Origin: Bacillota bacterium
Lineage (GTDB): Bacteria; Bacillota; UBA4882; UBA8346
Assembly: GCA_029974635.1 (NCBI GenBank)
Contig: JARKQY010000058.1
Location: forward strand, 62,001 to 126,000
Length of the DNA: 64,000 bases
Direction: 5' to 3'
Below the pieces are notes generated by a model. The model searched no databases, was not told where the DNA came from, and saw only the letters and a list, made by a program, of their open reading frames with translations. Of the stretch, positions 1 through 64,000 are shown one piece after another; positions within the stretch are counted from its first letter, which is position 1; the number at the start of each line of letters is the position of its first letter. Position numbers and translations under genes: made by a program.

Positions 1-804
1 GTAGGAACTGGCGCTGGCCGGATTATTGATGCTACCATCGAGCACCGGGCTGTATTGATAAAGTCCGTTATCAATTTGATAGACGATACCCGGAATGGTA
101 TTTGGATAACGCGGATCTTTCAACCGGTTTAAGATGGATGCAGCCACCGCCACCTGGCCTTCGAAAGGTTCGCCGGCCGATTCGGCGGTAACCAATCGAG
201 CCAATAAATCAATATTGCTTTGACTTAAGTTATACTTACCGGAGCTATTTCCATTGTTTTGATTCGATGCCGCCGGAATTTTTACGGTCTGACCGGGATA
301 AATTGTTGATTGATTCGTCATGTTATTGACTCGAAGCAACTCATCCAGACCGATACCGTACCGTTTTGCGATTAAAAACAATGTATCGCCGTATTTCACT
401 TGATAGCTGGTAGTCGGGTTTGATGAGGAACCGTTTTTGGGAATTATCAATTGCCGGCCTACCGTAAGATAATTGCTTGACAGGTTATTGGTTTGCTTTA
501 GAGCCTCAACTGTAGTTCCATACCGTTGGGCTATTAAATAAAGCGTGTCCCCGGGACGAACCGTATAAGCGGATGAACTTGACGGTGTGTTAATTCGTAA
601 AGCTTGTCCCGGCACAATATTGCTTGACCATAAACCGTTGGATTGCATCAAGGCTGATACTGTTGTTCCATATCTGGCGGCAATGGTGTAAAGCGAATCC
701 CCAGGTTGTACATAATAGTTAAGTCCATAAGCAATGGTAACATGAAGCATTACAAAAGTTACGACTACAATGGTAACAACAATCATTTTTTTCACAAATT
801 GCAC
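1..804 (-). CDS. LysM-repeat cell wall hydrolase, SleB family (C-terminus off the window)
   Basis: This is a secreted peptidoglycan-binding hydrolase whose 3' end lies outside the window; 268 codons are visible. It begins at a GTG (804) preceded by AAGGAG at 813-818; an ATG two bases upstream is closed by a stop after four codons. A hydrophobic signal segment (residues about 5-27) is followed by three LysM repeats of about 45 residues, each with the pattern Y-x-V-x-x-G-D-[ST]-L-x-x-I-A-x-R-Y-G. Then comes a Hydrolase_2 (SleB) domain with LARLVTAESAGEPFEGQ and an ASILNRL motif. In sporulating Bacillota such proteins cleave spore cortex or cell wall glycan; the Glu in TAESAGEP is the expected catalytic residue. 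It is transcribed away from the small frame at 877. The family call is firm; whether it acts on cortex or vegetative wall is not visible. Confidence 0.85.
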   Translation of the reverse strand, partial: MQFVKKMIVVTIVVVTFVMLHVTIAYGLNYYVQPGDSLYTIAARYGTTVSALMQSNGLWSSNIVPGQALRINTPSSSSAYTVRPGDTLYLIAQRYGTTVEALKQTNNLSSNYLTVGRQLIIPKNGSSSNPTTSYQVKYGDTLFLIAKRYGIGLDELLRVNNMTNQSTIYPGQTVKIPAASNQNNGNSSGKYNLSQSNIDLLARLVTAESAGEPFEGQVAVAASILNRLKDPRYPNTIPGIVYQIDNGLYQYSPVLDGSINNPASASSY

Positions 805-876
805 ATTCTCAGCTCCTTTTTGTCCACGGCGGGCAAAAAGTAGGCTGCGGACATTGCTGAAAAGGAGGAGTGCGAT

Positions 877-1002
877 GTGAACAACGTATTGGGCATGTCC
901 GTGGTAGTTTTTGTAATTAATTCGGTACGACAGTTCCGGAACAGTTTTACTGGCCTAGGCTTGGAAAATCAATCTTGCCTGTCAAACAATTTCTTGTTTT
1001 AG
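877..1002 (+). CDS. Possible small protein, 41 codons
   Basis: A short open frame starts at GTG 877, eight bases after a strong AGGAGG (863-868), and ends with TAG at 1000-1002. The product begins MNNVLGMSVVVFVINSVRQF and is slightly hydrophobic at its N-terminus. I do not recognise it. The well-placed Shine-Dalgarno sequence in an otherwise gene-free 350-bp spacer (805-1154) is the only support. The rest of that spacer shows nothing I can name. Confidence 0.25.
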   Translation: MNNVLGMSVVVFVINSVRQFRNSFTGLGLENQSCLSNNFLF

Positions 1003-1154
1003 CAAATTCTTTGATGATTGGATTTTTCCTTTTGGGAAACGGTGGGATTGGATAGAATGGGTTAGTTCTGCAATCCTGGAAAGGAAAGGAGAGAATGAGG
1101 TGGGCTTACTTATATGCGCCCTGGCTTCGTTATCCGGCGTGCAGAGCGCATGAA

Positions 1155-3281
1155 TTATCTACTTTTTTTGAAAAATTTTCTTAGCCATTCGAAGAGTGAC
1201 GGCAGTTTTTGGCAGGTATTACAGACTTCAGTCGGTTGCTTGCCTAAATAAAATTGTTTAATTTCACGAAGACGACAGTAAGGGCCAGGTAACATACCCG
1301 AACGGGAGCAGATTTCCAAGTCGATGAAGCGATGCTTGGCACAGTATTCAGTGGGTTCGGTACCTGTTAAAAAGAATTCCGTTTTTTTGGGGCAATAAGC
1401 AGTGGCTAATACTCCGGTTTCTTTGCAGATAGAGGTACTGGCTACTTCGCGTGGAATTTCAAAGTCAGTGGCAGGTTGATTGCTTAAGGCGCCGGACATA
1501 AAATCGGCCCAAAGCGGTGCGGCAATTCGGTTCGCGGCGCCCGGAAGCGAGCGCTCGTTGTGATCGCACCCGATGTAAATACAAGATAAAAGATCAGGAG
1601 TGTAGCCGATAAACCAGGCGTCATTATTATCCCTAGTGGTACCCGTTTTTCCTGCTACTGGCCGTTGCAGCGAACTGCCGATGTTGGATGCAGTCCCACC
1701 GCTTTTAAAAACATCAGTCAAAGCTTGCGTAATCAGGTAGGCAATTCCGGGGTTTATGATTTTAACCGGTTCATTTGCCGACTGATATATGGTTCTCCCA
1801 TGTTGATCGATGATTCGGCGAATGGTGGTTGGTTGATATTTGATACCGCCGTTGGCGAAGGGAATATAAGCCGTGGTTAATTCTAATGGGGATAATTCGC
1901 CGGTTCCAAGGGCCAGTGATAATAATTCCGGCAAACGAGAGGAGATCCCCAGTTTTTTGGCGAGGTTGACGACTGTGGCCGGAGTCAACTCGTTCATCAG
2001 TTTTACTGAAACGACATTACTGGAAAAGGCAAGCGCTTCGCGGAGCGATATCAAACCGGAGGCGTTTTCGTCTTTGTTATCCAGAGGCCTGTAAGTATTG
2101 GCTCCTAAAGTGTAGGTAACCGGAGTCCGGTCAAGCTGGGATGCCAGTGTATAACCACGCTCCAGAGCAGCCGCATACACAATAGGTTTAAAGGCTGAAC
2201 CCGGTTGCCGTTTGGCCTGGGTAGCCCGGTTAAACTGGGACTTTTCGATATCTGTTCCGCCGATGAGGGCCATAATTTCCCCGTTTCTGGGGTTCACGGC
2301 AATGAATGCGCCTTGGGGTTGAATCAAACCGGCAGAGTCTTTTAAAAGCCGGGGCAGTTTCTTCATTGCCTGTTCGGCAGAATATTGTATTTGCGGGTTT
2401 AAAGTGGTTTCAATTTTAAAACCGGCTTTGAAAATTAAACCGGGGTTTTTGGGAAAGATACGCGCCACTTCATCTTGCAATAGATCAAGGAAGTAAGGCG
2501 CCGGCAGTTTTTTATTCTGGAGGCCGGGCAGGTGTAATTTTTGGCTACGGTATACTTTCATCTCGGCGTGGGTTATTAAATCACATTTACGCATCCGTTC
2601 CAGAACTTGATCAATCCGTTTCCGGGCCGCCGGCGGATTGATATAGGGGGAATAATAAGCCGGCCCTTTGGTAAGTCCCGCCAATAATGCCATTTCAGCC
2701 TGGTTAAGCTGGTTCATCGGTTTGTTAAAATATGTTTCGGAAGCTACTTTGAGACCATAAGCGCCGTGCCCGAAATAGATTTGATTCAAATAAAGCTCGA
2801 AAATCCGGTCCTTTGAAAGATGTAATTCCAGTTTTACGGTATAAAACAGTTCCTTCAATTTCCGGATAAAATTCCGGCTCTGATCCAGATACGCGTTCCG
2901 GGCAAGCTGCTGGGTAATGGTGCTGGCGCCTTCCGCCAGAGTGTGATGAGTAATATCATACCAGGCGGCCTTTAAGATCCGGCCCGGATTTATGCCGTGA
3001 TGCTGATAAAACCGATGGTCTTCTACAGCCAAAAAAGCTTGGCGCAAAAAAAGCGGAACCTCATTCAACGAAACCGGGCGGCGGTTTTGAATGAAAAAGG
3101 TTGTCAATAAATTACGGTTACAATCATATACCTCTGACGCCACTGGCGTTTTGGAAACAGGTAGGGGCAGATAAAAGGCCAGCAGCAAACCGCCGGACAC
3201 AACCAAGGCCAGCGTCAGATTTACTTTTTTCCAGTTCAGGTTATTTATAAACCATTGAATTAACGGGTCATAAAAGCGCAT
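1155..3281 (-). CDS. Class A penicillin-binding protein (PBP1A-type)
   Basis: A bifunctional peptidoglycan synthase that polymerises lipid II and crosslinks stem peptides at the outer face of the cytoplasmic membrane. The 708-residue protein has one N-terminal membrane anchor (about 20-42), then a GT51 glycosyltransferase domain with AVEDHRFYQHHG (catalytic Glu87) and ASTITQQLARN. The transpeptidase domain has the SxxK motif (Ser362-Lys365), SSN (420-422) and KTG (545-547). The last 90 residues are Cys-rich and contain two copies of a C-x-x-[ST]-G-x-L unit ending in PTE-x-C, a tail seen in some Bacillota and diderm class A PBPs. The start at 3281 has GGAG four to five bases upstream. It stands alone, and no terminator is evident downstream. 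Confidence 0.93.
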   Translation of the reverse strand: MRFYDPLIQWFINNLNWKKVNLTLALVVSGGLLLAFYLPLPVSKTPVASEVYDCNRNLLTTFFIQNRRPVSLNEVPLFLRQAFLAVEDHRFYQHHGINPGRILKAAWYDITHHTLAEGASTITQQLARNAYLDQSRNFIRKLKELFYTVKLELHLSKDRIFELYLNQIYFGHGAYGLKVASETYFNKPMNQLNQAEMALLAGLTKGPAYYSPYINPPAARKRIDQVLERMRKCDLITHAEMKVYRSQKLHLPGLQNKKLPAPYFLDLLQDEVARIFPKNPGLIFKAGFKIETTLNPQIQYSAEQAMKKLPRLLKDSAGLIQPQGAFIAVNPRNGEIMALIGGTDIEKSQFNRATQAKRQPGSAFKPIVYAAALERGYTLASQLDRTPVTYTLGANTYRPLDNKDENASGLISLREALAFSSNVVSVKLMNELTPATVVNLAKKLGISSRLPELLSLALGTGELSPLELTTAYIPFANGGIKYQPTTIRRIIDQHGRTIYQSANEPVKIINPGIAYLITQALTDVFKSGGTASNIGSSLQRPVAGKTGTTRDNNDAWFIGYTPDLLSCIYIGCDHNERSLPGAANRIAAPLWADFMSGALSNQPATDFEIPREVASTSICKETGVLATAYCPKKTEFFLTGTEPTEYCAKHRFIDLEICSRSGMLPGPYCRLREIKQFYLGKQPTEVCNTCQKLPSLFEWLRKFFKKSR

Positions 3282-3349
3282 GATTCTCCAATTTTAGCTA
3301 TTTATTTCAACTTGAGTCCGGTAATTTTAAAAGCCAATCATATTCAAGT

Positions 3350-3455
3350 CTTGCCGATACAGACAATGAATCCGGTTCGGCAAGTTTTCTAAACGTGATT
3401 AGCAAAACTCAATTGTATTTTAACGTCCCCAGGGACGTTGCGGATTGAGGTTCAA
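3350..3455. repeat. Two-hairpin dispersed repeat, copy 1
   Basis: This spacer between the PBP and rmuC contains two perfect hairpins: CTTGCCGA (3350-3357) with TCGGCAAG (3377-3384), and AACGTCCC/GGGACGTT (3422-3439) with a two-base loop. The segment from about 3385 to 3450 is clearly related to 58620-58685, which keeps the second hairpin by G-U-compatible changes. There is no T-run, so it is not an ordinary terminator. It may be a REP- or MITE-like element. Confidence 0.55.
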
Positions 3456-3568
3456 TTACCTCATAAATAATATATCCGCTTGCGCTAATTTTATGAGAAT
3501 TAAAAGGATAAGCAGGTAAATCCGGACCAATGAGGAAATGATTTCTATAAAATTCCGAGGAGTTATAA

Positions 3569-4783
3569 ATGTTGGATATTAATTATTTACTGATGTTTTG
3601 TTTTGGATTGCTGGCAGGAATCGGGTTGATGGTAGTCGTCAATTGGTTGAAGCACGATGAAAACCGTCGATTTACCCTGGAATTGATCCGGCAAAATCAA
3701 ACGGAACGATCCAATGAATTGGAGTTTATCAATGAAAGGTTAAAAGAAGCCTTTACGGCCATTTCTTATGAGGCGTTAAGCAAAAATACCGAATATATAT
3801 TGAATATTACCGGTGAAGCTTTAAAGCGGCAAATCTTGTGCGGCGAACAAAACTTGGATGCGAAAAAAAGCATGATCGATCAAACATTGGAGGCAATCCG
3901 TAAGGAGTTGTCGAAAGTAAATGAGGTAGTCATTCAACTAGAAAAGGACCGGGAACAGAAGTTCGGTGAGATCAATGTCCAATTGGCGCTGGCTGTCGAA
4001 CAAACCGCAAAGCTTCAGGAAACCACCGGTCATTTAAAAGAGATTCTCGGCAACTCGCGTTTAAGGGGCCAATGGGGAGAACGAATGGCGGAAGATGTGT
4101 TGCGGGCCGCCGGTTTTATTGAAGGGATCAATTACCGGAAACAATCCACTCTTGCGGCGGGCAACCGCCCTGATTTTACTTTTCTGCTGCCGAAAAAATT
4201 GATAATCAATATGGATGTAAAGTTTCCTTTAGATAATTACCTGCAGTTGATTCGGGCTGAGAATCCCGAGGCAAGAGAATCCTACCGGCAACAGTTTATT
4301 AAGGATGTGCGCAACCGGATTAGAGAGGTTACTTCCCGGGAGTATATAAATCCCGAGGAGAATACCGTTGATTATGTGTTGGTCTTTATACCCAATGAAC
4401 AGATTTATGGAGTTATCCATGAAATTGATGTTTCAATTATCGATGAAGCATTAAAAAACAAAGTGGTGCTTTGTTCACCATTAACGTTATATGCTTTTTT
4501 GGCAATTATTCGGCAGGCGGTTGAGCATTTCAACCTGGAGCAAACAACTTCCAAAATTTTGGCGGCAATCGGCAGTTTCCACCGGCAATGGGAGTCCTTC
4601 TGCAGTGCTTTGGAGCGATTGGGAAAACGGTTGGAGGATGCCCAAAAGGAATACTTGGCGCTTGTATCCGCCAAACGTCATCAATTGGAAAAGCCGTTGC
4701 AAGCCATTGAAGAATTGCGCCGGCAAGATTATCCCGGGGGCCAGGAAGGACCGGCGGTAACTGAAGAGGAAGCCAAGACTTGA
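3569..4783 (+). CDS. rmuC: DNA recombination protein RmuC
   Basis: An RmuC-family protein of 404 residues. A single N-terminal membrane segment (about 5-24) is followed by a long coiled coil (about 30-165) and the RmuC nuclease-like core, including LRGQWGERMAEDVLRAAGF and PDFTFLLPKK...MDVKFPLDNY, which resembles a restriction-endonuclease-like fold with an acidic residue and the VKFP Lys. In E. coli RmuC limits recombination at inverted repeats; its biochemical action is still unclear. The ATG at 3569 has GAGGAG eight bases upstream. The C-terminus is charged and low in complexity. It stands between the PBP and murI and does not obviously form an operon with either. Confidence 0.9.
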   Translation: MLDINYLLMFCFGLLAGIGLMVVVNWLKHDENRRFTLELIRQNQTERSNELEFINERLKEAFTAISYEALSKNTEYILNITGEALKRQILCGEQNLDAKKSMIDQTLEAIRKELSKVNEVVIQLEKDREQKFGEINVQLALAVEQTAKLQETTGHLKEILGNSRLRGQWGERMAEDVLRAAGFIEGINYRKQSTLAAGNRPDFTFLLPKKLIINMDVKFPLDNYLQLIRAENPEARESYRQQFIKDVRNRIREVTSREYINPEENTVDYVLVFIPNEQIYGVIHEIDVSIIDEALKNKVVLCSPLTLYAFLAIIRQAVEHFNLEQTTSKILAAIGSFHRQWESFCSALERLGKRLEDAQKEYLALVSAKRHQLEKPLQAIEELRRQDYPGGQEGPAVTEEEAKT

Positions 4784-4940
4784 ATATTTTGGAATAATCC
4801 ACCGTCCGTTAAACCCATTCTATAACTAGAGAATGTTTAGGTGAATAAATTTTTATTTTACTGAAAGGAACTTTCACATAATTTCTAGATAACCAACCAA
4901 CAACTAATTTCTAATTCCTAATAACGAATAACTAATTCAC
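4784..4940. repeat. Low-complexity TTAGTTATT-type spacer
   Basis: The spacer before murI is AT-rich and made largely of degenerate copies of a TTAGTTATT/AATAACTAA unit (best at 4893-4937). Similar text fills the spacers at 24447-24540 and 25666-25800. No gene or terminator is visible here. Confidence 0.4.
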
Positions 4941-4952
4941 GAGGTGAGTTCA

Positions 4953-5765
4953 GTGGGAATTAACAGCGTCAAAAATGGTCCGATTGGGGTTTTTGATTCG
5001 GGAGTCGGCGGAATTTCAATTTTGAGAGAAATCCGGAAACAATTGCCTGCGGAGGACTTGATTTACTTTGCCGATTCGGCGCACTGCCCGTATGGCATCA
5101 AACCGGTTGATGAAATCAGGCAGCGAACTTTGGAAGTCACCGATTTTTTGGTCGATTTAGGATCAAAGGCGGTGGTGGTAGCATGTAATACCGCTTGTGA
5201 AGCCGGTCTTGACCGGATCCGCGCTAAATATCCGGAGCTCCCGGTGGTTGGAGTCGAACCAGCGGTAAAACCAGCCCATCAGGTAACCAGGAATGGTAAA
5301 ATCGGAGTCCTGGCTACCCATTTAACGTTGCACGGAGAACGCTTTTCCAACCTGGTGGCCAAATATGCAACCGGGGTTGAAGTATTTACGCAACCGGCGC
5401 CGGGTCTGGTAGAGCTGGTCGAAGCCGGGAAGCTGGACACCCCTGAAACCAAAACAGTGCTGCATAAGTATCTGGATCCACTATTGGAAAAAGAAATTGA
5501 TACATTGGTTCTGGGATGCACTCATTACCCGTTCCTGTTCCCCGCCATTCAAAGCATTTGCGGTGACCGGATTACGGTTTTAGATACGGGAATGGCGGTA
5601 GCCCGCCAAACCCAGCGAATCTTGGATGAGTATAGCTTATTACACCCAACCGCTGATCCGGGAAAGGAAACCTTTTATACCAGCGGAGATCCCGATGTGG
5701 TGAAGACCGTTATCGCAAAATTATGGTTACATAGTCCGGCGGTTGTAATGCAAGGAAAAATATAA
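4953..5765 (+). CDS. murI: Glutamate racemase
   Basis: Converts L-glutamate to D-glutamate for peptidoglycan stem peptides in the cytoplasm. All family signatures are present: GVFDSGVGG near the N-terminus, YFADSAHCPYG, the first catalytic cysteine in VACNTA (Cys78) and the second in LGCTHYPF (Cys189). Length (270 residues) is normal. Two GTG codons compete as start. The upstream one (4944) lies inside the GAGGTG Shine-Dalgarno sequence (4941-4946), so the GTG at 4953, six bases after it, is preferred. It is a single-gene unit between rmuC and a convergent aminotransferase. Confidence 0.95.
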   Translation: MGINSVKNGPIGVFDSGVGGISILREIRKQLPAEDLIYFADSAHCPYGIKPVDEIRQRTLEVTDFLVDLGSKAVVVACNTACEAGLDRIRAKYPELPVVGVEPAVKPAHQVTRNGKIGVLATHLTLHGERFSNLVAKYATGVEVFTQPAPGLVELVEAGKLDTPETKTVLHKYLDPLLEKEIDTLVLGCTHYPFLFPAIQSICGDRITVLDTGMAVARQTQRILDEYSLLHPTADPGKETFYTSGDPDVVKTVIAKLWLHSPAVVMQGKI

Positions 5766-5824
5766 AGAATGGTCCGTAATAATTTATCTTTTGAAATAGG
5801 CCCTTATAAATAACATAGACAAGA

Positions 5825-7015
5825 TTAACTTAACCCGAACTCTTTCGCCAACGCTGTAAATGCAGGCAATGAATTTACGATGACTTCTTTGGAGACACAG
5901 TAGGCGAGCCGGAAGTATCCCGGCGCACCGAAGCCGCTTCCGGGCACCAACAACAGATTGTATTTTAAAGCGGCATCCTTAAAGGCAATGTCATCCTGGA
6001 TAGGGCATTTGGGAAACAGGTAAAATGCACCCTGCGGTTTGGCAACCTCGAAACCGATTTTGATTAAATGATTATATAACAGATCTCTTCTTTCCTGATA
6101 TACAGCCACCCCTACTACCTGGCCTTGAAGTTCAGCCACTAACCGTTGCATCAATGCTGGAGCATTAACGAAGCCCAAAACCCGGTTGGCAAAAACCAAA
6201 CCATCAAAAAGAATTCCGGCCTCCGGTATATTGGGATTGATGGCAATATAACCGATTCGTTCCCCGGGCAAGGCTAAATCCTTGCTATGAGAAGTTACTA
6301 CAATTCCGCGTTCGAATATTTTTAATATCGGCGGAACGATTACACCATCATATACCAATCCCGCGTATGGTTCATCGGAGACAAGGTAGATTTCCGTCCC
6401 CAGTCCAGCCTCTTTTTGGGCAAGGGTCGCTGCTAATTTTCGAAGTGTATCCTCCGGATAGATTACCCCGGTGGGATTATTGGGAGAGTTGACTAAAACA
6501 GCCTTTGTCCGGGGAGTGATGGCTCTTGCAATGGCTTCAAGGTCAAGCTGAAAATCACTTTTGGCGCGGACTGCCACCAACCTCCCCTGATGATTATCGG
6601 TATAGAACCCGTATTCTACAAAATAGGGGGCACTGACAATCACTTCGTCCCCGGGGTTTAACAATGCCTTGAAAACCACATTGAGGCCACCTCCGGCGCC
6701 TGCGGTCATGACAACATGATTTTCATTCAAGTTGAGTCCGGATTTACCGCTCAGATGTGCGGCCACTTTTTTACGCGTATCCGGGTAACCGGCGTTACTG
6801 CTCATATATTTATGCATTCCCGGTATGGGGTTGTTGGCCAAATCCCGCAGACGGTTTTTAAAAGCTTCCGGCGGTTCGAGATCCGGGTTGCCGATGGAAA
6901 AATCAAAAACTTTGTCGGGCCCGTGAATTTTGCTTAAACGGGCTCCTTCTTCAAACATTTTACGGATCATGGACGAACCGCTCAATGCATTCTGTACCTT
7001 GGTGGAAATTGCCAT
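5825..7015 (-). CDS. Pyridoxal-phosphate aminotransferase, class I/II
   Basis: A fold-type I PLP enzyme transferring amino groups between an amino acid and a 2-oxo acid. It has FSIGNPDLEPP near the N-terminus (substrate loop), the NSPNNPTG motif (about 176-183), the SDEPYAGL segment and the PLP lysine in SHSKDLALPGERIGY (Lys245). Length (396 residues) matches aspartate/aromatic aminotransferase relatives. The ATG at 7015 is chosen because GGAGGT lies six bases upstream; an in-frame ATG 15 bases further out overlaps that site. The substrate cannot be told from sequence. It is convergent with murI and divergent from tRNA-Leu. Confidence 0.88.
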   Translation of the reverse strand: MAISTKVQNALSGSSMIRKMFEEGARLSKIHGPDKVFDFSIGNPDLEPPEAFKNRLRDLANNPIPGMHKYMSSNAGYPDTRKKVAAHLSGKSGLNLNENHVVMTAGAGGGLNVVFKALLNPGDEVIVSAPYFVEYGFYTDNHQGRLVAVRAKSDFQLDLEAIARAITPRTKAVLVNSPNNPTGVIYPEDTLRKLAATLAQKEAGLGTEIYLVSDEPYAGLVYDGVIVPPILKIFERGIVVTSHSKDLALPGERIGYIAINPNIPEAGILFDGLVFANRVLGFVNAPALMQRLVAELQGQVVGVAVYQERRDLLYNHLIKIGFEVAKPQGAFYLFPKCPIQDDIAFKDAALKYNLLLVPGSGFGAPGYFRLAYCVSKEVIVNSLPAFTALAKEFGLS

Positions 7016-7136
7016 AAGTCTTACCTCCATTTTAATTCAAATCAACATTTGTCTTTGAAACAGGCTGTATAATCATTTCAAACAGATAATTAGATAATAA
7101 AATCGAATTATCCTGCTTTGATCTAAATTTTGCATC

Positions 7137-7165
7137 TTTACACCTCCATCAAAATCGATTATAAT
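7137..7165 (+). promoter_or_regulatory. Promoter of tRNA-Leu
   Basis: TTTACA (7137-7142) and TATAAT (7160-7165) are separated by 17 bases, a near-perfect housekeeping-sigma promoter ending 17 bases before the mature 5' end of tRNA-Leu. Confidence 0.75.
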
Positions 7166-7182
7166 TTATATACAAATTATTC

Positions 7183-7269
7183 GCCGAAGTGGTGGAACTG
7201 GCAGACGCGCTGCGTTCAGGGCGCAGTGGGAGTAATCCCGTGCGGGTTCAAATCCCGCCTTCGGCACCA
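7183..7269 (+). tRNA. tRNA-Leu (CAG)
   Basis: An 87-nt class II tRNA. The acceptor arms GCCGAAG and CTTCGGC pair over seven bases; the anticodon stem CTGCG/CGCAG holds the loop TTCAGGG with anticodon CAG. A long variable arm, the T arm CGGGTTCAAATCCCG and an encoded CCA (7267-7269) complete it. Confidence 0.97.
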
Positions 7270-7281
7270 AACTAAACAAGT

Positions 7282-7308
7282 AAAACTCGCTAAAAAGGCG
7301 AGTTTTTT
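7282..7308 (+). terminator. Rho-independent terminator of tRNA-Leu
   Basis: AAAACTCGC (7282-7290) pairs with GCGAGTTTT (7298-7306), followed by a T-run. Confidence 0.85.
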
Positions 7309-7511
7309 GCTTTGTTTTGGAAGTGCAAAGTGAAAGGGTAAAATCAATACATTATGACTAACTTCCGGGATTACCCAGTATAAGGTGAAAAAGGCGATAA
7401 AGAGACATAAGGCCGGATCAGATTCGTAAATTTATCAAGAACTGAAAGGAAAAAACCGATAAAAGAATATAAGAAATTTTACCGAAAAAATTTGCCAGGG
7501 GAACCGCGCGG

Positions 7512-7982
7512 ATGTTTGAAAATAAAACAATCGTTACCATTTATAGCGGCGATTATTACATTTCCAGCGATCCGGATGTTGTGATTTGTACGGTCCTTGG
7601 TTCATGTATAGCGGTTTGCCTGTATGACGGCCTGATGCGCATCGGAGGGATGAATCATTTTATGCTGCCCAGGGCTTGGGAGAATCATGTTTCGGAATTC
7701 GGCCGTTTTGGGCTTCAGTCAATGGAGATTATGCTTTCCAAGTTTTATAAAATGGGTTCCATTCATTCCAATCTGAAAGCCAAAGTCTTTGGTGGAGCTA
7801 AAATGCTGGATCTTTCGCTGGCAGATGGCGAATCCGACGTGGCCACATCGAATATCAAGTTTATTCTCAACTATCTTCGCCAAAAACAAATTTCGATAGT
7901 AGCTCAGGATTTAGGCGGAGTATCCGGCCGAAAAATCTACTTTGTATTGGAAGACAGCAAAGTATTTTTGCGCCGTTTATAA
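7512..7982 (+). CDS. cheD: Chemoreceptor glutamine deamidase CheD
   Basis: Deamidates specific glutamines of methyl-accepting chemotaxis receptors and, in Bacillus and Thermotoga, interacts with CheC. The 156-residue protein carries the catalytic cysteine in TVLGSCIAVCLYD (Cys32) and the histidine in GGMNHFMLP (His49), plus the KVFGGAKM segment. The ATG at 7512 has only a weak AGGGGAA upstream. It is the first gene of the chemotaxis cluster; cheA follows after about 30 bases. No cheC is seen in the window. Confidence 0.93.
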   Translation: MFENKTIVTIYSGDYYISSDPDVVICTVLGSCIAVCLYDGLMRIGGMNHFMLPRAWENHVSEFGRFGLQSMEIMLSKFYKMGSIHSNLKAKVFGGAKMLDLSLADGESDVATSNIKFILNYLRQKQISIVAQDLGGVSGRKIYFVLEDSKVFLRRL

Positions 7983-8012
7983 CGGCAACCAAAGTCAAAA
8001 GAGGTGAAGGCG

Positions 8013-9968
8013 TTGTCTCTAAGCACCGGAGAGTTGGATGAATCATTACGGCGGCTATTTATCACTGAAACCAGCGAGCAACTGGAAAAGTTCGTTGAAA
8101 TTTTACTGGGATTAGAAAAAACCCCCGGCAGTGAAAACGAGGTAATTCATAAACTATTTCGTTTAGCCCATAGCGTCAAAGGTTCCGCGGGAATGATGGC
8201 TCTAAAGGAACTTAAAGAAGTTATGCATCAAACCGAGAGTATGCTTGATGAAGTACGCAAAGGAGAGATGAACCTCGATTCCGAAAAGATCGATCTATTG
8301 CTTCAATTCTCAGATGTAGTTAAAGATTATGTATTGCGTGAAAAATGGAATGAAGTATCAGTGTTGGAGTCTTGGAAGCAAGTATTTACTCATCACCGGG
8401 AAGAAGCAACCCAGCCGGATGAAAAACTTGCGATCAGCTTATTCCTTTCCGAGCAGGAGAAACAACATATTGCCACCTGGCAGGAGGAAAACAAATTTGT
8501 ATATGGAATTGAGGTCCAGTTTGTCGCGGGTTCCGAGATGCAAGGAGCGTCCGCATTAATTTTTGTAAAATTCATGGAAGGAATGGGTATTATTTTCAAA
8601 ACCGCTCCGGATGTGAATAACCTAAAAAACGGTTATTTTTCCACCTTTAAAATTGTTCTATTAACTGAAAAACCATTAACCCTGGAGCAAGAAAAAAAAA
8701 TCACCACATACCCACTGTATGAGTCTTCCGGCATTAGCATTCGCAAATGGGTATATCGCCCTGATGAAGGAGCGATTCCCATAAAAATTGAGCGCCAATA
8801 TGAACAAACTATTCGGGTTGACGCTGTAAAAATAGATAAATTAATCAATGATCTCGGCGAATTACTCGTAGTGAACAGCGGTTTTAACCAGCTTTTTCAA
8901 CAAGGATATCCCGAAAAGAAAAACTGGGACCAATTTACCAGGATGTTTCAAAAGTTAGAACAGATTGCCGGGATACTGCACCGTGAAGTCATGGATCTGC
9001 GGATGATACCGGTCCGGCAGTTATTTTTACGGTTTCCCAAGATCGTCAGGGATATTGCCAAACAAAAGGGAAAAATGGTGGAATTAGTTTTTTTTGGTGA
9101 AGATACCGAAATTGATAAACAGGTTGCTGAACGAATCGCCGATGCTTTGACTCATTTAATCCGCAATGCTGTCGATCATGGCTTGGAAGATCGTGAAGCA
9201 AGGGCGGCTATGGGGAAACCCGATTACGGCTGTATCACCTTGGGGGCATCCCAAGAAGGGGATAATGTCATACTTACGGTGAAGGATGACGGTAAAGGTT
9301 TGAACCTCCAAAAAATTAGAGAACAGGCGCTTAAAAATTGTTTGATTAGATTTGATGAAGAATTGGCGGAAGATGAAATTATTAAACTGATTTTCCATCC
9401 GGGATTTTCTACTGCCGAACAGGTTAGTGACATATCAGGCCGCGGTGTGGGCCTGGATGTGGTTCAAAATAGCGTCAAAGAATTAAAAGGGGATATCGAA
9501 GTCAGCACTATACCGAATAATGGAACCGTATTTCACCTTAAAGTACCGTTAACCCTGGCGGTTGTTCAATCATTTTTAATAAAGATTAGCGGTCAGTTAT
9601 TCGGGATCCCTTCTAGCCAAGTTGTTGAAAGCCTAGCGGTGAATCCGTTGCATTTTCACCATTTCGCGGATAAACAGCTTTATACTTTGCGGGATGAAGC
9701 TATACCGGTCATAGATTTGCATGACTTTTTCAGCTATGAAAAACCGGCGCCACGTGATAAAACACCTTTAATCATTGTAAAATACGGGCGCTTAAAAATT
9801 GGATTGCTGGCGGAAGAATTGATGGGTCAGGAAGAGCTTATTATCAAGCAGATTAACCGCGCCTTACCGGAAAACCCGTTAATATCCGGAGCTGCCTTAT
9901 TAGGAACGGGTGAAATCGCCTTGATTTTGAATGTTCATGAAATGATTGGCGCAAAAGGGGGAGGATGA
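8013..9968 (+). CDS. cheA: Chemotaxis histidine kinase CheA
   Basis: The sensor kinase of the chemoreceptor array; it autophosphorylates an HPt histidine and passes phosphate to CheY. The order is HPt domain (LAHSVKGSAG, phospho-acceptor His53), a divergent P2-like region (about 150-255), the P3 dimerisation helices (DKLINDLGELLVVNS), the ATPase domain with its N box (HLIRNAVDHGLED), DDGKGL and GRGVGLDVV motifs, and a C-terminal CheW-like P5 domain. The length of about 650 residues is normal. A TTG at 8013 is preferred as start because GAGGTGA (8001-8007) sits five bases ahead; the GTG at 8004 is part of that site. cheW follows after three bases. Confidence 0.93.
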   Translation: MSLSTGELDESLRRLFITETSEQLEKFVEILLGLEKTPGSENEVIHKLFRLAHSVKGSAGMMALKELKEVMHQTESMLDEVRKGEMNLDSEKIDLLLQFSDVVKDYVLREKWNEVSVLESWKQVFTHHREEATQPDEKLAISLFLSEQEKQHIATWQEENKFVYGIEVQFVAGSEMQGASALIFVKFMEGMGIIFKTAPDVNNLKNGYFSTFKIVLLTEKPLTLEQEKKITTYPLYESSGISIRKWVYRPDEGAIPIKIERQYEQTIRVDAVKIDKLINDLGELLVVNSGFNQLFQQGYPEKKNWDQFTRMFQKLEQIAGILHREVMDLRMIPVRQLFLRFPKIVRDIAKQKGKMVELVFFGEDTEIDKQVAERIADALTHLIRNAVDHGLEDREARAAMGKPDYGCITLGASQEGDNVILTVKDDGKGLNLQKIREQALKNCLIRFDEELAEDEIIKLIFHPGFSTAEQVSDISGRGVGLDVVQNSVKELKGDIEVSTIPNNGTVFHLKVPLTLAVVQSFLIKISGQLFGIPSSQVVESLAVNPLHFHHFADKQLYTLRDEAIPVIDLHDFFSYEKPAPRDKTPLIIVKYGRLKIGLLAEELMGQEELIIKQINRALPENPLISGAALLGTGEIALILNVHEMIGAKGGG

Positions 9969-9971
9969 TCA

Positions 9972-10511
9972 ATGACAACCAATGATAAAACAATGGATAT
10001 TCTTAACCTGCAGTTTATAGGAGCCGGCAATGAAAATCAGCAGATGATCTTTAACCTGGATGATGAGGAGTTTGGGATTGATGTCCTTACAGTCCAGGAG
10101 ATCGTCCGGTTTACAAAACCCGTGAAAGTTCCTAGAGCGCCGGATTGTGTCTTTGGGGTTATTAATTTTCGGGGCGATATCATACCTGTTTTGGACCTGC
10201 GCCAAATCTTCGGGCTGGAACCGGTAAAACATGATGAATTTACGGTGACAATTATTGTTAAGGCCAGTGAAAAGATCTTTGGGATGATTGTGGACAAAGT
10301 GTCCGATATTGTCAACGTGCCGGAACCGAATATCCAACGGACGGAATTTAGTTCCAAAGAGAAGACCAAGTATCTGAAGGCTGTCGGCAAACTGGAAAAC
10401 CGGTTGATTCTGATGCTCGATCTGGATAAAGTGGTTAATTTCGAGGAGATTGAAGAAGCACTGCACCCTTCAGCCAGCAATTCGGGATCAAATGAAATTC
10501 CGGCACAGTAA
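9972..10511 (+). CDS. cheW: Chemotaxis coupling protein CheW
   Basis: An adaptor that links CheA to chemoreceptor tips. The 179-residue protein is a single CheW domain with EEFGIDVLTVQEIVR, the VINFRGDIIPVLDLR core signature and FGMIVDKVSDIV. An N-terminal tail of about 20 residues and a Ser/Asn-rich C-terminus lie outside the domain. It starts three bases after cheA, and cheR follows after 20 bases, so the three are almost certainly one transcript. Confidence 0.95.
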   Translation: MTTNDKTMDILNLQFIGAGNENQQMIFNLDDEEFGIDVLTVQEIVRFTKPVKVPRAPDCVFGVINFRGDIIPVLDLRQIFGLEPVKHDEFTVTIIVKASEKIFGMIVDKVSDIVNVPEPNIQRTEFSSKEKTKYLKAVGKLENRLILMLDLDKVVNFEEIEEALHPSASNSGSNEIPAQ

Positions 10512-10531
10512 AACTTTAAAATGGTGATAAA

Positions 10532-11362
10532 ATGGCGTATTTTAATCAGGAGATGGATGACCATATCGTTAACCGGATTTGCCAGTTATTAAACCAAACC
10601 TTGGGATTTGGTTACGGCGCCCAAAAAAAATATTTGATCATTTCTAGACTAGGTAAGCGCCTTAAAGAATTAAAAATTGATAATTACCAAGCATACCTTA
10701 AAATATTGGAATCCAGTCCTGCGGAATTAAACCGTTTCTATGATTTGATTACTACGAATGTTACCAGCTTCTTCCGGGAGGCGGATCATTTTGTAATCCT
10801 CCAACAGGAATTATTATCCGGCATACTTGACCGGCATCCCCATGACCGTAAAATCACCTGTTGGTCGGCGGGTTGTTCCTCCGGAGAAGAGGCCTATACT
10901 TTGGCAATTGTGCTTTCCGAAGCGCTAAGTCCGGGCTGGGAGATTCGAATCTTGGCGTCGGATGTAAGTATTCAAAAACTGCAGGAAGGAATGAACGGAA
11001 TATATCATATTGAAAAACTCCGCGGACTATCCGGCATTTTAATAAAAAAATACTTTCAAAAGATATCGGAAGAACCTTTACGGTTTCAAATCAGGCCTGA
11101 ATTACGCCAAAAAGTAGTTTTCCGTAGAATTAACCTGAATGAAGAGCTTCAAATACCTTCCTATATCCGGTTTGATATGATTTTTTGCCGGAATGTTTTT
11201 ATTTATTTGACCAATGAATCACGGGTCAAAATTACTGACGGATTTTACTCTCATCTGCGTGAGGGCGGTTTTTTGTTTATGGGTCATTCGGAAGCTCTGA
11301 ACAGCTTCAATGATCCACGCTGGCTGGCCTATAAAGGATGCATTTATCAGAAAATACCATAA
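10532..11362 (+). CDS. cheR: Chemoreceptor glutamate methyltransferase CheR
   Basis: Uses S-adenosylmethionine to methylate receptor glutamates during adaptation. The 276-residue protein has an all-alpha N-terminal CheR domain (with LITTNVTSFFREADHF) and a Rossmann methyltransferase domain with WSAGCSSGEEAYTLA, the ASDVS ribose-binding strand, FDMIFCRNVFIYL and GGFLFMGHSE. The partner methylesterase gene cheB is not adjacent and is not seen anywhere in the window. Confidence 0.94.
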   Translation: MAYFNQEMDDHIVNRICQLLNQTLGFGYGAQKKYLIISRLGKRLKELKIDNYQAYLKILESSPAELNRFYDLITTNVTSFFREADHFVILQQELLSGILDRHPHDRKITCWSAGCSSGEEAYTLAIVLSEALSPGWEIRILASDVSIQKLQEGMNGIYHIEKLRGLSGILIKKYFQKISEEPLRFQIRPELRQKVVFRRINLNEELQIPSYIRFDMIFCRNVFIYLTNESRVKITDGFYSHLREGGFLFMGHSEALNSFNDPRWLAYKGCIYQKIP

Positions 11363-11557
11363 CGTCAAAAGCTGAAAGACGGAGGTCAAAAGTCAAAACC
11401 CAATAAAACCTTTATTCGGCTTTAAAGAAGGAATGCAAAAGCTGAATGACGAAAGTTTTACCAAAGTAACCGCAGCCGCAAAAATTGTGGCCTTGGATTT
11501 ATGATTTTTAATTTTGGACTAAATGGCAGTGCTTTATCCAGGGCAATGGAGGAAAAC

Positions 11558-11914
11558 ATGAAAGCTTTAATTGTGGATGATGCTTCTTTAGCAAGAACAA
11601 TGCTGCGCAAATTGCTTGAAGCCAATGGTTATAGTGAGATTTGGGAGGCTGCCAACGGTGAAGAAGCAATTCATCTTTACGAAGGAGTCAAACCGAACCT
11701 GGTAACCATGGATATCACCATGCCCGGAATGGATGGAATCACCGCGATTAAAAAAATAATGGCAGCGGATCCGGCGGCCAACATTATTGTCTGCAGCGCT
11801 TTGGGAGAGAAGAACATTGTATTGGAAGCCATTCAAGCCGGCGCCAAACATTTCATCGTAAAACCTTACGATGTCGATAAAGTGGTTGATATTATCAAAG
11901 CGGTATCGGAGTGA
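11558..11914 (+). CDS. cheY: Response regulator CheY
   Basis: A single-domain receiver that carries the signal from CheA to the flagellar switch. At 118 residues it has the acidic pair Asp7-Asp8, phospho-acceptor Asp52 in TMDITMPGMDG, Ser80 in IIVCSALG and Lys102 in FIVKPYD. The frame stays open upstream to 11501, but the ATG at 11558 is the start because TGGAGG lies six bases ahead and the protein then begins MKALIVDDAS as in the family. A 195-base spacer with degenerate AAAGCTGAA-x-GACG repeats separates it from cheR, so it may have its own promoter. Confidence 0.94.
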   Translation: MKALIVDDASLARTMLRKLLEANGYSEIWEAANGEEAIHLYEGVKPNLVTMDITMPGMDGITAIKKIMAADPAANIIVCSALGEKNIVLEAIQAGAKHFIVKPYDVDKVVDIIKAVSE

Positions 11915-11923
11915 AGATCTTTG

Positions 11924-12580
11924 CTATTCATTAGCATGTTTCGACTCATCATTATCCGTCGCTACCAACGGTCGGTTTAGTAACTTGAGCTGTTCCGCCA
12001 AATGTACGTATTTTTGGATCAAATTTAAAGATAATCCTGTTACCTTGGCAATGCTTTGCAGCGGCATCTTCCGGTTCAGTAATGAAATAACTTCATTAAA
12101 ACGCGCAATCAATTTTTCAACCTCCGCACCGGTGCGGTGAAAACGCCGCGCAATCTCCCCATAATCCGTTTGTTCCCCATAAAAAAGTTGGACCATTTGG
12201 AGTTTATGGTCAATATTCCGGCCGATATCCTTCACCTGGCCCCGGGTGGGAATAAACTCGCCCTGTTCCCTTAATTCGCCGATATCCCGGAAAATGGTGC
12301 TGACGCTGCTGGTCAAGATAGCGGCCAAGTCCTCATAGGTCAAGACCGCGCCCGCATCCGAAGCCTCCCGGGCCAAACGTTTGATCCGGTATTGCCGCAA
12401 AACGGCCAGGCCTTGTTTGCGGCAGATGAGTTCATCCTCGGGAGCGATCAAGGTCAAGGGCACTTGGACCCGGCGGCATTCGGACAATGCCTTGCCGGAG
12501 GGTTCGCTGCCGCTGAGGGCGTAATAATATAAACGGCCGTCCCAACCGGCCTGATGTAACCCATCAATTTCGGTTTGCAA
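11924..12580 (-). CDS. DUF1670-like protein
   Basis: A 218-residue protein that I assign to the DUF1670 family by its general look: an HTH-like region LTYEDLAAILTSSVSTIFRDI (about 98-118), a basic segment, then a second helical, possibly HTH, region ending in QSIAKVTGLSLNLIQKYVHL. Function is unknown. The two HTH-like regions suggest DNA binding, but that is inference. The start is a TTG (12580) with GGAG about nine bases upstream. It is convergent with cheY, and a related fragment lies at 14119-14271, so this family may have been duplicated or shuffled locally. Confidence is high that this is a gene and moderate for the family name. Confidence 0.65.
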   Translation of the reverse strand: MQTEIDGLHQAGWDGRLYYYALSGSEPSGKALSECRRVQVPLTLIAPEDELICRKQGLAVLRQYRIKRLAREASDAGAVLTYEDLAAILTSSVSTIFRDIGELREQGEFIPTRGQVKDIGRNIDHKLQMVQLFYGEQTDYGEIARRFHRTGAEVEKLIARFNEVISLLNRKMPLQSIAKVTGLSLNLIQKYVHLAEQLKLLNRPLVATDNDESKHANE

Positions 12581-12673
12581 TGGAATATCTCCAACCAGTT
12601 ATCAGTTCTCTATAAATAAAAACTTCTTGGCGGATCCGGTTTTTCCTGCCGCAAATTTCAGGAAGATAACGGC

Positions 12674-12704
12674 AAAAAAAAGACCCTCCCGCAGGAGAGT
12701 CATC
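12674..12704 (-). terminator. Terminator of porin-like gene 1
   Basis: On the minus strand ACTCTCCTGCGGGAGGGT folds into a GC-rich hairpin followed by a run of eight T. Nearly the same hairpin ends the second porin-like gene at 14301-14336. Confidence 0.85.
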
Positions 12705-12721
12705 TTTTTTGGTACTTAATC

Positions 12722-13708
12722 TTACCAGAGACCAATGCGAACACCGGCTACGAAATAGCCGTCGCCAGCGCCTTGATCGGCATAACCGGCTTTAGCTTCC
12801 ATCACACCATATTTTTGAATGAGGTATGCTTCATATGAAGCGTCGGTAGTAGAGAAGTATTTGGCGCCGACTCTGGTTTTATCGGACAAGTTATACTCGC
12901 CGCCGATACCGAAATACTCACCTTTCACGTTATAATACAGGGTAGCATTGGCATTTTCAATAGCGACATTACCTTGGATCTCTTGGGTAGTATCGTCTTT
13001 ATCGCCATGATAATCAACGGCCAAAGTGACACCGTCAGCAATTCCGAACTGAGCACCTACCAGGTAATCGGCATAGGTGGTGTAACCCACATAAGCTTTA
13101 CCGCCTTCAAAGTTGTAGTTAGCGGAGAAGTTGATGAAATGATCATCGACTGTATACCCGTCTGGAGCAGTAGTTCCGGTATTTAATACATATTCAAAAT
13201 TGGCAGTAAAGGCATCAGTATGAAGTTTCAATGCTAACATACCATCAGTTGTTTGATTCATGCCATCACCACGGTGACAGAAGATTGGATCTGGATACCA
13301 GCCGTCAATACTACCCCTCAATGCAGGTTGCCCGATAAGAGTGCTGTTCACGCTACCGGTGCTGAATTGAATATCAAATATATCAGCGATATTGTTGACT
13401 CCAGCGGCATAGTGAGCATTACCGGCTCCTGCCCAACCCAGCGCCGGGGCAGCTGAATCAGTCACGGCATCCCAAGTGATTTTAGCCCAGGTACCGGTAT
13501 CTTTGTCCTCAACTAAACCAGTGATATGAAGCTCGTTCTGGGTTGCCCACGGCCCGAATTGGATCGGGTTATTGGAGTCGGTATTGTTTGATCTGTATGC
13601 GAAATAGATTGAACCGCCTACATAGGCAGTAGTAGCAGCTGCAGAAGCAACGGCGGCTAAAGAAAATACTAAAGCAACGGTTAATAAAACGACTAATAAC
13701 TTTTTCAA
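12722..13708 (-). CDS. Porin-like outer membrane beta-barrel protein 1
   Basis: A 328-residue exported protein. The N-terminus MKKLLVVLLTVALVFSLA ending in ASAA is a classic signal peptide. The mature part is rich in alternating aromatic and polar residues and Gly, as in beta-barrels (for example GGSIYFAYRS near its start), and the last residues GVRIGLW end in an aromatic residue as recognised by BamA. It is paralogous to the protein at 14352-15395: signal peptides nearly match, and both have NNIADIF and a shared C-terminal pattern, but the rest is diverged. AGGAGG lies upstream of a TTG start. The role, probably a general or solute porin, is inferred. Confidence 0.78.
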   Translation of the reverse strand: MKKLLVVLLTVALVFSLAAVASAAATTAYVGGSIYFAYRSNNTDSNNPIQFGPWATQNELHITGLVEDKDTGTWAKITWDAVTDSAAPALGWAGAGNAHYAAGVNNIADIFDIQFSTGSVNSTLIGQPALRGSIDGWYPDPIFCHRGDGMNQTTDGMLALKLHTDAFTANFEYVLNTGTTAPDGYTVDDHFINFSANYNFEGGKAYVGYTTYADYLVGAQFGIADGVTLAVDYHGDKDDTTQEIQGNVAIENANATLYYNVKGEYFGIGGEYNLSDKTRVGAKYFSTTDASYEAYLIQKYGVMEAKAGYADQGAGDGYFVAGVRIGLW

Positions 13709-13799
13709 GTTTAAATCCTCCTTTTATTTTTAAAAAGTGAGCCATTTTAATGATCGGCAACGGACTGTCCTAGTTTCGTCGGTTGCGACCATGATCACA

Positions 13800-13893
13800 T
13801 TAAAATAAAAGTAAGGTTTCACCTCCTTTCCCTGTCGGATCCGCTTGCAGGTTATATGGCTATAAACCCTTACGGGCTGAACAGCATAAATTA
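13800..13893 (-). promoter_or_regulatory. Conserved structured leader of porin-like gene 1
   Basis: This 94-nt block in the 5' untranslated region is about 95% identical to 15483-15576 although flanking DNA is much more diverged. As RNA it can fold with a closing stem GUAAGG/CCUUAC, an inner hairpin GGU(U)UAUA/UAUAACC with a GCCA loop, the palindrome CGGAUCCG, and an AGGAGGUGA stretch on the 3' side. No riboswitch class I know matches. It may control translation, RNA stability or the response to a ligand. Confidence 0.5.
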
Positions 13894-14118
13894 CAAGAAC
13901 TTTCGGGCAAATATAAATAGATAATCTATATTTCACAGCGAAAAGAAGCTGTTCAAACCAACGAATAAGAAGATGGAGTGCGATTAAAAAACTTCCTTTC
14001 AATATGAAACTAAATACAGCTATATAATTCAATAGAAATGTTTAAGATCCTCTTGATTATCCTTTAAATAGTTAGATTTTTATCAAATGACAATAAGCTA
14101 ATTGAATGATCAATCTCT

Positions 14119-14271
14119 TTATATTCGTTCTTTTATCTGGTTTATCAATTTATATTCAAGACCGGCGGAATCGAGGCTCAAATGATGCGGCCGTTTTTGA
14201 AACGTCGGATTATAGAAACTGACGCTGCTGGTTAATATTAAAGCAAGTTCGCGACGAAAGGATGTTTTCCT
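14119..14271 (-). pseudogene. Remnant of a DUF1670-like gene
   Basis: The minus-strand frame ending at TAA 14119-14121 encodes ELALILTSSVS, which matches EDLAAILTSSVS in the intact gene at 11924-12580; 14 bases (ACCAGCAGCGTCAG) are identical. Similarity stops on either side, and there is no start codon or RBS. It looks like a decayed fragment between the two porin-like genes. Confidence 0.4.
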
Positions 14272-14300
14272 GCACGGTCGGAATAAGTATATTTTACCAT

Positions 14301-14336
14301 AAAAAAAAGACCCTCCCGCAGGAGAGCCTTTTTTTA
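14301..14336 (-). terminator. Terminator of porin-like gene 2
   Basis: GGCTCTCCTGCGGGAGGGTC on the minus strand forms a hairpin followed by eight T. Confidence 0.85.
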
Positions 14337-14351
14337 TTGAAGAGTTTATTC

Positions 14352-15395
14352 TTACCAGATTTGGCCATTAGCGCCGAGTACGAAATAAGCGTCTGCTTTA
14401 CCCGGTTTTACATAAGCGAGTCTCACATCGAAAGCGCCTACGTTGTAAGAGCCGAATACTTCATAACCACCTTCATGACCCCAACCGGGATCGCCAGGAG
14501 CAGTGTCATTACCATCATCGGAGATATATTTGAGGCCAAGGTTCACTTTATTGATACCGGTATAGTTGAATTGAAGAGCGGGATAGGTCCAATCGGCCTT
14601 ATCGTTAGGCATTACATAAGCCAATACAACACCCATCTTTAAATCATCAAGAGTAATACCGGCTTGAAAAGTGCTGTTGTAGACGGTGGCACCATAGCTT
14701 TTTTTGCCATAATAGTCAGCTACCAAGGTACCGAGACCTTCGAGTTTAAATTTGGTACCAACGATATAACTGGAACTAAGCGTACCGTTATCAAGATCAG
14801 AGTATCCAGACGCGCCAACATGAACATCACCATTGTCTAAATTATAGGTGAATGCGGCAACCCAAGGATTTTCACTGTAGCTGCCCTTATTCGGAGCATA
14901 TTCGACATTTGCCTTAAAGGCATCGGTAGTAAGACCTAATGCCAGAACACCTGCCGGACGGTTAAAGAAGAATGGATCATAAGGTCCGATGGTGTCCAAC
15001 TCAGTAATAGGAATTTGGCCGATAAGGGTGGTTGCTGCGGCACCGGTATTGTATTGCCAACTAAATATATCGGCAATGTTATTTTGACCGAATGAATAGG
15101 TGAAATTTTCGGTACTTGGAGATGACCATCCTTCATTAAGCCATTGGAACTTAATGAATGAATTGTCAACCTCGGCTTTAATACTCCAGTTCATGGTGAT
15201 GAAGGTTTGATTCGTATATTTGCCTCCATCAGCACTGGCATTGTTCCAACTAATTGGGTTATCGGTAGGATTGTTGGATTTGTAGTTGATATAGAACCGA
15301 CCGCCCATATAGGTGCTGACGTCAGCCGCCGAAGCAACTGCTACTAAAGATAACGTTAAAGCAACGGTTAATAAAACGACTAATAGCTTTTTCAA
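14352..15395 (-). CDS. Porin-like outer membrane beta-barrel protein 2
   Basis: A 347-residue paralogue of the protein at 12722-13708. It has the signal peptide MKKLLVVLLTVALTLSLV ending in ASAA, a mature region of short amphipathic strands with many Tyr, Gly, Asn and Trp, and a C-terminus LGANGQIW ending in Trp. A shared NNIADIF segment near residue 108 supports common ancestry. An AGGGGG-type RBS precedes the start codon. Both genes have their own leader and terminator, so they are separate transcripts that can be expressed independently. A porin role is inferred from fold features, not from a recognised family. Confidence 0.78.
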   Translation of the reverse strand: MKKLLVVLLTVALTLSLVAVASAADVSTYMGGRFYINYKSNNPTDNPISWNNASADGGKYTNQTFITMNWSIKAEVDNSFIKFQWLNEGWSSPSTENFTYSFGQNNIADIFSWQYNTGAAATTLIGQIPITELDTIGPYDPFFFNRPAGVLALGLTTDAFKANVEYAPNKGSYSENPWVAAFTYNLDNGDVHVGASGYSDLDNGTLSSSYIVGTKFKLEGLGTLVADYYGKKSYGATVYNSTFQAGITLDDLKMGVVLAYVMPNDKADWTYPALQFNYTGINKVNLGLKYISDDGNDTAPGDPGWGHEGGYEVFGSYNVGAFDVRLAYVKPGKADAYFVLGANGQIW

Positions 15396-15482
15396 GTTTT
15401 AATCCCCCTTTTATTTATAAGAAAGTAGCCATTTCATAACCACAATTGACTTTTCAAGTTTCGTCAATCGGGTATTTGACAC

Positions 15483-15576
15483 TTAAAATAAAAGTAAGGT
15501 TTCACCTCCTCCCTCTGTCGGATCCGCTTGCAGGTTATATGGCTATAAACCCTTACGGGCTGAACAGCGTAAATTG
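15483..15576 (-). promoter_or_regulatory. Conserved structured leader of porin-like gene 2
   Basis: Second copy of the 94-nt leader described at 13800-13893, with about five differences. The closing stem and the inner GGUUUAUAGCCA hairpin are unchanged. Three changes fall just 5' of the AGGAGG stretch. Weaker homology continues further upstream (a shared ATTGAATTATAT-type block near 14020 and 15640). Confidence 0.5.
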
Positions 15577-16053
15577 CAGGTACACTCGAATAAATATCAA
15601 TAAATAAATAGTGTTTAGCAAAACATGACAGTGATATAATTCAATGAAAACCACCAAGATCCTTTCGACTGTTCTCAAAATGAATTTCTTTTTATCATTT
15701 GATAAAAAGCTCATCCAAAGAACGACCATTTTTTTATTTTCTTTAAAACCATGGCTAAAATTTCTATAAAATAGCGAGTTAATAAATTACGTTCCACGGT
15801 TTTCCGGAAAAATCCTGCTAGCGACTTGGAATTCATCGCTTTTCATCATATGAACATATACGTAATAATCCATTTAATGTCTTATGGTACATAAAATCCA
15901 CATTTGACCACGTTTTTTAATGATTCGAACTCGGGAATTCGCAACTATTTCATGATTGGCAGGTCATTTTTATCAAAAAAACGGATACACTAAATTGGGA
16001 AATTTATGATGAATATTCAATAAAGAAGATTTTATACAAAGGCGGGATAAAAA
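15577..16053. other. Gene-free spacer with a perfect AT-rich hairpin
   Basis: This 477-base divergent region between porin-like gene 2 and the SHOCT protein contains a perfect inverted repeat CTTTTTATCA/TGATAAAAAG (15688-15709, two-base loop) upstream of the porin leader. It lacks a following T-run outside the stem and could be an operator. The remainder is AT-rich and shows no gene; promoters for both flanking genes are expected here but I could not place them. Confidence 0.4.
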
Positions 16054-16467
16054 ATGGGTTTGAAAGGGTTAACCAGGATAGCAAGCATCATGGTTATTTT
16101 TTTCTTTTTGCCTTCCATTGCCATTAAAATTTGGGAATATGTAATCTATGCACCCTGGCCTGCAAAGAGCTGGCTGGTATACTTGGTATTGGGCATCATC
16201 CTTATATATTTAGCGCGGAAACGTTGGCGTAAAAGGTTGCTTTTACAACAAGATAAAGGTGATGATTCATCTTTGATGTATATAGCTAAAGAAAGGCTGG
16301 TTAAAGGTGAAATCAGTATAACGGAATTTCAGAAGATTAAACAAGAATTAACGGGTAGAACACACCCAAATAGCTCCCGTAATCATAAATCAAAAGACAC
16401 AAGGACTGAACGTTTATCAACAGGAGATGCCGGTGCCGGTCCGAAATTGGAAGAACAAGAAGTTTGA
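16054..16467 (+). CDS. Membrane protein with C-terminal SHOCT domain
   Basis: A 137-residue protein with two predicted membrane helices (about 8-28 and 40-56), a basic stretch RKRWRKR, then the SHOCT-like motif MYIAKERLVKGEISITEFQK (about 75-95). SHOCT domains are short oligomerisation modules at the end of many unrelated proteins. The last 40 residues are hydrophilic and probably disordered. It precedes ddl by about 100 bases on the same strand. Function is unknown. Confidence 0.75.
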   Translation: MGLKGLTRIASIMVIFFFLPSIAIKIWEYVIYAPWPAKSWLVYLVLGIILIYLARKRWRKRLLLQQDKGDDSSLMYIAKERLVKGEISITEFQKIKQELTGRTHPNSSRNHKSKDTRTERLSTGDAGAGPKLEEQEV

Positions 16468-16568
16468 TATTTTTAGCACTATTCCAGAAGGAATGTATAT
16501 ATTGATCAAGAATAACTGTTTTTGTGTTTGGCAATCATTTTTTAAAATGAGGAATCAGGTGAGTTTGC

Positions 16569-17669
16569 GTGTCAAAGATTAAGGTTGGATTGATATACGG
16601 AGGCCGGTCGGGAGAACACGAGGTATCGGTGTTATCCGCCAATTCAGTGATGGCCGCCATGAATCAAGCGAAATACGAAATTTTCCCGATCGGGATCACC
16701 AAGGACGGCCGCTGGCTGCCGGGACAATCTCCGGCGGCGCTGGTTGAAAGCAAGGAATTACAAGTCCGTTTGCTGCCGGATGGTGATTGCATACCGGAGC
16801 CGGATTCGATAATTTGCCTGGAAAACAACCGGGGCAAGTTGCTTTCCGGCCTTTGTGAGACCGTGGATATAATTTTTCCGGTCATGCACGGTCCTTTTGG
16901 CGAGGATGGAACGATCCAAGGCTTGCTAGAGCTGGCAGGAATACCATATGTAGGCGGCGGCGTGCTGGCTTCGGCCGTAGGGATGGATAAAGCGATAATG
17001 AAAGCGGTTTTTAAACAAAAGGGGCTTCCGGTAGGAGATTATTTGAGCTATCTACGGCATGAATGGGAGCAAACTCCGGACCGGGTTATCAAAGAGATCG
17101 AGACCAATTTGGGATATCCTTGTTTTATAAAGCCGGCCAACCTGGGATCAAGCGTGGGAATTTCCAAAGCGCACAACCGCGAAGAATTAGAGTCCGGAAT
17201 GAATCTGGCGGCAAATTACGACCGTAAACTGGTGATTGAGAAGATGTTGGCGGGCCGTGAAATTGAATGCGCCGTATTGGGTAATGATGAACCAATGGCT
17301 TCGGTTCCCGGAGAAATTGTTGCGGGCGCCGAATTCTATGATTATGAGGCAAAATACATCCTTAACAATTCAAAACTAATCATTCCCGCCGAACTGCCGG
17401 AATCCATCGTTGAAAAGGTCCGGGATTATGCAGTAAGGGCATTTAAAGCAATTGATTGCGCCGGATTGGGCAGAGTCGACTTTTTTGTGGAACCGGAAAA
17501 AGAGCGGATATATGTAAATGAAATTAATACCATTCCCGGTTTTACCCGGATCAGTATGTATCCGAAGTTGTGGGAGGCCACGGGCATCAGTTATCCGGAT
17601 CTGATTGACCGTCTTTTGCAGTTGGCTATAGAACGTTATGAGGATAAAAAACGGAATAAAGTGGGGTAA
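16569..17669 (+). CDS. ddl: D-alanine--D-alanine ligase
   Basis: Joins two D-alanines with ATP to form the end of the peptidoglycan stem peptide. The 366-residue ATP-grasp enzyme has GGRSGEHEVSVLSA at the N-terminus, VMHGPFGEDGTIQGLLEL, the Lys of CFIKPANLGSSVGI, and the Mg-binding EINTIPGFTRISMYP near the C-terminus. The Phe in PGFTRISMYP and the general pattern are those of D-Ala-D-Ala rather than D-Ala-D-Lac ligases, but I did not test this. The GTG start at 16569 follows CAGGTGAG. A terminator lies about 100 bases downstream. Confidence 0.95.
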   Translation: MSKIKVGLIYGGRSGEHEVSVLSANSVMAAMNQAKYEIFPIGITKDGRWLPGQSPAALVESKELQVRLLPDGDCIPEPDSIICLENNRGKLLSGLCETVDIIFPVMHGPFGEDGTIQGLLELAGIPYVGGGVLASAVGMDKAIMKAVFKQKGLPVGDYLSYLRHEWEQTPDRVIKEIETNLGYPCFIKPANLGSSVGISKAHNREELESGMNLAANYDRKLVIEKMLAGREIECAVLGNDEPMASVPGEIVAGAEFYDYEAKYILNNSKLIIPAELPESIVEKVRDYAVRAFKAIDCAGLGRVDFFVEPEKERIYVNEINTIPGFTRISMYPKLWEATGISYPDLIDRLLQLAIERYEDKKRNKVG

Positions 17670-17766
17670 AACAGTACAAGCAAGAGAGAAATCAAGCAAT
17701 TTATCAATTCACCACGAATTGCGTTAATGATCACGTAAACCATAAATAATCTGAAGTTAACATTTT

Positions 17767-17800
17767 CCAGGCAGAGCGCTTCGCCTGGTTTTTTGTTTTT
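17767..17800 (+). terminator. Terminator downstream of ddl
   Basis: CCAGGC (17767-17772) and GCCTGG (17783-17788), with GCG/CGC pairing possible inside, are followed by a long T-run. Confidence 0.85.
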
Positions 17801-17853
17801 TATTGAGTTGATAACCCCGGAAACCGGTTAAACTAACGGGGGAGGTTAAATGT

Positions 17854-18600
17854 ATGTGGCAGGTTTTCGCGGATTACCATACGCACACCAAATATTCGCA
17901 CGGAACGGGCACTATTTTGGATAATGCCAAAGAAGCAAAACGGCAAGGATTGGAGATTTTAGGAATAGCGGACCACGGACCGGCAAATTGGGGCCATGTG
18001 GGGACTGCTGATTTAAAGGTATTCCAACGAATTATGGCTGAAACGAAGCGGGTTGAACAAGAAATCGACGGCCTGAAAATATTGGCGGGATGTGAAGCCA
18101 ACATTATAAGTTATGAAGGAGAATTGGATATTCCCCTCGCATTGCAGCGGGAATTGGATCAAGTGCTTGCCGGGTTCCATACCGCGGTCAATCCCAAAAA
18201 CTTGCGGGATGGTATGAAATTTGTTACTGAGCAAGTTTTGGGGCGGTTCAGTTTACGATACCGGCAGAAAGCGAGAAACAATAATACCAAGGCAATCATG
18301 GCAGCGGTTTATCGAAATCAAATTGATATCATCACGCATCCCGGTCTGCATATTAATATTGATACCCCGGAGCTAGCCCGGGCCTGCGTTAAGACCGGAA
18401 CTGCTTTGGAGATAAATGTCAGACACGGTGTAAAATCAATTGAGTTCATCAAGGCAGCCGCCCGTGAAGGAGCCAAGTTTGCCATCGGCAGTGACGCCCA
18501 TCGTCCCGACCGGGTCGGAAAGCTGGCATCCGGAGTAAAAGCGGCCATTACGGCGGGACTTAAACCCGATCAATTGCTGAATGTCCGTGAAAAAACTTGA
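17854..18600 (+). CDS. PHP-domain phosphoesterase
   Basis: A 248-residue polymerase-and-histidinol-phosphatase (PHP) metal-dependent hydrolase. Metal ligands are visible in DYHTHTKYSHG (His10 and His12 of the HxH motif), GIADHGP, LAGCEANI, FHTAVN, ITHPG and IGSDAHR near the C-terminus. Substrate is unknown; related proteins are histidinol phosphatases or YcdX-like phosphatases. It starts at ATG 17854 after GGGGGAGG. A PHP gene just before rapZ-yvcK is a common arrangement in Bacillota, and these three genes probably form one unit. Confidence 0.88.
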   Translation: MWQVFADYHTHTKYSHGTGTILDNAKEAKRQGLEILGIADHGPANWGHVGTADLKVFQRIMAETKRVEQEIDGLKILAGCEANIISYEGELDIPLALQRELDQVLAGFHTAVNPKNLRDGMKFVTEQVLGRFSLRYRQKARNNNTKAIMAAVYRNQIDIITHPGLHINIDTPELARACVKTGTALEINVRHGVKSIEFIKAAAREGAKFAIGSDAHRPDRVGKLASGVKAAITAGLKPDQLLNVREKT

Positions 18601-18701
18601 ATGCTTGACTGGAATCGCAAATTGTTCATGAAAGTTTGCAGGGAAAAATCCATGAAAAGAAGAATATTACTAAATCAATTTTAAAAAAGCGAGTGTTTTT
18701 C

Positions 18702-19571
18702 ATGGAGTCAAGCATCAGGTTTGTAGTAATAACCGGCCTTTCGGGGGCTGGAAAATCCGAGACGATTCGTTGCTTCGAAGATCTCGGGTATTTTTGTGTC
18801 GATAACCTGCCTCCCGTATTAATTCCCAAATTTGCGGAATTATGCGCACAATCGGATGGCCGTATTAATAGGATAGCATTGGTGGTTGACATCCGGGGAG
18901 GCAGCTTTTTCGATGACGTTTTTGATGCGCTGGAGAGTCTTGAGCAAAACGGTTTCAGCTACGAAATTTTATATCTTGAAGCCAAGGAAGAAGTTTTAAT
19001 ACGGCGTTTTAAAGAAAGCCGGCGCAGACATCCCCTCTCGGAGACAGGAGGAATCGCCGAGGGAATTCATGCCGAAAGTGCGCGGCTGGAGGAGATCCGG
19101 GGTAAAGCGACCAGGATTATCGATACCACGGATATATCGGTACGGGAACTCCATGAGTCAATAAATCAATACTACGGGGAGTTGCCGGAGCAGGAAAAAA
19201 TGCTGGTTACCATTGTTTCTTTCGGGTTTAAAAACGGCATTCCGCTAGACGCCGATTTGGTCTTCGATGTCCGTTTCCTGCCGAATCCCCATTACGTCGA
19301 CTCTCTCCGGGCGCTTAACGGCAATCAAGCGGAAGTCTCCAATTATGTGTTAAAATGGCCGATTACCCTGCGGTTTTTGGCAAAATTATATGATTTTGTA
19401 GAATTTCTGGGACCCCATTATGTCAAAGAAGGGAAAGCCAACCTGATTATTGGTATTGGCTGCACCGGTGGACAGCACCGCTCCATCACTGTTGCCAATA
19501 AACTGGGGGATTATTTACGAACCAAAGGATACCGGGTGGTTACCTATCACCGGGATGTTGATCGCCGTTAA
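18702..19571 (+). CDS. rapZ: RNase adapter / nucleotide-binding protein RapZ (YvcJ)
   Basis: An ATP/GTP-binding protein; the E. coli orthologue guides RNase E to the sRNA GlmZ, while YvcJ in Bacillus affects competence. It has a Walker A motif GLSGAGKS (12-19), DNLPP, and in the C-terminal domain FGFKNGIP, FDVRFLPNP and IGIGCTGGQHRS. The ATG at 18702 gives the usual N-terminus ahead of RFVVITGLSG; a TTG at 18636 would add 22 atypical residues. It follows the PHP gene by about 100 bases and precedes yvcK by 100 bases. Confidence 0.94.
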   Translation: MESSIRFVVITGLSGAGKSETIRCFEDLGYFCVDNLPPVLIPKFAELCAQSDGRINRIALVVDIRGGSFFDDVFDALESLEQNGFSYEILYLEAKEEVLIRRFKESRRRHPLSETGGIAEGIHAESARLEEIRGKATRIIDTTDISVRELHESINQYYGELPEQEKMLVTIVSFGFKNGIPLDADLVFDVRFLPNPHYVDSLRALNGNQAEVSNYVLKWPITLRFLAKLYDFVEFLGPHYVKEGKANLIIGIGCTGGQHRSITVANKLGDYLRTKGYRVVTYHRDVDRR

Positions 19572-19671
19572 TTTTTGGTGTAAAATTAAATGTTCCGGGC
19601 AAAAAATGATGTATGATGAGCAGATCTTCGTTTATCTATAAAAATAACCGGGGAAAAAGGGGTTATAGCGA

Positions 19672-20754
19672 TTGTTCTCCAATGCAAATCTTCAACACCG
19701 GGGCATGCGGAATAACGGGCCGAAAATTGTGGTTATTGGCGGAGGTACCGGATTAGGTACAATTTTAAGAGGGCTCAAGCAACTCACGGCGCATTTAACG
19801 GCAATTGTTGCAGTGGGGGATGACGGGGGAAGCTCGGGCCGCTTGCGCCGGGAGTTTGGCATTTTACCTCCCGGTGATATCCGGAGCTGTTTGGTGGCAA
19901 TGGCCAACTTGGAACCGCTGATGGAGCGCCTGATGCAGTACCGGTTCAGCGGAGATTCCCCCTTGGCAGGCCATAATTTCGGCAATCTATTTTTAGCGGC
20001 AATGACTGATATTACAGGGGATTTTGAAGCGGCTATCAAAGAGTCCAGCAAAGTTTTGGCTGTCAGCGGTCAAGTTTTGCCCGCGACGTTGGAAAATGTT
20101 ATCTTAAAAGCCGAGTTGGCCGATGGCGGTTTCGTTTATGGGGAGAGTAAAATCTCGCGTTCTAAAACGCCTATTCGGCGGTTGTATATTGAGCCGGAAA
20201 ACAGCCGGCCGGTTCCAGAGGCTCTCAATGCCATTAAAGAGGCGGATGTAATCATTATTGGGCCAGGAAGCTTATATACCAGCATCATCCCTAATTTATT
20301 AGTGAAAGAAATTGCGGATACTATTAAAAAAGCTCCGGCTCTTAAAATTTATATCTGTAATGCCATGACTCAACCGGGCGAAACTGATAACTACACTGCC
20401 AGTGATCATATAAAAGCAATTATTGATCATAGCGGCGAAGGTTTGATGGATATTGTCCTGGTGAATACCGAACCCATTCCTCCTGAAACGGTGGAACGTT
20501 ACAAACTGGAGGGTGGGCAACCTGTTTTGGCCGATTTTGATAAAATTCAAAGTCTCGGAGTTACTCCGCTGGGAGCCAAAATTATTGCCAAATCCAGTGT
20601 CATCAGGCATGACGCGGCAAAACTGACCCGGATGATTTATCAGCTATCCCGGACTCAAAAGATCGGTATCAGTTTCGGCAAGGCATTTACCCGACAACTA
20701 TTCCGGTTTGTCAAAAGTATATCCGGGTTTTTGTTGGTTAAATTCATTAAATAA
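19672..20754 (+). CDS. yvcK: Gluconeogenesis/cell-morphology factor YvcK (GlmR, CofD-like)
   Basis: A UDP-GlcNAc-binding protein of the CofD-like superfamily, needed for growth on gluconeogenic carbon and linked to cell-wall precursor supply. The 360-residue protein has IVVIGGGTGLGTILRGLK, VGDDGGSSGRLR, LPPGDIRSCL and IIGPGSLYTSIIPNLLV. A TTG at 19672 after AAAAGGGG is the likely start. In most Bacillota whiA follows yvcK; here no whiA is found downstream and flagellar genes begin instead. The C-terminus is about 30 residues longer and hydrophobic. Confidence 0.93.
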   Translation: MFSNANLQHRGMRNNGPKIVVIGGGTGLGTILRGLKQLTAHLTAIVAVGDDGGSSGRLRREFGILPPGDIRSCLVAMANLEPLMERLMQYRFSGDSPLAGHNFGNLFLAAMTDITGDFEAAIKESSKVLAVSGQVLPATLENVILKAELADGGFVYGESKISRSKTPIRRLYIEPENSRPVPEALNAIKEADVIIIGPGSLYTSIIPNLLVKEIADTIKKAPALKIYICNAMTQPGETDNYTASDHIKAIIDHSGEGLMDIVLVNTEPIPPETVERYKLEGGQPVLADFDKIQSLGVTPLGAKIIAKSSVIRHDAAKLTRMIYQLSRTQKIGISFGKAFTRQLFRFVKSISGFLLVKFIK

Positions 20755-21095
20755 TAGCACGAAAACGGTTATGAGGCTCCTAAGACCAAAGTTTTTGTCA
20801 AACATGGAAGGAGAAACGAAATAAACACCGTCAAGCGGGTTAAAGAGTTTTTTAGACGGGATTTAATTGAATTAAAAATTTATACTTCCGCTTTTGACTT
20901 TCCTTTATAAAAATCCCCTTAATCCTGTCCAGTTACCTTCTTTTGGACCTATTAAATTCACAAACTCAGTTTCTAGACGGGATTTACAGGATTTAATAGA
21001 ATAAATCATTTTAGGTAATTTTTTTTTGTAAAAATTTAATCGTAAATCTTTTCGGGGGATCTTCCGATACATATATAAAGTAGTGAAAAGGAGGT
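20755..21095. repeat. Spacer with AGACGGGATTTA repeats
   Basis: The 340-base spacer between yvcK and flgF has no recognisable gene. It carries a direct repeat TAGACGGGATTTA at 20853-20865 and 20974-20986, the second running on into CAGGATTTAATAGAAT, and an inverted relative at 20907-20932 (AATCCCCTTAATCCTGTCC). Such ACAGGATTTA-type text recurs in spacers of many bacteria. No clear promoter was identified. Confidence 0.45.
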
Positions 21096-21101
21096 GTGAA
21101 A

Positions 21102-21824
21102 TTGTTAAGAGGCCTTTATACATCAGCTACCGGGATGGTCGCGGAAATCGACCGGCAGAATGTGATTGCCAACAATCTTGCCAATGTCAACACGGTAGGT
21201 TTTAAAAAGGACAATGTGACTACAACTCCTTTTGCGGAACTTTTTTTGAACGCCTATAATAAAAGAGGAGTGGCACCCATCGGAAGATTGGGCTTGGGAG
21301 TGGAAGCCGTAACCCAATATGTGAATTTTACCAATGGTCCGGTGCACGTTACCAATAATCCAGCGGATTTGGCAATTCACGGTTCCGGCTTGTTTGCAGT
21401 GGAAACTCCCAATGGGATAAAATACCAGCGGGCCGGGAACTTTGTAATTGACAGGGATCGTTACTTGGTAACTCAGGAAGGAAATCGAGTGCTTGGGGAA
21501 AATGGTCCCGTACAATTGGAAGGAGACTTTCATATAACCGAAGACGGTTTGATTACGCAAGGGCAAGGTGTGGTAAACCGGTTGCAGATATTCAGCACTG
21601 ATGGAATGGTGAAAATGGGCGAATATCTCTATACCAGCGAAAATCCCATACCGGCCGAAAATTATCAAATTGTTCAAGGGGCGTTGGAACACTCCAATAT
21701 CAATACCGTATATGAAATGGTGCAAATGATTACCGCTACCCGAAATTATGAATCCAATCAGAAAGCCTTAATAGCTCACGATGATACTCTGGGTAAAGCT
21801 GTTAACGAATTAGCCCGGGCTTAA
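21102..21824 (+). CDS. flgF: Flagellar basal-body rod protein FlgF
   Basis: A proximal rod component of the flagellar axis, exported by the flagellar type III system. The 240-residue protein has the rod signature LRGLYTSATGM at the start, NNLANVNTVGFKK, a central DLAIHGSGLFAVETP, and the C-terminal heptad motif EMVQMITATRNYESNQKAL. It is shorter than the second rod protein and begins LRGLYTS, so I assign FlgF. TTG at 21102, seven bases after AGGAGG, is preferred to the GTG at 21096, which is too close to that site. It heads a flagellar rod/ring cluster. Confidence 0.88.
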   Translation: MLRGLYTSATGMVAEIDRQNVIANNLANVNTVGFKKDNVTTTPFAELFLNAYNKRGVAPIGRLGLGVEAVTQYVNFTNGPVHVTNNPADLAIHGSGLFAVETPNGIKYQRAGNFVIDRDRYLVTQEGNRVLGENGPVQLEGDFHITEDGLITQGQGVVNRLQIFSTDGMVKMGEYLYTSENPIPAENYQIVQGALEHSNINTVYEMVQMITATRNYESNQKALIAHDDTLGKAVNELARA

Positions 21825-21861
21825 AACCAGGCAAACACTTTTTAAATAACTGAATATGACT

Positions 21862-22021
21862 GGCAGTTGAAGTAACCGGACCGCTTGCGGGGGTTAACGA
21901 AAGATCGAACGAAAGAGATCTTTCCACTGTCAAACCAGCTGAATGATGAAAGCTTTCTTTCTGTTCAGCCATGTTTATTATACTTCAACTGTCCAATTTT
22001 AAAAATTTTGGACAGTTTTTT
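21862..22021 (+). promoter_or_regulatory. Attenuator-like structured RNA upstream of flgG
   Basis: A 13-bp stem P1 (21862-21874 with 21981-21993) closes three hairpins: P2 (21874-21895, AACC/GGTT with inner CCGC/GCGG), P3 (GAAAGATC/GATCTTTC, 21899-21924) and P4 (GCTGAA/TTCAGC with inner GAAAG/CTTTC, 21938-21969). The 3' strand of P1 overlaps the 5' strand of a terminator, AACTGTCCAA pairing with TTGGACAGTT before a T-run (21987-22021). P1 and the terminator are therefore mutually exclusive, as in riboswitches. No known class fits. Confidence 0.6.
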
Positions 22022-22088
22022 ATTTCCTTCGATATTTATTTAAATAATTTATTTAAATATAATTGGTTTTGATTAGGAGGCTTTGCCA

Positions 22089-22880
22089 ATGATAAGAGCT
22101 TTATGGACTGCAGGAACCGGAATGATAGCGCAACAAACCAATATTGACACCATATCCAATAATCTCTCCAACGTGAATACGGTTGGGTTTAAAAAGGTTA
22201 GAGCCGAATTTGAGGATTTACTTTATCAGACGTTGCGGGCTCCCGGTAATTCCGCCCTTGGTACTCCCGGCCAACTTCCAACTGGATTACAAGTCGGTCT
22301 CGGCGCAAGGTTGGCAGCCACCAACCGTTTGTTTAGCCAAGGAAGCGCCCAGCAAACAGGTAATCCATTCGATTTAATGGTGGAAGGCGACGGGTTTTTT
22401 CAAGTTCAGCTCGTTGATGGGCGGATAGCCTACACCCGCGGCGGCAATTTTAAGGTCGATGGCGAAGGCCGGCTACTGGACAATGAAGGAAATTATGTAG
22501 TCCCGGAGATCACGATTCCAGATGGCAGCGCCGATTTGAGTATATCTCAGGATGGAACCATAACGGTGGTATTACCTGGTGAAAACGTTCCAACGGAGAT
22601 CGGGAGGTTTGAATTGGTCAGGTTTATTAATCCGGCAGGTTTGCTGCCGATGGGACGGAATCTATTTGTCCAATCCAGTTCATCCGGTGAACCGGTAATT
22701 GCCACGCCGGGAACTGAAGGGCTTGGGACCATTATTCAGGGCGCATTGGAAATGTCAAATGTGCAGATCGTTGAAGAGATGGTGAACATGATTGTAGCCC
22801 AACGGGCCTATGATGTGAATTCAAAAGCAGTCCAAGCATCTGATGAAATGCTCCAAGTCGCCAATAATTTACGCCGTTAG
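22089..22880 (+). CDS. flgG: Flagellar distal rod protein FlgG
   Basis: Distal rod subunit on which the L and P rings assemble. The 263-residue protein has IRALWTAGTGMIAQQ, NNLSNVNTVGFKK, RLFSQGSAQQTGNPFDLMVEGDGFF and the C-terminal motif QIVEEMVNMIVAQRAYDVNS, all typical of FlgG, and the family length. ATG 22089 lies eight bases after AGGAGG; the TTG two codons earlier is too close to it. Transcription into flgG must pass the terminator-like structure at 21987-22021, so its expression may be controlled separately from flgF. Confidence 0.95.
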   Translation: MIRALWTAGTGMIAQQTNIDTISNNLSNVNTVGFKKVRAEFEDLLYQTLRAPGNSALGTPGQLPTGLQVGLGARLAATNRLFSQGSAQQTGNPFDLMVEGDGFFQVQLVDGRIAYTRGGNFKVDGEGRLLDNEGNYVVPEITIPDGSADLSISQDGTITVVLPGENVPTEIGRFELVRFINPAGLLPMGRNLFVQSSSSGEPVIATPGTEGLGTIIQGALEMSNVQIVEEMVNMIVAQRAYDVNSKAVQASDEMLQVANNLRR

Positions 22881-22893
22881 AGGTAGATTTGTG

Positions 22894-23865
22894 ATGATTG
22901 GTCTTAGAAAGACTGTTTTTCTCATTTTGATGATGATGATTGTGTCAGGAGTAACACTGGCGGGTAATCACCAGTCGGCTCTTATTCTTGAAATTCCCGC
23001 CAGTATTGTAGTGCCGGGTCCGGGGCTAAGATTAGGAGATTTAGGAACCATTCACGGAGGAACACCAGCGGACCGCGAAGATTTAATGAGTGTCAGTTTG
23101 GGGTCCGCTCCGCTTCCCGGACAAGTCCGGACTTTCAACCGCAGTTATTTGATGCAAATTATACAGCAGCACCAATTTCGGAAGGAAGTGGTGCTGCAAA
23201 TGGGGGAACAGGTCGAAGTACGGGTTGCAGCGGTTTGTATTGGAGCCCGGGATTTTGAGACGGTTATTGCCAACATACTTCCGCCCAAAAAACCGGGGAT
23301 TATTAAAAGGTGGATCGAAATCCGCAATTTACCTCCCGAAATCTGGGTGGAGAAGGATGCGCAATGGAAGCTGGAGGCTTCCGTCATGGGGAATTTTCCG
23401 GAAGCCGGAACAGTGTTGTTTAAACTAACGTTATCAGGGCTTGGAGCACATAACCGGATCTTTAATATTAGCGGAAAATTGCATCAGACTGCCCTACTAT
23501 ACCGGGCGGTCCGGGATATTCCCCGCAAAGAGAAACTAGAACGTGTGGATTTCGAGGCTGTTGAGACGGAGTTAGTAAATGGCCGCGAATATACCGGTGA
23601 AATAACCGGAAAAATCCGGGCCACCAAGTTAATCCGCCGTGGGGAAATTTTGCGGACCGAATTTTTTGAAACGGTTCCTTTGGTACATAAAGACCATGAA
23701 GTTCAGGTCATTGTGAAGGGCAATTCAATAGAGATACGGACATTTGGTACCGCTAAGAAAGATGGTTGGCTGGGAGATGAAATTCAGGTCGTCAACCGTT
23801 CCAGTAAAAAAATATTTCGGGCTAGGGTTATTGGCGAAGAAATGGTGGAGGTGATTTTGCGATGA
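22894..23865 (+). CDS. flgA: Flagellar P-ring assembly chaperone FlgA
   Basis: A periplasmic chaperone for P-ring (FlgI) assembly. A signal peptide (about 5-25) leads into a domain of about 200 residues and a C-terminal SAF-type domain with RDIPRKEKLERVDFE, ATKLIRRGEILRTEFFE and GDEIQVVNRSSKKIFRARVIG, the typical FlgA ending. The ATG at 22894 is preferred to the frame's upstream starts inside flgG; a GTG directly before it is an alternative. It overlaps flgH by four bases. FlgA is expected only where there is a P ring and so points to a cell with an outer membrane. Confidence 0.88.
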   Translation: MIGLRKTVFLILMMMIVSGVTLAGNHQSALILEIPASIVVPGPGLRLGDLGTIHGGTPADREDLMSVSLGSAPLPGQVRTFNRSYLMQIIQQHQFRKEVVLQMGEQVEVRVAAVCIGARDFETVIANILPPKKPGIIKRWIEIRNLPPEIWVEKDAQWKLEASVMGNFPEAGTVLFKLTLSGLGAHNRIFNISGKLHQTALLYRAVRDIPRKEKLERVDFEAVETELVNGREYTGEITGKIRATKLIRRGEILRTEFFETVPLVHKDHEVQVIVKGNSIEIRTFGTAKKDGWLGDEIQVVNRSSKKIFRARVIGEEMVEVILR

Positions 23866-24446
23866 AAAGAATGATAGTAACAATCATATTGGCATTCATA
23901 GGGTTGTTTATCATACAATCAGCAGTTTTTGGAGATTCTTTATGGACTAGCAGCAGTAGTTCGTTATACAGTTCAAAACAACGCAACTTTGAAGTTGGCG
24001 ATTTAATCACAATATTAATTGTCGAGCAGGCAACTGCCTCGCAGCAGGCTGAAACCAAAAGTAACGAAGGCGGTAAAGTATCTGCCACCGCAGGCACCGG
24101 CTGGTTGAACTTTATTCCTAATGTGGGAACCGGTTGGGATGTTGGTTCCAACGGCAAAGGAACGACAACCAGGGGCGGAAGCTTGAAAGCTACGATTTCA
24201 GTTCAGGTAAAAGATATCTATCCTAATGGAATTCTGGTGTTGGAAGGCCGGCAAGTGATACGGGTCAACAAGGAAGAGCAGATAATTATCATTACCGGTA
24301 ATGTTAGGTCCGATGATATATCCACGGATAATATGGTCTATTCAACGCGGATTGCCAATGCAATTATCGAGTTTCAAGGAAAAGGCTCAGTTGGTGACTC
24401 GCAGTCGCCGGGTATTCTAGCTAAAATTTTTCATTGGCTGTTTTAG
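23862..24446 (+). CDS. flgH: Flagellar L-ring protein FlgH
   Basis: Forms the outer-membrane ring bushing of the flagellum. The 194-residue protein has a signal peptide (about 3-24), then FEVGDLITILIVEQATASQQAET, LKATISVQVKDIYPNGILVLEG and IITGNVRSDDISTDN, the FlgH core. Enteric FlgH is a lipoprotein with an N-terminal Cys; here the cleavage region reads SAVFGDSLW and there is no cysteine anywhere in the protein, so it cannot be lipidated that way. The gene overlaps flgA by four bases and is followed by a 100-base AT-rich spacer before flgI. Confidence 0.93.
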   Translation: MKRMIVTIILAFIGLFIIQSAVFGDSLWTSSSSSLYSSKQRNFEVGDLITILIVEQATASQQAETKSNEGGKVSATAGTGWLNFIPNVGTGWDVGSNGKGTTTRGGSLKATISVQVKDIYPNGILVLEGRQVIRVNKEEQIIIITGNVRSDDISTDNMVYSTRIANAIIEFQGKGSVGDSQSPGILAKIFHWLF

Positions 24447-24549
24447 ATGAAAACGGTTATTAGTTATTGGTCATTAGAAATGAGAGAACAGAGAACTAGA
24501 AATTATAAACTAGAGAACTAATTATAGTTAGCGATGGTGGGTGAAACTG

Positions 24550-25665
24550 ATGAGAAAAAGAATTATGGTGTGGTTTTTAATCGCTGCCTTGTTAAATTTA
24601 ACCGGAATATTTGGAATTGTCAAAGGCCAGGGTACGGTGAGCCGGATTAAGGATATCGCGCGGCTTCAAGGAGTTCGCAATAACCAAATAACTGGAATGG
24701 GTTTGGTCGTTGGACTCAACGGTACAGGTGATAGTTCCAAGGTGAATATTCAAATTGTCACCAATGTGCTGTACAAATTAGGTTATACCATACAGGTGGG
24801 AGACCTAAAACCAAAGAATGTGGCCGCAGTTATGATAACTGCTAATTTACAGCCGTATTTACATAATGGCGATAAAATCGATGTTCAAGTTGCCTCCTTT
24901 GGAGACGCGAAAAGTTTACAGGGTGGTATTTTGCTGCAAGCACCCTTGACCGGTGCCGATGGCAAGGTATACGCGGTAGCTCAGGGCCCGGTCTATACCG
25001 GGGGGTACAATGCGGGAACCAGAAGTACAACTCAGCAGAAAAATATTTCTACTGTGGGAATCGTTCCCATGGGGGCCTTAATTGAAAATGAAGTACCGGT
25101 GCGTTTGGATGTTAACGGAAAACTGCGCTGGGCATTGAATAATCCCGATTTTACCACGGCTTCCCGATTGGCTAAAACCATCAATGATAACATCGTCCAA
25201 GGAGTGGCCAAAGCAATCGATATGGGAATGGTTGAAGTTCTGATCCCAAGGGAGAAGCTGACGGATCCCATTACGTTTATCGCCGAAATTGAAACTTTGC
25301 CGATATCACCCGATGGAATTGCCAAAGTGGTCATCAATGAACGAACCGGGACTATCGTTATCGGGGAGAAGGTTAAACTTGCCAAAGTGGCTGTAACTCA
25401 TGGAGATATCACTGTCAAGGTGAACTCCGGTGCGCAAATCTCGCAACCGGCCTCGTATTCTTATGGAACAACTGCGATTATGCAGCAAAATTTGCTTCAA
25501 GTTAACGAAGATAGCCGTGGATTAATTGAATTGCCTGAAGGAACGGATATCGGCGCCATTGTAAGGGCATTAAATTCAGTGGGTACAACTCCCCGTGATA
25601 TTGTTGCCATTGTAGTAGCCATAAAGGAAGCGGGAGGGTTATACGGAGATCTGGAGTTCATGTAA
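24550..25665 (+). CDS. flgI: Flagellar P-ring protein FlgI
   Basis: Periplasmic ring around the rod in the peptidoglycan layer. The protein of about 371 residues has a signal peptide (about 5-27), then RIKDIARLQGVRNNQITGMG, VGLNGTGDSSK, NVAAVMITANLQPY, and the C-terminal RDIVAIVVAIKEAGGLYGDLE, which is diagnostic. ATG 24550 follows GGTGGGTGA; a GTG at 24541 is an alternative start three codons earlier. It lies between flgH and flgJ as in diderm flagellar operons. Confidence 0.94.
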   Translation: MRKRIMVWFLIAALLNLTGIFGIVKGQGTVSRIKDIARLQGVRNNQITGMGLVVGLNGTGDSSKVNIQIVTNVLYKLGYTIQVGDLKPKNVAAVMITANLQPYLHNGDKIDVQVASFGDAKSLQGGILLQAPLTGADGKVYAVAQGPVYTGGYNAGTRSTTQQKNISTVGIVPMGALIENEVPVRLDVNGKLRWALNNPDFTTASRLAKTINDNIVQGVAKAIDMGMVEVLIPREKLTDPITFIAEIETLPISPDGIAKVVINERTGTIVIGEKVKLAKVAVTHGDITVKVNSGAQISQPASYSYGTTAIMQQNLLQVNEDSRGLIELPEGTDIGAIVRALNSVGTTPRDIVAIVVAIKEAGGLYGDLEFM

Positions 25666-25821
25666 AACAGTTATTAGTTATTGGCTATTTATGATTAGTT
25701 ATCCAGTTATTTAAATTATGAACATTAGCTACATTACTGATCATTAGAAAGTTAAAGAGCAGGAAAACTAGTTAACTCGAAGACTAAGTGAAAAACTAAT
25801 GACTATTAAGGAGAGTATTCC
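25666..25821. repeat. Low-complexity TTATTAGTTATTGG-type spacer
   Basis: The spacer between flgI and flgJ, like that before flgI (24447-24540), is built from degenerate repeats such as TTATTAGTTATTGG. The same 14-mer occurs in both places. No gene or terminator is visible. Confidence 0.45.
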
Positions 25822-26115
25822 ATGGTTCAACCAATCGGAAATCAAAATGGCCTTAATGTAAAATCAAATACTGCACTTACTCCCGAGCAAAAAAAATTGC
25901 AAGAGGCTTGTACCGGTTTTGAGACGATGCTTGTTAAAAAGATGCTGGAATCAATGATGGGAAATACCAGGGTATTCGGTTCCGGCTTCAGCGGTGATTT
26001 TTACCAAAGCATGTTTCAGGATACAATTGCCGGAATGATTGCCAAACAGGGGCTCGGAGTCAGTAAAGTATTGCTTCAACAACTGGCTCAAACTGAAGGG
26101 AAGCCGGTTAAGTAA
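25822..26115 (+). CDS. flgJ: Rod-binding protein FlgJ (N-terminal domain only)
   Basis: A 97-residue rod-binding domain with CTGFETMLVKKMLESMMGN and YQSMFQDTIAGMIAKQGLG. In enteric bacteria FlgJ also has a C-terminal muramidase; this one has only the rod-cap part, so the wall must be opened by a separate hydrolase. The ATG at 25822 has AAGGAGAG upstream. It closes the flgF-flgJ cluster. The expected next genes flgM, flgN, flgK and flgL do not follow. Confidence 0.88.
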   Translation: MVQPIGNQNGLNVKSNTALTPEQKKLQEACTGFETMLVKKMLESMMGNTRVFGSGFSGDFYQSMFQDTIAGMIAKQGLGVSKVLLQQLAQTEGKPVK

Positions 26116-26251
26116 TCTATTTTTTTTCAATTATTCTAAATAAAGGATTGGCAGTCTTTTTGTTGGGAACAGAAGGGAAAAAGAGAAGCTTGGCGAATAG
26201 TACATAATTATATTTTAATTTATTTTTATTAGATGAGGAGGATAGAGCACT

Positions 26252-27043
26252 TTGAAGTCAACTACAAGTAAAGAAAATCCATCGAATCCGGCGTCAAAAT
26301 TTCAAAGTGAGACTAAAAAAGTCGGTTTCTGCTCAAAAATTTATAATTTATTATTTCATGATGATTTGTACTATCGTATCGGCGGCTTCTTAATCTTTGG
26401 ACTGCTTTTATTCTTTGTAACCTGGGCCCTTTTTGAATTTGTATTCAAAAGCCCCGGTTTACTCCGGGACTCCTTTGTAGTCCGAAAATGGCTGTTCAAA
26501 AATGAAGTTATCAAAGCTTTGGGTCCGTGGGGCGATCAAACCTTTCAGTCTGTTTGGAACCTCTTGGGCTTGCAAATCAAAGTTGGCAACTTCATTAATG
26601 TTGCCTATTTAACCTTGAAGTATTTCGTGAATCATTTGGTATTTGTGGTATTCTTTATCTTTATTTTTAATTTGTTCAAAGTGGGACGCTGGAATTTAAG
26701 CATAGTGTATTTCGTTTTTTACACAATATTATGGGGCGTCGCCACCGCATCCAATTCAATTCCGTTTCCCTACGGCCCGAATCAAGCCGTGGGAGGATTG
26801 ATCCTATTTGCCAGGTTTGGATTATGGACATGGTTTTCCTATATGTTGTTATTAATTTCAACAACCCAATTTGCCTGGTTGGGAACTTCTTCCTGGACGT
26901 CGTGGGATTGGGAGCAAAAACGCAAAATTTGGCCGGTCAGCTTTTCAAAAGATCAGTTGGAAATCTTTATTTACGGCCTATTATTTTTATTAGCCTCAAG
27001 TTTGGCGGAGGCCAACATTTACGTTCATTATAACGGTATATAA
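26252..27043 (+). CDS. Multi-pass membrane protein of unknown function
   Basis: A 263-residue protein with a polar N-terminus of about 45 residues, then about five hydrophobic helices (near 48-66, 125-145, 150-168, 182-203 and 235-252). Conserved-looking patches are KALGPWGDQTFQ, NSIPFPYGPNQAVGG and the C-terminal AEANIYVHYNGI. The pattern loosely recalls SpoIIM/DUF95 proteins, whose last helix ends in an acidic residue, but I would not name it. Start is TTG 26252, ten bases after GAGGAGG. It is a single gene followed by the MITE-like element. Confidence 0.7.
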   Translation: MKSTTSKENPSNPASKFQSETKKVGFCSKIYNLLFHDDLYYRIGGFLIFGLLLFFVTWALFEFVFKSPGLLRDSFVVRKWLFKNEVIKALGPWGDQTFQSVWNLLGLQIKVGNFINVAYLTLKYFVNHLVFVVFFIFIFNLFKVGRWNLSIVYFVFYTILWGVATASNSIPFPYGPNQAVGGLILFARFGLWTWFSYMLLLISTTQFAWLGTSSWTSWDWEQKRKIWPVSFSKDQLEIFIYGLLFLLASSLAEANIYVHYNGI

Positions 27044-27071
27044 AATCAGTGCATATAACGGACTGATAAAA

Positions 27072-27184
27072 GGCTGTCCAAAAGTACTTTAATTGCGCCA
27101 AGATACACAATATATAGCCACAATAAGATTAAGGCATATTATATATTGGTATCCGGGACGTTTAAATTACTTTTTGGGACAGCC
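27072..27184. mobile_element. MITE-like element with GGCTGTCC terminal inverted repeats
   Basis: A 113-bp AT-rich segment begins GGCTGTCCAAAAGTACTTTA and ends, read on the other strand, GGCTGTCCCAAAAAGTAATT. The ends pair over about 20 bases with small gaps. GGCTGTCCCAAAA-type ends resemble those of some IS1182/ISL3-like elements. No transposase frame is inside. The distal arm is followed by CTTTTTT, so the hairpin may also end transcription of the preceding gene. Confidence 0.5.
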
Positions 27185-27238
27185 CTTTTTTGCTTACTTT
27201 AGCAATTATGCATATTAAATACTGGGAGAGTGGTAAAT

Positions 27239-27838
27239 ATGACCGACCATTATTACTCGACCCAACCTTCTTCAGAGCATGATCTCAAAAAGGTTGAGTT
27301 CAATTTACGGGGAGTTAAATTAAGTTTATTCACTGATTCGGGTGTGTTTTCAAAGAATAGAATTGACACCGGTACGGAATTGCTAATGAAATCTCTTGCC
27401 ATAACCCCGGATTTACATACTGTTTATGATTTGGGCTGCGGTTATGGCCCCATTGGGTTATTTATCGCCAAATCATTACCGGAAACAAAAGTCTATATGA
27501 GTGATGTTAATGAACGGGCAGTTGATCTGGCTTGCCGCAATGCGGCTTTGAACCGGATAAATAATGTTGAGATTCGATCCGGAGAAGGATTTACACCGTT
27601 TCCTGACTTGCGCTTCGATTTAGTAGTTACCAACCCTCCGATTCGGGCCGGGAAACAAGTGCTCTATGCATTGGTTGAGGAGGCATGGGAATCGCTAACC
27701 CCTGGGGGTTCTTTGGTCTTGGTAATTCTCACCCGCCAGGGAGCTAAAAGTTTAGAAACCAAAATGTTTGAGGTTTTTGGAAATGTGGTGGAGACCGAGA
27801 AACAGAGCGGTTACCGGGTAATCGCCAGTAAAAGATGA
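27239..27838 (+). CDS. Class I SAM methyltransferase, RsmC-like
   Basis: A methyltransferase small-domain protein of 199 residues, related to RsmC, which methylates a guanine N2 in 16S rRNA. It has VYDLGCGYGPIGLFIAKS (SAM motif I), MSDVNERAVDLACRNA (motif II) and the catalytic LVVTNPPIRAG (NPPI motif of N-methyltransferases). Proteins of this length in Bacillota are single-domain relatives of RsmC. ATG 27239 is chosen over GTG 27230 because the latter touches the GGGAG site. It probably stands alone ahead of glgA. Confidence 0.87.
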   Translation: MTDHYYSTQPSSEHDLKKVEFNLRGVKLSLFTDSGVFSKNRIDTGTELLMKSLAITPDLHTVYDLGCGYGPIGLFIAKSLPETKVYMSDVNERAVDLACRNAALNRINNVEIRSGEGFTPFPDLRFDLVVTNPPIRAGKQVLYALVEEAWESLTPGGSLVLVILTRQGAKSLETKMFEVFGNVVETEKQSGYRVIASKR

Positions 27839-27924
27839 GCACTAAAAAATTTTTGGGAGGTTAAAATTCGGATAGGATGCCCATACTAAAATAGTATTTT
27901 CCAACGTTGAGGAGTGAAGCGGTT

Positions 27925-29418
27925 ATGAATGAAGGTCCTTTAAAAATACTGCTATTGTCCGCCGAGGTAGTACCTTTTGCAAAAACCGGAGGTCTTGCCG
28001 ATGTAGCCGGCGCCCTGCCAAAGGCTTTAAAAGAGTTGGGTCATGATGTCCGTATAGCAATGCCTCACTATGGTTTTATTGACCGTCAAAAATACAATTT
28101 GGGCCAGGTTTTATCAAATATTGATGTACCAATGGACGGACAGTCGGAAGCAGCCAGCATTCTGGAAGGAAAAATCGGTACAAGTGTTCCCATATATATG
28201 GTGGAAAATAGCAAGTACTACGACCGGGAAGGCATTTACATGTATCAGGACGATGCCGACCGGTTTATCTTCTTTTGCAGGGCAGCCCTGGAAATGGTGA
28301 AGCATTTAAATTGGAAACCCGATGTGCTTCACTGTAACGACTGGCATACTGCAATCATCCCTAATTGGCTACGTACTATTTACCGGGACGATCCTTTTTT
28401 CCAAAATACAGTAACGGTATACACTATTCACAATTTAGCGTATCAAGGCGTTTTTGGAAAAAGGGTGCTTGAAGTTGCAGGTATTGCCAAATATCAGCAC
28501 TTGGTCCCTCCGGGGGTCTCTCCCGAGAATCAGATTAATATGATGGGCCGCGGTATTTTCTTTGCAGATATTGTAAATACAGTGAGTGAAACATATGCCA
28601 ATGAGATTCTGACACCTGAATACGGGGAAGGTTATGACTGGCTCTTAAAGGAAAGACGCGACCACCTGTATGGGATTTTAAACGGGGTGGATTACGAAGT
28701 CAATAACCCGGCAACGGATCCACGCATTTTCCAACACTATGATATTCATAACTTGAATGGCAAAACAGAGAATAAAAAAGCATTGCAGCAGTATGCGGGA
28801 TTGGCGCCGGAAACCCATATTCCCTTAATCGGAATTATTTCCCGGTTATCGGATCAAAAGGGCTTTGACCTTATCGGCCATGTCATCGAAGGGATGATGA
28901 GCAATTTAAATTTTCAATTGATTCTGTTGGGGACCGGCTCCGAATACTACCATAATCTATTTTCGGAAATAAAGCACAAATATCCGGAAAGAGCAGCGAT
29001 TTTTCTAACTTTCAATAATGAGCTGGCGCAGCGGATTTACGCGGGATCCGATATGTTTTTGATGCCTTCCCGCTTTGAGCCTTGCGGATTAGGTCAATTG
29101 CTGGCGTTGCGGTATGGCAGCATACCTATTGTAAGAGAAACAGGTGGTCTTAAGGATACGGTCACCAACTATGATCCAATGACCAATAATGGAAATGGTT
29201 TTACTTTTAAAAATTATGATTCATTGGCAATGTATACATCGATAGTCCGAGCCATCGAAACGTATCATTATCATGACCGGTGGCAAATGTTGATCCAAAA
29301 AGGGATGACCGCTGATTTTTCCTGGAAAAACTCAGCCGCCAAATATGTGGAGCTATACCGGAAGGCATTGGTCCACCGGTTGGAACATCGGAACGAATAC
29401 GCCAATGTGCCGGGATAA
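27925..29418 (+). CDS. glgA: Glycogen synthase
   Basis: A GT5 enzyme adding glucose from ADP-glucose to alpha-1,4-glucan. It has the N-terminal ADP-glucose motif KTGGLADVAGALPKAL (Lys20), HCNDWHTA, YTIHNLAYQG, GILNGVDY, ISRLSDQKGFD, the retaining GT motif FEPCGLGQLLALRYG, and ETGGLKDTV. Length (497 residues) is typical. ATG 27925 follows GAGGAG by ten bases. It is 12 bases upstream of a GalT/HIT-like gene, an unusual partner; no glgB, glgC or glgP is found in the window. Confidence 0.95.
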   Translation: MNEGPLKILLLSAEVVPFAKTGGLADVAGALPKALKELGHDVRIAMPHYGFIDRQKYNLGQVLSNIDVPMDGQSEAASILEGKIGTSVPIYMVENSKYYDREGIYMYQDDADRFIFFCRAALEMVKHLNWKPDVLHCNDWHTAIIPNWLRTIYRDDPFFQNTVTVYTIHNLAYQGVFGKRVLEVAGIAKYQHLVPPGVSPENQINMMGRGIFFADIVNTVSETYANEILTPEYGEGYDWLLKERRDHLYGILNGVDYEVNNPATDPRIFQHYDIHNLNGKTENKKALQQYAGLAPETHIPLIGIISRLSDQKGFDLIGHVIEGMMSNLNFQLILLGTGSEYYHNLFSEIKHKYPERAAIFLTFNNELAQRIYAGSDMFLMPSRFEPCGLGQLLALRYGSIPIVRETGGLKDTVTNYDPMTNNGNGFTFKNYDSLAMYTSIVRAIETYHYHDRWQMLIQKGMTADFSWKNSAAKYVELYRKALVHRLEHRNEYANVPG

Positions 29419-29430
29419 AGGGGGAAGGCA

Positions 29431-30516
29431 ATGATTACCACCAGTCAAAAAGCAATCACCGAATTGGAGAATCTGAAAAACTCCTTGCCGGTTAAGGATA
29501 AAGAATTATTCGACCGGTATTTTGAAGTGGATACAACTATTGGAAAGCTCCAGGCACCTGAAGCCATGCTGGGTTGGATCAATAAAAATTTTAAATCCCT
29601 GGAACGGGTTGAAAATCAGAAAATCGTTAAGGTGACTAATCTACTTACCATGGAAGGTTCTCTCTTTAATGAAATACGGGCCAGCCGTCCCATGGAATGC
29701 AAAGTCAACGATGAAACCCGGCAAATTATTGAAAATAGCGCCGGGGATCCGTTTTGTAAACCGACTGAGGGGACTCCGTCCGATACTTTTGGAAGAGTTA
29801 CGGGAAAACACTCGATTACGGCAAGTAATATTGCTAAATATGATGGTTATCACGGATTGGTGATTTTTAACGAACATAATCCGTTGATGGTAGCCAAAGA
29901 CGCCATTGCCGATTATTTTGAAACCGCTTTAGAATGGGCCAAACGGGGAATGCAGGAGGATCCGGAAGCCAAGTATTACTTCTTTATGTGGAACTGTCTA
30001 TGGAAGAGCGGTGCTTCCATTATTCACGGGCATGCTCAAATGACCCTGACCAAAGGGATCCATTATCCAAAAATCGAAGCGTTGCGCCGGGTTTTCCAAA
30101 GTTACAAACAAAGCTACGGAACCTGTTATTTTAAGGATCTGCACCAGATTCACAGTAGTTTGGGACTCGGCTGGGAATGGGAAGGCGGAGTGAAGGGATT
30201 GGCTTATCTGACTCCGGTGAAGGAAAAGGAGATTATTCTGATTGCACCGGAACCCGGGGCTGATTTATATAACGCTGTGCACCGGGTTTTAGAGAAATAC
30301 ATGAGTGTGTGCGCCATCAGTTTCAATCTGGCTTTGTATTTACCGCCGCTGGCTCCTTCGAAGGAGGATTGGTCGGGTTTCCCGGCGGTGATCCGGATCG
30401 TGGATCGCGGCGATCCCAATAATAAGACCGCTGATTTTGGCGCCATGGAGCTGTATTCAGCCAGTGTGATCTCCAGCGACCCCTTCCGTGTGGCGGAAGT
30501 GATGCAAAAAGGGTAA
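29431..30516 (+). CDS. GalT/HIT-superfamily nucleotidylyltransferase or phosphorylase
   Basis: A 361-residue protein with the HIT-like histidine motif ASIIHGHAQM (His199, His201, Gln203) used by galactose-1-phosphate uridylyltransferases and relatives to form a nucleotidyl-histidine. Other matching patches are GKHSITASNIAKYDGYHG and VIFNEHNPL before the motif, with a paired C-terminal half. It is not standard GalT, whose motif reads HPHGQ. Because it sits 12 bases after glgA, it may act on ADP-glucose or glucose-1-phosphate, but that is inference from context. A hairpin terminator follows. Confidence 0.7.
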   Translation: MITTSQKAITELENLKNSLPVKDKELFDRYFEVDTTIGKLQAPEAMLGWINKNFKSLERVENQKIVKVTNLLTMEGSLFNEIRASRPMECKVNDETRQIIENSAGDPFCKPTEGTPSDTFGRVTGKHSITASNIAKYDGYHGLVIFNEHNPLMVAKDAIADYFETALEWAKRGMQEDPEAKYYFFMWNCLWKSGASIIHGHAQMTLTKGIHYPKIEALRRVFQSYKQSYGTCYFKDLHQIHSSLGLGWEWEGGVKGLAYLTPVKEKEIILIAPEPGADLYNAVHRVLEKYMSVCAISFNLALYLPPLAPSKEDWSGFPAVIRIVDRGDPNNKTADFGAMELYSASVISSDPFRVAEVMQKG

Positions 30517-30537
30517 AGGGCAAAGGTAAAAATTCAA

Positions 30538-30576
30538 CCCGAATTTGTCAAGCTTTTTGACAAATTCGGGTATTTT
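30538..30576 (+). terminator. Terminator after the GalT-like gene
   Basis: CCCGAATTTGTCAA pairs with TTGACAAATTCGGG (30538-30570), followed by TATTTTAAT, a weak T-rich tail. Confidence 0.7.
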
Positions 30577-30624
30577 AATGAGAGGCTCTTCTTCGTTGCC
30601 CTGATTGCATGGGGATGAACTATC

Positions 30625-30653
30625 TTGAAAAAGCATGGTTAATGTGGTATTAT
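30625..30653 (+). promoter_or_regulatory. Promoter of tRNA-Thr
   Basis: TTGAAA (30625-30630) and TATTAT (30648-30653) are 17 bases apart, ending 23 bases before the tRNA. Confidence 0.65.
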
Positions 30654-30676
30654 ATTTATTGCGTTTGATAATTTAT

Positions 30677-30752
30677 GCCGACATAGCTCAGTTGGTAGAG
30701 CAGCGCACTTGTAATGCGCAGGTCATCGGTTCAAGTCCGATTGTCGGCTCCA
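30677..30752 (+). tRNA. tRNA-Thr (TGT)
   Basis: A 76-nt tRNA with acceptor GCCGACA/TGTCGGC, anticodon stem GCGCA/TGCGC, loop CTTGTAA with anticodon TGT, T arm TCGGTTCAAGTCCGA and an encoded CCA (30750-30752). Confidence 0.97.
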
Positions 30753-30777
30753 GATTTCTTCAAGATATGATACGTAT

Positions 30778-30806
30778 AGTCCCTAAACAAAGGGACTTTT
30801 TGTTTT
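30778..30806 (+). terminator. Terminator of tRNA-Thr
   Basis: AGTCCCT (30778-30784) pairs with AGGGACT (30791-30797), followed by TTTTTGTTTTT. Confidence 0.85.
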
Positions 30807-30837
30807 TGTGCCTTTTTTGCCGCCGGTTTAAGTTTTA

Positions 30838-30943
30838 GTGTTTCATTGACACCCGTCTATGGAAGGTTAGGTCATGTTTGGGCAACCCGTGGGTTAAAAT
30901 CGTACGTCTGGTTCCAATTTTTATCGGTTAAAACCGATAAAAA
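30838..30943 (+). other. Possible decayed tRNA 3' half followed by a 12-bp hairpin
   Basis: GTGGGTTAAAATCGTAC (30888-30904) resembles a T arm with the invariant C56 replaced by A, and GTCTGGTTCCA (30906-30916) resembles an acceptor strand with CCA. No matching 5' acceptor strand (ACCAGAC) is present. A perfect 12-bp inverted repeat TTTTTATCGGTT/AACCGATAAAAA follows at 30918-30943 without an external T-run. Confidence 0.25.
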
Positions 30944-31149
30944 ATCATTCCGGATTATTTTATTTGGTCTATTTATTCAATCTGTTTACCGGACTCCACT
31001 AAGAAGCTTGTATAACGGTTTTAACCGGTAAGGCCGTTGCCAGCCGTGTGGCTGCCCGCGGATTGGCGATCAAAACAGGCAAGAAAAATAAGCAGAGGGG
31101 GAATTTCCAAATAATTATTTTTTCACAGGTTTCCCATCTAACCCCGATT

Positions 31150-31177
31150 ATTAAAAAAACAAACCCATTAAATGGGC
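31150..31177 (-). terminator. Probable terminator of the 50-residue protein gene
   Basis: On the minus strand CCCAT/ATGGG forms a short hairpin followed by TTTGTTTTTTT. Confidence 0.5.
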
Positions 31178-31179
31178 TT

Positions 31180-31332
31180 TTATTGCTCAAAACATATCTT
31201 AATCTTTCGTCCCGGTTGGATGACTCCCTTGGTTTTTAGGTCCTGGAGAAACTCCGCTTCACTGTAACCTTTGGGTATTTTATAAATGGGTTCGTCTTCC
31301 GGTGGTTCTCGCAGGAACACAATTTTACCCAT
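31180..31332 (-). CDS. Small hypothetical protein, 50 residues
   Basis: A short frame with ATG at 31332, nine bases after AAGGAG, and TAA at 31180-31182. It encodes a compact, charged, non-repetitive protein beginning MGKIVFLREPPEDEPIYKIP and ending RKIKICFEQ; YSEAEFLQDLKTKGVIQPG in the middle looks like a helix-turn. A terminator follows directly. RBS, frame quality and terminator support a real gene. I do not recognise the family. Confidence 0.6.
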   Translation of the reverse strand: MGKIVFLREPPEDEPIYKIPKGYSEAEFLQDLKTKGVIQPGRKIKICFEQ

Positions 31333-31460
31333 GCTTCCAACTCCTTCACATAATTGATTATATCATAAAACGTGAAGAAATCAAAATATTTTTGATTGCC
31401 TAGTTTATGTTAATCTTGCAAAGGGTCTATTGGATTTATTCCTTTAATATGTAGTTTTTA

Positions 31461-32126
31461 TCATTTGAAATTAAATCTAATTCCCCCTAAAATCCCATTA
31501 AAAGAATATCTAATACTATCGTACGAGTCGCTCAACAAATAACTGTCATTTTTATATCCGACATAAAGAACTGTTTTTTCTGATAAAGTATAGTTAAAGA
31601 CTATTCCATAGTTATAAAAAAGTTTATTACCGATAAAAATGGCATGATTAAGATGGTCAGTACAAGTGTTCGCAAATGATAAACTACAATATCCATTAAT
31701 AGAATATCTATTTGAGGAATAATTGAAATCCGCACCTACGTAAAAACCTGTAAAGTTTAAATACTCAATAAAAGTATTGTTATATAACAGGTCTAGATTT
31801 ATATTAAAATTATCGTTTTTATATAAGGATGTTTGACATTTAAAATAGATGGAAGAATAGTGAATGTCATCTATCATTGCTGTTTGAGTTGATGAGCCCG
31901 CCGATAGTTCGCAGTAAAATTTGGTTTTTTCGTTTCCGATACCTCCGCCAATTTTATATAATTGACAAGGGGCTGAACTATCTGTGTTGTATATAGTTTC
32001 GGTAATTTGAAAATTACTATTTAAATCTATATCCATGTATATGGTATATTCAAGATTTCCATAAGCCGTAGTTTGTATGAGAAAGATTAATAAGAAAGAT
32101 AATAGTATTGTGTAGATTTTTTTCAT
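31461..32126 (-). CDS. Secreted beta-barrel-like outer membrane protein
   Basis: A 221-residue protein with a signal peptide (MKKIYTILLSFLLIFLIQ... ending near TAYG). The mature part is very rich in Asn, Tyr, Ser, Ile and Phe in alternating patterns, as in a small beta-barrel, and ends GGIRFNFK. Strand-like pairs such as FTGFYVGADFNYSS and TVLYVGYKND recall small barrels of the OmpA/OmpW type. The gene is clearly more AT-rich than its neighbours, which may mean recent acquisition. No RBS of good quality is seen. Function is unknown. Confidence 0.6.
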   Translation of the reverse strand: MKKIYTILLSFLLIFLIQTTAYGNLEYTIYMDIDLNSNFQITETIYNTDSSAPCQLYKIGGGIGNEKTKFYCELSAGSSTQTAMIDDIHYSSIYFKCQTSLYKNDNFNINLDLLYNNTFIEYLNFTGFYVGADFNYSSNRYSINGYCSLSFANTCTDHLNHAIFIGNKLFYNYGIVFNYTLSEKTVLYVGYKNDSYLLSDSYDSIRYSFNGILGGIRFNFK

Positions 32127-32217
32127 AATTTCGTCTCCAAATTTTATATTTTTTAACTACTATGGAATAATCATATCATAATAAATTTTGGTATTCTACT
32201 CAAAGATACCATTTAAC

Positions 32218-32255
32218 AAAAAAGAGAGCCAGTATAACTTATGGCTTTCTTTTTT
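32218..32255 (-). terminator. Terminator of leuCDB
   Basis: On the minus strand GAAAGCCA pairs with TGGCTCTC (one wobble) across GTATAACTTA-type loop sequence and is followed by TTTTTTGTT. Confidence 0.75.
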
Positions 32256-32316
32256 GTAATGCTATACAAGATCAATGAAATATACGAATATCTCTGAACT
32301 AAAAAATAATAATTCT

Positions 32317-33381
32317 CTAAATTCGTTCCCGGATTAATTTTCCCATCTCAACCGTTCCGACTTTGGTCATATTTGGAGCCATGAGATCGGGGGTGCGATA
32401 GCCTTCATTCAATACCGCGTTTACGGCTTTTTCAATGGCTTGGGCGGGTTCCTCCAGATGGAATGAATAGCGGAGCATCATTGCGGCGCTCAGAATGGTG
32501 GCCATGGGGTTGGCCATGTCCTTTCCGGCAATGTCGGGCGCTGAGCCATGGGCCGGTTCATATAGGGCAACTTCTCCTCCCAGGCTGGCCGAAGGGAGCA
32601 TGCCCAATGAACCGCCGAGAGTGGATGCCTGGTCCGTCAGGATATCGCCAAACATATTTTCAGTGACAACCACATCGAACTGGGAAGGGTAACGCACTAG
32701 TTGCATGGCGCAATTATCAACGTACATATGGTTTAGTTCAACGTCAGGGTAATCTTTGGCTATGGCATTTACGGTTTCCCGCCAAAGCAGCGAACTTTCC
32801 AGGACGTTGGCTTTATCCACCGAAGTAAGTTTTTTACGGCGGCTGCGGGCGGCTTCAAAGGCCTGGGTCACGATACGTTGGATTTCGATATTCTTATATA
32901 CCAGGGTATCAATGGCCTGTGTGGAGCCATCGGCCAAAACCTCGCGTTGTTTGGGGCCGAAGTATAATCCCCCGGTTAATTCCCGGAAAAACAGGATATC
33001 TACACCCTTGACCACTTCCGGTTTAAGGGGTGAGGAATCGAGTAAGGTCTCATATACCTTAATGGGCCGTAAATTTGCGAACAAGTGTAACTTTTTACGC
33101 AGCGGTAAAAGGGCTGCTCGTTCCGGCCGTAATTCCACCGGCAGTTGATCCATTTTAGGGCTGCCCACGGCACCCAAGAGGATAGCGTGGGATTGTTTGC
33201 AGAGCTCCAGGGTTTGTTCCGGAAGCGGATGGCCGTAATTTTCGTAGGCATCCTCACTGATTAATCCGTCGGTAAAGGATAGCTCCAAGTTAAATTTGCG
33301 GGCAACGGTTTTCAAAACCGCGACAGCCTCGGGAACGATCTCCCGGCCGATTCCATCACCAGGTAATACCAGTATCTTCAT
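32317..33381 (-). CDS. leuB: 3-isopropylmalate dehydrogenase
   Basis: NAD-dependent oxidative decarboxylation of 3-isopropylmalate, the third step of leucine synthesis. The 354-residue protein has VLPGDGIGREIVPEA at the start, the substrate-binding ERAALLPLRKKLHLFANLRP, FRELTGGLYFG, VDNCAMQLV, the metal-binding MFGDILTDQAS and YEPAHGSAPDIAGK. It is the last gene of leuCDB, 19 bases after leuD, and is followed by a terminator. Confidence 0.96.
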   Translation of the reverse strand: MKILVLPGDGIGREIVPEAVAVLKTVARKFNLELSFTDGLISEDAYENYGHPLPEQTLELCKQSHAILLGAVGSPKMDQLPVELRPERAALLPLRKKLHLFANLRPIKVYETLLDSSPLKPEVVKGVDILFFRELTGGLYFGPKQREVLADGSTQAIDTLVYKNIEIQRIVTQAFEAARSRRKKLTSVDKANVLESSLLWRETVNAIAKDYPDVELNHMYVDNCAMQLVRYPSQFDVVVTENMFGDILTDQASTLGGSLGMLPSASLGGEVALYEPAHGSAPDIAGKDMANPMATILSAAMMLRYSFHLEEPAQAIEKAVNAVLNEGYRTPDLMAPNMTKVGTVEMGKLIRERI

Positions 33382-33400
33382 GTAATCCCTTTTCCTTCAC

Positions 33401-33904
33401 TTAGTTTGTAATGCGTTTTTTTACGTATTCAATCAAACCGCCGGCATTGATCAACTCCTGCATAAACGGCGGGAAGGGGGCGGCCTGATATGATTTTCCG
33501 GTTGTCAGATCCATTATCTTACCACTGCTTAAATCCACCTCAACCTGATTTCCTTCGGCAATTGCCTTGCTGGCCTCAGCGGATTCTAATATTGGCAAAC
33601 CAATATTTATGGAATTCCGGTAAAAAATCCGGGCAAAGGAAGCGGCGATGACACAGGAAACCCCGGCGGCTTTTATGGAGATGGGGGCGTGCTCACGGGA
33701 GCTGCCGCAGCCGAAATTTTTTCCAGCAACGATGATATCACCAAGGTTTACCTTGCCGGCAAAGCCGGGATCGGCATCTTCCATACAATGGACGGCCAGT
33801 TCCTTTGGTTCGCTGGTATTCAAGTAACGAGCGGGAATAATCAAATCCGTATCCACATCATTGCCGAACCGCCAAACTTTTCCCTGCAAAATATTTGAAC
33901 TCAT
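33401..33904 (-). CDS. leuD: 3-isopropylmalate dehydratase small subunit
   Basis: Swivelling small subunit of isopropylmalate isomerase. The 167-residue protein has [33 protein letters not shown] and [15 protein letters not shown], the short form typical of Bacillota and Archaea paired with a 420-residue LeuC. It overlaps the stop of leuC by four bases (ATGA), showing translational coupling. Confidence 0.96.
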
Positions 33905-35169
33905 TTTACTCCAACCTCCCCGGGGCCGGCCAGTTTTCCGGCAATCGCCGAAGCGGCGGCCACCGCCGGACCGGCTAAATATACTTCGCTTTCAGGATGG
34001 CCCATTCGGCCTACAAAATTACGATTGGTGGTAGCGACGGCCCGTTCCCCTTTGGCGAGGATTCCCATATGCCCGCCCAAACAAGGACCGCAAGTAGGGG
34101 TGGAAACTGCGGCGCCGGCGTCCAGAAAGATTTCGAACAAGCCTTCGCGCATGGCTTGCCGCCATATATCCTGAGTGCCTGGGATTACAATCAACCGGAC
34201 ATTGGAATTGACCTTATGCCCTTTCAATACCTGGGCCGCTTCGCGTAAATCCTCGATACGGCCGTTGGTGCAAGAACCGATGATGGACTGATCGATTGAA
34301 ACATTGCCGCATTCCGACAATGGTTTTGTATTTTCAGGAAGGTGCGGGAAGGCAATCTGGGGTTCCAGTTTGGAAACATCCCATTCGTATACTTTATTAT
34401 ATACAGCATCCGGATCGCTGGCATAAACCGTATAAGAGCGTTTCGCCCTGGATGCGACATATTCCCTGGTTTTGGCATCCACCGCAAAAATTCCATTTTT
34501 GCCGCCGGCTTCGATAGCCATATTGGCCATGGTAAAACGGCCTTCCATGGACAGATTATCAATGGTCTCCCCGGTGAATTCCATGGACTGATATAATGCT
34601 CCGTCGACACCGATTTTGCCAATGGTAAACAGGATAAGGTCTTTACCCCCGACCCAGCGGGGCAGTTTTCCGTAATAATTGAATTTAATACTTTCCGGTA
34701 CTTTAAACCAAGCCTCGCCGATGGCCATTCCTGCAGCCATATCGGTACTGCCCACCCCAGTGGAGAAAGCGCCCAATGCTCCATAAGTACATGTATGGGA
34801 GTCGGCGCCAATGACCAGGTCGCCTGGTAAAACCAAGCCCTTTTCAGGCAACAGGCAATGTTCCACTCCCATTTCACCGACTTCGAAATAATTAGCAATA
34901 CCGTAGCGCCGGGCGAATTCCCGGAGAATCTTTACTTGTTCGGCGGATTTTATATCTTTATTGGGTGTAAAATGGTCAGGAACCAGGGCAATCTTCTCTT
35001 GGTCAAATACCCGGTTAACCCCGATTTTCGAAAATTCCTTAATTGCAACGGGAGCAGTAATATCATTTCCCAATACCAGGTCTACTTTGGCATTGATTAA
35101 ATCCCCCGGCGCAACCTTTTTTTTACCTGCATGAGCAGCCAGTATTTTTTCAGTGATGGTCATTCCCAT
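33901..35169 (-). CDS. leuC: 3-isopropylmalate dehydratase large subunit
   Basis: Aconitase-type [4Fe-4S] subunit of isopropylmalate isomerase. The 422-residue protein has [42 protein letters not shown] and [13 protein letters not shown], giving the three cluster cysteines. ATG 35169 lies seven bases after GAGGTG. It opens leuCDB; leuA and ilv genes are not in the window. A near-consensus promoter and a hairpin-containing leader of about 160 bases lie upstream. Confidence 0.96.
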
Positions 35170-35228
35170 CCGGATTCACCTCTTTAATTTGGTATCCTGA
35201 TGCTTGATTTACTCAGATATAATTATGT

Positions 35229-35299
35229 ATTATCCATAAAAAGTTTGTTTTTTCAGCAAAACTTTTGAGGATAATTTTGAATTATAGCTACGCTATAAT
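35229..35299 (-). promoter_or_regulatory. Hairpins in the leuCDB leader
   Basis: The leader RNA contains a perfect hairpin ATTATAGC/GCTATAAT with a three-base loop (35281-35299), then a longer one in which ATTATCC/GGATAAT encloses AAAAGTTT/AAACTTTT (35229-35275). No T-box sequence or leucine-codon leader peptide was found. They may act in RNA stability or attenuation. Confidence 0.45.
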
Positions 35300-35338
35300 A
35301 GTTCTAGGGAGCTATTTTAGAAGTAAATGCTTGTTCTC

Positions 35339-35367
35339 ATTATATACTTGCTTATAACTCAAGTCAA
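35339..35367 (-). promoter_or_regulatory. Promoter of leuCDB
   Basis: On the minus strand TTGACT (35367-35362) and TATAAT (35344-35339) are exactly 17 bases apart, a near-perfect housekeeping promoter about 170 bases upstream of leuC. Confidence 0.85.
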
Positions 35368-35486
35368 GGATAAAATTCCGTTATCTTCTCATAAATTCTT
35401 TTAAATTCTTAAATGTGTGATTTTACGTAACCTCATCGAAATCGCAAGTTGGACAAAATGCAAACGGCAGGGCTTCCTATTTTATA

Positions 35487-35514
35487 ATAAAAGCCCTTAC
35501 AGAAGGGCTTTTCA
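35487..35514 (-). terminator. Terminator of the zinc-ribbon gene
   Basis: On the minus strand AAAAGCCCTT/AAGGGCTTTT forms a hairpin followed by ATTATAA; a bidirectional role is possible. Confidence 0.75.
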
Positions 35515-35541
35515 TGATTTATTTGATTTCAGTAGTACGAT

Positions 35542-35958
35542 TTAATACGTATTTAATTCCACTGACGCCGTTGGTATCATTCCCTTTATGCCTTTGACAA
35601 TAAACTCCATGGTACAATGAGGGCAGGTAACTTTTTGCCGGTGTTCGTTCAAGGGAATATACATAGGCCCCTCGCAACGTCTGCAGAAGATGATTATCCG
35701 GTTATTTGTTTCAGTTTCCGGGGATGTTTTTTCCGGGGCTTCATTAATAAATCCGGGGATTGCCATATATCCGCAAGTGGGACAAGTATAAAACGAGGTA
35801 GGCTTTGATATAGGAACAATGGGAATAAAGAAAAAAGAGATATAGTTCCGGACGTGGTTTTCCCGAAAGTTTCGAATATCGTTACAATGGGGACAATTAT
35901 GCCGTAAAGTGCCATTTCCCGGTTTTTTTACCGGACTGATTCCAAAAATTAAAAACAT
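35542..35958 (-). CDS. Zinc-ribbon protein
   Basis: A 138-residue protein with several CxxC pairs: CPHC near the N-terminus, CPTC, CRRC and CPHC near the C-terminus, forming two zinc ribbons. The segment YISFFFIPIVPISKPTSFYTC between the first pairs resembles zinc-ribbon domains of small Bacillota membrane-associated proteins. The ATG at 35958, six bases after GAGGTG, is the start; a GTG nine bases upstream is part of that site. Function is unknown. Confidence 0.72.
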   Translation of the reverse strand: MFLIFGISPVKKPGNGTLRHNCPHCNDIRNFRENHVRNYISFFFIPIVPISKPTSFYTCPTCGYMAIPGFINEAPEKTSPETETNNRIIIFCRRCEGPMYIPLNEHRQKVTCPHCTMEFIVKGIKGMIPTASVELNTY

Positions 35959-36381
35959 CGATAACACCTCATTAACTCATTATAAGTATTTATACAAATT
36001 TATATCAATAATAACTTATTTTTTTTTCAAATGCAAATTAAACGGGGGTGAAATCTTTATTATAATTAATAGTCCGGCATTTTTTAGTACACTTGGCAGA
36101 TTTGGAGAAATCTCAAATTTAAATCGCCGGGATCTTAACCGATTTGATGAATCTGTCGAAAATAATAATAGGGTGCCATCAATGGCAGATTTTTGAATTA
36201 TTGTTATGAAAGGATATTTTGTAGGAAATGTCGAAGTAGTCACCTGATCTTATGGAATCGAAAATATGATAATGAAAACACGGTCCGGCTGTTTGAAAAA
36301 CAAGGAAGCTCAAAGGTTGGATAGGAGTAGTCGACCGGAAGACGAACGGTAAAATTAAAAGCATCCAGAGGTGAATATGGG
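35959..36381. other. Gene-free divergent spacer
   Basis: A 423-base region between the zinc-ribbon gene and ftsE. It is AT-rich at its left, of mixed composition at its right, and must hold two divergent promoters that I could not place. Short open frames here have no RBS and no recognisable product. Confidence 0.4.
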
Positions 36382-37062
36382 TTGATTCAATTTCAAAGAG
36401 TTTCAAAGACATATAGCAATAAAACTATAGCGCTAACAGGGATTGACTTATTTATCGAAAAAGGAGAATTTGTATTTTTGGTGGGTCCCAGCGGCGCCGG
36501 TAAAACAACTTTTATCAAGTTAGTGATCCGCAGGGAGCTTCCCACGGAGGGACAGGTTCTGATCGGACGCAAGAACCTTTCACTGATGAAAAATCATGAA
36601 ATACCCATCTTTCGAAGGAATATCGGAGTCATCTTTCAAGATTATAAATTATTGCCGAATAAAACGGTCTTTGAGAATGTGGCCTTCGCTCTGGAGGTTA
36701 TCGAAGCCTCCCGCAAGGATGTTTTAAAACAAGTACCGGCTGTACTGGAGTTGGTTGGGCTGAAAGATAAAGCCAAAGTATTTCCCACCGAATTATCAGG
36801 CGGTGAACAACAGCGGGTTTCATTAGCCCGCGCCATTGTGAACCGCCCCTTGTTGTTATTGGCCGATGAACCGACCGGTAACCTTGATCCCGATACTTCA
36901 TGGGGGATTATGGATTTATTGATGGAGATTAACAAACGGGGAACCACTATCGTTATGGCAACTCATAACAAAAATATCGTTGACCGCATGCGCCGCCGGG
37001 TTGTTGCACTAGAGAACGGGCAAATTGTTCGGGATGAACAAAAGGGGGTTTATGACATTTGA
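36382..37062 (+). CDS. ftsE: Cell-division ABC ATPase FtsE
   Basis: ATPase partner of FtsX that drives peptidoglycan hydrolase activation. The 226-residue protein has Walker [11 protein letters not shown]-loop [10 protein letters not shown], signature LSGGEQQR, Walker [13 protein letters not shown] and the H-loop MATHN. TTG 36382 lies seven bases after AGAGGTGA. It overlaps ftsX by four bases and heads an ftsE-ftsX-M23-S41 cluster. Confidence 0.95.
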
Positions 37063-37928
37063 AGGCAAAAACCTTTTTATATTTTACGAAAGAAGCTTCG
37101 ATTGGCTTAAGCCGTAACGGATTGATGAGTTTGGCGGCGGTGACCACAGTGGCTTTTTCTTTGATAATTTTAGGTTGTTTTTTTATTGTGATTACCAATT
37201 GCATTCATTTTGCCGAAATGGCCAAAGGTGTTTTGGAGTTGAAGGTATACTTAAAAGAGAATGTGGATCCGGCGCCTTTACAGGCGGCAATCAGTGAGTT
37301 CAAAGGGGTAGAGGAAGTCCGGTTCGTTTCCAAGGAAGAGGGAGCAGAGTGGCTGGAAAAGTCTTTAGGCGTAAAAAATCTTTTTGTAACCGCCGATAAT
37401 CCTTTACCTGATACGTTGGATATCAGGTTGGATCCGAAAGTTAATGTCAAGAAGTTGGTGAAACAACTGGATTCTCTTGATGGTATCGATGAAGTCGCTT
37501 ACGGAAAGACATTTGTAGAGGCAATGCTGATTATTATTCAAATTATTGGAGTTTTAGGCATTTGCCTGATTACTATCATCGGTTTGGTGGTTTTGTATAT
37601 TATTGTCAATACAATCCGCTTAACGGTTTTAGCGCGATGGAAGGAAATTGAAATCATGAAATTGGTGGGGGCAACTGATTGGTTTATCCGGTGGCCTTTT
37701 ATGTTGGAAGGGATTTTTATCGGGGTTTGCGGCACTATAATTTCCCTGTTGTTGCTTACCAAGGGATACCATCTGTTGTATGCCTATATTAAAGAAGCAG
37801 CCCCGTTTATTCCGGTGCTTAGCGAAAAAATCGTTAATTACCGGATGTTCTGGCTAATTACGATGGTAGGAGTCGCTTTTGGAGCAGTTGGCAGCACCTG
37901 GTCCATTAAGAAATTCTTGCGGGTTTAA
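37059..37928 (+). CDS. ftsX: Cell-division permease FtsX
   Basis: Membrane partner of FtsE that passes conformational change to an extracytoplasmic hydrolase regulator. The 289-residue protein has one N-terminal helix (about 22-45), a large extracytoplasmic loop with LKVYLKENVD, and three C-terminal helices with VLARWKEIEIMKLVGATDWFIR between the second and third. The TTG start overlaps the ftsE stop (TTGA). The next gene encodes the likely target hydrolase. Confidence 0.94.
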   Translation: MKAKTFLYFTKEASIGLSRNGLMSLAAVTTVAFSLIILGCFFIVITNCIHFAEMAKGVLELKVYLKENVDPAPLQAAISEFKGVEEVRFVSKEEGAEWLEKSLGVKNLFVTADNPLPDTLDIRLDPKVNVKKLVKQLDSLDGIDEVAYGKTFVEAMLIIIQIIGVLGICLITIIGLVVLYIIVNTIRLTVLARWKEIEIMKLVGATDWFIRWPFMLEGIFIGVCGTIISLLLLTKGYHLLYAYIKEAAPFIPVLSEKIVNYRMFWLITMVGVAFGAVGSTWSIKKFLRV

Positions 37929-38001
37929 GACTTTCTGAATTTTGATTCTGCAATTCCTTAATATCCGGTATTTTTCACCGTTTTTGGGGGGCGGCAACAA
38001 A

Positions 38002-39150
38002 GTGATAAAACAAAAACAGCTTATTTTTCTTTTTCTACTACTGTTTGTCAGCGGGGCGCAGGTTGGGTTGGGCGCATCCACGGATGAGATTCAAACGAAA
38101 ATTGATCAGACGAAAAAGAAGCTCTCGGAGACCAAACGCCGGGAAAAATCGGTTTTAGGCAGCTTACTCAAAACACAAGAACAGTTGGAACAGATTAGTA
38201 AAAGCCTAAACCAAATCAACACCAATATGGGAACTACCGAGCGGAATATAACGGTTATCAATAATCAACTTAATAATGCCGAATCGGAACTGGAAAAACT
38301 AAAAATTGAAATTGGGGGCCGGAAAGGAGTTCTGGATGAGCGATTAATTGCTATATATAAATATGGGTACCAAAGTTCGCTGGAGATTCTATTCGCTTCT
38401 GAAAATTTTTCGGAGTTCATTACCCGCTTTGAATTACTCAGTAGTTTTGTCAAGGGGGATCTTCGGGTTTTACGGACTCTTCAGAAACAGCAGGATTTAA
38501 TTGCCAAAAAGCGGGCCGAGATTGCCGATAAAAAAGATGAGCTGGAGAGTCAAAAGAATGCGTATGCCCGACTGCAAATTCAAAATAAACAACAACAAAG
38601 CCGTCAATTAGCGGCAATCCAAAACAAACAACAAGAACTGTCAATTTTGCAAAATAATCGTAAAGCACTAGAAGATGCTCTGGACGAATTGGAGCAAACC
38701 TCCAAGGAATTGGAGGCGCAAATCCGGAACTATCAGAATCAAAATCAAATCGCTCTTGGAACTGGGAAATACATATGGCCTGTACAAGGCAGAATAACTT
38801 CATATTTCGGTTATCGCTACCATCCAATCTTAAGAAAGCGCAGATATCATAGTGGGCTTGATATTTCAAAGCCGCAGGGCGAGCCGATTTTGGCCGCAGA
38901 TTCAGGAGTGATAGTGTTCGCTGGCCGTAACGGCGGGTACGGTAAAATGATAGTCGTCGACCACGGAGCGGGAATTTCAACGGTATATGCCCATTGTTCA
39001 TTACTTCAGGTTGACCAGGGTCAAACCGTAACCAAAGGCCAGACTATCGGCCAGGTCGGCAGTACCGGGTTAAGCACCGGTCCGCATTTGCATTTTGAAG
39101 TTCGAAAAAATGGAGTACCCCAAGATCCAATAGGTTATCTTGGAAAATAG
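38002..39150 (+). CDS. Murein hydrolase activator / M23 peptidase, EnvC-like
   Basis: A secreted coiled-coil protein with a LytM (M23) domain. After a signal peptide (about 5-24) there is a long coiled coil (about 27-250) with KYGYQSSLEILFASENFSEF, then an M23 domain with TSYFGYRYHP, YHSGLDIS and HLHFEV. The zinc ligands of active endopeptidases are all present, unlike those of degenerate EnvC activators, so it may cut wall itself. GTG 38002 is preferred since it begins directly before the signal peptide; an in-frame ATG at 37942 would add 20 residues without an RBS. It follows ftsX, the expected regulator. Confidence 0.87.
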   Translation: MIKQKQLIFLFLLLFVSGAQVGLGASTDEIQTKIDQTKKKLSETKRREKSVLGSLLKTQEQLEQISKSLNQINTNMGTTERNITVINNQLNNAESELEKLKIEIGGRKGVLDERLIAIYKYGYQSSLEILFASENFSEFITRFELLSSFVKGDLRVLRTLQKQQDLIAKKRAEIADKKDELESQKNAYARLQIQNKQQQSRQLAAIQNKQQELSILQNNRKALEDALDELEQTSKELEAQIRNYQNQNQIALGTGKYIWPVQGRITSYFGYRYHPILRKRRYHSGLDISKPQGEPILAADSGVIVFAGRNGGYGKMIVVDHGAGISTVYAHCSLLQVDQGQTVTKGQTIGQVGSTGLSTGPHLHFEVRKNGVPQDPIGYLGK

Positions 39151-39176
39151 TAATTTTTTTGGGAGGAGGATTGGTA

Positions 39177-40421
39177 TTGCGTAGAAAACAGATGAGAGTC
39201 ATATTGCTCTCAGCTTTTATTTTTATAATCTTCGGTTATTTGGGCTGGTGGTGGCAGGCTAATGTCCGGGACGGGCGATATAAGGATCTGATTCCGGCCT
39301 TATACATAATCGGATTTGTTAAAATAAACTACTATCAACCCGTCAATTTCAATCGGTTACTCAATATTTACTTAAAGACCGGCGATATTACCCGTACGTT
39401 GAAGTCTTTAAATGACCCATACACTGAGTTTTTATCGCAGGAAGACTTTGTGGAACTACGGAAAGAGACCAACGGTTACTTTGACGGGATCGGTATTTAT
39501 TTACAGAAAGACGAACCGATTATCTGGAAAGTAGCTAACGGAACTCCCAGTGAAAAAGCAGGACTACGGGCTGGAGACCGGATCATTAGAGTGGATCGGG
39601 TTCCGGTAAAAAGTGCCCGGGAGATTGTCCAGAAGATCAGAGGAAAGGCTGGAAGCATTGTTGTACTACAGGTCGTAAGAAATGAACAGGGACAAAGCAA
39701 AACAGTTGATATTGCTGTTGTCCGTGCTAAAATATATATTCCTACCGTGCAAATGAATATCGAAAATGATCCAATCATAGGAAAGTATGCTTTGATTAAG
39801 ATCGACCAATTTTCAGATACTACGGCCCATGATCTGGGAAAGAGCCTTAAGAAAATTGACAAAATAGCTGATTGTCGTGGATTAATTATCGACTTGCGCG
39901 CAAACCCCGGAGGTCTGTTAGAGGCAGCGGTTGATGTAACCGGTCATTTTCTGCCTAAAGGGACCCCGGTCATATATATTTACAAACGCGGTCAATTAAT
40001 TAGAGTTGCCAGGGTCAATAAAGCAACGGTTCACAAAGATCTTCCTGTGGTTATGCTGATTGACAACTGGAGCGCCAGCGCCGCTGAGATTGTAGCGGGA
40101 GCCCTGAAGGACCAAAACCGGGCCATTTTGGTGGGAACCGCAACTTTTGGGAAGGATCTGATACAGGAGATCAAAGAATTACCGACCGGAACCGGCTTCA
40201 AAATTACCGTATACAACTATCTTACTTCAGGCGGCAAGAATATTCACAAACGCGGGGTGCAACCGGACTTACAAGTGGGTAAACCCCTTGACGAAATTCT
40301 TAAAAGAGGCGATACGGATGAGCTTTTAAGAATTCATAAACTTCAGGAACAGGCTGCCATGAAAGTATTGCGGCAACAGGTTTTGAAAAGGGATAACGGA
40401 ATTGCAAAATTGGCCGGATAA
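39177..40421 (+). CDS. C-terminal processing peptidase, S41 family
   Basis: A membrane-anchored PDZ-containing serine protease of the CtpA/Prc type. An N-terminal helix (about 7-25) is followed by a PDZ domain (GIGIYLQKDEPIIWKVANGT...AGLRAGDRIIRVD) and the S41 core with NPGGLLEAAVD, the catalytic Ser in DNWSASAAEIVAGAL and Lys in VGTATFGKDLIQE. It lies 26 bases after the M23 gene, a common pairing with ftsEX. TTG 39177 is seven bases after GGAGGAGG. A terminator follows. Confidence 0.93.
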   Translation: MRRKQMRVILLSAFIFIIFGYLGWWWQANVRDGRYKDLIPALYIIGFVKINYYQPVNFNRLLNIYLKTGDITRTLKSLNDPYTEFLSQEDFVELRKETNGYFDGIGIYLQKDEPIIWKVANGTPSEKAGLRAGDRIIRVDRVPVKSAREIVQKIRGKAGSIVVLQVVRNEQGQSKTVDIAVVRAKIYIPTVQMNIENDPIIGKYALIKIDQFSDTTAHDLGKSLKKIDKIADCRGLIIDLRANPGGLLEAAVDVTGHFLPKGTPVIYIYKRGQLIRVARVNKATVHKDLPVVMLIDNWSASAAEIVAGALKDQNRAILVGTATFGKDLIQEIKELPTGTGFKITVYNYLTSGGKNIHKRGVQPDLQVGKPLDEILKRGDTDELLRIHKLQEQAAMKVLRQQVLKRDNGIAKLAG

Positions 40422-40448
40422 TTTTCATCCTTTAGTAAAACTATAAAG

Positions 40449-40486
40449 AAGAACCCCACTCAATTTCCAGCAAGAGGGGTTCTTTT
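40449..40486 (+). terminator. Terminator after the S41 peptidase gene
   Basis: AGAACCCC pairs with GGGGTTCT, followed by TTTTCAATTTT. Confidence 0.8.
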
Positions 40487-40702
40487 CAATTTTAAGGAAA
40501 AACGGTATTCGAATTCTTCAATTTTAATAAGTGCCGCCTCATTCTGCCGCCAAGCCTTTATGAAAGCGTACATGCGAGTTTCGGTGACGGGTATCTGAAA
40601 CTGTTCACTATTCGTAATGTCCTTTTGATTATTCAGTAAATGGGCCATACGACTCATTGAAGAAATATTTATTACAATTGAAAGGAAAAAATATTTTGAT
40701 AT

Positions 40703-40744
40703 CGAATATATGTTTGGTTGAACAAACCTATTACAAGGTATAAT
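40703..40744 (+). promoter_or_regulatory. Probable LexA (SOS) box and promoter of uvrB-uvrA
   Basis: CGAATATATGTTTG (40703-40716) is a symmetric 14-mer differing from the Bacillus LexA/DinR consensus CGAACATATGTTCG at two mirror positions. Just downstream lie TTGAAC (40718-40723) and TATAAT (40739-40744), although the 15-base spacing is short. A LexA site here fits SOS control of nucleotide excision repair. Confidence 0.6.
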
Positions 40745-40886
40745 ATATATTTGTTAAAGCGAAGCTTTAATTAAAAACTATCTACGCTAATTCTTATGGG
40801 GTGGATGATTCTATAAAGATACATTAATTAACGATCTGAACTAATAATGTCATCCCAACGTAACAAAACAGATCGGAGGTGTAATA

Positions 40887-42866
40887 TTGGTTAAGAAATT
40901 TGTAGTCCATTCGGAGTATATACCTAAGGGAGATCAGCCACAGGCTATTTCCCAATTGGCAGCTGGAATAAGGAATGGAATGCGCGATCAGGTGCTTTTG
41001 GGGGTTACCGGTTCAGGAAAGACCTTTACAATGGCTAAGGTAATTGAGGAGGTACAACTCCCAACCCTGGTGCTGGCCCATAATAAAACGCTTGCTGCCC
41101 AATTATATAGTGAATTCAAGGAGTTTTTTCCGGAAAACGCGGTTGAATACTTTGTCAGTTATTATGATTATTACCAGCCTGAGGCCTATATACCTCAAAC
41201 GGATTTATATATTGAGAAAGATTCCAGTATTAACGATGAAATCGACCGGCTGCGCCATTCGGCCACCTCTTCATTGTTAAGCCGTAATGACGTGATTATT
41301 GTAGCCAGTGTCTCCTGCATTTACGGGTTAGGCTCCCCTGAAGATTATGAATCACTGACATTATCATTAAAGTCAGGGGAGTTTAAAGAGCGAAACCAAT
41401 TATTACGACGGCTGGTGGGAATTCAATACAGCCGGAACGATGTCGGTTTTACCCGCGGAACTTTCCGGGTCCGCGGTGATGTAATCGAGATTATTCCGAT
41501 TTATGGGGAAAATATTATTCGCTTGGAATTATTCGGGGATGAGGTTGAGAAGATCGTCGAGGTTGATCCGGTGACTGGCGAGATCCTGAAAGACCTTAAG
41601 GAAGTCGCGATTTATCCGGCTACTCATTATATTACCTCTGAAGAAAAAATGAAAAAAGCCGTATCAGCCATTGAGGAGGAACTGGAAACCAGACTGAAGG
41701 AGTTTCAGGCTGCCGGACTTCTGTTGGAGGCGCAACGTATCGAACAACGTACCCGGTTTGACCTGGAAATGATGCATGAGTTGGGCTTCTGCCAGGGAAT
41801 CGAAAATTATTCCCGTCATTTAACCGGCAGGGAGCCGGGTGAAGCGCCCGCCACGCTTTTCGATTACTTTCCCGGGAATTTTCTGTTGTTTATTGATGAG
41901 TCCCACGTTTCTATTCCTCAGGTTGGCGGAATGTACGCCGGGGACCGATCCCGGAAAGAGACACTGGTAAAATATGGATTCCGGCTGCCGTCAGCCCTGG
42001 ATAACCGGCCTTTAAAATTTAATGAGTTTGAAGCACGGATTCATCAGGTGGTTTATGTATCCGCTACTCCGGCACAATATGAGTTGAAAAGAGCGGCTCA
42101 AGTTGTTGAGCAGATTATCCGTCCGACAGGTCTGGTGGATCCGGAGATCATCGTGAAACCAATAAAAGGGCAGATCGACGATTTAATGGAGGAGATCCGG
42201 ATCCGGGTTGATAAAAACGAAAGAGTTCTGGTCACCACCCTGACCAAAAAAATGGCTGAGGATTTAACGGAATACCTGGACGGGGTGGGAGTTCGGGTCC
42301 GGTATCTGCATTCGGAGATTAACACACTGGATCGGGTCATCATCTTGCGGGATCTGCGCCTGGGAAAATTTGACGTATTGGTAGGAATCAATCTGTTACG
42401 GGAAGGGCTCGATCTTCCGGAGGTCTCTTTAGTGGCCATTTTGGATGCGGATAAAGAAGGGTTTTTACGCTCGGAGACCTCATTGATTCAAACCATTGGC
42501 CGGGCGGCCCGGAATGTTCAAGGAAAGGTCATTATGTACGCCGACCGGATAACCGACTCCATGCAGCGGGCCATTCAAGAGACCAACCGGCGCCGGTTGA
42601 AACAGCTTACATTTAATGAGGAAAACGGGATTACCCCGGAGTCGGTTAAAAAAGCGGTTCGGGATCTGATCCAGGCCGAACAAGCGGCGGAGACCAAGGT
42701 TGAATACCAGGTAAGCAAGAATCCTCATTTGACCCAGGCAGAGATTAAAGCCAAGATTGCCGAACTGGAGTCGGAGATGTTGAAAGCCGCCGCCGAACTG
42801 GCCTTTGAGCGGGCGGCCGAGTTGCGGGATGAAATGAGGCATTGGGAGAAGTTATTGACAGCGTAA
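40887..42866 (+). CDS. uvrB: Excinuclease ABC subunit B
   Basis: DNA-damage-verifying helicase subunit of nucleotide excision repair. The 659-residue protein has Walker [11 protein letters not shown] (Lys45), the beta-hairpin region [15 protein letters not shown], the DESH Walker B ([16 protein letters not shown]), VYVSATPA, helicase motif [11 protein letters not shown] and the C-terminal UVR domain ([13 protein letters not shown]) that binds UvrC. TTG 40887 follows GGAGGTG. uvrA begins 38 bases after it. Confidence 0.97.
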
Positions 42867-42904
42867 TGAAATTCGCTCAGTTTTAATTTTCGTGGAGGTT
42901 TATT

Positions 42905-45763
42905 ATGTCCAGTAATAGCATTCGCATTAAAGGAGCAAGGGAGCATAATCTGAAGAATATCGATCTGGAAATACCCAGGGATCAGTTGGTTGTCTTTACC
43001 GGTTTATCCGGGTCGGGCAAATCTTCATTGGCATTTGACACCATTTACGCTGAAGGCCAGCGCCGTTACGTGGAGTCGCTTTCGGCATACGCTCGTCAAT
43101 TCTTGGGTCAAATGGACAAGCCGGATGTCGATTATATTGAGGGATTATCGCCGTCGATTTCCATTGACCAGAAGACGACCAGTCATAACCCCCGTTCCAC
43201 AGTGGGGACGGTAACCGAGATTTACGATTATCTCCGGTTATTGTATGCCCGGATTGGCCATCCCTATTGCCCGGACTGCCAGAAACCAATTACCCAGCAA
43301 ACAGTGGAACAAATCGTCGATCAAGTATTGAAACTGCCGGATTCCACCAAATTTTTGGTGTTGGCTCCCGTAATACGGCGGCGTAAAGGGGAGTATGATA
43401 AATTATTTGAGGATTTTAAACGGGATGGCTTCGTAAGGGTAAGAGTCGACGGCACGATCCGGGATCTGGGTGAAAAAATAGAGCTGGAGAGGTATAAACA
43501 GCATACTATTGAGGTAGTGGTAGACCGGCTGGTGTTAAAGCCGGAGCTGGGGCAGCGTTTGGCGGATTCCATCGAGCTGGCGATGAAACTGGCGAAAGGG
43601 CTGGTTATCATTGCGGTGGTGGACGGCGCTGAATATATTTTCAGCGAGAAGTTCGCTTGTCCGGATTGCGGTTTCAGTTTTGAGGAATTGACTCCCCGGA
43701 TGTTTTCATTCAATAGTCCCTATGGCGCTTGTCCGGAGTGCGCTGGTTTGGGATTTAAAATGGAGATTGATCCGGACCTGGTGATTGATAAGACCCTCTC
43801 GCTTAACAGCGGTGGAATTAAAGCCTGGAGTTCCGATCAGGATTCCTGGTCATTACAGTATTTAAGATCAGTAGCCAAAAAATTCAAAATCAACCCGGAT
43901 CGTCCGTTACAAGAGGCTACCCCGGAGCAATTGGATATTTTATTATACGGTACTAAGGGTGAGAAAATTGAAATTTCCTACCAAGGTCCGGATCGCGAGT
44001 TCCGTCATTCGGCAACTTTCGAGGGAGTGGCCCATAATTTGGAACGGCGTTACAAGGAGACAAACTCTGAATATATGCGGCGTGAAATCGAGAAGTTTAT
44101 GTCCATCAAGCCATGCACCGCTTGTAAAGGTGCCCGTCTTAAACGGGAAAGCCTTTCCGTTTATGTAGGTGGAATTAATTTAAGCCAATTCACGGCTTTT
44201 GCAGTTCGAGACGCTATCAGTTTCATAAATCAATTGCAGCTTTCCGAGAAAGAACAAGCCATCGCCCGATTGGTTCTAAAAGAAATAAATGAGCGCTTGG
44301 GTTTCCTGAATAATGTCGGGCTGGATTATCTTACCTTGGATCGAGCCGCGGGAACGCTGTCCGGGGGTGAAGCCCAGCGTATCCGCCTGGCTACCCAGAT
44401 CGGTTCTTCCCTGGTGGGAGTATTGTATATTCTCGACGAACCTAGTATCGGGCTGCACCAGCGGGACAACCAACGCTTGATTGACACTTTAAAAGGGTTG
44501 CGTGATTTAGGAAATACGGTAATCGTAGTTGAACATGATGAGGAAATGATCCGGGAAGCGGATTTTATCGTGGATATCGGTCCGGGCGCCGGAGTACATG
44601 GCGGTCGAGTTGTCAAGGCCGGGACTTTAGCGGAGGTTATGGCGGAACCGGCCTCCATTACCGGTCAATATCTTTCCCAAAAACAAAACATAACGATACC
44701 GAAACGCCGGCGGGAGCCTAACGGCAAGTATTTGGAAGTTGTCGGCGCCCGGGAGCACAATTTAAAAAACATCCAGGTACGAATTCCATTGGGTTTGTTC
44801 ATATGTATCACCGGAGTATCGGGTTCTGGGAAAAGTACTTTAATTAATGATATTTTATACCCGGTAGCCGCTACCAGGCTGAACCGGGCCAGCACGCTGC
44901 AGGCGGGGAATCATGAACAGATTTTAGGTTTTGAGCATTTGGATAAGGTAGTGGATATCGATCAGTCGCCCATTGGCAGGACTCCCCGCTCCAACCCGGC
45001 GACCTATACCGGAGTGTTTGATTCAATTCGCGAATTGTTCGCGGGTACACCGGAAGCTAAGATCCGCGGGTATTCCGGAGGGCGTTTCTCCTTTAATGTA
45101 AAGGGGGGGCGTTGTGAGGCCTGCGCCGGGGATGGGATCATCAAAATCGAAATGCATTTTTTGCCGGATGTTTATGTACCATGTGAAATATGTAAAGGAA
45201 AACGATACAACCGGGAGACCTTAGAGATAAAGTATAAAGGAAAGACCATCTCCGATGTCCTGGATATGACAGTGGAAGAAGCTTTGGAGTTTTTTTATAA
45301 TATTCCCAAAATCCGGCGTAAAATGGAAACCTTGAATGATGTCGGCTTGAATTATATCAAATTGGGACAATCGGCCACTACGTTATCCGGGGGGGAAGCC
45401 CAGCGGGTCAAACTGGCCACGGAACTCTCGCGGCGTTCCAATGGCAAAACCCTGTACATCCTGGATGAACCCACAACCGGCTTGCATTTTGCCGATACGC
45501 ATAAATTGCTGGAGATGCTGCAGCGCTTGGTTGAGGCTGGAGATACGGTCCTGGTTATCGAACACAACCTGGATGTAATCAAGACCGTGGATTATATTAT
45601 TGATTTGGGGCCGGAAGGCGGGGATCGCGGCGGAGAGGTAATAGTCGCCGGTACCCCGGAAGAGGTGGCCGCGAATCCCAACTCGTATACAGGGCAATTT
45701 CTAAAACAAATCCTGGGGGAACAAAAGACGGTTAAAAAAGTTAAAACAAAGCAAGTGATATAA
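42905..45763 (+). CDS. uvrA: Excinuclease ABC subunit A
   Basis: Damage-sensing ABC ATPase that loads UvrB. The 952-residue protein has two ATPase halves: [14 protein letters not shown] near residue 32 and [14 protein letters not shown] near 640, two signature motifs ([17 protein letters not shown] and [15 protein letters not shown]), and zinc-finger cysteine pairs at CPDCQKP, CPDC/CPEC (about 255-280) and CEAC...CEIC (about 735-765). Length is typical. It is transcribed with uvrB. No terminator is evident downstream. Confidence 0.97.
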
Positions 45764-45872
45764 ATAGGATGGGCTAAATTTTATAAATGGTTTATTGAAA
45801 ATATGCCAGAAAGTCTAAACACTTTCCATTTATTGCCGATAATCGTGGTAAGAAATTATTGGAGGGAATAGA

Positions 45873-47558
45873 ATGAAAAAAGTGCTATTGGCAGTAGTTC
45901 TGGCTTTGCTAGTTTTTTTGGTTCCGGTTTCCACCACATTCGGAACTAATTATTTTTTATTTGACAAAGAAAGCAATAAGATTTTATTTATGGGTGAAAA
46001 TGATATTCAATTTACAGAAAAAATCGACATCCAGAAAAATCCCGATCGGATAATGCCGACGGACGATCCCGACAGGTATCTTGGTATTTATGTGCCTGAA
46101 GTCAAAAAGGGCAAAGAGAAAGATGCCCAACAAGGACAATTGATCATTTACAATATTGCTACTGGAAGAACTGAAGATTTGGTTGATCTGGGATACGGAC
46201 CGTTTTATTATACATATACTAAGGATTATCGCCATTTTTTCATTTCGTATCGGCCGACGCTGAGCGCCGGTTATTACGAACTACTTCATTACAATATCCC
46301 GGAAAAAACAACGGAAAGGCTTGCTGATTTAGCCCAGAATATAAATTATTTAGTGCTATCATACGATGAGACTGCAATTTATGTGTTAATTCCCGGGGAA
46401 GATAAAAAAACTCCCGGAAAGATCCAGGTGATAAGTTATTCGCCATTTGCCGTATCGGCCACCATTCCAACCGAGGTTAATCCCCGTAGTTTATTTATAT
46501 TGGACTCCGAAAAACTGGTGCTGGTTGATGCCGATGAAACAAATAAAAAGCAATCCGGTGCATTAAAGATGATTGAAGTCGCAGATTACTCGGTGAGTCA
46601 AGCTTTCAAATTCGAAGCTCCCTATAAAGTGTATAATTATTGGTATCAGGATGATCAGACATTGTTCACCACAGTTGACGCTGCTAAAGGAAAGAGTTTT
46701 GTCTGCAAAACAACTTTCACCGGCATCAAAATAAATGAAATTGATTCGGATTGGTTTGAAATTAGTTATGCTAAAGATATAGATAGTTTGTTTTTGCTAG
46801 GTAAAAATGATTTCCGGGTTATCGATTATGGTCAAAACGAAGAGCTGGTTTGTAAAACGGGTAGTAATGTGTATGATAAGAAAAGATATACGATGAGTTA
46901 TATCCCGGAAATGAAGCAAGTCATAGTTTATTGTCCGGGAGGAGGCAAGGTTAAGTTTATCGATCTTGCGGAGACTAAAATGATTAAGGTTGCCAACTAT
47001 GGGCGGGCTAGCGCCAAATTCGGCAACTTTATGGCCAATTTGATAGTTAGCGTTGCCCTAACTTCTCTTTCATATAATGCCTATGACTATGGTTATTATA
47101 CATATTCGGTAAACATGTTTAAGAGCGGTACCGCCGTATCGGCTGATTCCGCTAAATCAAGATATTATATAATGCGGCACGATACCAGAGATATTACAGT
47201 TTTTGAAGATGATTTTGCAAAAGTTTCCTACCTTGTTCCTGAGGAAACGCCAATTACGATGTATCAGATTAAGAAACCAAAGCTGCAATCTTTGGTCATT
47301 ACCGGTAAAAAAATCTATCTAATTAATTCCGAAGATCTCGTTTTAAAACCAATTCATGAATTTAAGGAAACAGTAAAAGACTGCCTGTTTCTTGAGGAGG
47401 AGAACCGTCTCATCCTAATAACCGACAGGAATTTATTGATAATTGATCCAGCCAGCATGGAAATTAAAAATGACTTTATGTTATATGGAAATCCGGAAGA
47501 AAAATATACTCGCATTAAAAAAGGCGAGCAGCGATATTATTTTATAAGAGAGCTATAG
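45873..47558 (+). CDS. Secreted protein of unknown function, beta-propeller-like
   Basis: A 561-residue protein with a signal peptide (MKKVLLAVVLALLVFLVP... ending near TTFG). The mature part is made of repeated short strands with recurring Tyr, Asp and hydrophobic residues (for example LFILDSEKLVLVDADE and LVITGKKIYLINSEDL), suggesting a beta-propeller. A hydrophobic helix lies near 387-400 (NFMANLIVSVALTSL), so it could be membrane-inserted or lipid-associated. No catalytic motif is recognised. It has its own RBS (GGAGGGA) and terminator, so it is probably a single-gene unit. Confidence 0.72.
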   Translation: MKKVLLAVVLALLVFLVPVSTTFGTNYFLFDKESNKILFMGENDIQFTEKIDIQKNPDRIMPTDDPDRYLGIYVPEVKKGKEKDAQQGQLIIYNIATGRTEDLVDLGYGPFYYTYTKDYRHFFISYRPTLSAGYYELLHYNIPEKTTERLADLAQNINYLVLSYDETAIYVLIPGEDKKTPGKIQVISYSPFAVSATIPTEVNPRSLFILDSEKLVLVDADETNKKQSGALKMIEVADYSVSQAFKFEAPYKVYNYWYQDDQTLFTTVDAAKGKSFVCKTTFTGIKINEIDSDWFEISYAKDIDSLFLLGKNDFRVIDYGQNEELVCKTGSNVYDKKRYTMSYIPEMKQVIVYCPGGGKVKFIDLAETKMIKVANYGRASAKFGNFMANLIVSVALTSLSYNAYDYGYYTYSVNMFKSGTAVSADSAKSRYYIMRHDTRDITVFEDDFAKVSYLVPEETPITMYQIKKPKLQSLVITGKKIYLINSEDLVLKPIHEFKETVKDCLFLEEENRLILITDRNLLIIDPASMEIKNDFMLYGNPEEKYTRIKKGEQRYYFIREL

Positions 47559-47574
47559 CGGCTTCATTGCCAAT

Positions 47575-47609
47575 AAAAAAATGACTGTTGGAAAGCAGTC
47601 ATTTTTTTA
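47575..47609 (+). terminator. Terminator after the secreted unknown protein
   Basis: AAAAAATGACTG pairs with CAGTCATTTTTTT across an eight-base loop. Confidence 0.85.
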
Positions 47610-47836
47610 TTCTGTCATTAGTTTCGCTAAGACAAAAGTCGCTTATTGGATTAAACGGCAGGAAACCGATTTTATTTGTCGAACAATATTACAAAATTTA
47701 AATAGGTAGTATGGCGGAAAAAATAAAAAGGTTGTAGGACGGTAGGTTTGTAATAAAAATCTGTTACATGATGCCTGTCACTCTTTGCAACTAGTTTCCA
47801 ATCTATACACCTCGTAATTTTAAGGAGGGACCTTAA

Positions 47837-48997
47837 ATGAAGTGGCGGTTGCAGGTTTTATTATTGATTTTGGTAATGGTTTTGATATCCGGGATGGTTG
47901 GAGCGAAAACCAATAACAAAAAGCCTTATGTTGTGGGAGTCTTTTGTTCGGTTACCGGGCCCAATGCCCCGCTAGGAACTCCGGAGCGGGATACATTGCT
48001 GATGATTGAAGAACAGATTAATCAAAAGGGTGGAATTGACGGTCATCCTTTGAAAATCATCATTGAAGATGACGGTTCCGATAATACCAATGCGGTGAAA
48101 GCAGCCAAAAAACTCATTGAACAAGATAAAGTGTGCGCAATTATCGGCAGCAGCGGCACGGGACCTACCATGGCGGTTATACCGATTACGGAAGCCAGTG
48201 GAGTTCCACATATCTCAATGGCAGCCGGGATTGCCATTACCAACCCCTTAAAAAAATGGGTGTTTCGTACTCCGCAAACCGATGTTCTGGCAATTGGAAA
48301 GATTCTTGACTATTTAACCAAACGGAAAATTTCCAAAGTGGCGATAATCTACGATTCCAATGCTTACGGCAGCAGCGGCCGGGATCAATTGAAACTTTTG
48401 GCTCCAAAGAGCCAAATTTCAATTGTTGCCGAGGAAGCTTTTGGCTCCAAGGATACCGATATGACGGTACAGCTCACCAAGATCCGGGCTACCGGCGCCC
48501 AAGCCATCATTTGCTGGGGAACCAATCCGGGCCCGGCGCAAGTGGCAAAAAATTGTCAACAGTTAGGAATTGCATTGCCGTTATTCATGAGCCACGGGGT
48601 TGCCAATCAGGTGTTCCTGGATCAGGCCGGTTCCGCCGCCAACGGAATTTTGCTGCCGGCGGGCAAGCTTATTGCCGCCAAAGATCTGCCGACAACAGAT
48701 CCTCAGCGAAAGCTATTGTTGGATTACGCAGCCGCGTTCCAGAAAAAGTATAACAAACCTGCCGATACCTTTGGCGGGTTTGCGTGGGATGCCATCAGTA
48801 TTCTGGTTGGAGCCTTAAGCAAGGTGGGCGATGATCGCGTCAAATTACGGAACGAGGTCGAAAAAACCGCTAACTTTCCGGGGATTTCAGGAGTATTCAA
48901 CTATTCCGCCACCAATCATGACGGGCTGACTAACGATGCGTTCGTAATGGTTGAGATAAAAAATGGGGCCTGGACCTTAGTTAAAAGTAAAATGTAA
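47837..48997 (+). CDS. Branched-chain amino-acid ABC transporter substrate-binding protein 1
   Basis: A type I periplasmic binding protein of the LivJ/LivK type. A signal peptide (about 5-24) precedes the two-lobe Peripla_BP_6 fold, with VTGPNAPLGTPERD, INQKGGIDGHPLKIIIEDDGS and AIIGSSGTGPTMAV, which lines the amino-acid pocket. There is no lipobox cysteine, which again suits a cell with a periplasm. RBS AAGGAGGGACC. It is closely similar to the protein at 49294-50448 and is separated from it by a hairpin terminator. Confidence 0.9.
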   Translation: MKWRLQVLLLILVMVLISGMVGAKTNNKKPYVVGVFCSVTGPNAPLGTPERDTLLMIEEQINQKGGIDGHPLKIIIEDDGSDNTNAVKAAKKLIEQDKVCAIIGSSGTGPTMAVIPITEASGVPHISMAAGIAITNPLKKWVFRTPQTDVLAIGKILDYLTKRKISKVAIIYDSNAYGSSGRDQLKLLAPKSQISIVAEEAFGSKDTDMTVQLTKIRATGAQAIICWGTNPGPAQVAKNCQQLGIALPLFMSHGVANQVFLDQAGSAANGILLPAGKLIAAKDLPTTDPQRKLLLDYAAAFQKKYNKPADTFGGFAWDAISILVGALSKVGDDRVKLRNEVEKTANFPGISGVFNYSATNHDGLTNDAFVMVEIKNGAWTLVKSKM

Positions 48998-49159
48998 AAA
49001 ATGATAAAAAATATGGTTATAAAAATTTAAGAAGGATTTTTGGATTTCAAGGCGAAATCATTTTACCTGGGTTGGTGGCATGGTAGGAAACTCCGAAGAT
49101 TGGCTGTTTCTTGTTTAAATTCTGTAACGGTAGAATGGTAGCCAAGGAAAGGATTTAAT

Positions 49160-49191
49160 TAAAACCTGGCATGGCTATGTCGGGTTTTTTA
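49160..49191 (+). terminator. Terminator between the two binding-protein genes
   Basis: AAAACC pairs with GGTTTT around an imperfect stem TGGCATGGCTATGTCG and is followed by TTTTTATT. Confidence 0.6.
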
Positions 49192-49293
49192 TTCCTCTTA
49201 CCGGTCTGCCCAAGCCCGTATTGCAACGGTAGTTGCAATAAGCAAAGGATTATCCAAGACTGGAAGGATAATTATAAGAGGAGGAATATTGGA

Positions 49294-50448
49294 ATGCGGA
49301 ATAGTTTTCGGATTTTATTGGTTTTGGGGTTGATTCTTTTAGTGGCTGGTTTGGGAATGGTTTCAGCGGGGAACAGCGCCCCCTCCTACGTGGTCGGTGC
49401 TTTTGTCTCCGCCAGCGGACCGAATGCGCCGCTTGGAGTTCCGGAACGGGACACTCTGTTGATGATGGCGGAACAAATCAACAAAAATGGCGGGATTAAC
49501 GGGCATCCGCTAAAATTGATCATTGAGGATGACGCCTCGGATAATACCAGTGCTGTTAAAGCGGCTAAAAAATTAATTGACCAGGATAAGGCTTGTGCCA
49601 TTATTGGAGGCTCCGGAACCGGTCCTTCCCTTGCGGTGGCTCCCATCGCCGAAGCGTCCGGAGTAACTCAAATATCCATGGCTGCAGGAATTGCGATTAC
49701 CAACCCGGTGAAGAAATGGGTCTTTCGAACTGCGCCATTGGACGCGCTGGTGGTCGGAAAGCTATTGACCTATCTGGGTGCCAATAATATTAAAAAAATT
49801 GCTGTTATTTACGATTCCAATGCTTTCGGTTCCAGTGGACGCGATCAGATAAAGCTTTTGGCCCCCAAATACAAAATGACCATCGTAGGCGAGGAATCTT
49901 TTGCTTCTAGAGATACCGATATGACAGTACAGCTCACCAAGATTCGTGCCACCGGTGCCCAAGCCATCATTTGCTGGGGGACCAATCCCGGGCCGGCTCA
50001 AGTGGCTAAAAATGTTCAACAATTGGGGATTACCATTCCCTTGTTTATGGGTCACGGGATTGCCAACCAAACATTTCTTGATCAAGCGGGTTCCGCAGCC
50101 AACGGCGTTGTTCTTCCCGCCGTAAGGCTCATCGTCGCAGATCAACTGGCTGCTTCCGATCCGCAAAAGAAGATTTTAAAAGAATATGCCGCTGGGTTTG
50201 CCAAAAAGTTCGGACGCCAGGCCGATCATTACGGCGGCCATGCTTATGACGCCTTAACTATTATTGTGCAGGCACTACGTAAAGTCGGTGATGATCGAGC
50301 CAAATTGCGGGATGAAATCGAGAAAACCACCAAATTGTCGGGCATTGGCGGTGTCTTTAATTATTCGCCTGAGGACCACAACGGTTTGACGGATCCTTGC
50401 GTGATGATTACGGTTGTCAACGGGAAATGGAAGCTAATTAAAAAATAG
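49294..50448 (+). CDS. Branched-chain amino-acid ABC transporter substrate-binding protein 2
   Basis: Paralogue of the preceding binding protein. The 384-residue protein has a signal peptide (about 5-25), SASGPNAPLGVPERD, INGHPLKLIIEDDAS and GGSGTGPSLAV; long stretches are identical to the first protein. ATG 49294 has AGGAGG nine bases upstream; the frame stays open 41 codons further but overlaps the terminator. It is ten bases before livH and so is likely the binding protein transcribed with the permease genes. The first copy may give a second specificity. Confidence 0.92.
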   Translation: MRNSFRILLVLGLILLVAGLGMVSAGNSAPSYVVGAFVSASGPNAPLGVPERDTLLMMAEQINKNGGINGHPLKLIIEDDASDNTSAVKAAKKLIDQDKACAIIGGSGTGPSLAVAPIAEASGVTQISMAAGIAITNPVKKWVFRTAPLDALVVGKLLTYLGANNIKKIAVIYDSNAFGSSGRDQIKLLAPKYKMTIVGEESFASRDTDMTVQLTKIRATGAQAIICWGTNPGPAQVAKNVQQLGITIPLFMGHGIANQTFLDQAGSAANGVVLPAVRLIVADQLAASDPQKKILKEYAAGFAKKFGRQADHYGGHAYDALTIIVQALRKVGDDRAKLRDEIEKTTKLSGIGGVFNYSPEDHNGLTDPCVMITVVNGKWKLIKK

Positions 50449-50457
50449 GAGTCCGGA

Positions 50458-51351
50458 ATGTTTAACCTTTCTGTTTTGCTGCAATATTTAATCAGCGGCA
50501 TTACCCAGGGCAGTGTTTATGCTTTAATCGGCTTAGGGTTCATGGTGATCTATAATTCAAGTGCCATTATTAATTTCGCCCAGGGTGAATTCGTGATGCT
50601 GGGCGGAATGATTGCGGTGACTTTAGTTACGGCCGGAACCATGACGATTTTCGGGGCCGGCCTACCGTTGCCCTTAGCCATCATTTTAGCAATCGTAGTG
50701 GTGACGTTATTTGGGATTTTGTTTCAGCATTTGGCAGTCCGGCCTTTGAAAAAATCACCGGTGTTAATGGTGGTGATCATGACGATCGGCGCTTCCATAT
50801 TTATCCGGGGAGTTGCGATGCTGATCTGGAATAAAGACAGCTTCTCTTTGCCGCTTTTTATCGAAGGTAAACCGATCCCTGTTTTTGGTGCAGTGATTGT
50901 GCCCCATTATCTGGTGATACTGGGGACAACAATTATCTTAATGGTTCTGTTACAGCTGTTTTTTAAACTCACTTTAGTGGGGCAGGCCATGCGGGCCAGC
51001 GCCGTGAACCGCAAGGGAGCGTCTCTCTGTGGAATCAGGCCGGAACGAATGGTGAAACTCTCCTTCGCCATTAGCGCTACTTTGGCAAGTATCGCCGGCA
51101 TCATCATCGCGCCAACCAATTTAACCAGTTATGACATAGGAATCCGCCTGGGGCTGAAAGGTTTCGTGGTAGCCGTCATCGGGGGCTTAAGTTCTTTTGT
51201 GGGAACCATTTGCGGCGGTTTTCTGGTAGGAATTGTGGAGGCCATGGGAGCAGTGATTTCGTCCCAATACCGGGACGCAATTACCTTCATTATTTTAATT
51301 GGAATGTTGTTAATACGCCCTAACGGAATCTTCGGCAGAAAGACTGATTAA
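50458..51351 (+). CDS. livH: Branched-chain amino-acid ABC transporter permease LivH
   Basis: One of two membrane subunits of the HAAT uptake system. The 297-residue protein has about eight helices, the start LQYLISGITQGSVYALIGLGF, INFAQGEFVMLGG and the cytoplasmic VGQAMRASAVNRKGASLCGI coupling segment. Four further liv genes lie directly downstream, with gaps of 0-2 bases, in the same transcript. Confidence 0.94.
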   Translation: MFNLSVLLQYLISGITQGSVYALIGLGFMVIYNSSAIINFAQGEFVMLGGMIAVTLVTAGTMTIFGAGLPLPLAIILAIVVVTLFGILFQHLAVRPLKKSPVLMVVIMTIGASIFIRGVAMLIWNKDSFSLPLFIEGKPIPVFGAVIVPHYLVILGTTIILMVLLQLFFKLTLVGQAMRASAVNRKGASLCGIRPERMVKLSFAISATLASIAGIIIAPTNLTSYDIGIRLGLKGFVVAVIGGLSSFVGTICGGFLVGIVEAMGAVISSQYRDAITFIILIGMLLIRPNGIFGRKTD

Positions 51352-51352
51352 G

Positions 51353-52306
51353 ATGAAACGTCAATATCAATTTCTTATTGCAATTAGTATATTGTTATTC
51401 CTGGTGCCCTGGATGCTTCCCAATCGCTATCTCTTAAATATCGCGGTTTTAATCGGCATTTATTCTTTAATTACTATTGGATTAAATCTGCTGTTGGGAT
51501 ATGCCGGTCAAATATCCATGGGCCATGCCGCTTTTTATGGCATTGGCGCTTATACCGTTTCGATTTTAACAATTCATTTTAAATGGGATACATTTACAGC
51601 ACTCTGCGGCTCCTTGCTTCTGGTAGGAATCATTGCCTGGATTATCGGTAAACCGATTTTACGGTTGAAGGGGCATTATCTGGCAATGGCTACTTTGGGA
51701 TTTGGCTTGATCGTAGAGATTTTACTCAATGAAATGATGGAGCTGACCGGGGGACCGCAGGGCTTGAGTAACATTCCCAAGTTAAGCATATTGGGATTTA
51801 GTTTTTCAGATGATTTTCGGATCTACTTCTTAATATGGGGCTTGGTCATGCTGGTTCAGTGGATGATGATGAATATGATGAGAGGTAAAATGGGGCGGGC
51901 TTTTCTGGCGGTTCATTCCAATGAGCTGGCGGCTGAAACACTTGGTATCAATACATCAGCTCTGAAACAAGCGGCATTTGTCATAAGCGCGGTCTTGGCC
52001 GGATTGGCGGGGGCCTTTTACGCCTATTCACTGAATTATATTAGTCCGGAACCCTTTGCTTTCAATTTCTCCATCATGCTGGTGACTATGGTGGTCATCG
52101 GCGGGATGGGTAATCTATGGGGACCGTTGATTGGCACGGCCTTACTTGGAATTATCCCTGAATTATTACGGGGGTTCAAAAACTTTGATATTGCCTTTTA
52201 CGGTTTATTACTGATTTTAATTGTAATTTACATGCCAAAAGGGGTAGTATCATTATTATATTGGGCTGTTGATAAAGTATCAAAAGCAGTCAAAGGGGGG
52301 CAGTAA
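51353..52306 (+). CDS. livM: Branched-chain amino-acid ABC transporter permease LivM
   Basis: Second HAAT permease subunit. The 317-residue protein has about nine helices with GLNLLLGYAGQISMGHAAFYG, the LGINTSALKQAAFVISAVLAG segment and VIGGMGNLWGPLIGTALL, all usual in LivM. It starts one base after livH and livG begins directly at its stop. Confidence 0.94.
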   Translation: MKRQYQFLIAISILLFLVPWMLPNRYLLNIAVLIGIYSLITIGLNLLLGYAGQISMGHAAFYGIGAYTVSILTIHFKWDTFTALCGSLLLVGIIAWIIGKPILRLKGHYLAMATLGFGLIVEILLNEMMELTGGPQGLSNIPKLSILGFSFSDDFRIYFLIWGLVMLVQWMMMNMMRGKMGRAFLAVHSNELAAETLGINTSALKQAAFVISAVLAGLAGAFYAYSLNYISPEPFAFNFSIMLVTMVVIGGMGNLWGPLIGTALLGIIPELLRGFKNFDIAFYGLLLILIVIYMPKGVVSLLYWAVDKVSKAVKGGQ

Positions 52307-53071
52307 ATGAGCGCCCCGTTGCTTATGGTTCATAATGTCAGCAAACATTTTGGCGGAATCAGCGCCCTGAGCCAGATTCATTTTACGGTGGAACCCGGCC
52401 GGATCAAGGGATTAATCGGACCCAACGGCGCCGGTAAGACCACGCTTTTTAATTTAATTACCGGTATTTACAAGGTCAGTTCCGGTAATATAATGTTTCA
52501 GAATAAGTCCTTGGTCCGGATGGCACCACATCAGATTGCCCGCGCCGGGATTGCCCGCACTTTCCAAAATGTCCGCCTGTTTACTAATTTAAGCGTCCTG
52601 GATAATGTAATGGTGGGGGTTCATCAGCAATTAAAGGCCGGCTTTGTTGCGGCGGCATTGAATTTGCCGTGGACCATCAATGAAGAGCGGAATTACCATA
52701 TACAGGCGGAAAAGCTATTACGGTTTGTCGGTTTGGACGGACACGCCGGTTTAATGGCGGGAGCCCTCCCGTTCGGACAGCAACGGTTGTTGGAGATTGC
52801 CCGGGCCCTTGCCGCCAATCCTCAATTATTGTTATTGGACGAACCCGCCGCCGGGTTAAGCAGCCCTGAACGGTTGTCATTGCTGAATTTGATCAAGGAA
52901 ATCCAGGGTATGGGGACCACTGTTTTACTGGTGGAACATGATATGGACTTGGTAATGAAGGTTTGCGATGAAATAGTGGTGCTGGAATTCGGTGTCAAGA
53001 TTGCCGAGGGTGATCCGGGAACGATTCAAAACGACCACCGGGTGATAGCGGCGTATTTGGGGGAAGAGTAA
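52307..53071 (+). CDS. livG: Branched-chain amino-acid ABC transporter ATPase LivG
   Basis: ATPase of the HAAT uptake system. The 254-residue protein has Walker A GPNGAGKTTLF, Q-loop IARTFQNVRLF, LPFGQQRLLEIARALA (LivG-type signature), Walker B LLLLDEPAAGL and the H-loop LVEHDMD. It starts at the base after livM. Confidence 0.95.
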   Translation: MSAPLLMVHNVSKHFGGISALSQIHFTVEPGRIKGLIGPNGAGKTTLFNLITGIYKVSSGNIMFQNKSLVRMAPHQIARAGIARTFQNVRLFTNLSVLDNVMVGVHQQLKAGFVAAALNLPWTINEERNYHIQAEKLLRFVGLDGHAGLMAGALPFGQQRLLEIARALAANPQLLLLDEPAAGLSSPERLSLLNLIKEIQGMGTTVLLVEHDMDLVMKVCDEIVVLEFGVKIAEGDPGTIQNDHRVIAAYLGEE

Positions 53072-53073
53072 CG

Positions 53074-53817
53074 ATGTTGGAAATAGGTAATTTAAATGCC
53101 GGATACGGTCAGGTAGAAGTATTGAAAGGGATTGATCTGGAGGTCCGGGAGGGTGAAATTGTAACCCTGATCGGTCCCAACGGGGCCGGTAAGACGACGT
53201 TACTCTTGGGTATCATGGGCTTTTTGAACGGTCTCAGGGGCAAGATATTATTTAGGGGACAGGATATCCTCCATGCGGAGACCGAAGCAATTGTCGGCAT
53301 GGGGATCTCCATGGTGCCGGAAGATCGGGGCCTGTTTGGGCCGTTATCGGTAAGCGAAAATTTGATGTTAGGAGCTTATTTACGGCTGCAGGGAAAAGGT
53401 AAGTCGAAAGAGGATAAAGCGAAAATACAGGCCGATTTGGAAGAGGTTTTCAACCTTTTTCCGATTCTCAAGTCGCGGCTTAAACAACCCGTGGGCACAC
53501 TATCCGGCGGGCAACAGCAAATGGTGGCCATTGGACGAGCTTTTATGTCCAAACCCCGCTTGTTGCTCCTGGACGAACCTTCATTAGGCCTGGCGCCTCT
53601 TGTAATCAAAGAAATATTCAAGGCGGTCACGGTTTTAAATCAGAATGGAGTCACTGTATTATTGGTGGAACAAAATGCGAACCTGGCCTTAAAATTGGCT
53701 CATCGGGGCTATGTCATCGAAAACGGCCGGATTGTTTTAACGGGAACCAGCGCTGAACTGCTGAATCACCAAGAGGTGAAGCAGGCTTACTTGGGGAAGA
53801 GCCATGAGGCGGGTTAA
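53074..53817 (+). CDS. livF: Branched-chain amino-acid ABC transporter ATPase LivF
   Basis: Second ATPase of the HAAT system. The 247-residue protein has Walker A GPNGAGKTTLLL, MVPEDRGLFGPLSVSENL, signature LSGGQQQMVAIGRAFM, Walker B LLLLDEPSLGLAP and LVEQNANLAL. It ends the liv cluster and overlaps a convergent frame by four bases. Confidence 0.95.
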   Translation: MLEIGNLNAGYGQVEVLKGIDLEVREGEIVTLIGPNGAGKTTLLLGIMGFLNGLRGKILFRGQDILHAETEAIVGMGISMVPEDRGLFGPLSVSENLMLGAYLRLQGKGKSKEDKAKIQADLEEVFNLFPILKSRLKQPVGTLSGGQQQMVAIGRAFMSKPRLLLLDEPSLGLAPLVIKEIFKAVTVLNQNGVTVLLVEQNANLALKLAHRGYVIENGRIVLTGTSAELLNHQEVKQAYLGKSHEAG

Positions 53818-54062
53818 CTTGGCTGTATTTGGGTGATTTGCACATTTTGAGTTAATAATTTATTAATGGTATTTTGCTTGTTAATATCGATGGTGAGGCT
53901 GTATATCCGGTTTTTAACCTTTATTTTCAAATTATAGGGCTTAGCAGTTTCTTCAATTTTGAAATCATTGATCTCCTCCCATTTCCAAAAACCCTCTTTA
54001 GAAAATATCCCCTTTTCCCATATTGTCAGCTTAATCAAGCCTTTTAGCGCAAAAAGAAGCAA
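53814..54062 (-). CDS. Small protein, possibly a truncated DUF5673-like remnant
   Basis: An 82-residue frame with IWEKGIFSKEGFWKWEEIND and LKIKVKNRIYSLTIDINKQN, which look like the C-terminal part of small PH-like (DUF5673-type) proteins that normally carry two N-terminal membrane helices. Those are missing, and an in-frame stop lies about 40 bases upstream. The only starts are TTG with no good RBS. It may be a decayed gene or a genuinely short protein. Confidence 0.4.
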   Translation of the reverse strand: MLLFALKGLIKLTIWEKGIFSKEGFWKWEEINDFKIEETAKPYNLKIKVKNRIYSLTIDINKQNTINKLLTQNVQITQIQPS

Positions 54063-54090
54063 TGTTTTTCGGGAATTGTTTCTGGTTTCC

Positions 54091-54099
54091 TGCTATAAT
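54091..54099 (+). promoter_or_regulatory. Extended -10 promoter of uvrC
   Basis: TGCTATAAT is a consensus extended -10 element about 90 bases upstream of uvrC. No convincing -35 hexamer or LexA box accompanies it. Confidence 0.5.
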
Positions 54100-54187
54100 T
54101 TTTGGATATTTTAATCCGGTCCGGTTTAATGTAAAATGAAAGACAGATGAGACTGAATTCCAACTTATATTTACGGAGTGATTCAAT

Positions 54188-56029
54188 TTGGTGACCCCTG
54201 AGGATTTGAAGATATTGCCGGATAAACCTGGGGTATATTTGATGAAGGATGCGAACGGCAAGATCATCTATGTGGGAAAGGCGATTTCGCTGAAAAACCG
54301 GGTGCGTTCTTATTTTCAGGCCTCCCGGAACCTTTCGCCCCGGATTCAATCCATGGTCAACCTGGTGGATCGGGTGGAATACATTACGACCAATTCGGAA
54401 CTGGAAGCTTTAGTGTTGGAATGCAACTTTATCAAAGAGGAGCATCCTAAATATAACATCCGGATGCGGGATGACAAGCAATATCCGTGGGTGAAAATAA
54501 CCTTTCAGGAGACCTTTCCCCAGGTCTATATCACCCGGAAAATGAAAAAGGACGGCAGCAAGTATTATGGGCCCTATACCAACGTAAGTTCCCTCCGGGA
54601 GACCTTCCGGTTGATCCGGCGGATTTTCCCGTTGCGGAACTGCAAACATGACCTGGACCGGGAGCAGGTGGAGCGGCCATGTCTGAATTATCATATCAAA
54701 CGTTGTTTGGCGCCCTGCGCTGGTGAAGTAACCAAAGAAGCTTATCATGAGATGATTCACCAGGTATGCTTGTTCCTGGAAGGCCGACAGGTGGAATTGC
54801 TGGAAAAGTTGCGCCGGGAGATGAGCGAGGCCGCGGGAAAACGCGAGTATGAAAAGGCGGGGCGATATAGGGATCAGGCGAATGATATTGGTAAAGTATT
54901 GGAAAAGCAGAAAGTGGTATCCGATACGGAGGATGATAGCGATATTTTCGGAATCGCCCAGGATCGTCTGGGCTCGGTGGTGCAGGTGTTCCAGGTGCGG
55001 CAGGGTAAATTGCTGGGCCGGGAGTATTTTTTGCTCTCCGAAGGAGAGGAGACTCCCCGGGAAGAGGTGCTGGAGTCCTTTTTGCCTCAATATTACGACG
55101 GCGCCGGTTTTATTCCCCGGGAGGTCCTCTTGCCGGTTCAACCGGAAGGGCTGCAATTAATTACAGAAATGTTGCGGTCCCAACGCGGGTCCGGAGTGCG
55201 GGTCCGGATTCCCCAAAAGGGGGAGAAGTTTCAACTCGTCGAAATGGCCATGGAGAATGCCAATGTCCTGTTAGAACAGGAACGGACCCAGGAGATGGCT
55301 AAAGAGAACCGGATCCAGGAGATCCTGGGAGAACTGCAAAAGGAATTGCTCCTTGATAGATTGCCGCTCAGAGTTGAAGGGTTTGATATTTCCAATACTC
55401 AAGGCCAGGAAGCGGTGGCCTCCATGGTGGTATTTGAAAACGGGGTTCCCAAAGGGAGTGAGTACCGGCGGTTTAAAATCAAAACCATCGAGGGGCCCAA
55501 CGATTTCGCCATGCTCCAGGAGGCAGTGCGACGACGTTTTACCAAGGGGCTGGCTGAACGGGAAAATGAAGAAGCGGAAGCCGGGAAATTCAGCAAATTT
55601 CCAGACTTATTGTTGATTGACGGCGGTAAAGGCCAGCTTTCGGGAGTCCGGGAGGTCTTGGAGGAGTTGGGTCTGGAGAGTATTCCCACCATCGGTCTGG
55701 CCAAACAAGAAGAAGAGATATTTCTTCCGGAACAGGAAGAACCGCTTCGGTTATCACGGCGGTCCAGTGCCTTAATGTTGCTGCAGCGGGTTAGGGATGA
55801 GGCACACCGCTTTGCCATCACCTATCACAAGAGTTTGAGGGATAAGAAAACCGTTAAGTCCAATCTTGATCAGGTAACCGGAATTGGGCCCAAACGAAAG
55901 CAATTGTTATTGAAAACATTCGGATCGGTCAGACGGATTCAAAACGCAAGCCTTGAAGATTTAATGAAGGTCCCGGGGATTAATGCCAAAATGGCTGAGA
56001 GTATCAAAGCGCAGCTAGAAACGCTATAA
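54188..56029 (+). CDS. uvrC: Excinuclease ABC subunit C
   Basis: Makes both incisions in nucleotide excision repair. The 613-residue protein has the GIY-YIG domain (PGVYLMKD, IIYVGKAISLKNRVRSYF), a UVR motif (KREYEKAGRYRDQAND) that contacts UvrB, the RNase H-like nuclease with FDISNTQGQEAVASM and LLIDGGKGQLSG, and a C-terminal helix-hairpin-helix pair (VTGIGPKRKQLLLKTFG, VPGINAKMAESI). TTG 54188 follows GGAGTGA by seven bases; a GTG next to it is an alternative. It lies 8 kb from uvrBA. Confidence 0.96.
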   Translation: MVTPEDLKILPDKPGVYLMKDANGKIIYVGKAISLKNRVRSYFQASRNLSPRIQSMVNLVDRVEYITTNSELEALVLECNFIKEEHPKYNIRMRDDKQYPWVKITFQETFPQVYITRKMKKDGSKYYGPYTNVSSLRETFRLIRRIFPLRNCKHDLDREQVERPCLNYHIKRCLAPCAGEVTKEAYHEMIHQVCLFLEGRQVELLEKLRREMSEAAGKREYEKAGRYRDQANDIGKVLEKQKVVSDTEDDSDIFGIAQDRLGSVVQVFQVRQGKLLGREYFLLSEGEETPREEVLESFLPQYYDGAGFIPREVLLPVQPEGLQLITEMLRSQRGSGVRVRIPQKGEKFQLVEMAMENANVLLEQERTQEMAKENRIQEILGELQKELLLDRLPLRVEGFDISNTQGQEAVASMVVFENGVPKGSEYRRFKIKTIEGPNDFAMLQEAVRRRFTKGLAERENEEAEAGKFSKFPDLLLIDGGKGQLSGVREVLEELGLESIPTIGLAKQEEEIFLPEQEEPLRLSRRSSALMLLQRVRDEAHRFAITYHKSLRDKKTVKSNLDQVTGIGPKRKQLLLKTFGSVRRIQNASLEDLMKVPGINAKMAESIKAQLETL

Positions 56030-56103
56030 TTGAGAATAACTAAAATTGACAAATAGAGATTATTCTGGAACAAGAATTAAGGAATTTGCCGATTTATCCG
56101 GTG

Positions 56104-56191
56104 CGCCGTGAAAAGCGGCGTCTTGCGTTGCCGCTCGGTCCCTTTGCGTCCCAAGGGACGCGACGTACATTGAGTACGTTTGCGGTAGCGC
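56104..56191. repeat. GC-rich multi-hairpin element
   Basis: Inside the spacer after uvrC, GCGTTGCCGC (56125-56134) can pair with GCGGTAGCGC (56182-56191) over ten positions with two wobbles. This encloses two perfect hairpins, GCGTCCCAAGGGACGC (56146-56161) and ACGTACATTGAGTACGT (56163-56179). A further CGCCG/CGGCG hairpin lies just upstream (56104-56120). The composition is much richer in GC than the flanks. It could be a structured RNA or a dispersed palindromic repeat. Confidence 0.55.
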
Positions 56192-56279
56192 CGGACTGCA
56201 TAGTCGGGGGTTATATGTTGGTTTCGCTGTGTTCGTAGTTGTTTGCCCAGCTTTATTGCTTAAACATCTTATAGTTCAT

Positions 56280-56759
56280 TCATTTTATAAATGTTTCCCG
56301 GATGACGCTGTCCACATTGGGTTCAAAAAAGCGGTGCTGGTGGTCGTGAGGTTCATGATTCATCTGCAGGGCAATCTTTGCTTCCTTCCGGAAGACTACC
56401 GGTAAAAAGACCGGAATCATCCATACCAACGCCAGGAAAATAATCAGGGCAAACCCGCCCCAAAATTTATGCTTGCCGATATCCAGAAAGTATATCGCAA
56501 TGCCAAATGAAATTGGCAGCAATGCCAGACCCAGGGAGTTTATCCGTTTTAAGCGGACGGCATTCTTGCTGTAGATGGTTAAAAATATATTTTTGCCGCA
56601 GGTTTCACAAGTTAATTTATCATAAGTCACTCCGTTGACCGGTCTTTCGATGGTCAGCGGTTTCAGGTGGTAGAATGTTTTATTGCGGACTTGTCCGGCG
56701 CGATATACCACATCGTCTTTGGGATTCAAACAGCCAACCTTCAATGAAATATAATCCAT
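56280..56759 (-). CDS. Membrane protein with a CxxC motif
   Basis: A 159-residue protein: a soluble N-terminal part of about 70 residues with LTCETCGKN, then two adjacent membrane helices (about 75-93 and 100-123), and a His-rich C-terminal tail (HEPHDHQH). The CxxC and histidines could bind metal. No family is recognised. Its downstream end abuts the multi-hairpin element. Confidence 0.65.
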   Translation of the reverse strand: MDYISLKVGCLNPKDDVVYRAGQVRNKTFYHLKPLTIERPVNGVTYDKLTCETCGKNIFLTIYSKNAVRLKRINSLGLALLPISFGIAIYFLDIGKHKFWGGFALIIFLALVWMIPVFLPVVFRKEAKIALQMNHEPHDHQHRFFEPNVDSVIRETFIK

Positions 56760-56978
56760 TTATCCACCCTCCCGGCCACGCGCAAACTGTATAGTTTTTG
56801 AGCAAATAAATACTTATTTTAATTATACAATAATTTGTTGGAATTGGAAACCCATCCGGGCGGAGCTTTATTTGTAAATGAATGGAACATCATGGATTGA
56901 ATTTTATCTCCCAATGCTTTATACTTTTAAAGGGATTAACCGGTTTTTTTATTCTTTGATTCCGGTTCATCCAGTTGA

Positions 56979-56999
56979 GAAGTTGCTTGCCGGATTCAT
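56979..56999. repeat. 21-bp repeat, copy 1
   Basis: This segment shares 19 of 21 positions with 61574-61594, including the block CTTGCCGGATTCAT. It lies about 40 bases upstream of a HAD gene. A gapped form (CTTGCCGAACCGGATTCAT, minus strand) occurs at 3366-3384 inside the two-hairpin repeat. Confidence 0.45.
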
Positions 57000-57038
57000 G
57001 TTGAATATATCCAAAAAACTTGAAGGGAAGATACCGTG

Positions 57039-57851
57039 ATGATCCGTTGTATTGCCATAGATTTGGATGATACCTTGCTGCAGGACGATTTATCAATATC
57101 CGTGGCGGATGAAAATGCGGTGCGACGAGCAATTGAACATGGCGTCAAAATTGTTCTGGCTTCCGGCCGGATGCTGGAATCCATGCAGCCTTACATCCGG
57201 AAGCTAGGAATTGACTTACCCGTAATCGCTTATAACGGGGCTGTTATCCAGGAGCCTTTATCCGGAAAAACTCTATATTGTCACCCCGTGCCGCAGGAGT
57301 TGGCGGCCCGGGTGATCCCGATCTTTCAGGCGGCCAATATCCATTTGAATCTGTATTTACATGGCCGTTTGTACATCAGGGATAAAACGAAGTGGAGCGA
57401 ACAATATGCGGCCAGTGCGGGGGTAACTCCGCATCCGGCGGGTGATTTATTGAAAATCTTGACAGATTCTCCTCCAAAATTACTGGGGATTGCCGAACCG
57501 GATGAAATCAACAGGATGCATCAATATCTGCAACAGGAATTTGCAGCCGTATTGGATTTCACCAAATCAAAACCGAACTACCTGGAAATCTTGGCAGCCG
57601 GTGTATCCAAAGGGCGAGCGCTGGAATTTTTGGCCCGGAAATGGGGTTACGAACCAAATCAAATCATGGCCATCGGAGATGCGCCCAACGACCTTTCCAT
57701 GATTTCCTGGGCCGGGATGGGAGTCGCCATTGGAAACGCGATTGATGCAGTGAAACAACAGGCCGATTTGATTGTTAGCGATAACAATCATCACGGGGTT
57801 GCCGAGGCCATAGATCAGGTTCTTACAGGAACAGTCCATATTACAGGATAG
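57039..57851 (+). CDS. Cof-type HAD-IIB phosphatase
   Basis: A cytoplasmic haloacid-dehalogenase phosphatase of about 270 residues. Motif I IAIDLDDTLLQ contains the nucleophile Asp, VLASGRM is motif II, and IMAIGDAPNDLSMISWAGMGVAIGNA gives motifs III and IV. Sugar phosphates are typical substrates, but the specific one is unknown. ATG 57039 is preferred to the GTG just before it. Confidence 0.9.
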   Translation: MIRCIAIDLDDTLLQDDLSISVADENAVRRAIEHGVKIVLASGRMLESMQPYIRKLGIDLPVIAYNGAVIQEPLSGKTLYCHPVPQELAARVIPIFQAANIHLNLYLHGRLYIRDKTKWSEQYAASAGVTPHPAGDLLKILTDSPPKLLGIAEPDEINRMHQYLQQEFAAVLDFTKSKPNYLEILAAGVSKGRALEFLARKWGYEPNQIMAIGDAPNDLSMISWAGMGVAIGNAIDAVKQQADLIVSDNNHHGVAEAIDQVLTGTVHITG

Positions 57852-57975
57852 TTATTCACCCTGAATTATCGTAGATAATTTTTAAAATAAAGCTGCACTT
57901 TATTAAAGTAGGGCCAAGCAAAGAACGAGGAGCATTTTACTTGGAATATATTCTAAGATATAGAAAGGATTTCTC

Positions 57976-58605
57976 ATGTATTATGATGTTTCATTGACCT
58001 ATGAACCGGAAATGGTTGTTTATCCCGGTGATACTCCGTTCGAGACCCGTGAAATCATGAATATTTCAGATGGCGATGTCTGCAACCTGTCGGCATACTC
58101 ATTTGGATCGCATACTGGTACTCATATTGACGCCCCCAGGCATTTTTTTGCTGAAGGGTTAACGGTGGATCAAATTCCGGCGGATTATTTCATCGGTAAA
58201 GCCAGGGTTTGCGAAGTTCTGGACACAGATATTATCGGCGCGGCGGAACTTACCAAATTCGGAATTCAAAAAGGGGAGATCGTTCTTTTAAAAACCCGGA
58301 ATTCCAATTTGTTAACCCAAAAAATATTTAGCCCGGAGTATGCTTATTTAACACCGGAAGCGGCCCGGTATTTGGGTGAAGCCGGAGTCCGGATCTTGGG
58401 GTTCGATTATTATTCGGTTGAAAAGATTACCAGCCGGGACTTTGAAGTACACCGGATTTTACTTGGTAATGATATTATCATTATCGAAGGGCTTTCGCTG
58501 AGTGTTGTTAAACCGGGGATCTATAATATGATTGGGCTGCCGTTGAAGATTAAAAATGGAAACGGCAGCCCGATTCGCGTTTTGTTAGAAGACCTATTGC
58601 TTTAA
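57976..58605 (+). CDS. Cyclase-family protein (kynurenine formamidase-like)
   Basis: A 209-residue metal-dependent hydrolase of the cyclase/KynB superfamily. The zinc motif HTGTHIDAPRH (His46, His50, Asp52, His56) and LLKTRNS, LGFDYYSVE and LLGNDIIIIEGLSL are clear. Members hydrolyse formylkynurenine or other amides; the substrate here is open, and no tryptophan-degradation genes are nearby. It is about 120 bases after the HAD gene on the same strand. Confidence 0.88.
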   Translation: MYYDVSLTYEPEMVVYPGDTPFETREIMNISDGDVCNLSAYSFGSHTGTHIDAPRHFFAEGLTVDQIPADYFIGKARVCEVLDTDIIGAAELTKFGIQKGEIVLLKTRNSNLLTQKIFSPEYAYLTPEAARYLGEAGVRILGFDYYSVEKITSRDFEVHRILLGNDIIIIEGLSLSVVKPGIYNMIGLPLKIKNGNGSPIRVLLEDLLL

Positions 58606-58612
58606 CTTGAAT

Positions 58613-58690
58613 TCCGCAAATTTTCTAAGCGTGATTCGATGCAACTGTAATTCAACGTCCTCAGGGATGTTACGAATCAATGCTCAAACT
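58613..58690. repeat. Two-hairpin dispersed repeat, copy 2
   Basis: TTTTCTAAGCGTGATT and the hairpin AACGTCCTCAGGGATGTT (58654-58671) match copy 1 at 3385-3450. The changes within the stem (C to T, C to T) leave G-U wobbles, so the fold is kept. It sits in the convergent space between the cyclase-family gene and a CotF-like gene. Confidence 0.55.
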
Positions 58691-58956
58691 GTAGCGGTCT
58701 GGGATATTGACTGTTCTAAAAATTGGTTAATAGTTGAAATATCCTGATTAGGGGCCGGCGGCGCCGGAATATAGAAATTTTTCGTTTGCGCATATTGCCC
58801 GATGAGTTGTTGCGATTGCTCGCATTGATTACGTATTTGCAATATAGCTTGGCGTAAAGCCGTGTTGCTGATTTCGGTAGCGGCTTGAGTCAACGCTACC
58901 GTACCTGTTTTGGTTATTTTCAGCAAGTCCAGGGTCATTTCACGATCAGTATACAT
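58684..58956 (-). CDS. CotF-like spore coat protein
   Basis: A 90-residue mostly helical protein, MYTDREMTLDLLKITKTGT near the start and LRQAILQIRNQCEQSQQLIG in the middle, matching the general pattern of CotF-like coat proteins. The ATG at 58956, seven bases after GGAGG, is the start; in-frame upstream ATGs would add residues with no RBS. It follows the gene at 59061-59249 on the same strand and probably shares its transcript. A role in the spore coat is inferred from the family look. Confidence 0.68.
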   Translation of the reverse strand: MYTDREMTLDLLKITKTGTVALTQAATEISNTALRQAILQIRNQCEQSQQLIGQYAQTKNFYIPAPPAPNQDISTINQFLEQSISQTATV

Positions 58957-59060
58957 AACTGTTCCTCCATTCATCGATTGACTGCCCAAATGGCTATCGT
59001 CCAGAGGTCTTCACTGGTTGTAGCTAAATGTGGATTCTTCATACAGGCTCCCGGTATTAA

Positions 59061-59249
59061 TCAGGATTTTAAAAATCCAATGAGATTTCTGGCGTTATTG
59101 GCCGATTTTTGGGCTTCTTGGCTCAGGATGCTCTGTAACTGTGAATCACGGCAGTTTTGAGCATAGAGTTGTAATTTTTTGGAATTCACATCCTCCGTTG
59201 CGACCAATTCCTTGATGGTATTTAATTCCATTTGAGTTAATTGCGGCAT
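59061..59249 (-). CDS. Small CotF-like coat protein
   Basis: A 62-residue helical protein starting MPQLTQMELNTIKELVATED, with KKLQLYAQNCRDSQLQSIL and EAQKSANNARNLIGFL. These are the two-helix features of small spore coat F-like proteins found in pairs in clostridial genomes. ATG 59249 follows a GGGGGTGA-type RBS. It is the first of two adjacent coat-like genes. Expression in the mother cell late in sporulation would be expected; no such promoter was identified. Confidence 0.68.
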   Translation of the reverse strand: MPQLTQMELNTIKELVATEDVNSKKLQLYAQNCRDSQLQSILSQEAQKSANNARNLIGFLKS

Positions 59250-59647
59250 CGATTCACCCCCTATTTAGTTTTGATTTTACTTGCCAGTAGGTAGTATTTG
59301 AGGATAGAGTCATTTAAATACATTTTTCTTTATTAATCCATTATAAGCCGGAGAGGAGGGTTTCAGATTTATGGCAGGAAAAAATAAAAAAATGTCGAAT
59401 ATAATTTATCAAAATTGAAATTTTCATATTTCCCATTTTGTTTCTCATTCATGCTTAATCATCTGAAATGATGGTACATAACTGTTATACCCGGATGTTT
59501 TCGGTTTATTAGTTGATGGAGGGTATTCATAGTACCACCAAATATTCGAAAGAAGCGGAATGACTACGGAGGTGATTTCCCGAATTTATTTTGGTATCCC
59601 ATGAAAAAAATGGATAAAAATTATTTAAATTTTTAGGAGGTTGCTTT
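59250..59647. other. Spacer with a possible 15-residue peptide frame
   Basis: The 398-base divergent spacer upstream of the MsmX-type gene holds no normal gene. An ATG at 59371 after GAGGAGGG begins a 15-residue frame (MAGKNKKMSNIIYQN) ending at 59418. A GGAGGTGA at 59571-59578 leads to no plausible frame. Promoters were not placed. Confidence 0.3.
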
Positions 59648-60751
59648 ATGGCAAAAGTTGTTCTGGAGCATGTTTACAAGAGATTTCCCGGTGGCGTAAC
59701 TGCTGTTAAAGATGCCACATTAGAAATTAAAGATAAGGAATTTATCGTATTTGTCGGGCCTTCCGGATGTGGAAAAACCACTTCATTAAGGATGGTAGCG
59801 GGATTGGAGGATATTTCCGAAGGAAATATCTATATCGGAGATACATTGGTTAATAATGTTCCTCCTAAAGATCGCGATATCGCCATGGTTTTCCAGAATT
59901 ACGCCCTCTATCCTCATATGGATGTATATAATAATATGGCTTTTGGACTGAAACTCCGGAAATTTCCCAAGAGTGAAATCGACCGCCGGGTGAAAGAAAC
60001 CGCGAAAATTCTTGGTATTGAAAACCTGCTTGACCGGAAACCCAAGGCGCTCTCCGGTGGACAAAGACAACGGGTTGCCTTGGGACGGGCAATTGTGCGG
60101 GAACCTAAAGTTTTCTTAATGGATGAGCCGCTTTCCAACCTTGACGCCAAATTACGGGTACAAACCCGGGCGGAAATCAGCAAGCTCCATAATCGCTTAC
60201 AAACCACAATTATCTATGTTACTCATGACCAGATCGAGGCCATGACCATGGGCGACCGGATGGTCGTTATGAAAGACGGAATTATCCAACAAGTCGGATC
60301 GCCTTTGGATGTTTACGATAATCCCAATAACGTATTTGTAGCCGGATTTATCGGTAACCCGCCCATGAACTTCCTGGATGGGGTTGTCAAAGAAGATGGC
60401 GGTAAAATCGTGGTTGATATGGGTCCGTTTAAGATCAGCATTCCCGAGGGGAAATTCAAACATATCCGTCAGTACATTAATAAACAGGTTGTATTCGGTA
60501 TCCGGCCTCAGGCTATTAATGACCGGACAACGCTTCCCAACGCCAAGGAAGATGAAATCATCACTGGTTTAGTGGATGTCTCCGAGCTTATCGGTTCCGA
60601 AGTCTACCTCTATATGTCCATCGGTGAACATTCGTTTACGGCCTGTGTCGAATCTCATACAAATGCCAAAGACGGCGAAAAACACCAAGTTGTGTTTGAC
60701 AGTAATAAAATTCACCTCTTTGATAAAGACACTGAAAAAGCCATTGTTTAA
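59648..60751 (+). CDS. Carbohydrate ABC transporter ATPase, MsmX/UgpC type
   Basis: A 367-residue ATPase of the MalK-like class that can serve several sugar transporters. It has Walker A GPSGCGKTTSLRM, Q-loop MVFQNYALYPHM, signature LSGGQRQRVALGRAI, Walker B VFLMDEPLSNLDAK, the H-loop YVTHDQIEAMTM, and a C-terminal OB-like regulatory (TOBE) domain. There are no permease or binding-protein genes next to it, as for MsmX in Bacillus, which energises several systems. RBS AGGAGG; a strong terminator follows. Confidence 0.94.
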   Translation: MAKVVLEHVYKRFPGGVTAVKDATLEIKDKEFIVFVGPSGCGKTTSLRMVAGLEDISEGNIYIGDTLVNNVPPKDRDIAMVFQNYALYPHMDVYNNMAFGLKLRKFPKSEIDRRVKETAKILGIENLLDRKPKALSGGQRQRVALGRAIVREPKVFLMDEPLSNLDAKLRVQTRAEISKLHNRLQTTIIYVTHDQIEAMTMGDRMVVMKDGIIQQVGSPLDVYDNPNNVFVAGFIGNPPMNFLDGVVKEDGGKIVVDMGPFKISIPEGKFKHIRQYINKQVVFGIRPQAINDRTTLPNAKEDEIITGLVDVSELIGSEVYLYMSIGEHSFTACVESHTNAKDGEKHQVVFDSNKIHLFDKDTEKAIV

Positions 60752-60766
60752 TTGTTGTAAAAATGG

Positions 60767-60799
60767 AAAGGTCCCGCCCACCGGCGGGACCTTTTTGTA
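60767..60799 (+). terminator. Terminator of the MsmX-type gene
   Basis: AAAGGTCCCGCC pairs perfectly with GGCGGGACCTTT, followed by TTGTAT; a strong hairpin that may also act on the convergent transcript. Confidence 0.9.
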
Positions 60800-60849
60800 T
60801 TTATGGCAAAAGCGTGTTATAATAACCATAATCAAATTGTAAAGGTTAT

Positions 60850-61503
60850 TTATAACGGACTTATGGGTTCGTGAACCGGGGAATAAACAGCATTTGAAGG
60901 TAATGGAAGTTTAATTTTTTCAATCTCCTTTTTCAAACCCTGGCTGATAATATTTGCCATTTTCATAACCAGACTTAGTCGCGTATTTTGTAATACCATA
61001 TATTCCATGAATCCTCCAACGTTAACAATACCAACAATTTGAATATTACCAACATTAGGAAGATCTTTGTTTACACCAGTTCCGGGTTGTAATGGGCCTT
61101 CCTTAATCCGGATAAAACCGACGCTTTCGGAACGCCCCAGACAAGCATCAATGGCAATAATAAACGGTTGGTTATCTTCATATTTTATATTGATTTCATC
61201 CAAGATTTCTTGAAGATTGACGGCATGAACCGGTTCATCCAGCGTGCCGTAGACTGCGGCGCCAGGAATATTCAAATCTTGCAATTTGCTTCCAACTAAT
61301 GGGCCCAGGCTGTCGCCGGTGGAGCGGTCGGTTCCGATACAGAGAATTATCAAGGGTGATGCGGTGTTATATAATTGAACCAGAAATAAGCCCAAATTTG
61401 ATCCGAAAATAGTCTCGGCAGACGGGTGTTCAACGTGGACGCGGGCGTCAAAATTCAATAATTCGTTTTTAGCGGTATTCTTTTTGATTAATGGATTCCA
61501 CAC
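60850..61503 (-). CDS. yyaC: Spore protein YyaC
   Basis: A 217-residue protein of the YyaC family, related to the hydrogenase-maturation/germination protease fold. IILCIGTDRSTGDSLGPLVG, FIIAIDACLGRSESVG and IVGIVNVGGFMEYMVLQNTRL are the usual conserved blocks, with acidic residues in GTDRSTGD and AIDAC. Its role in sporulation is known only genetically. GTG 61503 lies eight to nine bases after AAGGGGGA. It is convergent with the MsmX-type gene. Confidence 0.88.
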   Translation of the reverse strand: MWNPLIKKNTAKNELLNFDARVHVEHPSAETIFGSNLGLFLVQLYNTASPLIILCIGTDRSTGDSLGPLVGSKLQDLNIPGAAVYGTLDEPVHAVNLQEILDEINIKYEDNQPFIIAIDACLGRSESVGFIRIKEGPLQPGTGVNKDLPNVGNIQIVGIVNVGGFMEYMVLQNTRLSLVMKMANIISQGLKKEIEKIKLPLPSNAVYSPVHEPISPL

Positions 61504-61573
61504 GCGTAGATTCCCCCTTGACAGAATATTCTATTTTATGCGTGCCCGCTAAAGAATATACATCAGCAATTTG

Positions 61574-61594
61574 GAAGCTACTTGCCGGATTCAT
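61574..61594. repeat. 21-bp repeat, copy 2
   Basis: Same motif as 56979-56999 with two transitions. It lies about 100 bases upstream of the VanW-family gene and 70 bases upstream of yyaC, in the divergent space between them. Confidence 0.45.
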
Positions 61595-61693
61595 CTTAAA
61601 AAAATGGGGAAATCAAATTTATTTATTGCATATCTTTATATTAAGATCATTATAAATTATTGTTTTTATTTATAATTTAAATGGGGGATCGGG

Positions 61694-63064
61694 ATGAGTA
61701 GTAAATTCCGTGAAAAATTTTTGGCCGGACTTTGGCGAAACAAATATCTTTTTTTCCTTTATCTTTGGGTGGTCGTAATCTTTATTCTTATTTTTGCCTA
61801 TTTTGGCCTGACGGCAGGCCGGATTACAGCCGGGTTAAAAGTCAGCGAGGCCGACATCGGGGGCTTAAAGATCCCGGAAGCCTCCAGGATGCTAGCCTAT
61901 AAACTTAATCCCCAAATGAACAAGAAAATAATTTTGGTTTATAACAACCGGACATTAAGCGTAGTCCCAAGCGCTATCGGGATTCGTATCAACATACCGC
62001 GGACAGTCAATAAGGCATATCGTATCGGCCGCACCGGCCCGGTTTGGACCCGTCTTATCAAGCGAGTTCGGGCTTATCGAAACGGAGTGAACGTAAAACC
62101 GGTTTTTCATTATAATCAGAATACGCTAGAAGCATTCTACCGGATGTTGGATGCCATCATTGCCGTTGAGCCGATCCGTTCCGTCATTACTGTAAACCGG
62201 AAGGGTGAAATCACGTATACACCGAGTCGCGTTGGCAAAGCCGTGGATCATCAACTGCTAACCAAGTTATTGGAAAATGCCGCTTCATCACGGAAAATAA
62301 ACCGGATAGAGATTCCGGTTAAAGATGTGGCGCCACCCTTGACTGAGGGGGATATTTCCCACTGGGGCCTGGATCAGGTCATGGGCATCTATAGCACTAA
62401 ATTTGACCCTACTACCAGCGACCGGGTGCAAAATTTGATAACTGCCTGCAGCGCCCTTGATAATTCATTAATCTATCCGGGACAAAGCTTTTCATTTAAT
62501 ACTTGGGTGGGTCCCCGGGTCTCCGAAGCCGGATATAAAGAAGCTCCGGTTATCTTTTCGGGGAAATTAATTCCAGGGGTGGGTGGTGGCGTTTGCCAGG
62601 TCTCTTCGACGCTTTATAATTCCGTGTTATTATCCAATTTAAAAATCATCCAACGATTTAATCACAGTTTACCCAGTACCTACGTGCCTATCGGCAGGGA
62701 TGCCACCGTTGTTTACGGCGGGATTGATTTTATTTTTCAAAATACCAATCAGAACCCGATTTTAATTGTTGCCAAAGTAGAATCGCCTTATATTGTAATC
62801 GCCATTTTGGGTAGGAAAACTGGCTGGGAAAAGATTATTCTCGAGGAGAAAACAGTTGCAACTTATCCTTTTTCCCAGAAGGAAATTTCGGATCCCGGAC
62901 TCCCCAAGGGGACCCGCCAAAAAATTCAAGATGGACTCCAAGGTTATAAAGTTGAATTATGGCGCGAAGTAATTCAAAATGATGGCCAAACCCAAAAAGA
63001 ATTGGTGAATACCAGTATATATCCGGCCTATCCTGAAGAATATAAAATTGGCACCAAAGGTTAA
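61694..63064 (+). CDS. VanW-family cell-envelope protein
   Basis: A 456-residue protein with an N-terminal membrane helix (about 18-40), a YoaR-type putative peptidoglycan-binding domain (about 85-215) and a VanW domain with PGQSFSFNTWVGPRVSEAGY, GKLIPGVGGGVCQVSSTLYN and NPILI. VanW proteins are found next to glycopeptide-resistance genes in enterococci, but most family members are not; no vanHAX genes are here. Function is unknown. No canonical RBS was needed to choose ATG 61694, which follows GGGGGATCGGG. Confidence 0.88.
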   Translation: MSSKFREKFLAGLWRNKYLFFLYLWVVVIFILIFAYFGLTAGRITAGLKVSEADIGGLKIPEASRMLAYKLNPQMNKKIILVYNNRTLSVVPSAIGIRINIPRTVNKAYRIGRTGPVWTRLIKRVRAYRNGVNVKPVFHYNQNTLEAFYRMLDAIIAVEPIRSVITVNRKGEITYTPSRVGKAVDHQLLTKLLENAASSRKINRIEIPVKDVAPPLTEGDISHWGLDQVMGIYSTKFDPTTSDRVQNLITACSALDNSLIYPGQSFSFNTWVGPRVSEAGYKEAPVIFSGKLIPGVGGGVCQVSSTLYNSVLLSNLKIIQRFNHSLPSTYVPIGRDATVVYGGIDFIFQNTNQNPILIVAKVESPYIVIAILGRKTGWEKIILEEKTVATYPFSQKEISDPGLPKGTRQKIQDGLQGYKVELWREVIQNDGQTQKELVNTSIYPAYPEEYKIGTKG

Positions 63065-63087
63065 CTTCTTGGGGGCGATGGATCATT

Positions 63088-64000
63088 GTGAATCTTCCGG
63101 ATATTAAGAAAATGATTATTTTATGTTTAAGCCCGCTGGGGGATACTTTATTCGCCACGCCGGCCATTCGAGCTCTAGGTGAAAATTTGCCCGGGGCTCG
63201 AGCTATTATTATCGCGAGCCAATCGGCTGCAAGGATTTTAAAATCCAATCCCTACGGAATGGAAATAGCAGTATGCCATGATCAATGGACTTTTTTCAAA
63301 CACATAGCTGCGCTCCGCAAAGAAAATTATGATATTGCCCTAAGCTTATCACAGCTTGGAAGTTTTTTTACCCGTTTTTGCGGGACAACCCTTCACCGGG
63401 ATTTTTTTGATATTGATAACCGGCCGAACCAAACGGTTATCGAAATGTGTTTACAGGTAGTCAGCTTGCTCAACCTTCCTTTAAAATCAAGGAAAACCGA
63501 GTTTTGGATGCATAATACGGAGGCCGTTGCGGCTGAGAGTAAAATAATTCAACATTTGGAGACACTGAATTATTCCGGAACCCCGCTGATTGCAATTCAT
63601 TGCGGTGGTCATTATTTTAGCAGAAAACGCTGGCCGGTTGTTAATTTTATTAAACTCATCCGCATGCTGCACTCAAAAATCGGGATGCAAGCAGTATTGA
63701 TCGGGGGGAGGGAAGATTGTGAGAACTCATGCATCATTCAGACGGAAATTCCCCAAGTTATGAACCTGACCGGTCTTTTGAAGCTGGAAGAGACGGCCGC
63801 CCTGCTAAAAAGGTGCCGGTTATTAATCGGGAATGATTCCGGGCCGCTCCATTTAGGAGCGGCGGTTGGGGTTCCAACTCTCGGGCTATTCGGCCCGACG
63901 GCTCCCAGGCAGTTCTACCCTTATCTCCCTCCTTTTCATCATTTGATATATAAGGCTATGCCGTGCAGTCCTTGTTATAAATTCGGCGGCGGTTTATGGC
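63088..64000 (+). CDS. Glycosyltransferase family 9 (heptosyltransferase-like), 3' end missing
   Basis: A lipopolysaccharide heptosyltransferase-type enzyme; 304 codons are visible. It has CLSPLGDTLFATPAIRAL at the start, IAIHCGGHYFSRKRWPV, VLIGGREDCEN, MNLTGLLKLEETAALLKRCR and the donor-binding NDSGPLHLGAAVGVPTLGLFG with GPTAP after it. The GTG at 63088 is the likely start, about ten bases after GGGGGCG. Such enzymes add heptose to LPS inner core, which suits an outer membrane with LPS, although GT9 members can have other roles. It runs off the window. Confidence 0.88.
   Translation, partial: MNLPDIKKMIILCLSPLGDTLFATPAIRALGENLPGARAIIIASQSAARILKSNPYGMEIAVCHDQWTFFKHIAALRKENYDIALSLSQLGSFFTRFCGTTLHRDFFDIDNRPNQTVIEMCLQVVSLLNLPLKSRKTEFWMHNTEAVAAESKIIQHLETLNYSGTPLIAIHCGGHYFSRKRWPVVNFIKLIRMLHSKIGMQAVLIGGREDCENSCIIQTEIPQVMNLTGLLKLEETAALLKRCRLLIGNDSGPLHLGAAVGVPTLGLFGPTAPRQFYPYLPPFHHLIYKAMPCSPCYKFGGGLW

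Follow-up and report, generated by a model that had tools for sequence, protein, structure and literature searches.

An apparently undescribed structured RNA preceding flgG and flgE that probably acts as a switch for flagellar rod and hook genes

Introduction

Flagellar assembly is a textbook problem of ordered construction, and its known checkpoint, FlgM/sigma-28, acts after completion of the hook. Regulatory RNAs are familiar in this setting: the c-di-GMP-I and c-di-GMP-II riboswitches lie in flagellar operon leaders of Clostridia and can work via terminators. Ribosomal-protein autoregulatory leaders are protein-sensing mRNA leaders of structural genes with varied output modules. Another RNA, Termite-flg, reportedly occupies a 5'-leader position. 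Termite-flg and flg-Rhizobiales have both been named among candidate RNAs (PMC2864571).

Here we analyze an element located between flgF and flgG in the window, i.e. the whole 64,000-nucleotide stretch of Bacillota DNA under study, together with its homologues in other genomes. The RNA, for which we use the working name flgEG leader RNA, probably represents a class that has so far escaped description.

Results

An attenuator-like leader between flgF and flgG

The locus in the window comprises the following features, all on the forward strand.

21096..21824, + strand: flgF, proximal rod protein, upstream gene of the same operon (ORF list; TIGR02490, TIGR03506)
21862-21874, + strand: P1, 5' strand, GGCAGTTGAAGTA (sequence, folding)
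21873-21896, + strand: P2 hairpin with the invariant core YGGAC/GRR (covariation)
21878-21880, + strand: GGA of the P2 internal loop, opposite G21891 (invariant core)
21899-21924, + strand: P3 hairpin (compensatory changes)
21907-21916, + strand: P3 loop, GAACGAAAGA, consensus GANYGANNGA, with tandem G.A / A.G pairs
21932-21976, + strand: third hairpin, P4 (folding; kept in close relatives only)
21981-21993, + strand: P1, 3' strand, TACTTCAACTGTC, common to the terminator
21987-22021, + strand: intrinsic terminator, arms AACTGTCCAA (21987-21996) and TTGGACAGTT (22008-22017)
22016-22021, + strand: T run of the terminator
22076-22080, + strand: flgG Shine-Dalgarno sequence GGAGG (sequence)
22089-22880, + strand: flgG, distal rod protein (TIGR02488, E 1.5e-109)

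The flgF product matched TIGR03506 (E 3e-50) and TIGR02490 (E 4.7e-50, under the equivalog cut-off of that model). The flgG start is likely the ATG at 22089, the listed ORF beginning at the TTG at 22083.

P1 is a perfect helix of 11 bp, or of 13 bp if one G-U pair is counted. When the RNA was folded from 21862 to 21995, short of the 3' arm of the terminator, the 13-bp P1 closed three hairpins at -44.8 kcal/mol (z -4.92), a stability reached by 0 of 200 shuffles; this is the architecture that the first-pass annotation had proposed at the same coordinates. Extending the fold through 22030, and hence including the 3' arm, allowed the terminator to displace P1 in the minimum-energy structure (z -3.15). 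The P1 and terminator states are mutually exclusive because 21987-21993 belongs to both, and the 3' strand of P1 thus doubles, as had been noted, as the 5' part of a rho-independent terminator whose arms are followed by a T run. This terminator escaped a simple terminator scan on account of its 11-nt loop. The P2 register backed by covariation is AACC-GGA-CCG/CGG-G-GGTT, as in the fold through 22030; by energy alone and with P1 formed, the register of P2 is shifted relative to it. The earlier description of three well-formed hairpins holds in that all of them fold, but only P1, P2 and P3 are conserved and the third hairpin varies in length and sequence among relatives.

A DNA search of the family showed that relatives also have this element between flgF and flgG; a GGCAGT strand is the counterpart of the P1 5' strand in eight of the nine other members. 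P1 and the terminator share a strand in at least seven of the ten family members (G000, G003, G004, G005, G006, G008 and G009), with the shared arm in G003 and G005 assigned by reading the sequence, overriding the automatic choice; no clear shared arm is seen in G001, G002 and G007. Three genomes of another family (L042-L044) have the same P1/terminator layout in a different sequence, GGACAGGGG/CCCCTGTCC. The flgF-flgG spacer of G001 (L041 1335-1500) contains a local repeat, CGCAAATCATATCCACG, twice, as well as a long hairpin with the RNA downstream of it. Two properties of a transcription-attenuating, riboswitch-type leader were found: a mutually exclusive terminator and antiterminator that share a strand, here and in relatives, and an aptamer-like conserved core with covariation. 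Together with the covarying homologous spacers, they support the attenuator layout suggested at the outset.

The P2/P3 core is under strong covariation and matches no Rfam family

A covariance model of hairpins P2 and P3 (R1) was used to scan whole genomes blind to context, and a second model (R2) was built from 29 sequences; the 100 matches outside the R2 building set are referred to as A4. In 29 sequences, 13 of the 16 base pairs covary. Within A4, changes on both sides were observed at 15 of 16 pairs, including compensatory change at all eight pairs of P3, and 94.5% of cells pair. None of 500 shuffles of A4 reached any of five measures, and structures slid by 1-3 columns dropped to 35-54% paired. 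The 11 strongest covarying column pairs among 1485 in A4 are every one a predicted pair. The GGA of P2 is conserved at 100/100/98% of A4 and the pair C11-G41 at 100%. The P3 loop follows the consensus GANYGANNGA in 92 of 100 sequences, and its first non-canonical pair covaries between G.A and A.C (95 versus 5 of 100). The inner stem of P2 is mostly of the CCGC/GCGG or CUGC/GCAG type at flgG and of the CCUC/GAGG type at flgE. This covariation rules out chance hairpins, and we consider it close to certain from the alignments that the element is a real and widespread class of structured RNA. The homologues with covariation that the first-pass annotation had proposed to look for upstream of flgG thus exist in relatives, with strong signal.

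At gathering thresholds, a scan of the window with Rfam 15 (4227 families) returned only two tRNAs. Permissive scans of the element and 20 homologous loci gave nothing near any threshold on the element, in agreement with the earlier statement that no known class fits. The Termite-flg model (RF01729) exceeded its cut-off in 0 of 29 genomes and produced no weak match on these elements. We did not find a description of the RNA in the open-access literature, and a prior description may exist elsewhere; the large structured-RNA surveys examined made no mention of flg, flagell or motility other than the names flg-Rhizobiales and Termite-flg in one of them. An upstream-peptide attenuator, prompted by a GGAGG located 5' of P3, was rejected on family alignments that have neither a conserved start codon nor a conserved reading frame.

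The RNA occupies two main positions in flagellar operons

At the class level, all 19 confident R1 matches lie between flgF and flgG, each in a different genome. R2 at E <= 0.01 detected the RNA in 205 of the 399 sampled Bacillota genomes, and in 204 of the 333 sampled genomes that have FlgE/F/G-type proteins (61%). Inspection of the context of more than 100 R2 matches revealed that nearly all those examined occupy two positions, flgF-[RNA]-flgG and TIGR02530-[RNA]-flgE. All 100 A4 matches are at flgG or flgE; 97 of them have a recognized start, 54 in the former arrangement and 43 in the latter. In a check of 14 genomes, 25 of 27 matches were in flgG/flgE contexts, the two exceptions (L293 and L296) having E values of about 0.002-0.003. 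These two and the other weak matches (L060, L306-L308) are probably due to chance, as is L114 (26 bits). An exact-pattern genome scan gave, among the matches listed, mostly chance ones in GC-rich genomes. FlgG of Thermincola and HGW-Firmicutes-14 (L117, L148, L149, L183, L194 and L195) is longer and contains an additional internal segment at which the FlgG alignment splits; at L117 2603-3781 it measures 392 aa.

The source genome has a second copy of the RNA, on contig C4 between TIGR02530 and flgE, in which the core is intact. This copy (L292 1500-1575, - strand) contains an extra hairpin between P2 and P3; the covariance model aligns the inserted hairpin, giving a falsely degenerate P2 for what is in sequence an intact core.

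The RNA, of which the shape but not the letters is kept in Bacillota and elsewhere, extends to at least three other bacterial phyla. Coprothermobacter platensis and a related MAG (Coprothermobacterota) have strong matches with the RNA 5' of flgE. Strong matches were also present in a Desulfuromonadaceae MAG, in the order FliK-FlgD-TIGR02530-[RNA]-FlgE, and in an Omnitrophota MAG (L168 4812-4985), in which the RNA, followed by an intrinsic terminator, heads flgB-flgC-fliE-fliF-fliG-fliH; these two MAGs may contain binning errors. A gene for a STAS-like protein lies 5' of the RNA in the Omnitrophota locus. By sequence comparison, the core is far more widespread than the attenuator and also occurs 5' of flgE, which goes beyond what the first reading of the window had in view. 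The possibility raised there of a transposon end was discarded, as was that of a MITE: the genome has one DNA copy, the homologues are at fixed orthologous flagellar sites, and the strong matches examined occupy orthologous or paralogous flagellar positions.

Alternative pairings link the core to terminators and Shine-Dalgarno sites

At flgE, the inner 5' strand of P2, GGACCUC, complements the Shine-Dalgarno region GAGGUC. Elements with GGACCUC occur together with GAGGUC Shine-Dalgarno sites in 24 of 35 cases versus 3 of 62 (Fisher 2e-11), and the GGACCCC copies (L231, L232, L265 and L269) have GGGG-type sites. At flgG, the 3' strand of P2 and the linker complement the Shine-Dalgarno sequence. 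In a swap test, which compared pairing to the own Shine-Dalgarno site with pairing to the sites of other genomes and whose p-values ignore shared ancestry, own pairing was better for the 5' strand of P2 at flgE (p 0.0006) and had its greatest advantage for the 3' strand of P2 together with the linker at flgG (p 0.0001); no other segment reached p < 0.01 except the P3 loop at flgG.

Enforcing the core during folding raised the mean accessibility of the Shine-Dalgarno sequence from 0.37 to 0.44 at flgE (p 0.004) and from 0.49 to 0.58 at flgG (p 5e-5). The gain is small on average and absent at many loci, and strong at some (L228, 0.07 to 0.81; L237, 0.06 to 0.80). These pairings suggest that the output of most copies is translational rather than transcriptional. 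Comparison of sequences establishes the core with its base pairing, the two principal places that it occupies in genomes, and the alternative pairings that compete with it.

TIGR02530 is a candidate partner of the RNA

The gene adjoining the flgE copy of the source genome is the following.

G000:C4:7289-7579 (L292 1575-1964), - strand: TIGR02530 (flg_new), conserved flagellar-operon protein

The gene for the small TIGR02530 protein adjoins every flgE copy examined, including that of the Desulfuromonadaceae MAG, where it is directly upstream. With ancestry ignored, TIGR02530 was found in 202 of the 205 RNA-positive genomes; counted in the same way, the genomes that encode FlgE/F/G-type proteins have the RNA in 201 of 279 cases with TIGR02530 versus 3 of 54 without. 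No TIGR02530 was detected in the RNA-positive genomes G291, G351 and G364 (completeness 84, 79 and 95%), and 78 genomes have TIGR02530 with no RNA detected. The co-occurrence may stem from one inherited type of flagellar operon.

An AlphaFold2 model of the TIGR02530 domain had a pLDDT of 91. In a fold search, the closest structures were small phage proteins with weak matches (best E-value 0.0075), among them one with a DUF4258 annotation (prob 0.96) and a site-specific RNA endonuclease of phage origin (prob 0.54); the search of the domain model against the PDB gave no match and that of the full-length protein found nothing. DUF4258 and the matched, RegB-like phage RNA endonuclease are RelE-like folds. 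The model is consistent with a possible RNA-binding RelE-like fold for TIGR02530, which we regard as the best candidate for a partner of the RNA.

Discussion

We consider it likely (probability about 0.7) that flgEG leader RNA is a cis-acting ON switch for distal rod and hook genes. The receptor would be the two-hairpin core, consisting of P2 with its YGGAC/GRR internal loop and P3 with its GANYGANNGA loop, and a factor acting in trans would stabilize this core to turn the downstream gene ON. In the window, closed P1 would withhold the 5' arm of the terminator, allowing transcription to pass flgF into flgG-flgA-flgH-flgI-flgJ, and in the absence of the factor the terminator would form and flgG expression would stop. 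At flgE and most flgG copies, folding of the core would release the Shine-Dalgarno sequence from pairing with a P2 strand. We infer this sign, core folded with the gene ON, and the main argument for a switch is that the three output modules agree in it. The factor would set when, or in what amount, the export substrates of distal rod and hook are made; more speculatively, it would be a protein, with TIGR02530 as the leading candidate.

What the core might sense can be read in two ways. TIGR02530 may bind the RNA directly and match hook and rod synthesis to its own amount or export state, a reading that is possible but less likely than not. Its gene adjoins every flgE copy examined, Desulfuromonadaceae included, the co-occurrence is 202/205, and the domain model resembles a DUF4258 protein (prob 0.96) and a phage RNA endonuclease (prob 0.54). 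Against this, the best fold E-value is no better than 0.0075 with no PDB match, G291, G351 and G364 have the RNA with no detected TIGR02530, and the co-occurrence count ignores phylogeny. Slightly less likely is a metabolite or second-messenger riboswitch, in which the P2/P3 core binds a small molecule, e.g. a nucleotide signal, and the bound state permits rod and hook expression. Interchangeable output modules are a typical riboswitch trait, and here terminator and Shine-Dalgarno modules are interchangeable on a receptor that is small and strongly conserved and whose unpaired bases are invariant; the Omnitrophota copy, with its terminator, heads the flgB-flgC-fliE-fliF-fliG-fliH operon. However, nearly all copies serve structural axial-protein genes, no transporter or enzyme gene hints at a ligand, and the tie to one protein family, TIGR02530, is strong. 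A multi-phylum flagellar checkpoint, in which a dedicated RelE/DUF4258-like TIGR02530 would read the RNA and license flgG and flgE together via interchangeable terminator and Shine-Dalgarno outputs, is a tentative proposal and, taken whole, rather unlikely.

Three further explanations are less likely. The products of flgE and flgG are needed in more copies than the product of the upstream gene, and the RNA sits within operons, preceding the genes with the higher copy need; its hairpins could be a cleavage site or a 5'-end protection through which the output of flgE and flgG exceeds that of the genes upstream of them. Such a processing or stability element is improbable, as a stabilizer needs neither invariant internal and apical loops nor covarying pairings with Shine-Dalgarno and terminator sequences. 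An address tag directing the flgE and flgG messages to the export gate of the flagellum, where export would be coupled to translation, would suit an RNA that abuts the start codons of two genes for early rod/hook export substrates, but the terminator-coupled copies imply control of transcription and, among the matches examined, flgF and flgD of the same genomes have no copy, making this reading a long shot. Binding of CsrA, as at Bacillus flagellin mRNA, is the least credible. The GGA is invariant, and CsrA acts on flagellar mRNAs (PMC4894983); yet this GGA lies in an internal loop, conservation reaches far past it, and G004, G020, G021 and G022 (94-99% complete) have the RNA and no CsrA. CsrA as a universal partner is ruled out by such nearly complete RNA-bearing genomes. 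The RNA is probably, judging from the comparative evidence, a switch governing how bacteria build the flagellar rod and hook. Its conserved placement before the distal rod and hook genes points to an undescribed control point that would act earlier than FlgM/sigma-28, and it offers a specific hunt for a ligand, protein or small molecule, with TIGR02530 as a candidate partner.

Among known systems, Termite-flg (RF01729) is likewise an orphan structured RNA tied by name to flagellar genes (PMC2864571), but it is reported from termite hindgut only and its model misses these elements. The flg-Rhizobiales RNA (RF01736) is also a candidate RNA linked to flagellar genes (PMC2864571), restricted to Rhizobiales and with no match in the Rfam scans here. 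The c-di-GMP-I and c-di-GMP-II riboswitches share the flagellar operon leader position and the terminator output, whereas the core of flgEG leader RNA is distinct and without Rfam match. CsrA-FliW on flagellin mRNA is similar as leader-based post-transcriptional control of a flagellar axial protein; it works at flagellin, while flgEG leader RNA occurs in CsrA-free genomes. EAR (epsC, RF01735) is, like the present element, a structured RNA within a long Bacillota operon, but EAR acts by processive antitermination, in contrast to a local switch in which the neighbouring terminator incorporates a P1 strand, and it gave no Rfam match here. Leaders of the ribosomal-protein type, also without Rfam match, differ in that flgEG leader RNA precedes rod and hook rather than ribosomal genes and has a protein partner at the level of a candidate, but the two are alike in serving structural genes through varied output modules.
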